NCBI GenBank assembly: GCA_003671275.1
Contig: QWPB01000114.1
Coordinates: 1-35,904 of the forward strand
Length of the DNA stretch: 35,904 nt
Source of the DNA: Planctomycetota bacterium
GTDB lineage: Bacteria > Planctomycetota > Planctomycetia > Planctomycetales > Planctomycetaceae
Direction: 5' to 3'
A program made the translations under genes and the position numbers. Under the pieces are notes generated by a model, which was given only the letters and a program-made list of their open reading frames with translations, did no database searches and was not told the origin of the DNA. Below are positions 1-35,904 of this stretch, piece by piece; position 1 is the stretch's first letter, and each line of letters starts with the position of its first letter.

Positions 1-160
1 CCAGCAAATAGAGAGACGCTTCATTTTTGGACTTGTAGACATCAAACCGCAAACAGCCTGGCTCGGCCCGCGACAGCCGACCCTGCTCGCGGAGCAGGGC
101 TCCGACTTTGTCGATATCCACGGCGTCTTTGACTCGAAGATGAATGTTCAAGTAGATCAT
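1..160 (-). CDS. Antibiotic biosynthesis monooxygenase (ABM)-fold protein, N-terminal part; runs off the left edge
   Basis: The 53 visible codons begin MIYLNIHLRVKDAV and continue through a segment rich in charged residues to FDVYKSKNE. This matches the first strand, helix and second strand of the dimeric alpha/beta-barrel ABM fold (YgiN-like putative quinol monooxygenases), including the usual 'pGClrFdvy' strand after the first helix. Family members are about 95-110 residues, so roughly half is missing beyond position 1. The start at 160 is chosen because GAGGA lies 10 nt upstream and the fold begins immediately. The same frame stays open back to an ATG at 436, but that stretch reads as non-protein-like and crosses a terminator hairpin. 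Substrate cannot be told from this fragment. Family assignment is fairly safe; enzymatic activity is an inference. Confidence 0.7.
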   Translation of the reverse strand, partial: MIYLNIHLRVKDAVDIDKVGALLREQGRLSRAEPGCLRFDVYKSKNEASLYLL

Positions 161-621
161 GCGAGGGAAATCCTCAGTACGGTGTGAATGTGGACGGATC
201 GATGTTCTACCAGACCGTCTGCTCTCCTGCATCAGAGTGCCGCGTGGCAAAATGCAGCAGCCCTGATCGAGGCTATGTTTTTTGAGGGGGATAAAAACGA
301 AAGCGTCCCCAGAAACAATCCAGGGACGCTTGTCGTGGAGCCATTGAGCGAGTGCGGGCCAACCCCCGCTCGGGCTCTGAAAAGGTAATAGGCATTCGCT
401 GTGCCGCTTTTTATCCGCACGTTGACTTTTCGCCATAACTGATTTTTTCAATTGTAGATATGAATTGTTTCTTTTTTTCACCACGAAAAAATCGGGGGGC
501 GAGAGGGGATCGTATGGGTGAAATGATTCATCGCACTTTGCGACGCTGTAGCAAACTAGACCACTGCGGGGGCCAATGCGTGAAGAAACTGTGAAATCAT
601 CGTTTGAACACTGATTTTTTG
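161..621. other. Gene-poor stretch upstream of the ABM gene
   Basis: No reading frame here looks protein-like. It contains the minus-strand terminator at 290-331, a second small G+C-rich hairpin at about 342-363 (arms GCGGG/CCCGC), and an A+T-rich block at about 440-500. That block includes TACAAT on the minus strand (456-451), which could serve as a -10 element although no good -35 is visible. Read on the minus strand this would be a leader or small RNA of about 150 nt ending at the terminator. Confidence 0.4.
290..331 (-). terminator. Rho-independent terminator on the minus strand, upstream of the ABM gene
   Basis: Arms AAGCGTCCC and GGGACGCTT (301-309 and 323-331) form a perfect 9-bp stem around a 13-nt loop. 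Four further pairs (ACGA/TCGT) form across a bulge. On the minus strand the stem is followed by CGTTTTTA, a U-tract. On the plus strand no T-run follows, so it acts on minus-strand transcripts. No protein gene ends just before it, so it either ends a small RNA or acts as an attenuator in the ABM leader. Confidence 0.55.
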
Positions 622-650
622 TTGACATCGTGGTACAGGAAATGCATAAC
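622..650 (+). promoter_or_regulatory. Sigma-70-type promoter for the candidate small RNA
   Basis: A perfect -35 box TTGACA at 622-627 is followed by 17 nt and CATAAC at 645-650, which matches four of six -10 positions. TG lies directly before it (643-644). The predicted transcription start is near 657. The next protein gene begins 260 nt downstream, past a strong terminator. Confidence 0.6.
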
Positions 651-656
651 CCCTCT

Positions 657-779
657 GTGGATTTGTTCCCGGTTTGTACCGTGTCAGAAGACCGGGGGAT
701 TTTCTTGGATTGCCGGCTGGATTTCATACCTCCCCAAGGCACGGTTGGCCCCGCGTGATCTTTCACGCGGGGCTTTTTT
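657..779 (+). ncRNA. Candidate small RNA (or attenuated leader), about 123 nt
   Basis: This is the interval between a good promoter (622-650) and an excellent intrinsic terminator (748-779), with no credible protein in between. Internal pairing can be drawn. Arms CCCGGT (668-673) and ACCGGG (691-696), extendable by two G-U pairs, form a first hairpin. CTTGG (704-708) and CCAAG (734-738) form a second, and the terminator is the third. It lacks the landmarks of SRP RNA, 6S RNA, tmRNA or RNase P RNA, so I do not recognise the family. The alternative is a transcription-attenuation leader for the M28 peptidase gene beginning at 917. The size and the boundary at the start site are inferred. Confidence 0.45.
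748..779 (+). terminator. Strong rho-independent terminator
   Basis: Arms GCCCCGCGTGA (748-758) and TCACGCGGGGC (763-773) pair perfectly over 11 bp around a 4-nt loop. Six T residues follow directly (774-779). It ends transcription started at the 622-650 promoter. Confidence 0.85.
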
Positions 780-916
780 CATGGGATTGGCTAAAAGAGG
801 AAGCCCTCATCACCCAGAGTCTCGGAGACCGCTTCTCAACCTTCCGGATGTGCTATGTCGCTGCCAGATGGGTGTTCGGTATTCTTTCGGTGGGAAGTTC
901 CTCACCGTTGCGGATA

Positions 917-2137
917 ATGCCGATGCCCCGTTGGACTGTGCTTACGATCTGGGCTGGACTGAGCCTGTGGCCAGCGATTAGAGCGGAGGACGTAACCCCT
1001 TTACGACAACGCCCCCCGGCTCCGCCGGGAGTACAGCGGATCTGTCCGCTGGTGGTATCGCCTGAGAACGTTCGACCGCATGTCGAATACCTGGCAAGTG
1101 AAGAACTCGCCGGGCGGCGAGGAGATGGTGGATTTCAAGCGGGCGAGTATGTGGCACTGAAGCTGAAAGAGGCCGGTGCTGAGCCGCTGTTTGATGGGGA
1201 TTACTTTCAGCCAATCCCCGGTGCCGCTCTTCCGAACGGTGAGATTCCCATCATTGGCCGCAACGTGGGAGCCGTAATTCGCGGGAGCGACCCGCGGTTA
1301 CAGCACGAGTATATTCTGATTGGGGCTCACTACGATCATCTGGGACGACGCGGTGGAGTGATTCACCCGGGAGCGGACGACAACGCGAGCGGAGTGGCCA
1401 TGCTGCTGGAGGCTGGGCGGTACTTTTCTCAACGGACACAGCGTTCGCGACGAAGTATTGCCCTGGTGGCCTTCGATTTGGAAGAGGAGCTGCTTTACGG
1501 TTCTCGTTGGTACGCCGCCCACCCGGCGGTCCCGCTTTCGCAGACGCGCGTGATGATCGCGGCGGACATGATCAGCCGCTCACTGGGCAATCTTCCGTTG
1601 CCAGCTGTATTTGTACTGGGCTCCGAACATGCGCCCGAACTGCGGGAGCACCTGACCCACGTCGGGGTTCCGCAAGGCTTGCAGGTCGCCCGCCTGGGAG
1701 TGGATTTTGTGGGGACGCGGAGTGACTATGGTCCGTTTCGGGATCGCGGGGTGCCGTTCCTGTTTTTCTCGACGGGGGAGCACCCGGATTACCACACGCA
1801 ACAAGACACGGCGGACCGCGCGGACTACGAGAAGTTGGCGCGGGTAACGAGCCTGATTCTGCGATTGGTCGAGCGATTGAGCAACACCCCGCATCCGGCC
1901 ACCTGGGCCGCCGATTCACCGCCGGACATGGAAGAACCTCAGGTCATGCTGCGAATCACGCAGTTGCTGCTTCAGGAAGAAGCCGCAGGACGAATGAAGC
2001 TGTCGCCCACGACGCGGTTCATCGCGAATCAGACGTTGGCAAAAGTGGGATATATCGTGCAACGTGGGACGATCAGCCGGGATGAGCGTGCATGGCTGCG
2101 ACGTAGTGCCCAGTATTTGTTGATCAGTGCGTTCTGA
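917..2137 (+). CDS. Secreted M28-family zinc aminopeptidase
   Basis: The 406-residue product starts with a Sec signal peptide (basic MPMPRW, hydrophobic core to about residue 20, cleavage near AIRA-ED). It continues with the M28 co-catalytic zinc peptidase fold. Metal-ligand motifs appear in order: HYDH (138-141), GADDNASG (152-159, bridging Asp), FDLEEE (186-191, catalytic and metal Glu), AADM near 217, and the final His in DYHTQQ near 296. Such enzymes remove N-terminal residues from peptides outside the cytoplasm. The frame is open upstream to 674, but that extension would overlap the terminator at 748-779 and is not protein-like, so the ATG at 917 before the signal peptide is preferred; an ATG six bases later would also serve. 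No Shine-Dalgarno sequence is visible. The C-terminal 100 residues are helical and not otherwise recognised. Confidence 0.88.
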   Translation: MPMPRWTVLTIWAGLSLWPAIRAEDVTPLRQRPPAPPGVQRICPLVVSPENVRPHVEYLASEELAGRRGDGGFQAGEYVALKLKEAGAEPLFDGDYFQPIPGAALPNGEIPIIGRNVGAVIRGSDPRLQHEYILIGAHYDHLGRRGGVIHPGADDNASGVAMLLEAGRYFSQRTQRSRRSIALVAFDLEEELLYGSRWYAAHPAVPLSQTRVMIAADMISRSLGNLPLPAVFVLGSEHAPELREHLTHVGVPQGLQVARLGVDFVGTRSDYGPFRDRGVPFLFFSTGEHPDYHTQQDTADRADYEKLARVTSLILRLVERLSNTPHPATWAADSPPDMEEPQVMLRITQLLLQEEAAGRMKLSPTTRFIANQTLAKVGYIVQRGTISRDERAWLRRSAQYLLISAF

Positions 2138-2217
2138 AGCGGCAGGGCGCGGGAAGCCGTTGTGGCGGCAAGATTTTCCGATCTGGATCGGGGGATTCGA
2201 ATTGCGGTCGACGTTGA

Positions 2218-2246
2218 TTGCGTCACTGACAGATCCCACCTAGAAT
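2218..2246 (+). promoter_or_regulatory. Probable promoter of the zinc-ribbon/ridA pair
   Basis: TAGAAT at 2241-2246 matches five of six -10 positions. TTGCGT at 2218-2223, a half match to the -35 box, lies 17 nt upstream. A start near 2253 would give a leader of about 30 nt before the ATG at 2284. Confidence 0.4.
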
Positions 2247-2283
2247 ATGGGATTCCCACTGACTCAAGGTCTCGGAGAGAGAG

Positions 2284-2403
2284 ATGGTCCAGCGTCCAGC
2301 CACCAAGGCAAAGATCGCCAAGAAACTGAAGCGATGCACGAAGTGCAACGCCCTCGTCAGCTATCGCTCACGCTGCAAGAAGTGCAGCAAGCTCGTCAGT
2401 TAA
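2284..2403 (+). CDS. 39-residue basic zinc-ribbon microprotein
   Basis: This short frame encodes 39 residues. A lysine-rich N-terminal helix-like part (TKAKIAKKLKR) leads into CTKC, then ten residues, then CKKC: a CxxC...CxxC zinc-ribbon with almost nothing else. A good ribosome-binding sequence (GGAGAGAGAG) sits directly before the ATG. The stop is 24 nt before the ridA start, so the two are probably cotranscribed. Extreme basicity plus a C4 knuckle is the style of small ribosomal or RNA-binding proteins such as L40e, but I cannot show homology and give no function. It is below the length cutoff of many gene finders. That it is real is supported by the SD, motif spacing and linkage. Confidence 0.65.
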   Translation: MVQRPATKAKIAKKLKRCTKCNALVSYRSRCKKCSKLVS

Positions 2404-2427
2404 CCCCTGACTAGGGAGCGAGTTGCA

Positions 2428-2889
2428 ATGAGTGCTGAGGCCCGTCTGAAAGAACTCGGATTGATTCTACCCCCGGTTCCCAAACCGGGTGGAATCTATA
2501 AGCCGATCGTTCAGGTCGGTCAGTTGATTTATGTATCGGGACACGGCCCGCTGCTAACCGATGGATCATTGATTACCGGCAAGGTTGGTCGGGATCTGAC
2601 TCTTGAGCAGGGTTACGAAGCGGCGCGCGCTGTCGGTTTAACGCTGCTCGCCACCGTTCGGCAACAACTCGGTTCGCTCGACCGAATTCAGCGAACGATT
2701 AAAACCCTGGGAATGGTTAATTCCACACCCGATTTTGACCGGCACCCGGCTGTCATCAATGGTTTCAGTCAATTGCTGATCGACCTGTACGGTGAGGACG
2801 GGATCGGGGCCCGAAGTGCGGTAGGAATGGGATCGCTTCCCGGGAATATCGCTGTGGAAGTGGAAGCCATCTTTGAGCTGAAGGTTTAA
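2428..2889 (+). CDS. RidA (YjgF/YER057c/UK114) family protein
   Basis: The 153-residue product has the chorismate-mutase-like RidA fold: substrate-facing strand YVSGHGPL near residues 36-43, and the C-terminal hallmark GARSAVGMGSLPGN, whose Arg and following acidic strand (VEVEAIFEL) form the active-site cleft. Canonical RidA deaminates reactive enamine/imine intermediates from PLP enzymes. This longer form, with an N-terminal stretch RLKELGLILPP, is the YjgF-like subgroup often found in planctomycetes and actinobacteria, whose substrate is less certain. AGGGAG lies 12-17 nt before the ATG. It follows the zinc-ribbon gene by 24 nt. Confidence 0.88.
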   Translation: MSAEARLKELGLILPPVPKPGGIYKPIVQVGQLIYVSGHGPLLTDGSLITGKVGRDLTLEQGYEAARAVGLTLLATVRQQLGSLDRIQRTIKTLGMVNSTPDFDRHPAVINGFSQLLIDLYGEDGIGARSAVGMGSLPGNIAVEVEAIFELKV

Positions 2890-3141
2890 GGCTGGTTCGC
2901 CCCTGAGATTTCAGGTTCGCCGGTTCCACCGGAATGCGCTACTGTTCGGTTTCAATCGTGGATTGGCGCCCAGCGGCGGATTTTCACGATGACGAATTAT
3001 CACCACGGTTTTGGGTGGAATCCTGATTTTTCCGGAATAGGATAGGCGTTTCTGGTGTCCTACTCTCGTGTCCCACTTACGAAAACATGGTCGGTGCATG
3101 TCGCACTGATCCCGATGGACATCACTTGAAAGGCGACTCTC

Positions 3142-3426
3142 ATGAAGCGTTTGACGACTCTGGCACTGGTTCTTGGTCTGGCCGCAATGGGTTGCGAGCA
3201 GAAGAAGGATGCTCCGGCTCCGGCCCCAGCTGCTACGGAAGCTTCGGCCACCCCCCCAGCTGGTGCGATGCCCGATCTCTCAAAGGCTGCAAGCGATGCG
3301 GCAGCCACCGCTCCGGCGACCGAAGCCGCTCCGGCAACTGAGGCTGCCCCTGCCACCGAAGCCGCTCCCACGACCGAAGCGGCTCCAGCAACCGAAGCCG
3401 CTCCGGCAGCCCCCGAGCAGAAGTAG
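3142..3426 (+). CDS. Small Ala/Pro/Thr/Glu-rich putative lipoprotein
   Basis: The 94-residue product has a short signal peptide (MKRLTTLALVLGLAAMGC). Its A-M-G-C site is an imperfect lipobox, predicting lipidation of Cys18. The mature part is low complexity: about five tandem copies of the hexapeptide APATEA or close variants occupy the C-terminal third, and there is no recognisable folded domain. AAAGG lies about 10 nt before the ATG. It is monocistronic, with its own terminator at 3488-3524. A periplasmic spacer or structural lipoprotein is a guess; no function is known. Confidence 0.65.
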   Translation: MKRLTTLALVLGLAAMGCEQKKDAPAPAPAATEASATPPAGAMPDLSKAASDAAATAPATEAAPATEAAPATEAAPTTEAAPATEAAPAAPEQK

Positions 3427-3487
3427 TTCACTTCGCACATCACTGGCCGCACCCGTTTGCGGCAACGATGAGCATGCGGAATCCCCT

Positions 3488-3524
3488 CTGACGCCCGACT
3501 GTGGTCGCGGCGTCAGTTTTATTT
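3488..3524 (+). terminator. Rho-independent terminator after the small lipoprotein gene
   Basis: CTGACGCC (3488-3495) pairs with GGCGTCAG (3509-3516). The stem is extended inside by CGAC/GTCG across one bulged C, and TTTTATTT follows at 3517-3524. The other strand lacks a T-run at the exit, so it serves the plus strand only. Confidence 0.8.
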
Positions 3525-3586
3525 GAGACAGACTCTTTTGAGACCGTCCGGCTCAGGCCGTTCCGATAACAAATCGTTCGCTTCCG

Positions 3587-4804
3587 CTACCTCGAATCCA
3601 CCGATTTCATCAGACGGAGCAATTCCTCCGCAGCGGCCAAGGCAAATGCCGGTGAGTTAATGTGCTCATCGAACTCTCGCAGTACGACGGGAGGTTCCAC
3701 CTGGAGCAGCCCCTCATAGAGTGCTCGACGGGCGGCGGGATCATCAAACGGCTGTCCCGCCTGATCAATCGCCGAGACACCCCGCCAGGGAAACATGATG
3801 GAAACGGGGCCCTGACTGGCATTCGCGATCCCGGCGATCTCGGAGCCCAGCCGGAAATTTTCTTCTGCCGTCGTCCGCATCAGGGTGACCGTCGCGTTGT
3901 GCTGGTGGAATCTTCGGTTGGCGAACTTCTCTGGAACCGTGGCGCGTGGCCCAAAGTTGACCATGTCAAGGGCTCCCACCGAGATGACCTGCGGAATCCC
4001 TTTCCGGCCAGCCATGGAAAGCCGATCCGGACCTGCGGACAAAGTGCCCCCCACCAGTTCATCGGCCAGTTCGGTCGTGGTGATGTCCAGCACACCGGCA
4101 ATCAGCCCCTCTTCAATCAGACTTTCCATGGTCTGTCCCCCGATGCCAGTGGCATGAAACACGAGGACTTCATATCCCGAGACCTCCAGACGCTGCCGGG
4201 CGACCTCGACGCAGGGAGTCGTCACCCCGAACATCGTGGCTGCGATCAGCGGGCGGTCATTTCCTGTGTCGGGGGGAGCGGGGTTAAGTACGATCCCCGC
4301 CATCGCCCGAGCTGCCTGAGACAGGATGGAACGGCTGATGCGGTTCAACCCCGCAATATCAACAACCGCGTTCAGCATCAGGATGTCTTTCGAGCCCACA
4401 TAGGGCCGGGTCTGTCCCGCAGCCAGCGTGCTGACCATCACTTTAGGAATACCAATCGGCAGCGCCCGCATGGCCGCCGTCCCAATGGTGGTTCCTGCCG
4501 ATCCACCCAGACTCAACACACCGTGGACCCTTCCTCGGGTTTGCTCGTCGAAAATCCATTGAGCTGCCGCCGAAGCGGCAGCGGTGATCGCCTCACTCCG
4601 GTGACTCCGCTGCCGCAGATCCGCCAAAGAGCACCCGATTTGTGCGAATAACTCGCCCGCTGACACATCGCAGGGCACTGTGGGCTCGCCCAGACAGCCC
4701 GTGTTGATGAGGACGCATTCCACCCCCAAAGCTTCCAACTGAGACCGCACGAACTGGGCTTCAGCTCCCTTCGTGTCGAGTGTCGCAAACAAGTAAACCG
4801 ACAT
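3587..4804 (-). CDS. Tm-1-like / UPF0261 family protein
   Basis: The 405-residue product is full length for the UPF0261/Tm-1 family. It opens with VYLFATLDTKG, the typical first strand ('tlDTKg') of the N-terminal domain. The glycine-rich LSLGGSAGTTIGTAAMRALP lies near residues 95-115. The family-typical FHATGIGGQTMESLI falls in the second domain, followed by LDITTTELADELVGG. Tm-1 of tomato binds ATP through the N-terminal domain; bacterial members have no settled reaction. The ATG start at 4804 precedes the family motif directly; the SD is weak. It is divergently arranged with the kinase gene, 105 nt away. Confidence 0.88.
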   Translation of the reverse strand: MSVYLFATLDTKGAEAQFVRSQLEALGVECVLINTGCLGEPTVPCDVSAGELFAQIGCSLADLRQRSHRSEAITAAASAAAQWIFDEQTRGRVHGVLSLGGSAGTTIGTAAMRALPIGIPKVMVSTLAAGQTRPYVGSKDILMLNAVVDIAGLNRISRSILSQAARAMAGIVLNPAPPDTGNDRPLIAATMFGVTTPCVEVARQRLEVSGYEVLVFHATGIGGQTMESLIEEGLIAGVLDITTTELADELVGGTLSAGPDRLSMAGRKGIPQVISVGALDMVNFGPRATVPEKFANRRFHQHNATVTLMRTTAEENFRLGSEIAGIANASQGPVSIMFPWRGVSAIDQAGQPFDDPAARRALYEGLLQVEPPVVLREFDEHINSPAFALAAAEELLRLMKSVDSR

Positions 4805-4909
4805 GACACAGTTCCCGGAGCAGGTGGGATGGTTTATTGTGTGAGTTTAACGCCAGAGACCATGGAACCCGAGTGCATCGCGACGGCCAACACCTGACAG
4901 ACCTCTCTT

Positions 4910-6574
4910 ATGAGTGCCGAATCGGAAAAAAGAAAGATCGGCCCCTTCCAGATCGAGGACAAACTCGGTGTGGGCGGAATGGGGATCGTGTATCGCGCGA
5001 CTTACATCAAAACCGGCCAGGTCGTTGCCCTGAAAGCCTTGGCCCCGGAGCTGTGCGCTGATCCCAAGGTCGCCAAGCGATTCGAACGCGAGATGGAGAT
5101 CCTCAAGAAGCTCAAACACCCGAACATCATCAAATATTACGGCGGGGTTTCCACCTCGGCGCAGCAGTTTTACGCGATGGAGTTACTGTCGGGCGGTGGG
5201 CTGGATGTACATCTTCGAAAAGCGGGTAGGTTCACCTGGCAACAGACTATCGACTACGCCCTGCAGATTGCCAAGGCCCTCGAATATGCCCACAACGCTG
5301 GAATCGTGCATCGCGATCTGAAACCCGCGAACTTGCTGCTAGCGAAGGACGGAACGCTCAAGCTGACCGACTTCGGCATCGCCCGTGACAGCGAGGCCAC
5401 CCAATTGACGCAGGCGGGCAAGACGGTCGGGACGCTGGCATACATGGCCCCCGAGCAGATCACGGGCAAGTCGCCGATTACCCGCCGAACGGATCTGTAC
5501 GCTCTGGGATGCCTCCTGTTTCAGATGATGACCGGACGGACACCATTTGAATCCGCCACGCAGCCGGAACTTCTCTTCAAGCATATCGAGGAGGAGCCGC
5601 CCTCCGTCCGGGAATTCAATCCCGACTGCCCTCGTCCACTCGAATCGCTGATTGCTGAGCTGATGGAGAAGGATCCGAACGATCGCCCGTTCGATGCACT
5701 CTCCGTACAGGTCCGTCTGGAAGAAATCATCCAGAAGGTCGCCGAACAGGAAGAGCAGTCCAAGACCCGCGCCGCCGATGCCGCGGGAGCCACCGTAGCT
5801 GATGCAACCAAGGCCCTCAAGAAGAAGAAAAAGAAGAAAGTAGAACCCGGTGAGTTCATCCCGGTCTACGAGCGCACATGGTTCTACGCGAGCTGCCTGG
5901 TTGCATTAATTGGTGTCGTGATCTGGTTCGCCTGGCCGGAGAGTCTGGAGTCCCAGCACGCTCGATGTCAGGAAGCGATGAAGATTCAAAACTTCGACGC
6001 CATCACGGACTTTGGCGATATCCCCGAATACAGCGACTGGCTTAATCACGTCGACGAGATCGACTCGATCCTGAAGGACTATCCCAACACACCGCAAGCG
6101 GTGGATGCCCGGCGCTGGAAGGACATGATCGAAATGGTCCGTGAGGACCGGCTATCACAAAACAACGTCAAATTCGATCGCGTTCCCAAGAGCGATGCGG
6201 AGCGAGCCTATGTCAATGCCCGCAAATATGAGAAGTTCGGTGACTCCTACACCGCCATCGAAAAGTACGAGGCGATGCAGACCCTCATCGAAAGCACCGA
6301 GGAGTCCCGCCCATTCCTGAACCTCGCCCGGCACCGCGCGGAACTGATCCGCAAGGGGGCCGACAATCAGGCAGACCGCACGGCCTACGTCGAAGCCCAG
6401 CTCAAGAAGGCCGACGATGAGTTCCTTCAGGGAGACAAAGTTCAGGCCCGCGAAAAGTGGCAGAGCATCGTGAAGCTCTACAGCGACTCCCCAGTCTTTG
6501 CCAGCATCGTGGCCCGAGCCAAGGCCCGCGTGATTGACGCCGAAGGCACCCTGAAAGCAGAAGCCCAACCCTAA
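4910..6574 (+). CDS. Membrane Ser/Thr protein kinase (PknB type) with extracytoplasmic helical tail
   Basis: The 554-residue product starts with a complete Hanks-type kinase domain, about residues 11-275. It shows the glycine loop LGVGGMGIV (19-27), the VALK lysine (42), the catalytic loop HRDLKPAN (134-141), DFG (154-156) and APEQ (180-183). After an acidic/Ala linker comes a run of seven lysines just before one membrane segment (about 324-342, WFYASCLVALIGVVIW), consistent with kinase inside and tail outside. The 210-residue outer part is helical and TPR-like, with pairs of 'A..Y...F' type helices. It has no PASTA repeats, so the ligand is unknown. The gene end is only 5 nt from the convergent cyclase gene and no terminator is seen between them. 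Substrates cannot be inferred from the neighbours. Confidence 0.93.
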   Translation: MSAESEKRKIGPFQIEDKLGVGGMGIVYRATYIKTGQVVALKALAPELCADPKVAKRFEREMEILKKLKHPNIIKYYGGVSTSAQQFYAMELLSGGGLDVHLRKAGRFTWQQTIDYALQIAKALEYAHNAGIVHRDLKPANLLLAKDGTLKLTDFGIARDSEATQLTQAGKTVGTLAYMAPEQITGKSPITRRTDLYALGCLLFQMMTGRTPFESATQPELLFKHIEEEPPSVREFNPDCPRPLESLIAELMEKDPNDRPFDALSVQVRLEEIIQKVAEQEEQSKTRAADAAGATVADATKALKKKKKKKVEPGEFIPVYERTWFYASCLVALIGVVIWFAWPESLESQHARCQEAMKIQNFDAITDFGDIPEYSDWLNHVDEIDSILKDYPNTPQAVDARRWKDMIEMVREDRLSQNNVKFDRVPKSDAERAYVNARKYEKFGDSYTAIEKYEAMQTLIESTEESRPFLNLARHRAELIRKGADNQADRTAYVEAQLKKADDEFLQGDKVQAREKWQSIVKLYSDSPVFASIVARAKARVIDAEGTLKAEAQP

Positions 6575-6579
6575 TTCGG

Positions 6580-7866
6580 TCATACGTCCAGGAAGCTCAC
6601 CGCGACGTGATCCCAGCAGTAGACCTTTTCCTCACGGGCCGCGACAAAGCGGACGTTTCCGTCCTGCGAAACCACGATGGCCAGAGAACCAGGAAACCGC
6701 TGGCAAAACCGGAACGCGGAACGGTGCCGCGTTCCCAGGCCATCCGTACGGAGAAAGTGTGTCACTTCTCCTTCCGCATCTTCGCACAATTGAACCGTTT
6801 CAACCTCCGGCAAGGAGCCGGAAATCTCAGAGCCGAAGCCTAGTAATTCGAAACGATTCGTCATCAGAACCGCACCGTCAACACCGGTCAGGCCCGACAC
6901 CATGTGGGCCAGCTCAAAAATGGCCTCATCCAGGTGGGCCACCAGAGGATCGTTCGTGGTCAGGAACTGTTCCCAGGTAATTCCAAGGCCATTGACGTGC
7001 ATCGCCTGCAGTCGGTGGATCAGCCGAAAGACGAGTGAGCGGAACCGACGGCGGGGCTCTTCATCAAGAAAGCGGTACTTCACCTGCAAAAAAGTATTGG
7101 CGGCCATCAGGCGACGACCCACATCCGGGTCGACAAACAGGATGGCTCCGCCGTGCCGCTGCGACCGAACCAGACTGATAATCCGACGCACGACATGCTG
7201 TGAAAGCAGTCCGGTCAACCGTTCAATCACCGATGGATCATTGTTCTGCAACTCGCCGAACTGTCGGATATACTCGGTCCGGGCTTCACGTCGCGAGTCC
7301 TGAAACATCGCGGGCAGCCACGTCGATTCGAACACATCGACTTGTGGTTTACGTAACTGCCCATTGACCAGCATGCCCAGGGTGGTGTTGCCCTGACAGA
7401 CCGTGAGCTGCCCGGGGCCTTTCACACAGATCACCAGCGACGGAGGCAGTGGCGACGGGAGGAGTCGACCGCCATGCGCCGCCTGCAGCCACCGAGGCCC
7501 CGAGTGGACAATCCCCCAGATTGACAGGTCGCCATTCCGCTGCCAGTGGACGCCAATCAGCGACCGATGAAACTCCGCTGCCGGAGCCAATCGTCGCAAC
7601 TCCTGTTCATCGAATGAACGCGACGGAGAAAAGATCAGCCGATGCAGGCCCGTTGGAGGACTGTCGTCCGGAGAGAGTTGTTGCGGCGAACAAGCGAGCA
7701 GCCGAAAGGCGACCGGTCGCTGCTCTTCGGACATCAGGCTGGCCTGGTAGCAGGCGGAGAGAATCTGGGCCAGTGGACCTTCGCCGGGTAATAAGTCCCA
7801 GCCAGCATCGGCGTCCCATGAATCTGCGATGAATCGCGCCAGGTCCGCTGGATAAAGGTGAGCCAT
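6580..7866 (-). CDS. Putative diadenylate (c-di-AMP) cyclase with N-terminal DACNV-type sensor region
   Basis: The C-terminal 110 residues of this 428-residue protein carry both signature motifs of the DisA/CdaA diadenylate cyclase (DAC) fold: DGA at 330-332 inside GVDGAVLMTN, and GTRHRSA at 378-384 followed by the closing strand LAIVVSQDGNVRF. Both the ATP-contacting DGA and RHR triads are intact, so activity (2 ATP to c-di-AMP plus pyrophosphate) is plausible. The segment between the motifs is longer than in DisA or CdaA. The N-terminal 300 residues match what I know as the DACNV sensor region, including HGGAILFVDPD at 238-248. No transmembrane helix or signal peptide is visible, so it is cytosolic, unlike CdaA. 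No SD precedes the ATG. It lies last in a five-gene minus-strand run. An inactive DAC-like sensor is the alternative. Confidence 0.75.
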   Translation of the reverse strand: MAHLYPADLARFIADSWDADAGWDLLPGEGPLAQILSACYQASLMSEEQRPVAFRLLACSPQQLSPDDSPPTGLHRLIFSPSRSFDEQELRRLAPAAEFHRSLIGVHWQRNGDLSIWGIVHSGPRWLQAAHGGRLLPSPLPPSLVICVKGPGQLTVCQGNTTLGMLVNGQLRKPQVDVFESTWLPAMFQDSRREARTEYIRQFGELQNNDPSVIERLTGLLSQHVVRRIISLVRSQRHGGAILFVDPDVGRRLMAANTFLQVKYRFLDEEPRRRFRSLVFRLIHRLQAMHVNGLGITWEQFLTTNDPLVAHLDEAIFELAHMVSGLTGVDGAVLMTNRFELLGFGSEISGSLPEVETVQLCEDAEGEVTHFLRTDGLGTRHRSAFRFCQRFPGSLAIVVSQDGNVRFVAAREEKVYCWDHVAVSFLDV

Positions 7867-7954
7867 CCGTGCGTTGTCCGTTCACTCTGCGGCGCCCGAC
7901 TCCGAGTCAGGTGAATCGCCGAGGTCGGCAAGACTTCGGCGGCGGCAGTTTATC

Positions 7955-8914
7955 CTAAGGCCCCGGCGGTGTCTCCATCTTTTTCCGGCGAGGCGGGTCG
8001 AGGTATCGATACCCCGCATTGGGGTTCTTTTCGTCAAAGGCAAAGGCATCCCGGTTTCGCAGGAAGTGCTTCACATAGCTGATCGGAATGGCGAAACCGA
8101 GCCCTTCGCCGCCGAGCAGCTTCATATTCGTCACGCCGATCACTTCCCCGCGTGAGTTGAAGAGCGGTCCGCCGCTATTTCCCGGATTGATTTCGGTGGT
8201 CGTCTGGATGTACGTAATGCCGTCAAAATTGCGGGCCCGGGTACTGATAATTCCCTGAGACACCGACCGATCAAGACCCAGCGGATTGCCAATGGCGAAG
8301 ACGCTGTCGCCTTCTTTCTGATTCTTGTCCGGAGCCAGCGCCACCGTGGTGAACTGGAACCCCTCTACGGCTGGAATCTGGAGCAGCGCCAAGTCGAAGT
8401 AGGGGTTGAGCGCGAGGATCTTCACATCCTGAATCCGCCGTTTGACAAAGTCACCGTTGTCAGTTTTGTCAAAGATGACGGCTGCGATCCGGGTCTCGCG
8501 TTCAACCACATGATTGTTCGTGACGCAATACCCGCGATCGTTGATGATGAAGCCGCTACCCAGACCACTTCCGGTCTCCACGAGGACGACCCCTTCGCCG
8601 TACTCTTCGGCGAGCTCTTTCACGCTTTTGAACGGCAGATTGGCCGTCCGGAAGACATCATCCGTCTGGGCATCATCGGAACCGGCTTTGGTCGTAGCAG
8701 GTTCCGTCCCGTCCCCGGCATCGCGGTGCAGGATGCGATCCACTGGAATCCTTACGACGTCGACCCCAATGTCGACATAGACCTCTGACTCGGTCTCCTT
8801 GAGAACCTCGCCCTGTACCTTTTGTCCAGATTTCAACTGGATCGTCTCCGCTCCCAGGGGAACCGACATCAGTAGCCCCAGCAGGACTAGACTCAACGGC
8901 AGTTTGCAGAGCAT
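7955..8914 (-). CDS. Secreted HtrA/DegP-like trypsin-fold protease without PDZ domain
   Basis: The 319-residue product has a signal peptide (hydrophobic LPLSLVLLGLLMSVPLGA, cleavage near residue 22). A short beta-rich module (about 23-65, 'LKSGQKVQGEVLKE') follows. The trypsin-like domain has the full triad: His135 in NNHVV, Asp174 in YFDLALL, Ser247 in NPGNSGGP. The chain ends about 35 residues after the protease fold, so the PDZ domains that regulate DegP are absent. The start at 8914 is preferred: it begins the signal peptide, lies 4 nt after the upstream stop and has GGGGAGG 11-12 nt before it. An in-frame ATG at 8956 would overlap the upstream gene. Tight spacing implies cotranslation with the cytochrome-like lipoprotein. 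Periplasmic protein quality control is an inference. Confidence 0.9.
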   Translation of the reverse strand: MLCKLPLSLVLLGLLMSVPLGAETIQLKSGQKVQGEVLKETESEVYVDIGVDVVRIPVDRILHRDAGDGTEPATTKAGSDDAQTDDVFRTANLPFKSVKELAEEYGEGVVLVETGSGLGSGFIINDRGYCVTNNHVVERETRIAAVIFDKTDNGDFVKRRIQDVKILALNPYFDLALLQIPAVEGFQFTTVALAPDKNQKEGDSVFAIGNPLGLDRSVSQGIISTRARNFDGITYIQTTTEINPGNSGGPLFNSRGEVIGVTNMKLLGGEGLGFAIPISYVKHFLRNRDAFAFDEKNPNAGYRYLDPPRRKKMETPPGP

Positions 8915-8918
8915 GGAA

Positions 8919-10040
8919 TCACTCGCCTCCCCGAAACTTCGGGTGGCAATCGCCACACGAGGTGTTCATCTTGTTGATGCCGCCCTGAAACCCATCAAAG
9001 TTGTCGGCCTTGGCCGCATCGAGACTGGCCTTGGCCCCTTCGATAAAGGCATTGGTGTAGCCCACGTACTCGGGGTTATCCGCGTACTCATAGCTGGAGT
9101 CCAGCATCATCGTCCCCAGGGCCGCCATAATGGTCAGCTGCCGATTGACAGACTCGACCTGTTCCTTCATCCGCTTGGGATCACCGATGTTCGACTTGAG
9201 GTCATTGATCGTCTTATCAATGATCTTCATCATCTCGGACCGGTCGGCCACTTCGACATACGGCACCGAGTCAGCTGACTCGGTGCTTGGAGGCTGGCCC
9301 CCGTCCAGGATGGTCGTAACCTGCTCGAACAGTTCCTGGGTCGCGTCAAAGCCCGCCTTCCCCTTTTCGGAGGCTTTGCCTTGGATGCTGTAGGTCAGGT
9401 CGCGAACAAACTTTGCCTTTTCTTTCAGGTTTGATTTTTCGGAATGCTCACCAATGATGATGGCCATCATCCCCAGTAGAGCGGCTTGGGTGCGAATCGT
9501 CTCCATGCCGGCGTTGTATTTTTGAACCGTTTGCAGGTTCGCATTGATTTCAGTACGGGCCACCTTGGAGACCTCAACGGCCAGATCCACGGGAAGCAGC
9601 TTGGCCCAATCGATTTTCCCCCCCGCTGCGGGAGCGGGAGCCGGTGTACCTTCCACGGGGGTGGGCGTGCCTGGCGTCTCAGCGGGCTTGTTCATCGCCA
9701 GATCGCCCGTCCCAGACGCCGGGGACGGCGCGGGCCCCGCTCCGCCCCCAACCGGCGTGGCATCGCTGGCCACCACCAGCGGCTGGTCATAAAAGACATC
9801 GAATGGGATATTCCCAATCCACTTCGTCTCGGGTTTGGAAGGATCAACCGCCGTCGCTACGGGAGCCACTGCCGGGGCAACGGCTGCGGCAGGCGGCGCT
9901 GCGACAGGTGGCGTTCCCGAGACCGGTGCGGCGGGAGCCGCCGCCGGCGCGACGGGCTCCACGGGCTTGGACCCCGAGCAACCGACCACGACGCCAATCG
10001 TGGCGACCCACAGCAGAGTGATCCAGAGGCGAAGTGACAT
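8919..10040 (-). CDS. Lipoprotein with C-terminal cytochrome c'-like domain
   Basis: The 373-residue product begins with a lipoprotein signal (VVVGC, lipobox Cys21). About 130 residues of Ala/Pro/Val/Gly-rich linker follow, then a helical domain ending in SCGDCHPKFR. That is a CxxCH haem-c site at Cys362, Cys365 and His366, only seven residues from the C-terminus. A CxxCH at the extreme end of a mostly helical domain is the cytochrome c' arrangement. A role in electron transfer or gas/peroxide sensing at the membrane surface is inferred. The start at 10040 is chosen for the lipoprotein signal; the frame is open further upstream but non-protein-like. The HtrA-like gene follows after 4 nt. Confidence 0.78.
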   Translation of the reverse strand: MSLRLWITLLWVATIGVVVGCSGSKPVEPVAPAAAPAAPVSGTPPVAAPPAAAVAPAVAPVATAVDPSKPETKWIGNIPFDVFYDQPLVVASDATPVGGGAGPAPSPASGTGDLAMNKPAETPGTPTPVEGTPAPAPAAGGKIDWAKLLPVDLAVEVSKVARTEINANLQTVQKYNAGMETIRTQAALLGMMAIIIGEHSEKSNLKEKAKFVRDLTYSIQGKASEKGKAGFDATQELFEQVTTILDGGQPPSTESADSVPYVEVADRSEMMKIIDKTINDLKSNIGDPKRMKEQVESVNRQLTIMAALGTMMLDSSYEYADNPEYVGYTNAFIEGAKASLDAAKADNFDGFQGGINKMNTSCGDCHPKFRGGE

Positions 10041-10077
10041 GGGACGTGAGGTGCGGAAGGATGGGTCGGGGATGGTC

Positions 10078-10884
10078 TCAGAGGATTCTAGCAATTCCCT
10101 GCTGGGCGAGTCGCTCCCGAATCCATTGGCGGTCGCTGTCTTCAAAACCTGGTAACGGAGAGCGGGCGTAATCAATGTCGCCGTAGCCCCCGTTTTGCCA
10201 GGCCTGATCAATGAGCGCTTGCACGTCGAGAACGACATCAGGGTCATCGGGTCTTAGTGGGACGCGAATTCGGGGTAATCGCCCTCGAATCGGCGCCGGG
10301 TAGCACTCGAACCCCCAGTCGCGTGACGCCCGCACCACGATAATCCGATAGGGTGTCGCATGGGAGGCCGGAACATCCCGTTCCGCAGGAAAGATCGTCC
10401 AGCCTCCCGCTAGAACCAAATCGATCTCGACAAGGTTCACTCCCCCCGCCACAAGATCGCGTTGCTTCTTGCGGAAATGGTCACGGGCTTGACCGTACTT
10501 ATTGCCCGGACTGAGAAACTCGATGGCCGTAATCAGGACATCGCCCCGGCGGTCGTGAATCAACACTCGTCGCAGCGTCTCGGGCTCGCGGGGATAAGCG
10601 ACGACCAATGGCTCGTCGGAGACAGCTTCCATCACGGCTGAGGAAGTTGTCGCTGTGAAAGGCGACCAAGGTTCGGAGATTAAGACATCCGGCTTCTGAC
10701 GGGTCTCATCGGAGTCACCTCCGTCTACTTCGATCTCCAGCCCGACATACTCTTCCACGCGGACTCGCAGATCGGGAGGCAGTTGCGGGCGAATCTGATC
10801 CCGCGCATAGGTCGTCAGACTGGTGTGAACATCACCCCAGTGATCTTCGAGGAACGGGTCCATTCCGGGAAACGGTGAGGGCAT
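10078..10884 (-). CDS. DUF4058 family protein
   Basis: The 268-residue product begins MPSPFPGMDPFLED, the hallmark opening of DUF4058 proteins. It continues with the family's nuclease-like core segments: RVRVEEYVGLEIE, the strand LITAIEFLSPGNK near residue 125, and NLVEIDLVLAGG. These Glu/Lys positions resemble a PD-(D/E)xK-type or Uma2-like fold, but no activity has been established to my knowledge. DUF4058 proteins are abundant in planctomycetes and cyanobacteria. The start is set by the family motif; upstream codons to 10950 are not family-like. It lies 37 nt upstream of the cytochrome-like gene on the same strand. Confidence 0.88.
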   Translation of the reverse strand: MPSPFPGMDPFLEDHWGDVHTSLTTYARDQIRPQLPPDLRVRVEEYVGLEIEVDGGDSDETRQKPDVLISEPWSPFTATTSSAVMEAVSDEPLVVAYPREPETLRRVLIHDRRGDVLITAIEFLSPGNKYGQARDHFRKKQRDLVAGGVNLVEIDLVLAGGWTIFPAERDVPASHATPYRIIVVRASRDWGFECYPAPIRGRLPRIRVPLRPDDPDVVLDVQALIDQAWQNGGYGDIDYARSPLPGFEDSDRQWIRERLAQQGIARIL

Positions 10885-10929
10885 GGAAGATCGTTGAGGG
10901 TTGAGGGTTGACGAGTCTTCACACAGAAT

Positions 10930-10958
10930 CAAAACCTCCAGGGGGTGCAACCCCTGGG
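10930..10958 (-). terminator. Palindrome acting as probable terminator after the adenylate-forming enzyme gene
   Basis: CCAGGGG (10938-10944) pairs with CCCCTGG (10951-10957) around a 6-nt loop. On the minus strand the stem is followed by AGGTTTTGATT, a short T-run, 15 nt after the stop at 10972. I recall near-identical palindromes scattered through planctomycete genomes, so it may be a dispersed element doubling as a terminator. Confidence 0.45.
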
Positions 10959-10971
10959 CTTCCTCTCGGCA

Positions 10972-12069
10972 CTAGTACACTCCCACCACGGTCGTCTTCG
11001 CAAACTCGTGGAACGGTCGCGTGCCGCTGATCCCGTCCCACGGGAACTTCGGCCACGGCTTCTCGCGTTCGCCTTCATCCCGCTCCATGAAGCCGGGGAT
11101 GAATAGTTCGTGCGTCAGCGTGTACAGCTTGACGCGACCCGTCGCTCCGTACTCGACGACCTGGTCGTAGTTCTTGAAGTCGACCACTTCGACCACGGCG
11201 CGCGGCTGGGGGGCGTAGTAGGCGATCTTCCAGTTATCGGCGGCACTGACCGGCTTGCCACAGGCCAGGCCCATCAGCGTGTTGCCGTACGTCGGGGCAA
11301 TGAAGACGTTTTCGCCGAGCAGTTCCTCGACGGCGAATCGAATCCACTGTGAGGTCATCTCGGTCCCGCCGCAGAAGACTCCCTTAATCCCGGCCTCTTC
11401 GATGCTCGAACCCTTGTCGATCAGCCGCAGGGCCAATGCCTCCAGCAGCTTGGGCGTCGCGAAGCAGCACTGGATGTTGTGATTGGCGGAGAGGATCGTC
11501 ATCGCCTGATCGATGACGTGGTCGGCGTACGCCTTGGCCCCGGCCACATCACCCTTTTTGAGAAGCTTGACGACGTACCGCGGATCGAGGTCAACGCAGA
11601 AGCAGATCCCTCCCCGGAACTGGCACAAATGCTCAATCGCCAGCCGCAACCGCCGCGGACCGGACGGCCCCAGCATCAGCCAGTTGGCTCCCTTGGGAAA
11701 CGCCGCATCGGGGATTGTCCGCGAGAACTCTTCGTAGTCGATGTCGTGATCTTTGACCACGCAGCGGGACTTCGGAATCCCGGTCGTCCCGCCGGTTTCG
11801 AAGACGAACTTTGGCTCGTTCTTCCACTTCTGCGGCAGGAACCGCGTCACCGGGCCGCCGCGCAATTCTTCATCATCGAACAGCGGGAACTTCTTGAGAT
11901 CGTCGAAGCACTTGATCTCCTTCAGTGGATCAAACTTCAGCGTCTGGGCCTTCTCCAGCCAGTACGGAGCGCCCTGCTCCGGATGGAAATGCAGTTGGAC
12001 GACTTCGACGGTCTGGGCGTCGAGTTTCTGCTTGGACTGAGAAATGAGAGCGTCGAGTTCGGTACTCAC
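10972..12069 (-). CDS. Adenylate-forming (ANL superfamily; LuxE/PaaK-like) enzyme lacking the C-terminal subdomain
   Basis: The 365-residue product has the ANL phosphate-binding loop ETGGTTGIPKS at 91-101 (equivalent of TSGTTGxPK) and the adenine-side motif PTYGNT near 258. It also has FCGGTEMT near 236, which resembles the LuxE acyl-protein synthetase and phenylacetate-CoA ligase group. It is about 70-100 residues shorter than PaaK and shows no C-terminal catalytic lysine region, so it may only adenylate or act with a partner, as in arylcarboxylate-reductase-like systems. The start is a GTG with AGGA about 10 nt upstream. It heads the five-gene minus-strand run and is divergent from the transsulfuration gene. 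The substrate is unknown. Confidence 0.7.
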   Translation of the reverse strand: MSTELDALISQSKQKLDAQTVEVVQLHFHPEQGAPYWLEKAQTLKFDPLKEIKCFDDLKKFPLFDDEELRGGPVTRFLPQKWKNEPKFVFETGGTTGIPKSRCVVKDHDIDYEEFSRTIPDAAFPKGANWLMLGPSGPRRLRLAIEHLCQFRGGICFCVDLDPRYVVKLLKKGDVAGAKAYADHVIDQAMTILSANHNIQCCFATPKLLEALALRLIDKGSSIEEAGIKGVFCGGTEMTSQWIRFAVEELLGENVFIAPTYGNTLMGLACGKPVSAADNWKIAYYAPQPRAVVEVVDFKNYDQVVEYGATGRVKLYTLTHELFIPGFMERDEGEREKPWPKFPWDGISGTRPFHEFAKTTVVGVY

Positions 12070-12295
12070 TGTGGCAAATCCTGAAGTAGCTGCAATCAGA
12101 GACAGTCATCGAATAGACGACACAATGCCCTGACGTTCCGGAATGATGCGGTACGGCCTAATGATAGGCAATCGGACTCATGGAGAACAACGCCTGAGTT
12201 TGTTTCTGGTCTATCCCCGCCGTACACTACCGCCTTTGGGAAGGTCGACTGCCGAACCCTGCTCTTCTCCGCCTCCGCATGACGGAATCCCTCGC

Positions 12296-13438
12296 ATGAA
12301 CTTCGAAACCCGCTGCGTCCATACTGGTGTCGACAAGGACAAGGCGTTCAACAGCTGTACGACGCCGATTTACACATCGTCGACGTTCTCGTGGGACACG
12401 CTGACGACGAACAAGGGGTTCGACTACACGCGGAGTGGGAACCCGACGCGGCGGGCGTTGGAGGAGAATCTGGCCTCGCTGGAGGGGGGGATCGATTGCC
12501 GGGCGACGTGTACGGGGATGGCGGCGATCACGACCTCGATGTATCTGTTCAAGCCGGGCGACCACATCATCGCCGGGCACGACATCTACGGCGGGACGTA
12601 CCGGCTGTTTGCGAACGTGCTGACCGAGCAGGGATTGCAGTTCTCATTCGTGAACATGCAGGATATGGCGAATATCAAGGCCGCCATCCGCCCGAATACG
12701 AAGGGGATCTGGATCGAGACCCCGAGCAACCCGCTGCTGAACATTATCGACATCGCAGCGATCACCTCGATCGCCAAGGCTGCGAACCTGCTGACGATTG
12801 CCGACAACACGTTCCTCTCGCCGTACTTGCAAAGGCCGTTCGAACTCGGCGTCGATGTGGTGGTTCACTCGACCACCAAGTACCTCAACGGGCACTCGGA
12901 TGTCGTCGGCGGGTGCGTCATCACGCGGACCAAGGAGCATGCCGACCGCATCAGCTACATCACCAACGCTCTGGGGTTGGCCTGTTCGCCGTTCGATGCG
13001 TGGCTGGTGTTGCGGGGGGTGAAGACGCTGGGACCACGGATGGAGGCTCACCAGAAGGGGGCGATGGCCGTCGCTCGGTTCCTGGCCGCACACCCCAAGG
13101 TCGAACACGTGTACTACCCCGGCCTCGAAACGCACCCGCAGCATGCCCTCGCCAAGAAGCAGCAGAAGGGGTTCGGCGCGATGCTCAGCTTCGACGTGAA
13201 GGGCGGTCGCCCAGAAGCGGAGCGGGTGATGGAAAACCTGCAAGTCTTCCAACTCGCCGAATCGCTGGGCGGCGTCGAGTCGCTGGTCGAGTACCCGGAG
13301 ACGATGTCGCACGCCTCGATGTCGCTCGAAGCTCGGCGAGCCGCCGGGATTTCGGAGCGGACGATCCGCGTCTCGATCGGGATCGAGCATCCGGACGATC
13401 TGGTGGCGGGGCTGAAGCACGCACTGACGTTTGCGTAA
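12296..13438 (+). CDS. Cys/Met metabolism PLP enzyme (cystathionine gamma-synthase/lyase type)
   Basis: The 380-residue product is the normal length for this fold-type I family. It shows the N-terminal TRCVHTG, active-site Tyr in FDYTRSGNPTR (42-52), ETPSNP (141-146), the ring-pairing Asp in IADNTF (168-173) and the PLP-binding Lys195 in HSTTKYLNGHSD. Family members make cystathionine from O-acylhomoserine and Cys, or cleave cystathionine or methionine; sequence alone does not separate these here. The ATG at 12296 places the conserved N-terminus correctly; the frame is open to 12143 but that part is not family-like. No SD and no SAM riboswitch is visible in the 226-nt divergent spacer (12070-12295). 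Confidence 0.9.
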   Translation: MNFETRCVHTGVDKDKAFNSCTTPIYTSSTFSWDTLTTNKGFDYTRSGNPTRRALEENLASLEGGIDCRATCTGMAAITTSMYLFKPGDHIIAGHDIYGGTYRLFANVLTEQGLQFSFVNMQDMANIKAAIRPNTKGIWIETPSNPLLNIIDIAAITSIAKAANLLTIADNTFLSPYLQRPFELGVDVVVHSTTKYLNGHSDVVGGCVITRTKEHADRISYITNALGLACSPFDAWLVLRGVKTLGPRMEAHQKGAMAVARFLAAHPKVEHVYYPGLETHPQHALAKKQQKGFGAMLSFDVKGGRPEAERVMENLQVFQLAESLGGVESLVEYPETMSHASMSLEARRAAGISERTIRVSIGIEHPDDLVAGLKHALTFA

Positions 13439-13513
13439 CAGTCGCCGTGAATGGCCTTCCGGTTCGGCGCGATCCATCGATACGCTGCACTCATCTTATG
13501 AGGAGTGTCACCC

Positions 13514-14485
13514 ATGAATCGCGCGATACCGACAATAATGGGCGGGTTGCTCCTACTGGTTGTATGCCCGGCGTATAGCGAAGAGGTGGCCCCCCGGAAG
13601 CCGGGTGGGCTGCGGTTCGGATTGACCTCACCGCGTTCGCCTTCTCCCGCGAAACAGAGTGAACCTCCGTCAGCTGCTCCCGCGGAACCGATCGAAGGGA
13701 CGAAGCCGGCGGTAAAAGCCCCCAAGAAGGTTCCCTCTCTCGACGAGATGATCCTCTTTCAACCTCGCAAGAATGGGAACTGGGCCCCGCCGGGTTTGGA
13801 GTTTCGCGATGTGGAATTCGAAGCTGTCGACCGGACGAAGTTGCATGCCTGGTACTGTCCGGCGGAAAAGCCCCGGGCGGTGGTGCTGTATTGCCACGGA
13901 AACTCGGGAAATATCGCTTGGCTGGCAGAGTTCCTGGAGTACGTAAGAACCCGGCATCAGCTGTCAGTCCTGGCATTCGACTATCGAGGGTACGGAAAAA
14001 GCGTGGGAACGCCAACGGTGGAGGGGGTACTGGCCGATGGCCGGGCGGCGCGGGCGAAATGCTCGGAACTGGCGGGGGTTCCCGAAACGGAAATCGTCCT
14101 CTGGGGCCGTTCCATGGGAGGAGCCGTGGCGGTTCAACTGGCCTCCGAAGAGCGACCGCGCGGACTGATCCTGGAATGTACGTTCGACTCGTTCAAGACC
14201 GTGGCGAAGCATCATGTACCGCAATGGGCCTTTCTGGTGCCGGATGAACGGCTGGCCTCCGTCCGGCAGATCCCTCAGGTCACCTGCCCTCTGTTTCAAG
14301 TGCATGGCACAGCTGACCGCGTCGTGCCTTACCAATCGGGCCAGGCTCTGCATCAGGCCGCCAACGAGCCCAAGTTCTTTCTAACACTACCCGAGGCGGA
14401 CCATAACACGCCTCCTCCTGCCAAGATGTACGATCAGATTGGACGGTTCATTGAAATCCAGTGCCCTGTGGGGAGGGCCCCATGA
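13514..14485 (+). CDS. Exported alpha/beta hydrolase (serine esterase/aminopeptidase S33-like)
   Basis: The 323-residue product has a signal peptide (TIMGGLLLLVVCPAYS) and a Pro/Ala-rich linker to about residue 75. The alpha/beta hydrolase domain shows oxyanion strand YCHGNSGN near 119-126, nucleophile elbow GRSMGG near 198-203 (Ser200), acid HGTADRVVP near 266-274, and His in EADHNT near 297. The cap is minimal, resembling the ABHD17/YqiA-like or BAAT-like small hydrolases. Substrate is unknown. GAGGAG at 13500-13505 sits 8 nt before the ATG at 13514, fixing the start. Its TGA overlaps the next gene's ATG (ATGA), so the two are translationally coupled. Confidence 0.87.
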   Translation: MNRAIPTIMGGLLLLVVCPAYSEEVAPRKPGGLRFGLTSPRSPSPAKQSEPPSAAPAEPIEGTKPAVKAPKKVPSLDEMILFQPRKNGNWAPPGLEFRDVEFEAVDRTKLHAWYCPAEKPRAVVLYCHGNSGNIAWLAEFLEYVRTRHQLSVLAFDYRGYGKSVGTPTVEGVLADGRAARAKCSELAGVPETEIVLWGRSMGGAVAVQLASEERPRGLILECTFDSFKTVAKHHVPQWAFLVPDERLASVRQIPQVTCPLFQVHGTADRVVPYQSGQALHQAANEPKFFLTLPEADHNTPPPAKMYDQIGRFIEIQCPVGRAP

Positions 14486-15825
14486 CTCCCCTGCCGTTTG
14501 TCCGAACCGCTGCACTCGGAGCGTTCTTTGCGGTCGGCATCGTTCTGCACCCGCAGCTCGTCGCTGAAGAGATGTTGCACCGTCGGGCGGACGATCGTCC
14601 AGTCATCATTGCTGCCCAGGTTCAGAAATTTGGCGTACAACGATACGACTCGAAACGGTTGATCCTGTTCACCGATATCCCTGAGAAACAGGCCCATGAA
14701 CTTGTCGGTCTGGTCGATCAGGTCTGGCCACAGTGGGAGGCTCAACTGGGGCCGATCCCCCCGGCACGCGATGGGCGTCCGTTCCAGTTGACCGGCTATG
14801 TGATGCGTGATCCCCAGGTGTTCGCGGAGGCGGGGCTGGTCCAGCGGGCCCCTTCGAACCTTCTGCATGGGGTCCATAAGAACTACGAGTTCTGGATGGA
14901 CGACCAGCCGTGGGACTACTACCGGCGGCATCTACTCCTGCACGAGGCCACCCATTGCGTGATGATGTGTGGTGAGGATACCAACTATCCCCCGGTCTGG
15001 TTTCTGGAGGGGATGGCTGAGTTCTTTGGAACGCACGACCCGCAGCCAAAGTTCCAGAGCGGGGTGATCCCGCCCTCGGCAGAGGCGGCTCATGGGTTTG
15101 GACGGATTGAGATGCTTCGTAACGAAGCGATCGCCGGAAACGCTTTGACCGCGAGGCAAGTCACACGGCTGGGAGCCCGCGAGTTCAGCGAATCCCGTTC
15201 GACGCCGTATGCGTGGAGTTGGGCTCTGTGTACCTACCTGGCCCGGCATCCCGCAACACGCAATGAGTTCCGTCAACTGTGCCGGGAACGTAATGGGACA
15301 CGATTTCAGGTGGCATTCGAACGATTGCAAGTGGCCCATCCCGAGGTATTGGGAGCCGAGTGGGAGATCTATCGCGATCATCTGGTTTACGGCTACGACC
15401 TGGAGCGACAGGCCATCCAGTTTACGAAGTCCCAGCCACTCTCCGGGTCGGTGGCTTGCGAAGTGGACGCCGCCCGAGGCTGGCAGGGTGTCGGAGTGAC
15501 CGTCACTGCCGGACAACCCCTGAAGATCACCGCCTCCGGTCGGATCACACTGGCTACGACGACCAAGCCGTGGATCAGCGAACCCTCGGGGATCAGCATT
15601 CGGTACGCAAATCAACAACCGATCGGTCGCTTGCAGGGGGCCATCCAGCGGACAACCCCCGCCGCCGACCGCCCCGCCGGACACTGGGAGTTCTTTGATC
15701 TCGGGCCCGCGTGTTCACTGGCTGCGCCCGCTACGGGAACCCTCTTTCTTCGCATCAACGATCGGAGCGACTCGCTCTCCGACAATCAGGGAAGCTACCA
15801 GGTCACCGTGTCGACCGCGCCGTAA
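14482..15825 (+). CDS. Exported gluzincin metallopeptidase (HExxH) with C-terminal beta domain
   Basis: The 447-residue product has a signal peptide (VRTAALGAFFAVGIVLHPQLVA) and a central zinc-peptidase core. HEATH is at 154-158, followed by WFLEGMAEFFG at about 173-183, whose Glu (176 or 179) is the expected third zinc ligand, as in peptidase MA-clan gluzincins. The last 130 residues (from VACEVDAARGWQG) are beta-rich and end in a jelly-roll-like strand series, possibly a binding domain. GGGAGGG lies 6-11 nt before the ATG. The ATG overlaps the stop of the alpha/beta hydrolase gene by four bases, so the two exported enzymes are made together. The substrate is unknown. Confidence 0.82.
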   Translation: MTPLPFVRTAALGAFFAVGIVLHPQLVAEEMLHRRADDRPVIIAAQVQKFGVQRYDSKRLILFTDIPEKQAHELVGLVDQVWPQWEAQLGPIPPARDGRPFQLTGYVMRDPQVFAEAGLVQRAPSNLLHGVHKNYEFWMDDQPWDYYRRHLLLHEATHCVMMCGEDTNYPPVWFLEGMAEFFGTHDPQPKFQSGVIPPSAEAAHGFGRIEMLRNEAIAGNALTARQVTRLGAREFSESRSTPYAWSWALCTYLARHPATRNEFRQLCRERNGTRFQVAFERLQVAHPEVLGAEWEIYRDHLVYGYDLERQAIQFTKSQPLSGSVACEVDAARGWQGVGVTVTAGQPLKITASGRITLATTTKPWISEPSGISIRYANQQPIGRLQGAIQRTTPAADRPAGHWEFFDLGPACSLAAPATGTLFLRINDRSDSLSDNQGSYQVTVSTAP

Positions 15826-15869
15826 TACGGGGGGTGTTAGAGTCGTTTTCGAACTGGAAACCGGCCCGG

Positions 15870-15937
15870 CAGACAGGCTTGTTTGCTCCACGGACCAGCG
15901 GCGCAGATATCTCCCGTAGCACCGACATTCCTGTCTG
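15870..15937. repeat. Inverted repeat in the convergent spacer before recA
   Basis: CAGACAGG (15870-15877) and CCTGTCTG (15930-15937) are perfect 8-nt inverted arms about 52 nt apart. The right half (GTAGCACCGACATTCCTGTCTG region) resembles short dispersed elements I recall from planctomycete genomes. It lies between the ends of two convergent genes and could fold into a long hairpin, but no T-run follows on either strand. Confidence 0.4.
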
Positions 15938-16043
15938 AGCGAACGGAAAACCGACTCTGAATCTGCTCAAAACACAAACGGGAGCCCCGGGGCATGAGTG
16001 CCGCTCTCTGCGAATTCACCGAGACTCCGGGGTGCCCTTCCCC

Positions 16044-17111
<1,068 letters not shown>

Positions 17112-17170
17112 GGTGAGTCCTTACGAATGCCGAATGCCGAGCGACACCCGCCGCCCTAGTGAACGGTTGA

Positions 17171-17199
17171 TTAGTACCCGATTCCTGCGATGTTTGCAA
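17171..17199 (-). promoter_or_regulatory. recA promoter
   Basis: On the minus strand, TTGCAA (17199-17194) is followed by exactly 17 nt and TACTAA (17176-17171). These match four of six positions of each consensus box. The predicted start near 17164 gives a leader of about 53 nt before the recA ATG. No convincing dyad for a LexA-type repressor overlaps it. Confidence 0.6.
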
Positions 17200-17294
17200 C
17201 GGGGAATTTCAGCGTTTCCCGGTCTTTGCGCCGCCGAAAGCGTCTCCTGTGACGGCAGCATCAACGGCAAACAGAATGGCCCCCGGCGGCGGCC

Positions 17295-18269
17295 TTAATC
17301 CGCGTTGTCGTTCTTGTGTCCATTCCTGAACAGCACACTGACCGACTCGTTGCGATGAATTCGGCGAATGGCCTCACCCAGCATGGGGGCGATCGACACG
17401 GTCCGCATATTGGGAGGAGTGGGGTGCAACCGCGGCGGAATCGAGTCCGTCACAACAATTTCCTCGATATCCACACCCGCCAGATTTTCGGCGGCATTCC
17501 CGCAGAAGACCCCATGTGTGGCCCCAATATAGACCTTTCGGGCTCCGAACCGCAAAGCAATCTTGGCGGCTCCGCAAATCGAGCCAGCCGTCGAAATCAT
17601 GTCATCAAACAGGAACGCGACCTTGCCCTCAATGCTGCCGCCAATCAGATTGGCCTGCCGGGTTTCAGTGGCGCTGCTGCGACGTTTATCGATAATCGCC
17701 AAGGCCCCACCCAAATTCTCAACATGTTGCATCGCACGTTTGATGCTGCCCTCATCGGGACTGATAACGACCGTTTCATCGGACGAATAACCCAGTGTCC
17801 GGAAGTGATCGTCCAGAATCCGCGCGGCATACAGGTGGTCCACGGGCAGGTCAAAGAACCCCTGAATCTGGGCGGCATGCAGGTCCACCGCCAATACGCG
17901 GTCGGCCCCAGCTGTCGTAATCAGATTCGCGACAAGCTTCGCGGTAATCGGCACGCGGCCGCTATCTTTACGGTCCTGGCGGGCATAGCCAAAGTACGGC
18001 AGTACGACCGTGATCCGCTCCGCACTGGCGCGCTTGCAAGTGTCGATCAGAATCAACAACTCCATCAGGTTCTGATTCACCGGAGGGGCTGTCGGCTGAA
18101 TCAGGAACACATCGCGACCACGGACATTGTGGTTCAACTTGATGCTGGTTTCCCCGTCGGGAAAATCGGACAGTTCCATTGCTGCCAGTGGGACTCCCAG
18201 ATACTCGGCGATGTCCGCACTGAGCTTGGGGTGGGCGCGGCCGCTGATCAGGGTGAGGTGGTCGTACAT
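17295..18269 (-). CDS. prs: Ribose-phosphate pyrophosphokinase (PRPP synthetase)
   Basis: The 324-residue product matches class I PRPP synthetases over full length. It has FPDGETSIKL near 37-46, the flexible ATP loop PYFGYARQDRK near 95-105, metal/ribose site VLAVDLHAAQIQGFF near 130-144, the PRPP-binding loop FLFDDMISTAGS near 219-230, and a C-terminal VVTDSIP strand. It makes 5-phosphoribosyl diphosphate from ribose 5-phosphate and ATP for nucleotide, His and Trp synthesis. No SD is visible. It lies upstream of recA on the same strand, but recA has its own promoter in the 183-nt spacer. Confidence 0.97.
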   Translation of the reverse strand: MYDHLTLISGRAHPKLSADIAEYLGVPLAAMELSDFPDGETSIKLNHNVRGRDVFLIQPTAPPVNQNLMELLILIDTCKRASAERITVVLPYFGYARQDRKDSGRVPITAKLVANLITTAGADRVLAVDLHAAQIQGFFDLPVDHLYAARILDDHFRTLGYSSDETVVISPDEGSIKRAMQHVENLGGALAIIDKRRSSATETRQANLIGGSIEGKVAFLFDDMISTAGSICGAAKIALRFGARKVYIGATHGVFCGNAAENLAGVDIEEIVVTDSIPPRLHPTPPNMRTVSIAPMLGEAIRRIHRNESVSVLFRNGHKNDNAD

Positions 18270-18413
18270 GAGCCGCCAGGGACGGTGGAGGAAGTTTGAC
18301 CCAGCGTACAGGTTGGGCAGTCGATTTCAAAGGATACGGGAAGCTTCGATGAACTTCTTCCCCGAGGGGCTGACCAAGCCACGGCAATCCGAAGAATTCG
18401 TAATCTCGTACCG

Positions 18414-19616
18414 TCAGGCAGCCCGTTGCCACGTGGCCCGGAATCGCCCCCGAGCGGCGTCCCACAACGCTTCCACCGTGGTGGTATTGAGCGACACAAA
18501 CATCAGTGGCAATCCCAGCCACAATGATTTCCGCCCTCGTCGCTGGAACCATAACCCCGCCAGCGCCGCTCCATAGAACGTCGCCTGCAATCCCAGGATC
18601 ACCGCATAAAGCGGCTGGGAAACCAGGGCTACGTTGGTAGTCACAACCACCAGCAGCAACCACGGAGACACCAGGCGGGCGATCTTGTGAGACATGAATT
18701 CCCACCAGATCGGATTCTTCCAGGGAAGCAGCCAACGGGGTTGATTGAGGACGAGTTGGGCTGCGCCCGCAATCGTTCGCCGTTTCCGGACCGCTTCCTG
18801 TTCGGTCGAAGTCGACGGTGTGTTATAAGCAATGGCCCCCGCTTCCAAAATACAGCGAAACCCCTGCTCAATGGCTTGCATCGGAATCACCACATCATCC
18901 AGCAGCGTTGCTGCGGGAATGGGGCGGAACAACTCCCGGCGAATGGCATAGAGCGCCCCCGTGGCCCCGGGAACCGACCGAAAACGAGACTCCGCCTTTC
19001 GGATGAATTTCTCATACTTCCAATAGGCTCCAATCCCTTCAGCAGCTGTGGTTTCAGACTGATCGGATCGAAAGACCAATTCGCCCGAGACCACACCGAC
19101 GCGTGGATCGGCAAGACACGCCGTCAGTCGGGACAACGCCGTGGGGTCCAGGGTCTGTCGAGCATCGGTCAGAATGACGATCGGTTGCAGAGTCTGTGGA
19201 ACCAAGTCGCTGAGCACGGCAGGTTTCCCCCGACGCTCGGCAAAATGGACCAGTCGCACACGCGGGTCACCGTACTGTGAGAGCACCTCCGCCGTGTTGT
19301 CATCGGAGCCATCCGATCCAATCAGCACCTCTTGAATACGCTCGGCGCAGTCGGCGGCAAACAGGCTGTCGAGTTTGTTCTTCAGGCGTCTCCCCTCGTT
19401 GTAACCAGCGATGACCACAGAAATTCCAGCGACCGATCGATCTCGCTGGGGTTCCGCGGAATACCGGCGGCTACCGAGCCACACCAGGAAGGGATACCCC
19501 GCATAAATATAAACGAGCCCGGCAAGTGCTCCCCAGAAAATGATCGCCAGCACAGACACAGCACTTCCCCGAGGGAGTGACGGAAAACAAGGCCCTGTGA
19601 CCAGTTTAGCTCGCAT
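18414..19616 (-). CDS. Membrane-bound family 2 glycosyltransferase
   Basis: The 400-residue product has an N-terminal membrane segment (about 20-42, VLAIIFWGALAGLVYIYAGY). The GT-A domain shows VVIAGYNEGRRLKNKL, GSDGSDDNT near 98-106, the acidic ILTDARQTLDP near 146-156 in place of a classic DxD, and the catalytic-base DDVVIPMQ near 239-246. The R(K)RRTIAG region near 277 corresponds to the QxxRW site of processive GT2 enzymes but is degenerate. Two or three C-terminal membrane helices (about 310-375) complete the layout. A role in exopolysaccharide or cell-surface glycan synthesis is likely; donor and product are unknown. The ATG at 19616 lacks an SD; a GTG at 19559, preceded by GGGGAAG, is an alternative start that keeps the first helix. 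Confidence 0.85.
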   Translation of the reverse strand: MRAKLVTGPCFPSLPRGSAVSVLAIIFWGALAGLVYIYAGYPFLVWLGSRRYSAEPQRDRSVAGISVVIAGYNEGRRLKNKLDSLFAADCAERIQEVLIGSDGSDDNTAEVLSQYGDPRVRLVHFAERRGKPAVLSDLVPQTLQPIVILTDARQTLDPTALSRLTACLADPRVGVVSGELVFRSDQSETTAAEGIGAYWKYEKFIRKAESRFRSVPGATGALYAIRRELFRPIPAATLLDDVVIPMQAIEQGFRCILEAGAIAYNTPSTSTEQEAVRKRRTIAGAAQLVLNQPRWLLPWKNPIWWEFMSHKIARLVSPWLLLVVVTTNVALVSQPLYAVILGLQATFYGAALAGLWFQRRGRKSLWLGLPLMFVSLNTTTVEALWDAARGRFRATWQRAA

Positions 19617-19721
19617 TCCGAGAGGAGAAGCGGGGAGTCACCGGCAATTCCTGCAGCTCATTGCAGTTCCGACACCCCCCGTAGAAAAATGACTATACCG
19701 GAACTGATCACACTTAACTCT

Positions 19722-19928
19722 TTAACAGGTATATGGTTGTAAAGTTGACCATTGGTAAAAAACGATCGTTTTCGGTGAATCATCCCTATTGACCCTGACA
19801 AAAAATGCCCCATACAACCCGCGCTGGAACATCGCGTTCCGCACACCGCGACTCAACTCTTGAGTGGCAACCAGCTCGTGGGCCAATTCTGAACCGGATC
19901 GAAAGTCCAACCTCGGCATTCGATTCAT
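19722..19928 (-). CDS. Putative 68-residue hypothetical protein
   Basis: This frame (MNRMPRLDF...QPYTC) is preceded by AGGAGAGG, the best Shine-Dalgarno sequence in this part of the window, 5 nt before the ATG at 19928. The composition is protein-like: an amphipathic segment SGSELAHELVATQELSRGVR, then a beta-prone GAFFVRVNRDD...TIVFYQWS. The 3' half is richer in A+T than the neighbours. I recognise no family. It is divergent from the giant surface-protein gene (183 nt between starts) and 105 nt upstream of the glycosyltransferase on the same strand. It could be real and recently acquired, or a spurious frame with a chance SD. Confidence 0.45.
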   Translation of the reverse strand: MNRMPRLDFRSGSELAHELVATQELSRGVRNAMFQRGLYGAFFVRVNRDDSPKTIVFYQWSTLQPYTC

Positions 19929-19975
19929 CTTGCCTCTCCTGACCAAACGTCACCTTCAGAACAGTTCGTATACAG

Positions 19976-20024
19976 GTCGGCACACCCAGTGCCGATAACT
20001 GATACGACCGGTTTTGTCGGCACA
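19976..20024. promoter_or_regulatory. Candidate operator region between divergent genes: 9-bp direct repeat spaced 40 bp
   Basis: GTCGGCACA occurs at 19976-19984 and 20016-20024, exactly 40 bp (about four helical turns) apart. An inverted TGCCGA at 19990-19995 forms a 6-bp dyad with the first copy. The block sits between the 68-aa gene start (19928, minus) and the giant gene start (20112, plus). No strong -35/-10 pair for either gene was found. Repressor or activator binding is an inference from spacing only. Confidence 0.3.
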
Positions 20025-20111
20025 GCTGTCACATTCCGTACCGACCAAAATCACGACCGACTCTGGTGACCTGCCAGAATCGACGTGCATCCCAACCCTC
20101 TGGGGCGAACG

Positions 20112-23100
20112 ATGAGCGCTTCGAAAGCTTTCGCATTCTCGCTGGCAATCCTGCTGGGAGCTGGTCAAGCATCAGCCCAGGGCGTCATGTATGACGAGCC
20201 CATCGACACGGGTGCGGATTCCAGTGGATCGATTTCAGGGGCAGCTCCCATCGGCTCGGCGGGGGGGTACTTCTGGGCTCAGGGCGACTTTGGTGAACGA
20301 CCGGGCGTTCCGGGGAATTACGCCACCATTGGAGCTTTTGCCCCGCTCGACTTCCTCGGAGCGGACCAGCAATTCTTCATCGATGGAAACATGATGATCA
20401 ACGACAGCACCGAAATGGGGCTGAACGTTGGTCTGGGCTATCGCCGCTTGTTTGATTCGATCGGGATCGTCGGGGTCAACTCCTTCTACACCCTCGATCA
20501 GAGTCAGAACGGCTTCTCCTACAGCCGCAGTAGCTTCGGTGCGGAGTGGTTGACCGATTACTTCCAGTTGACCGGTAACCTGTACGTGCCGTTTGACAGC
20601 AGCGAGAACAATATTGGCCCGGTGATCCTCACCAAGGATTCCCTCTTCCTGAATAACAACCTGGCGTTCCGAAACATTCAGAATGCCGAAACCCCGCTCA
20701 AGGGAGCGGACATCGAAGTCGGTGTCCCCATTCCGGGGGCCGACTGGCTGTCCGTTCACGGCGGGGCCTACCTGTGGGATGGCAAGAACTCGGAAGAGGT
20801 CAAGGGAACCCGGGCTCGTGTGCAGGCCGACTTGACCAACGTTCTGCTCAACCTGTCATTGTCCAAGGATGACATGTACGGCAGCCAGGTTAACTTGGCG
20901 GCCACTTACTTCTTTGGAGCCCATGCGCCCAGCTATGCGCCGCGATCCAAGGATCTCTATGACCGGATGAATGACCGTACCCGCCGGTCCAACCGCATCG
21001 AAACCCGCGAAATCGTCGTTCGTCCGATCGAGTTGGCAATCAATCCAGACACCGGACTGGCCTACACCTTCACCCATGTGGACAACACGGCGGCTGCGGG
21101 CGGAGACGGGACCACTGAACTGCGTCTGAACAACCTCGGACTGGCCTCGGGAACGGGCTCCGACATCATTCTGGTCCATCGTGGCACGACCACCCTGGGA
21201 ACCCCGCTGACGGCTGGTGCCGGCCTGGTGATGGCTGACAATCAGCGGCTGTTCGGCGAAGGTTGCCCGACGTTTATCGACGTGGCCAATCGTCCGGGGG
21301 CTCCCTGCCCGCTGCCGGGCTGGGCGACCACCGGCACGAATCCGTTCGTGGCGGGTGGAGCGGGCGTCAACATTGTTACGCTGGCCGACAACAACATCGT
21401 GTCCGGCCTGAACATGGTTACCGGAGTGGGCGGGAACGCCATCGTCGGAAACGGCATCCAGGACTTCACTCTCACCAAGCTGAATCGAGACATCTCGCCC
21501 CCCACCACCACCGGAGCGGGCGGCGGAATCGTCTTGAACAACGCCACCGGTGTCGGCGTGATCGACGACTTTGGATTCAACATTCCGAGTGCCGTGGGGC
21601 CGAACGGAATCGCGATCACCAACACCAACACGACTCCGCTGAACGTCTCGATCACCAATGGCCGGTACCTCAACGGGGGTGAGAACGGCATCCTGCTGTC
21701 AGGGAATAACGCCGATATCTCGGCCACCATCAACAACGTCCTCAACTCCGGCAGCTCGACCGGCCTGCGCCTCAACGCCACCAACACCGGCGACGTGCTG
21801 GCAAACGTGACCAACAGTCAGTTCAACAATGCGGTTGGTGCGGCTCCTGGGACCGGCGATGGCCTGATGGTGACTGCCAACGGCGGCGATGCCCGGCTGA
21901 ATATCAGCAACTCAACGGCCACCAATGCCGCGCGGGATGGTCTGCATCTTGACGCCGTCAACGGCGGCCAGGCAACCGCATCGGTCAACACTCTGGATCT
22001 GTCCAATGCCGGTGTGGATGCACTCTTCGCGAATGCGGACGACTCCCGCATCAACCTGACGGCCACGGGCGTTAACGGGACCGGAGCGGGTGACGATGGC
22101 TTGGATTTCCGTCTGACCAACGGATCTCAGCTGTTCGGTACCGTCAACAACAGTAATCTGTCCGGAGCCGGAGATGATGGTGTGGTAGGTGTGCTCGGCT
22201 CTGGCTCCAACGCCGTGCTGCAAATCAACAACACCTCGCTGGCGAATGCGGGTGGAAACGGGTTGTTCGTCACGACCAGCGGCACATCGCAGTTCGTGGG
22301 AAGCCTGACTGACAGCTCCCTGGATAGTGCCACCGAGAACGGAGTCCGACTGGATACGGCGGGCACCTCGCGCAGTACGCTGACGCTGGACAACAGCGAC
22401 GCCACGAATGCCGGGCAAAATGGCCTCGTCGCGACGACGGTTGGAAATTCCCGGACCGATCTGGTCCTGATCGATCAAGCCTTTGATGGAGCCGGCCAAG
22501 ACGCCATCAATCTGGCCGCGACGACGAATTCTCTGATTCTGGTGTCCGGGAACAATGTTTCGGGTGCCGGAGCGGGAGACGATGGCCTGCAGATCTCGGC
22601 GGACGATGCCCGCATCGGCTTGAACTGGAGCAACACCGGTTCCTTTGCCGGAGCAACAGACGATGGCATCAACTTCGTTGGAATCAACGGGGCCAACATT
22701 GGCATCGGCATCTCTGGCTCCCCGAGTTCCTTTGATGGAGCGGGCGGCGATGGCATCAGTGGTTCGTTGAACAATTCGACCGGCACGATGGTGCTGTCAG
22801 ATGTCACCTTCCAGAATGCGGGCGGCGAAGGGATCGGCATTACCGCCATCGACTCGACGTTTAACGGCAGCATCACCGATGGCTCGTTCAACAACGCCGG
22901 TTCGAACGGTGCTCGACTGACTCTCAGCAATTCGACAGGTAATCTGGTTCTCAACAACACCGACCTGTTCAATGCGGGAGGTGACGCCCTTGTCGTATCG
23001 GCCATCAATGGTTCCGGGTCGACGGTCAACCTGCTGAATGGAATTTCACTGGACAGTGCGGGTGACGATGCGATCGATGTCAATGTCACAGACTCGACCG

Positions 23101-26100
23101 CCTTGGTTGTTGGCAGCGGAGTGTCGGGAAACAATGCCACCGATGACGCCATCCACGCCAGCAGCGACAACGGCGAGGTCGGCATTCTCCTTGCGAATGC
23201 TGGCTCCTTCACCGCTCCCGGCGGCGATGGCATCGACTTCTCGGGTATTAACAGCAGCACGCTGAACATTCAGGTCGCGGGCTTCCCGGCTGTGTCCTCC
23301 TTTGACAATGCCGGTGCGAATGGAGTTATCGGGACGCTGGACAACTCGACGGCCACCCTCGGGCTGTCCAACACCAGTTTCGACAACGCCGCTCTCGAAG
23401 GGCTGGGAATCACAGCTAACAACGGCTCCCTGTTCGACGGAACCGTCGTCAACGGCTCTTTCGAGAATGCCGGTGGCAATGCGGTCCGCATGACGCTGGA
23501 TGACTCGGATGGCAGCCTGATCCTGAGCACGGTGGATGCCAGCGGAGCGGGCGGACACGGCGTTACGGTGACCAGTGCCAACAATTCCACGGCAACCCTC
23601 GGACTGCTCAACGGTGTGTCGCTTGACGATGCCGCGCTGGACGCCATCAACATCGCTGCCAGCAACAGCTCTTCGGTGGGAGGGGCCGGAACCGGTGTCT
23701 CGGGATCCAATGCCGGGGATGACGGAATCGATCTTTCGGCCACAACCGGTTCGGCAATCCAGCTGACACTGAATCAAACGGGTTCGTTCGCCAATGCCGG
23801 TGGTGACGGAATTGTCACCAGTGCAGTGGACGGAAGTCTGGTCGACCTGACGGTCACAGGACCGGGAGCCTCCTTCAATGGAGCCACGGGCTTCGGTGCC
23901 AGCGTTACAGCCACCAATGGTTCCGCCGGTATCCTGGACCTCAATGGAGTAACCGTCCAGAACGCCGGACTGGATGCGATTCAGGGCACCGCCAACGTCG
24001 GCAGCCTTGTGCGGATGGACCTGACGAATGTTGCCCTCGACAACGCGGGTGATGACGCATTTGATCTCCTGGCCTCAAATGGCAGTCTGTTGGAGGTTGT
24101 CGGAAACGGTGTCTCGGGCCCGAATGCGACCGATGATGCCCTCCATGCGGAAGCGCTGACGGCTTCGCGAGTCGATGTGAACCTCAGTGCCACGGGCTCA
24201 TTCGCCAGTGCCGGAGACGACGGGATCGACTTTATCGGTACAGCGGGCAGTTCGGTCAACCTGGTGATCTCCGGTGCACCGTCCTCGTTTGACGGTGCCG
24301 GTGACAACGGCGTGATCGGTGTGTTGACCGATTCTGCGGGAACACTGAATCTGACGAACACCACCTTCCGCAATGCGGGGACCGATGGTTTGCACCTGGA
24401 TCTGACCAACTCAACGCTGACGGGTTCGGTCGTGGGTAGCGACTTCTCGCGGCCTGGTCCGGCTCCTTCGGGCGACGATGGACTGGAGCTGCTGCTCGAC
24501 AACTCCAACATGACGCTGAACTTCACGGGAACCCCCGTGGACAACGCGGGTGACGATGCGATTCACATCGAAGCCATCAACGGCTCACTGCTCAACACCA
24601 AGTTCACCGGCGGCTCACTGGTGAATGCCGGTGGTGACATGACCGACATCACCTTCGCCGGTGGTTCGGTGGTGAACTTCAACCTGGACCCGGTGGCCAC
24701 CGGGGCCAATCAGAATGGTCTGCGATTCACGGGAACCACCGGCGGTATCCTCAATGCAGATATCAGCGATTCTCCGATGTCGATCGCCACTGATGTGGTT
24801 GGACAGAATGGCGTGCTGGGAACCCTCAACAATGCCACGGCCAACTTGCGGCTGACAAACAGTGACATCTCGAATGCCACTCTCGACGGAATCAACGTCA
24901 ACGCTCAGAACGGATCAACGTTCAATGCAACCATCACGAACAGCCAGGTGTCGAACGCCGGTGGCGATGGCCTGGAGCTGACACTCATCGACTCCCAGTC
25001 CAGCATCACATTCGACGACAGCAATCTGAACGGTGCCGGTGGCGACGGCATTCGTGTCAACGGCACGAACTCGACCTTCAACCTGAATCTCTCGAATGGC
25101 ATCGACATCGATGATGCCACGGGAGATGCCATGGAATTCGTGGCGGATGACTCGACGTTTACCCTCAACGGAAACGCCGGAGTCACCGCGAACAATGCCG
25201 GTGGTGATGCCCTGCGGATCATTGCCACGAACGCGTCGACCGTCACGGGAGTGTTCAACGACCTGGACCTCGACAACGCATCCGCGAATGCCATTGACCT
25301 TCAGGCCACCGACTCGACGATCAACATTCAGGGTCGCGGGTTGACCACCGGAGACAGTGCCGGAGACGACGCCATCCGCATGGCGGGTTTAAATTCAAAC
25401 GTCACGTTGCAGCTGTTCAATGCCGGCTCGTTCGCCAATGCCGGTGGCGATGGCGTCGACATCAGCGGGGACGACAGCCTGATCGGTTTCCGGTTCAGTG
25501 GTGCGGCTCCGGGAGCTGCCAACCTGAGCGGAGCCAACAATAACGGCATCGTCGCCAATCTGATCAACGGCAGTGTGGGTCAGTTCATCATGGATGACTT
25601 CCAGATTCAGGGCTCGGGCCTGAACGGGATCAACCTGGGCCTGATCAACTCGGACATCGTGAATTCGACGTTTACGAATGGCCAGGTCGACAACAATGGC
25701 CAGGACGGAGTTGTCGGTAACCGGAGCGGTCTGCGGATTGTCGCTGACACCGACTCCAACATCGGCACGCGAGCCGGACAGGTGCCGGGGCTGACCTTCG
25801 ATGGCGTCTCCTTCCAGAACGATGCGACCAATCCACGGCCTCAGCAGCACGGCCTCGACATCTCGGTGGACGGCGACAGCTTTGTCGGTGCCAGCTTCAT
25901 CGGTGCGGACATTCGCAACAACGATGGGGACGGGGTGCTGCTGGATGTCAATCCGAATGCCTCTCCGCTGGATACGTCGCTCGCGGTTCTGAACTTCAGC
26001 AACACGTTCGTGAACACGAACTGGGGTGATGGACTGCACATCACTGCCACCAACGGAACCGACGATGCCACTCCGCCGCAGCTGAGCGGAGCCATCATCA

Positions 26101-29100
26101 ACTTCGCCGATGGTGAGATCAACAACAACGGTGACTTCATCAACGCCCCAGCCACGGGGGTGATTGGCAACGGCGTGGGCGATGGCATCGATGCCACGGC
26201 CAATGGCGACAACTCCGTCGCAGGGAACACTCAGATCACCCTGAATCTGACGAACGCCATCATCACGGGGAACGAAGAAGACGCTCTGAATTCATCGATC
26301 AGCAATGGCGGCTCGGTCAACATCAATCTGAACGGGGGTTCGATCGGTGGCGGCATCGATGTCCCCTGTGCGGATGGACCGCTGGCCTTTGTCGAGTTCA
26401 CGCTCAATGGAACCACGGTGGTCAGCTCGTCCCAGTTGATTCTGTGTGCCAAGAATGGCGGGACGCTCAATGCCACCGTGGCAAACATCGACTTCAGCAA
26501 CAACGATGGTCAGGGAATCATTCTGCTGGCTGAATCGGGCGGCGACATCAATGCCAACCTGTCGCATATCGATGTTCGTAACAACGGGAACAACGTGTTC
26601 ACGCCGATCGACCCGGACGTGAACCCGCCCATCACGACGGTGACCGGGGCCATCCAGGGAGTGGTGACCGGGGTTGGATCCACCATCGACCTGACCATGG
26701 ATGAGATGGTTGTGGTGAACAACCTGCAGGGTGGTCTGGACCTGAGTGTTGAAAACGGTGGTGTCCTGAACGCAACCATCACCGACAGCAACTTCTCGGA
26801 TAACGGGGCTTCGGGCTCCTTCGATGCGATTCGAATCGACGTGGATGGTGCTGGTTCCACGGCCAATGTGGGGCTCACCAACATCCTGGCCAACAACGCC
26901 ACCGACGATGGACTCGACTTCGTCACGACCGCAGGTGGTACGTTCAACCTGACGATGAACACGGTCGACGCCACCGGTGCCGGTGGCGATGGATTCTCCT
27001 TCACGCTGGACAACAGCACCGGCAGCATCGACAGCACCGGGCTGGATATCGACGACGCCGATGGCCGGGCTGTCAACCTGCTGGCGGATAACACCAGCTC
27101 GCTCACCGTGACCAACTTCGACAATGTCACCGGACGCAATGCCGGTGAAGAAGGTCTGAAACTGGATGTCCTCAACGGTTCGACGCTGACCGCCTTCAAC
27201 AGCCAGACACTGAACTTCGCGGACTCGGGCCGACTTGTGCCTGCCGTCAACGGCGTCGACATCCTGGTGGCGAACGCCAGCACGACTCCGGTGATCGTCC
27301 TCAACGATGTCAACGCCGACAATGCGGGTGGTCGAGGCTTGCTGGTGACTGCTACGGATCCCACCGTGAGCCTGGCCGGATTGACGGTCAATGGCGGCAG
27401 CTTCGCGGGTGCGGGTGACACCGGCGTCGAAATCAACATCGCCAATCAGACCATTCCCACGACCGTCCAGTTGACGAATGTGAATGCCAGCAACGCCGGA
27501 GACTACGGCGTCCAGCTGAACATCAACAACGTGACCGGTGGTCAGACGGATGTGATCCTGAACGGTGTGGTGGCGAACAATGCCGCCGGTGACGATGGTC
27601 TGGAACTGAACGTCACGGGGCTGGGTGCCACCGATTCGACGCAGATCGCCATCTCGGGCGGATCATCGTTCAACAACGCCGCCAACGAAGGCGTCGACAT
27701 CAATCTGGATGGGGCGGTGGGATCGTTCGCCGAACTGATCTTCAGTGGTGTGTCCGCCAACGATGCCACCAACGATGGTATCAACATCAGCCCGACCAGT
27801 GGACTCGATCTGTTTGTGGGTGACTTCCGCAACGTCTCGGCCATCAACGCCGGGGGGGATGGCCTGGAAGTGATCGCCAACAGCCCGAGCGGATTGCGAT
27901 TGTTCGCCGCGAACAACGTGAATGTCAGCGGTGCCGGGGATGACGGTGTCCTGATGCAGGCCTTCGGACCACAGTCCGGTCCGGCTGTCATCAGCTTCGA
28001 CACGTTGAACGCCAGCAATGCCGGTGGATCGGGTGTGAATATCGACCTGATCGATGCTCCGGGTGCCAGCTCGGTCAGCCTGACGGATGTGAATGCCAGT
28101 GGAGCCCAGACCGGCGACGGGGTGAGCATCCTGGCCGCGATGTCCAACACGGGTGATTCGACCGCGATTTCGCTGAACACGGTGGATGTGAGCAATGCCG
28201 ATGTGGATGGCCTGAATATCCGGCTGTTCGGCAACGGCACTCCGGGCGACACGACTTCCGCGATTTCGCTGAATGGTCTGACCGCAACCGGGGCCACCGA
28301 GGATGGGATCGATATCGGGATCGACACGGGTGTCACGGCCACGGTGGCCCAGTTTGACAACGTGATCGCGACCGGTAACCGTGAGAACGGAATCCAGATC
28401 GACGTGGAGGGCGGCTCGGTCCTGACCCAGTTCACCGCCGATGGAATCGATCTCTCCAACAACGCTCTGAGCGGCATCGGATTCGATGGGCTCGATATCC
28501 AGGTGCATGACGCCGGATCGTCGGCCTCGTTTGATCTGTCGAACCTCACGGTCGACAACAGCGGCGGTCGCGGGATCGATCTGGATGTCTACGACGGAGG
28601 TGACCTGACATTCAACGTGGATACCGCATCGATCGCCAACAGCGGCATCGGGGGCATCGATATCAACGTCGGAATGATCGACGAGAATCACAACGCGGCT
28701 CCGATTGCTGCTGGTCCGGGCACCTTCACTTCCAGCCTGACCGATGTGACGATTCAGAACAGTGGTGCCACGCCGCTGAATCAGGCCGATGGTCTGAACA
28801 TCGATGTCGATGGGGCCGGCTCAGTGGCCACTGTGACATTCGACCATGTGCTGTCCAACAACAACGACCAGGACGGCTTCGATATCAATGTGGATAACGG
28901 AGCTGACGGAACCTTCGTGGTGAACAACGCCACCACCGGTAATAGCAACGCCGGCACGGGCTTCGAGTTCACCGCAGACGGAGCCGCCACGACGGTCTCG
29001 TTGACCTCCACCGCAGGCATCCTGGGTGACAATACCTTCAACAACAACTTCGGCGATGCCCTGACTCCGCTGGATGGGCCGGGGGTCTCGGTCATCCTGA

Positions 29101-32100
29101 CCAATGCAGTCACCGCCACCAACCTGGTGATCGGAGCCAGTGCCTCGGGGAACGATGGCGATGGTCTCCAGGTGATCGCCAACGATGGAACCGGGGTGAC
29201 GATCAACAACTTCGGAATCTCGGGCACCGCTCTCCAGGTGGACAACAACGCAGGGAACGGACTGCTGGTGGACTTCTTCGCCGTGAATGGGGTCAACGCC
29301 TTCGATCTGACCAACGTCTCGGTCACGGGGAACGCCCTGGATCAGATCCATGCCGAGTTCCGCAGCATGACCATGGATCACATCTCGCTGGAGAATGTGA
29401 CTGCCACGGGAATCGGGGGTGGAACCGGCGACGGGATCGATATCACATTGCTGGACACCACACTGACGAATGCGGGATACGCCTTCACCGTGGACAGTGT
29501 GGTCTCGACCAACAACGGGGGATTCGGTCTCAACCTGAACGTGGATGAAGCCGGTGTTCCGGATGCCATTCAGACTGCCGGAATCACCAACGGCCTGATC
29601 ACAGCCAGCGAATTCGCCAACAACGGAGCGGCTGGGGTCCGGATGACGTTCGGGGGTGACTCGGTCAACAACTTTGACATCCTGCTGAACACGGCCGGTT
29701 TCCATGACAACGCCCAGGAAGGAATCCTGGTCGAGGTTCAGGACGCCGCGACCTTCCAGATTGGTGAAGCCAACTCGATCCTGAATACGAACCTGATCCT
29801 GCCAGGTCGGTCGATGTACGAGAACCAGATTACCGACAACGGCGGCATCGGCTTCCACGTGGTGGCCAGCGAGCCCCTCGATGTGAACCTGATCACTCCC
29901 GATCTGGTCGGACCACGCGTCGTGTTGCACCTGGGTGACCCGGACCGCAACCCGAACGTGATCACCGGAAACACCGACGCCGCCATGGCGATCGAAATGT
30001 CCGGCGACGCCACGGGACAGTTCACCATCAACAGCTCGATCCTGTCTGAGACCGTCAACGGAGCCAACGCCAACTTCAATGGTGACGGACTGGCCTTCCG
30101 GATGACCGACTTCGCCTCGCTGGAATCGTTGACGATCGACGGGGCGACCTCGACCCTCGACATCAACGACAATGCGGGCAGCGGCCTGGTGACGAATATC
30201 AGCCGGTTCTCCGAACTGGGGACGACCAGCCGGTTGACGGTGCTGAACTCGACGATCGAGCGAAACGGGCTGCACGGCATCGACATTCAACGAAATGACA
30301 ATGCCCTGTACGGACCGGATTCGGCCAACAATGCGATCATCATCGGTTCCGCCAACAACGGTAACCTGATTCGCGACAACCAGCAGAACGGTTTGAATCT
30401 CGTCCTCGGAAACGCTCCGGGCGGCATCCTGCCATTCGACATCGATGTCACCGACAACGTGTTCGAACGGAATCTGAACGGGGTGTTCCTCAACGGAACG
30501 GGTAACGCCCAGTTCGTCGGAAACATCTCGGACAACGACTTCGACGCCAACCGTCAGGACGGAATCCAGGTGGTTCTGGAGAACAACGCCGCCATCGGCG
30601 ATCCCCGCCTGGCGAACAACCCGGGCCTGATTCCGTTCCTGTTCGAAGGGAACCAGATTCTCAACAGTGTTCGGGACGGGATTCGGTTCGACACCAACTT
30701 CACCAACGAAGCCGGGCTGTTCGGTGCGGGGGCATACGCCAACGTGTTGATCACCGAGAGTGCGAACTTCCTGGATGGCTTCGGCGATCCGGTTCGGACG
30801 CTGATCGATGGCAACGGAGTCCACGGGGTCCACATCATCGACAACAGCGACTTCGTCGCAGCTCCGGGTGTGGCCGTGACTAGTCAGAACACCTACCAGA
30901 TCATCAACTCGGACATCACCAACAACACGGTGGATGGTATCCACGTGAATGTGGCAAACAACGCGGGCATTCGAGATTTCAACAACGGCATCAACCTGAT
31001 TGTGGGTGACCCGAACAATGCGGATCAACGCGATGTGCAGATCAACAACAACGGGGATGACGGAATCGATCTCGAACTCGCCGACTCCGACAGCATCACG
31101 AACATCATTCGCATCGCCCAGACCACGCTCGCCTTCAACGGGGCGACCGGAGATGCGACGGGTGGAAACGGAATTGAGACGGATGTGCTGAGCTCCGGAT
31201 CGATGAACATGTCCTTGGAAACTCTGGACATCATGAACAATGCCGATGACGGCATGCGGTTCGACATCTCCACCACGCGGGCCAGTGCCACCAAGTCGCA
31301 AGTCGGTACCGCCACCACCGTGAATGCGGTGACGCTGGTCGAAATGTACGGGGTCGATTCCTCGCAGAACGGTGGACGCGGACTGAATGCGATCATGACC
31401 CACGATCGCATCAACAGTGGTGCCGCCTCGACCAGTGTGTTCAACATTGGACGCGGCGACCGGACCGTGGACCCGATTTCGCCCGATCCCCGCCAGACGA
31501 CCTTCGTCAACCGGTTCAACGGCAATGCTCGGGAAGGGGTGGTGTTCGACATGCAGGCTACCAGCCTGGATCAGGACACCGTGGCCGCGAATCCGTTCCC
31601 ACACAGCTTGCAGACCGACATCAACGACGATGTGTTTGTCGATGTGAACTTGCCGCAAAACTCCGCTGCACTGAACAGTGGATTGGACCGTCCAAGCACG
31701 GCTCATCTTCTGGTGAGCAATGGCAGTTTGCATGACGATCTTGGAAATGTGCCGCCACAGCCATCCGTGGCCGAAACGCGGATTCACCAGGTCTCCACGA
31801 TCAACTTCATCCACAACGAAGTCTCAAACAACGGAACGAACTTCGAAGACGGCGTGGCCTTCGGTATCGGTGCCATGACCCGGCTGAATGCCACGATCGC
31901 TGGAAACAGCTTTGGTGGAAACGTGGGTGACGACATCCGCGTCTATCCGCAGCGATCCAGCGAACTCAATCCGCCGAATTCGTTTAACGATACGGCCAAC
32001 GATGGATCCCACAGCTACCTCGTGCATGATCCGGTGGCCTATGCGGACCTCGTCTTCGGCTCGGTCGATACCAACCTGGATGGAACGCCCGACACCACCT

Positions 32101-32417
32101 TCGGAAACGGACGCAGTCCTGATGCCAGCACCGCCGCATCCGATGCGGTGGCCAAGGGTGAACAGATCGCGATCCTGACGTTCGGAACCAATCAGACTAG
32201 TCAGATCACGGAAGACGGTGTTTACACGAACAACGATCCGATCACGGGTACAAACCGTTCGGTCCGGCTGGCCGGTCAAGTTCAGATCAACGGCATCTTC
32301 GATGATGAAACCATCAACGACTTCTTCGAGAACGGTGTGCAGCAGAACATCGACAATCAGTTCTTGTTCTTCCTGCAGAACCTGGCCACCCAGAATCCAG
32401 ACCCACTCTTCCCGTAA
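20112..32417 (+). CDS. Giant inverse-autotransporter-like surface protein with beta-helix passenger (about 4,101 aa)
   Basis: One uninterrupted frame. It starts with a Sec signal peptide (residues 1-22, MSASKAFAFSLAILLGAGQASA). Residues about 47-271 are alternating strands with aromatic girdle positions (GGYFWAQGDFG, MGLNVGLGYRRLF, GIVGVNSFYTLDQS, LLNLSLSKDDMYGSQVNLAATYFFG), fitting the N-terminal beta-barrel of intimin/invasin-type inverse autotransporters. A basic linker (DRTRRSNRIETREIVVRP) and a cap-like domain with two cysteines follow. Then come about 3,500 residues of coils of 25-30 residues with a turn of type N-A-G-G/D-D-G-I and Asn/Ser/Thr-rich strands, that is a right-handed beta-helix. 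I see only four cysteines in all and no C-terminal anchor, sorting signal or barrel. Export of the passenger through its own N-terminal barrel in the outer membrane is inferred. The start at 20112 is chosen by the signal peptide; an in-frame ATG at 20085 is less likely. Adhesion or surface-layer function is likely but unproven. Confidence 0.85.
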   Translation: MSASKAFAFSLAILLGAGQASAQGVMYDEPIDTGADSSGSISGAAPIGSAGGYFWAQGDFGERPGVPGNYATIGAFAPLDFLGADQQFFIDGNMMINDSTEMGLNVGLGYRRLFDSIGIVGVNSFYTLDQSQNGFSYSRSSFGAEWLTDYFQLTGNLYVPFDSSENNIGPVILTKDSLFLNNNLAFRNIQNAETPLKGADIEVGVPIPGADWLSVHGGAYLWDGKNSEEVKGTRARVQADLTNVLLNLSLSKDDMYGSQVNLAATYFFGAHAPSYAPRSKDLYDRMNDRTRRSNRIETREIVVRPIELAINPDTGLAYTFTHVDNTAAAGGDGTTELRLNNLGLASGTGSDIILVHRGTTTLGTPLTAGAGLVMADNQRLFGEGCPTFIDVANRPGAPCPLPGWATTGTNPFVAGGAGVNIVTLADNNIVSGLNMVTGVGGNAIVGNGIQDFTLTKLNRDISPPTTTGAGGGIVLNNATGVGVIDDFGFNIPSAVGPNGIAITNTNTTPLNVSITNGRYLNGGENGILLSGNNADISATINNVLNSGSSTGLRLNATNTGDVLANVTNSQFNNAVGAAPGTGDGLMVTANGGDARLNISNSTATNAARDGLHLDAVNGGQATASVNTLDLSNAGVDALFANADDSRINLTATGVNGTGAGDDGLDFRLTNGSQLFGTVNNSNLSGAGDDGVVGVLGSGSNAVLQINNTSLANAGGNGLFVTTSGTSQFVGSLTDSSLDSATENGVRLDTAGTSRSTLTLDNSDATNAGQNGLVATTVGNSRTDLVLIDQAFDGAGQDAINLAATTNSLILVSGNNVSGAGAGDDGLQISADDARIGLNWSNTGSFAGATDDGINFVGINGANIGIGISGSPSSFDGAGGDGISGSLNNSTGTMVLSDVTFQNAGGEGIGITAIDSTFNGSITDGSFNNAGSNGARLTLSNSTGNLVLNNTDLFNAGGDALVVSAINGSGSTVNLLNGISLDSAGDDAIDVNVTDSTALVVGSGVSGNNATDDAIHASSDNGEVGILLANAGSFTAPGGDGIDFSGINSSTLNIQVAGFPAVSSFDNAGANGVIGTLDNSTATLGLSNTSFDNAALEGLGITANNGSLFDGTVVNGSFENAGGNAVRMTLDDSDGSLILSTVDASGAGGHGVTVTSANNSTATLGLLNGVSLDDAALDAINIAASNSSSVGGAGTGVSGSNAGDDGIDLSATTGSAIQLTLNQTGSFANAGGDGIVTSAVDGSLVDLTVTGPGASFNGATGFGASVTATNGSAGILDLNGVTVQNAGLDAIQGTANVGSLVRMDLTNVALDNAGDDAFDLLASNGSLLEVVGNGVSGPNATDDALHAEALTASRVDVNLSATGSFASAGDDGIDFIGTAGSSVNLVISGAPSSFDGAGDNGVIGVLTDSAGTLNLTNTTFRNAGTDGLHLDLTNSTLTGSVVGSDFSRPGPAPSGDDGLELLLDNSNMTLNFTGTPVDNAGDDAIHIEAINGSLLNTKFTGGSLVNAGGDMTDITFAGGSVVNFNLDPVATGANQNGLRFTGTTGGILNADISDSPMSIATDVVGQNGVLGTLNNATANLRLTNSDISNATLDGINVNAQNGSTFNATITNSQVSNAGGDGLELTLIDSQSSITFDDSNLNGAGGDGIRVNGTNSTFNLNLSNGIDIDDATGDAMEFVADDSTFTLNGNAGVTANNAGGDALRIIATNASTVTGVFNDLDLDNASANAIDLQATDSTINIQGRGLTTGDSAGDDAIRMAGLNSNVTLQLFNAGSFANAGGDGVDISGDDSLIGFRFSGAAPGAANLSGANNNGIVANLINGSVGQFIMDDFQIQGSGLNGINLGLINSDIVNSTFTNGQVDNNGQDGVVGNRSGLRIVADTDSNIGTRAGQVPGLTFDGVSFQNDATNPRPQQHGLDISVDGDSFVGASFIGADIRNNDGDGVLLDVNPNASPLDTSLAVLNFSNTFVNTNWGDGLHITATNGTDDATPPQLSGAIINFADGEINNNGDFINAPATGVIGNGVGDGIDATANGDNSVAGNTQITLNLTNAIITGNEEDALNSSISNGGSVNINLNGGSIGGGIDVPCADGPLAFVEFTLNGTTVVSSSQLILCAKNGGTLNATVANIDFSNNDGQGIILLAESGGDINANLSHIDVRNNGNNVFTPIDPDVNPPITTVTGAIQGVVTGVGSTIDLTMDEMVVVNNLQGGLDLSVENGGVLNATITDSNFSDNGASGSFDAIRIDVDGAGSTANVGLTNILANNATDDGLDFVTTAGGTFNLTMNTVDATGAGGDGFSFTLDNSTGSIDSTGLDIDDADGRAVNLLADNTSSLTVTNFDNVTGRNAGEEGLKLDVLNGSTLTAFNSQTLNFADSGRLVPAVNGVDILVANASTTPVIVLNDVNADNAGGRGLLVTATDPTVSLAGLTVNGGSFAGAGDTGVEINIANQTIPTTVQLTNVNASNAGDYGVQLNINNVTGGQTDVILNGVVANNAAGDDGLELNVTGLGATDSTQIAISGGSSFNNAANEGVDINLDGAVGSFAELIFSGVSANDATNDGINISPTSGLDLFVGDFRNVSAINAGGDGLEVIANSPSGLRLFAANNVNVSGAGDDGVLMQAFGPQSGPAVISFDTLNASNAGGSGVNIDLIDAPGASSVSLTDVNASGAQTGDGVSILAAMSNTGDSTAISLNTVDVSNADVDGLNIRLFGNGTPGDTTSAISLNGLTATGATEDGIDIGIDTGVTATVAQFDNVIATGNRENGIQIDVEGGSVLTQFTADGIDLSNNALSGIGFDGLDIQVHDAGSSASFDLSNLTVDNSGGRGIDLDVYDGGDLTFNVDTASIANSGIGGIDINVGMIDENHNAAPIAAGPGTFTSSLTDVTIQNSGATPLNQADGLNIDVDGAGSVATVTFDHVLSNNNDQDGFDINVDNGADGTFVVNNATTGNSNAGTGFEFTADGAATTVSLTSTAGILGDNTFNNNFGDALTPLDGPGVSVILTNAVTATNLVIGASASGNDGDGLQVIANDGTGVTINNFGISGTALQVDNNAGNGLLVDFFAVNGVNAFDLTNVSVTGNALDQIHAEFRSMTMDHISLENVTATGIGGGTGDGIDITLLDTTLTNAGYAFTVDSVVSTNNGGFGLNLNVDEAGVPDAIQTAGITNGLITASEFANNGAAGVRMTFGGDSVNNFDILLNTAGFHDNAQEGILVEVQDAATFQIGEANSILNTNLILPGRSMYENQITDNGGIGFHVVASEPLDVNLITPDLVGPRVVLHLGDPDRNPNVITGNTDAAMAIEMSGDATGQFTINSSILSETVNGANANFNGDGLAFRMTDFASLESLTIDGATSTLDINDNAGSGLVTNISRFSELGTTSRLTVLNSTIERNGLHGIDIQRNDNALYGPDSANNAIIIGSANNGNLIRDNQQNGLNLVLGNAPGGILPFDIDVTDNVFERNLNGVFLNGTGNAQFVGNISDNDFDANRQDGIQVVLENNAAIGDPRLANNPGLIPFLFEGNQILNSVRDGIRFDTNFTNEAGLFGAGAYANVLITESANFLDGFGDPVRTLIDGNGVHGVHIIDNSDFVAAPGVAVTSQNTYQIINSDITNNTVDGIHVNVANNAGIRDFNNGINLIVGDPNNADQRDVQINNNGDDGIDLELADSDSITNIIRIAQTTLAFNGATGDATGGNGIETDVLSSGSMNMSLETLDIMNNADDGMRFDISTTRASATKSQVGTATTVNAVTLVEMYGVDSSQNGGRGLNAIMTHDRINSGAASTSVFNIGRGDRTVDPISPDPRQTTFVNRFNGNAREGVVFDMQATSLDQDTVAANPFPHSLQTDINDDVFVDVNLPQNSAALNSGLDRPSTAHLLVSNGSLHDDLGNVPPQPSVAETRIHQVSTINFIHNEVSNNGTNFEDGVAFGIGAMTRLNATIAGNSFGGNVGDDIRVYPQRSSELNPPNSFNDTANDGSHSYLVHDPVAYADLVFGSVDTNLDGTPDTTFGNGRSPDASTAASDAVAKGEQIAILTFGTNQTSQITEDGVYTNNDPITGTNRSVRLAGQVQINGIFDDETINDFFENGVQQNIDNQFLFFLQNLATQNPDPLFP
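22557..24110 (+). repeat. In-frame super-repeats (188, 192 and 138 residues) in the beta-helix passenger
   Basis: The marker V-S-G-x-x-A-x-D-D recurs at 22557, 23121, 23697 and 24111. The units are therefore 564, 576 and 414 nt. The first two contain seven coils of 25-28 residues with matching order: AGSF, SSFD-AG, a QNAG/DNAA coil, a GSFNNAG coil, an NLLNG-type coil and a D(S/D)A coil. The third unit lacks two coils. A fourth copy begins at 24111 and decays. Unequal recombination between units is the likely origin. Nucleotide identity between units is only moderate, so the duplication is not very recent. Confidence 0.75.
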
Positions 32418-32443
32418 GATGGGGCTGATCGTGTGACACTCCG

Positions 32444-32483
32444 ACCGGCGGTGGCCTTCTCAGGCCCCCGCCGGTTCGGCTTT
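32444..32483 (+). terminator. Terminator-like hairpin after the giant gene
   Basis: ACCGGCGGTGGCC (32444-32456) pairs with GGCCCCCGCCGGT (32463-32475), 12 of 13 positions, around a 6-nt loop. Only a weak T-run (TTCGGCTTT) follows, 27 nt after the stop. Confidence 0.6.
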
Positions 32484-32567
32484 GAGAAGAAGCCCTCCCA
32501 TCGGACGGACTACGGATTTCCGTTTCGTGTGCAGCCAGGAGGTTGGAACGCTCCTCTTCGCGGATCA

Positions 32568-32588
32568 CCCCCTCTTTTCAAATGGGGG
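32568..32588. repeat. Short palindrome, CCCCC/GGGGG arms
   Basis: Five C at 32568-32572 face five G at 32584-32588 across TCTTTTCAAAT. In type it resembles the small G/C-armed palindromes sprinkled between planctomycete genes. The role is unknown. Confidence 0.35.
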
Positions 32589-32649
32589 AGGGAAGACGCA
32601 TTTTGAAACGGCTCCTGATCTCGTAACAGTCGGTTGAAAACGTGGGACA

Positions 32650-32696
32650 GGCTTCCAACCTGTCGATATTTTGAAGGAATTGACAGGCGGGAAGCC
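32650..32696. repeat. REP-like palindrome with GACAGG cores
   Basis: GGCTTCCAACCTGTC (32650-32664) and GACAGGCGGGAAGCC (32682-32696) pair at 13 of 15 positions across a 17-nt A+T-rich loop. The left flank GTGGGACAGG adds a smaller nested hairpin (GACAGG/CCTGTC, 32646-32664). I recall such 'GGACAGGCTTCCAGCCTGTC' elements in many copies in planctomycete chromosomes; that is memory, not a search. Confidence 0.55.
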
Positions 32697-33106
32697 AATC
32701 CGACGGCAGCGTCCAAACTCAAGGGACTGGAGCACTTTCGGAACTCGTCTTCAGTCGCCAATAGGAAACACTAATCCACACTAATCCGGAACCGAGTCAT
32801 GAGGTGCTGCTCAATCGCATGCATCTTCCGGATGAGTGGCAATGAGTGTTCCCCACTCGGGGTTGAAATCGCATTATCACGGAACTCAACTTCTAAAAAT
32901 GCTCTGGTTGCATCCCATCAACCAATGGATGCGAGCCCACGGATTCCGCGAAGACACTGGACAGCAGCGCGTACCGGCTGATCCCGAAATCAGCTCTTCC
33001 GCCCCGCAAGAGGCCGCCCGCACATCCCCGCCGCGCACATCATGCGGAACGCGAACCCAAGCGATCTTTAATTTCTGGGGATCGTCGCGCCCGCATCGAC
33101 AAGTTC

Positions 33107-35779
33107 CTACAAAATCGCCAGCGGATTGCGGCGTTCTTCCAATGTTCCGCGGGTGACGCCGACGCGGTTCATGGCCTTGAGGGCGGTCCAGACCTGGTCC
33201 CCGGTGGTTCGCCCAGCGATCAAGTCGCGATAGGTGGTAATCACCTGTCGCAGTTCACCCGCGCCTTCGTTGAGCAGTTCAATCCGCAGCTGGCGAATCC
33301 CGCTGTGGATCAGGTCGGGGACGACCTCGGCGGAGCTTTGCGGCACCGCGTTGAACAAGGTATTGCGGCAACCGACATCCGCCTTCAGAGGGTGTTCCAT
33401 ACCGACGCGGTCGCGTAACTGGACCTCGTGATGATCGCATGGACGACCACAGTTGGTCTTGTTGGTTCCCGGAGAGAGGACCGCACAGAAGACGCAATGT
33501 TCCATATGGAACATCGGCATGTGCTGGTGGATGACGACTTCCAGCCACTGCGGCGGGACCGCGGCGACCAACTGCAACAGTTGGTCGCGGTTCAGGTCGT
33601 ACGACGCTGTCAGCCAACTGGCCCCCTGTTCCATCAGGAACTGGGCCGTCAGTTCGTTGGTGACATTCAACGAGTAATCGGCCACAAACGGAATTTCGGC
33701 CTCGGAACAGAACGCCATTCCGGCCAGATTACGGACCAGGAATCCATCCGGTTGATGCTTGGCCATGACGCGGAAGATCCCGATCTCGCCGGGTTTCTGG
33801 ATGCGCGGCGGGGCGATCAGCAGTCGGGCGTGCGCGTGCCGCGCCAGCGACACTGCCTCGGCGTATTCGCGGATATCGTTGAAGTCGGCCAGCAGTTCAC
33901 GCTCGCCCGCGGCGAGTGTCGCTTCCAACTGACGGAGGCTCCGGCAGAGGATCGACAGTTGAGGAGCCTGCGTCGACGCAGACTCATACGGGGGGAGCAT
34001 CTGCCGCAGCACCGGCAACACTGGCTCGCTGGAAATGCGACGCTCGGGCGGAGTCTGGGCCCGCTGCTGAAGCCCCTCGATCAGGCTCTGCCGCAGCTTG
34101 GACAGCACCGACAGGGGAACCATCGGATCGCCCACAATTTCGGCCCGCAGTTCACCGAGCTCATAGGGGCTACTACCGAGGCGGCTGAGCTGCTCGCGAA
34201 GTGTGTCGATCGAGAGCGGGTGTTTGCGGGCGGTTTCGAGCGGGGCATCGCTCGTCACGGTGACGGAAGAGAGAGGAGAGACCAGAGAGGAGAGACCAGA
34301 GCCAGAGGGAGACCTTTCGTCTGGTTCTCGTCGCTTGTCGCTCGTCGCTCGTCCGGCCAGCTGCTCCGTGCCGCCGTGCGTCTGTGGTGAATCGTCCTCA
34401 CTCGGGACGGACTGGAAAGCCCGTACGACATGGGCGGTCACCCGCAGTGGCTCGCCGACGACGGCACGGACATGGAAGTCGACGGGTTGTCGTCGCAGCG
34501 GATCAGCTCCGGTGAACGTTTTTCGCAGGCGGATATTCAGTTGGGGATCGTCGGTCTTCCAGATTCCCTGGCCGGGAGTGATCTGGGTGAAGTCAATCGC
34601 ATCGCGGCCAAATTCCAGATCCACCTCACCCATCGAGACCTGGCCCGCAATGGTCTGTCCCTTGCGACGGACGCCATAGACGCGGCCGCCTTGCTCGCGG
34701 TCGGTCGAGCGGTCGCCCTCAAAAACGATGCCGTCCCCCTTGGCGATCGGCGAGGCCAGATTTACGCGTACCTGCCCGCGACCGACTTGCACGACCTCAC
34801 CCAGATAGACGCCCCGCTTTGCCGATGACAAGGCGGGGACCAACCGCTTGTGTTCGCACCCCTCAAGCCAGCCCGGCGAAAAGCCCCGCGAGAACGACAA
34901 CTCCATCTCCCGCTTTTCGGTCGAGGTCAGGACGACTGAACGACCCGTCATGGCGGTGTCGATGGCCTGCCGATAGTGCCGGGTGATGTTGGCCACGTAC
35001 TCGGGCGTCTTCAGCCGCCCCTCGATCTTGAACGACCGAATCCCCGCGTCGATCAGTTCGGGTGAATATTCGATGGCCGACAGATCCTGCGGACTGAGCA
35101 GGTACTTCTGCTCTCCCAGATCCACATCTTGCCCATCGCTAATCAAATCGTATGGCAAGCGGCAGGCCTGGGCGCATTGGCCCCGATTGGCACTGCGTCC
35201 GCCCAGGGATTCACTGGTCAGGCACTGCCCGGAGTAGGCCACACACAAGGCCCCATGCACGAACGCCTCCAACTCGATCGAGGTCGCGGCATGGATCGCC
35301 CGCATCTCATCGATCGACAATTCTCTCGGCAACACCACCCGCACGATCCCCAACTGACGGGCGACTTCGATGCACTCGGCACTAGTCAGCGTCATCTGGG
35401 TTGAAGCATGCATCGGCAGATCCGGGCAGATCGCCCGAATCAATCGAGCGGCTCCCAAGTCCTGCACCAGCACCGCATCGACCCCGGCGGCAGCCACCAT
35501 GCGAACCAGACTTTCCAGCTCGGCCAACTCGTTGGAAAAGATTAGCGTGTTGAGCGTCACGTACCCTTTGACGCCTCGGCGATGCAGTTCGGCCATGGTC
35601 GAGGCCAACTGATCGACGGGAAAATTCGCCGCTCGGGCTCGCGCATTGAAGCCGCAGTCGAGGCCGAAATAGACCGCATCGGCCCCATTCTCGACAGCCG
35701 CCCGAATACATTCCGGCGACCCCGCTGGGGCCAGGAGTTCCGGACGAAAGAATGGTGGCAATGGAGACATGAGTGACAT
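33107..35779 (-). CDS. U32 peptidase family protein, RlhA-like (23S rRNA cytidine hydroxylation type)
   Basis: The 890-residue product opens with PELLAPAGSPECIRAAVENGADAVYFG, the U32 N-terminal motif. The family signature follows at 176-207: HGALCVAYSGQC, SLGGRSANRGQCAQAC, with cysteines 179, 186, 202 and 206. KIEGRLKTPEYVANITRHYR comes near 265. The later half matches the extended C-terminal part of RlhA-type members, with a second Cys-containing stretch (HMEHCVFCAVLS) near 765. RlhA hydroxylates a cytidine in 23S rRNA using prephenate; other U32 proteins hydroxylate tRNA or ubiquinone precursors and bind an Fe-S cluster. The exact substrate here is an inference. It is about 240 residues longer than E. 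coli RlhA, partly through a low-complexity insert at about 461-508 (see the repeat at 34255-34395). The start could also be the ATG at 35770; no SD is seen. Confidence 0.88.
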   Translation of the reverse strand: MSLMSPLPPFFRPELLAPAGSPECIRAAVENGADAVYFGLDCGFNARARAANFPVDQLASTMAELHRRGVKGYVTLNTLIFSNELAELESLVRMVAAAGVDAVLVQDLGAARLIRAICPDLPMHASTQMTLTSAECIEVARQLGIVRVVLPRELSIDEMRAIHAATSIELEAFVHGALCVAYSGQCLTSESLGGRSANRGQCAQACRLPYDLISDGQDVDLGEQKYLLSPQDLSAIEYSPELIDAGIRSFKIEGRLKTPEYVANITRHYRQAIDTAMTGRSVVLTSTEKREMELSFSRGFSPGWLEGCEHKRLVPALSSAKRGVYLGEVVQVGRGQVRVNLASPIAKGDGIVFEGDRSTDREQGGRVYGVRRKGQTIAGQVSMGEVDLEFGRDAIDFTQITPGQGIWKTDDPQLNIRLRKTFTGADPLRRQPVDFHVRAVVGEPLRVTAHVVRAFQSVPSEDDSPQTHGGTEQLAGRATSDKRREPDERSPSGSGLSSLVSPLSSVTVTSDAPLETARKHPLSIDTLREQLSRLGSSPYELGELRAEIVGDPMVPLSVLSKLRQSLIEGLQQRAQTPPERRISSEPVLPVLRQMLPPYESASTQAPQLSILCRSLRQLEATLAAGERELLADFNDIREYAEAVSLARHAHARLLIAPPRIQKPGEIGIFRVMAKHQPDGFLVRNLAGMAFCSEAEIPFVADYSLNVTNELTAQFLMEQGASWLTASYDLNRDQLLQLVAAVPPQWLEVVIHQHMPMFHMEHCVFCAVLSPGTNKTNCGRPCDHHEVQLRDRVGMEHPLKADVGCRNTLFNAVPQSSAEVVPDLIHSGIRQLRIELLNEGAGELRQVITTYRDLIAGRTTGDQVWTALKAMNRVGVTRGTLEERRNPLAIL
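34255..34395. repeat. Low-complexity repeat block inside the U32 gene
   Basis: Within the coding frame lie two perfect tandem copies of the 14-mer GAGAGGAGAGACCA (34271-34298), three heptamers GTCGCTT/C (34330-34350), and a CCGTGCCGCCGTGCG segment followed by TCTGTGGTGAA (34367-34391). The encoded stretch (SPQTHGGTEQLAGRATSDKR and a Ser-rich part) has no counterpart in the family and looks disordered. This is repeat DNA that kept the frame open. Confidence 0.65.
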
Positions 35780-35904
35780 TCGGAAACGAGCGGAACAACC
35801 TTCCCCATTGTAGGGGCCGCAGGGGCCAACGGTAGCCCCTCACCCACGCAAGGCGCAATTGTTCATTCTCACCCCCTGTTGGATCGACAGTTCCACGAAG
35901 CCAG

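Follow-up and report, generated by a model that had tools for sequence, protein, structure and literature searches.

A planctomycete DACNV-DAC protein as a candidate accessory c-di-AMP synthase

Can a planctomycete protein that joins an N-terminal DACNV domain to a divergent diadenylate cyclase (DAC) core make c-di-AMP, and what would it add to a genome that already holds another DAC? The question is raised by a gene on the minus strand of the window (the whole 35,904-nucleotide stretch of DNA analyzed here), which occupies 6580..7866, stop included, starts with an ATG at 7866 and encodes 428 amino acids. Weighed on sequence evidence, its product would be an accessory, signal-gated c-di-AMP synthase, a reading to which we give a probability of about 0.62. 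The gene offers a test case for the activity of DACNV-type cyclases in a phylum in which c-di-AMP signaling looks little studied, as the original prediction had it: a search of the open-licence literature returned no paper on planctomycete c-di-AMP signaling by title and no paper on DACNV.

Domain make-up and kinship of the core

The N-terminal part of the protein matches the Pfam model PF21751 (DACNV, a “probable sensor domain”) over residues 26-121 (7504..7791, minus strand; E 9e-29 and 100 bits, the cut-off being 27), and the genome search gives the identical span, so that the proposed fusion to a DACNV-like region holds. The C-terminal part is less easily recognized. The divergent DAC catalytic core is placed at residues ~215-428 (6583..7224, minus strand; the start is an estimate), where PF02457 (DAC) matches residues 375-408 only, with E 1.5e-4 and 21.8 bits, under the cut-off of 27. 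Up to E 1, Pfam returns DACNV and DAC matches only; it finds neither PF21755 (DacZ_P) nor the DNA-binding helix-hairpin-helix part that defines DisA. NCBIfam gives no match up to E 1. The highest 19-residue mean hydropathy is 1.26, which does not indicate a membrane helix, and the description of a protein with neither membrane helices nor the DisA DNA-binding part is thereby borne out. No viral relatives of the protein were found.

Is the core then related to known DACs at all? The PF02457 score is indecisive, as is a PDB search with the single sequence, whose matches are taken as chance only, and two profiles were therefore compared against each other: 29 rows of the DACNV-DAC family and 19 DACs of other kinds found in this order (of the 21 loci read, L122 and L132 did not show the motif pattern and were left out). 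With hhalign, the full-length DACNV-DAC family aligns to the 19 planctomycete DACs at 96.4% (E 9e-10) and residues 205-428 at 95.1% (E 3e-8, 71 columns), against 0.2% for the N-terminal 200 residues and 0.1% for an unrelated flavoprotein family used as controls. The full-length alignment pairs HGG 238-240 with the first DAC strand, DGA with DGA, GTRHR with GARHW and SQDG with SEST of the DacZ-type DAC, while extra residues flank DGA on either side in the DACNV family when compared with the other DACs. The family profile was also run against solved structures, which gave 21 matches up to E 1. Diadenylate cyclases make up 17 of these, 16 by name (CdaA, DisA and DAC-domain entries) and the other being 2fb5, described as a Bacillus cereus CdaS homologue (PMC8573169). 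That search ranks a designed repeat protein of no relation first (E 0.0017); the DAC matches are weaker (best E 0.023) and cover no more than the stretch that starts at RHR, or part of it. Judged by these profiles, the core is homologous to the DACs. Predicted models of the full length and of the core alone, built from two-sequence input, reached pLDDT 36 and 47 and were disregarded, together with a fold search using the low-confidence core model (297 matches up to E 10, none at E 0.001).

The architecture is of a kind already described, both by the Pfam model and by NCBI names, such as the “putative sensor domain DACNV-containing protein” annotated on two Hymenobacter plasmids, and the window protein is a further member. 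The DACNV domain was reportedly defined by Galperin in 2023. An N-terminal domain above cut-off, the core motifs and the long motif spacing are all common to the family and the window protein, and no feature was found that sets the protein apart. The fusion noted originally is real and belongs to a described architecture.

Active-site motifs, selection and catalysis

The active site was read from a 40-row alignment of the window protein and 39 loci. Twelve loci were left out as duplicates (L003, L004, L033-L037, L053) or as partial or broken (L016, L018, L019, L030), together with ORFs below 300 aa, L032 (no matching ORF), the Hymenobacter loci L059 and L060 (L060 being included in the tree only), and the order-search matches with no fetched locus, including second copies among these. 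Both catalytic motifs stand at the residues first proposed. DGA occupies residues 330-332 (6871..6879; all motif coordinates are on the minus strand), with A in 26/40 rows, and RHR occupies residues 380-382 (6721..6729), with R382 in 27/40. A third motif, SQDG at residues 400-403 (6658..6669), takes the place of the CdaA SEET; here the metal-motif glutamate is replaced by Q401, a glutamine found in 37/40 rows, with the aspartate D402 adjacent. None of the 40 rows departs from the window protein at D330, G331, G378, R380, H381, S400 or D402. HGG at residues 238-240 (7147..7155), with G239 in 40/40 rows, aligns with a strand of the DacZ-type DAC and is likely the first strand of the core.

Two features differ from the better-known enzymes. 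The spacing from the motif D to the motif R is 50 in the window protein, longer than in DisA; it ranges from 42 to 53 across the 40 rows and from 31 to 34 in the 19 other planctomycete DACs. The long spacing noted at the outset is therefore confirmed against B. subtilis CdaA, where D171 and R203 give 32 (PMC8573169), and, by sequence, is a family trait. The residue before DGA is V329 in place of His; DisA, which like the window protein is soluble, also lacks this His (PMC12974146). With the CdaA/DacA enzymes the protein has DGA, RHR and a serine-containing third motif in common (PMC8573169; PMC12974146), but membrane helices are not predicted, HDGA becomes VDGA and SEET becomes SQDG. The third letter of RHR is variable in the other planctomycete DACs (12 RHW, 1 RHQ and 6 RHA, RHT or RHH among the 19), and is thus probably dispensable; the window protein retains R382 all the same. 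Some DACNV-DAC homologues carry DGF, DGL, RHL or RHS, variants that may mark inactive members of the family.

In Leptospira CdaA, the mutations D172A or R203A are reported to abolish activity, while S222A leaves a conversion of 47.5% (PMC12974146); we equate these three residues by motif with D330, R380 and S400. Furthermore, the gene is under strong purifying selection, with dN/dS of 0.05 (between the window's genome G000 and G155), 0.13 (G000-G091) and 0.14 (G155-G091), rough figures given that dS is saturated at 1.6-2.3. The low dN/dS and the conservation of D330, G331, R380 and H381 in all 40 rows mean that the intact motifs are no chance occurrence. Residues, homology and selection thus speak for the original prediction of a candidate c-di-AMP synthase.

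Does the conservation necessarily reflect catalysis? It is conceivable, if unlikely, that the protein is a DAC-fold sensor, whose core would bind c-di-AMP or ATP without catalysis and signal to a partner through DACNV or the long loops. Such a role would sit well with the glutamine at the metal motif and with the extra residues on either side of DGA. However, the four residues of importance in CdaA (D, R, H and S; PMC12974146) are the very ones that do not vary in the alignment, and an aspartate described as acting on the ATP of the partner subunit (PMC6741144) would be unneeded by a pure binder.

For catalysis, product identity, gating and receptors, as for the part of the other DAC as housekeeping enzyme, we infer the following scheme under the synthase reading. 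Two copies of the DAC core would meet head to head and join two ATP molecules into c-di-AMP by means of D330 and the R380-H381 motif, S400 and D402 lying close to the triphosphate and the metal. Gating of the cyclase would fall to the DACNV domain, which probably either binds a signal from the cytosol or brings about the assembly of oligomers. The c-di-AMP made would join the pool that the DacZ-type housekeeping cyclase maintains; a PgpH-like HD phosphodiesterase, and perhaps also a DHH-DHHA1 enzyme, would remove it, and RCK_C proteins, a potassium channel among them, could read it.

The second DAC, the c-di-AMP circuit and the gene neighborhood

Counting its own genome, the window protein has matches in 31/170 genomes of the order, and DACNV occurs in 20/246 genomes sampled from the phylum. 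In the tree the window protein groups with G155 and G091 (100/100); the grouping with G078 is less certain (93/85). All but one of the 31 genomes (the exception is G121) also carry a PF02457 match at E <=1e-20, and the window cyclase therefore looks accessory. The same observation lends something to the sensor alternative, since with a strong DAC of another kind at hand catalysis by the window protein need not be essential. A PF02457 search of the window's genome at E 0.001 returns this other DAC alone, a DacZ_P+DAC protein by Pfam, of 310 aa (L001 1426-2358, minus strand), which is likely the housekeeping enzyme. PF02457 was positive in 11/14 control genomes, with E. coli among the negatives. 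It has the DAC core with DGA, G.RH and a serine motif in common with the window protein, and differs from it in its N-terminal domain, in a D-to-R spacing of 34 and in RHW for RHR, a replacement that makes it one of the 12 RHW proteins among the 19 planctomycete DACs. A studied relative is the archaeal DacZ of Haloferax (PMC6741144).

The window's genome has the parts of a c-di-AMP circuit, with receptors assigned by family alone. One 7TM-HD protein is a PgpH-like phosphodiesterase candidate. There are three DHHA1 matches, one of them in a 355-aa ORF that reads like NrnA, and three TrkA_C (RCK_C) proteins, namely a K+ channel (TrkA_N/TrkA_C), a RimK-like protein and a CitMHS protein. The genome search for phosphodiesterases and receptors that was proposed with the original prediction has thus yielded candidates of both sorts. 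Neither a c-di-AMP riboswitch (control positive in 2/14) nor, at E 0.001, a cNMP_binding domain (control positive in 10/14) was matched in this genome.

Could the signal be read from the neighbors instead? A trypsin-like protease gene on the same strand precedes the DACNV-DAC gene by 88 bp, and a convergent gene encodes a Ser/Thr kinase. Pfam, applied to selected neighbors, assigns the protease to Trypsin_2 (E 6e-33) and gives the neighboring heme lipoprotein a weak match to cytochrome c' (E 0.001, under the cut-off). These neighbors had been taken to hint at an envelope or redox stress input, and an operon of that kind, comprising the upstream protease, the cytochrome lipoprotein and the cyclase, would account for the strand and the spacing. 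The idea finds no comparative support. The picked neighbors in the two nearest relatives, G155 (82% identical, on the contig of L002) and G091 (68%), differ and match no window neighbor at E 1e-8. In G091 the DAC gene is preceded, at 27 bp, by an aminotransferase gene. G155 does have a 219-aa CxxCH ORF two genes downstream of its DAC, but this has only CxxCH in common with the window's lipoprotein. Across the 38 other neighborhoods, the protease family is found in one locus, non-adjacent, and the lipoprotein family in none (E 1e-8, picked ORFs). These counts are read with the picking procedure in mind, which keeps the longest ORF and may choose a wrong-strand frame (as it did in L002, for which the full ORF list was used), and which left 4/39 neighborhoods with no picked DAC ORF (L082, L083, L084, L090). 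A stress operon is thus a very improbable account of the gene, and the accessory synthase is retained. Elsewhere in the window, a 4110-aa open frame occupies 20085-32417 on the plus strand.

A cNMP-binding flavoprotein beside the candidate cyclase in a sister clade

A conserved neighbor does occur in a sister clade. In L066-L070, which represent five genera, the gene next to the DACNV-DAC gene, on the same strand and at -19 to 109 bp, encodes a flavoprotein with cNMP-binding and Pyr_redox_2 domains. The five proteins cluster by BLAST, and those of L066 (7657-9312) and L067 (4264-5886) were checked by Pfam; those of L068 (7625-9274), L069 (4547-6235) and L070 (7514-9151) are taken as the same flavoprotein or a relative. 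Genome G026, from the genus of G027, has the same gene pair, Pfam-checked (flavoprotein at L139 5121-6758), making six genomes of five genera in total. Four of the five flavoproteins of L066-L070 lack a CxxC/CxxxC pattern (L067 has one, at 430), so that the flavoprotein, though thioredoxin-reductase-like, is probably no thioredoxin reductase proper. A search of the open-licence literature returned, by title and abstract start, no paper on this pairing of a diadenylate cyclase with a thioredoxin-reductase-like protein.

How tight is this association? The cNMP-flavoprotein is found in 12/170 genomes (E 1e-30), and DACNV-DAC is adjacent in six of them. In a seventh, G067, a broken DACNV-DAC lies ~7 kb away on the same contig. 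G054 has a stand-alone DAC of another type (PF02457, 62.5 bits) divergent beside the flavoprotein (L136 ~4810-7302), where the called ORFs overlap and the true starts are guessed. In the other four (G003, G004, G077, G150) no DAC was found in the 12-13 kb around the flavoprotein. At the genome level, DACNV-DAC accompanies the flavoprotein in 7/12 genomes, as against 24/158 of the remainder (Fisher p 0.0014, not corrected for kinship). In a phylum sample the flavoprotein is matched in 18/392 genomes at E 1e-60, and none of 14 further genomes from it has a DAC nearby in the 6.7-12 kb taken. Five of those 14 flavoprotein relatives (L168-L172) have, by eye, a receiver-like domain instead of cNMP. 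The six flavoprotein-linked DACs form one clade in the tree (100/98), apart from that of the window protein. The pairing thus apparently has a single origin, the window gene lying outside it and G054 being a separate case.

Within the sister clade, the cNMP-flavoprotein may be what reads the product of the DAC, and this conserved neighbor is a directly testable receptor candidate that would link the DAC to redox metabolism. If it is a reader, a pyridine-nucleotide oxidoreductase would come under the control of the DAC product by way of the cNMP fold, a fold that we do not know as a receptor type for any DAC product. We tentatively entertain the broader possibility, which we do not favor at present, that DACNV cyclases are specialized, patchily distributed generators of signals for local readers, the adjacent flavoprotein being the reader in the sister clade and the window gene a like generator whose reader is unlinked. 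As an explanation of the window gene itself the flavoprotein pairing was rejected, given that its genome has no match to the flavoprotein (E 1e-30) or to cNMP_binding (E 0.001).

The pairing also bears on the identity of the product. The cNMP fold is known for binding cAMP and cGMP, and its presence in an adjoining gene in six genomes, taken with the altered surroundings of the active site, could mean that the cyclase makes an adenine nucleotide other than c-di-AMP, cyclic or linear, to be read by cNMP-fold domains such as that of the sister-genome flavoprotein. We regard this as quite unlikely: cNMP-binding domains go unmatched in the window's genome at the threshold given above, the cNMP-flavoprotein also occurs where no DAC stands in the sequence read around it, and DAC chemistry is, to our knowledge, known for c-di-AMP only. 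Synthesis of c-di-AMP remains the preferred reading for the window protein.

Other neighbors recur in places. Patatin-like phospholipase genes lie directly upstream of DACNV-DAC in a planctomycete (L079 3729-5177) and on a Hymenobacter plasmid (L060 5674-7923). One of the two encodes a patatin-Omp85 protein. The other, in G141, overlaps the DAC gene by 4 bp, but the near relative G135 has a TetR gene upstream instead. A CBASS-like phospholipase effector was considered on account of the patatin neighbors and set aside as too thin. Finally, RHQ-type DACNV-DAC genes are followed in three genomes by a frame of >2000 aa that runs to the end of the stretch (L073 7757-14001, L074 7391-14001 and L099 7486-14001).
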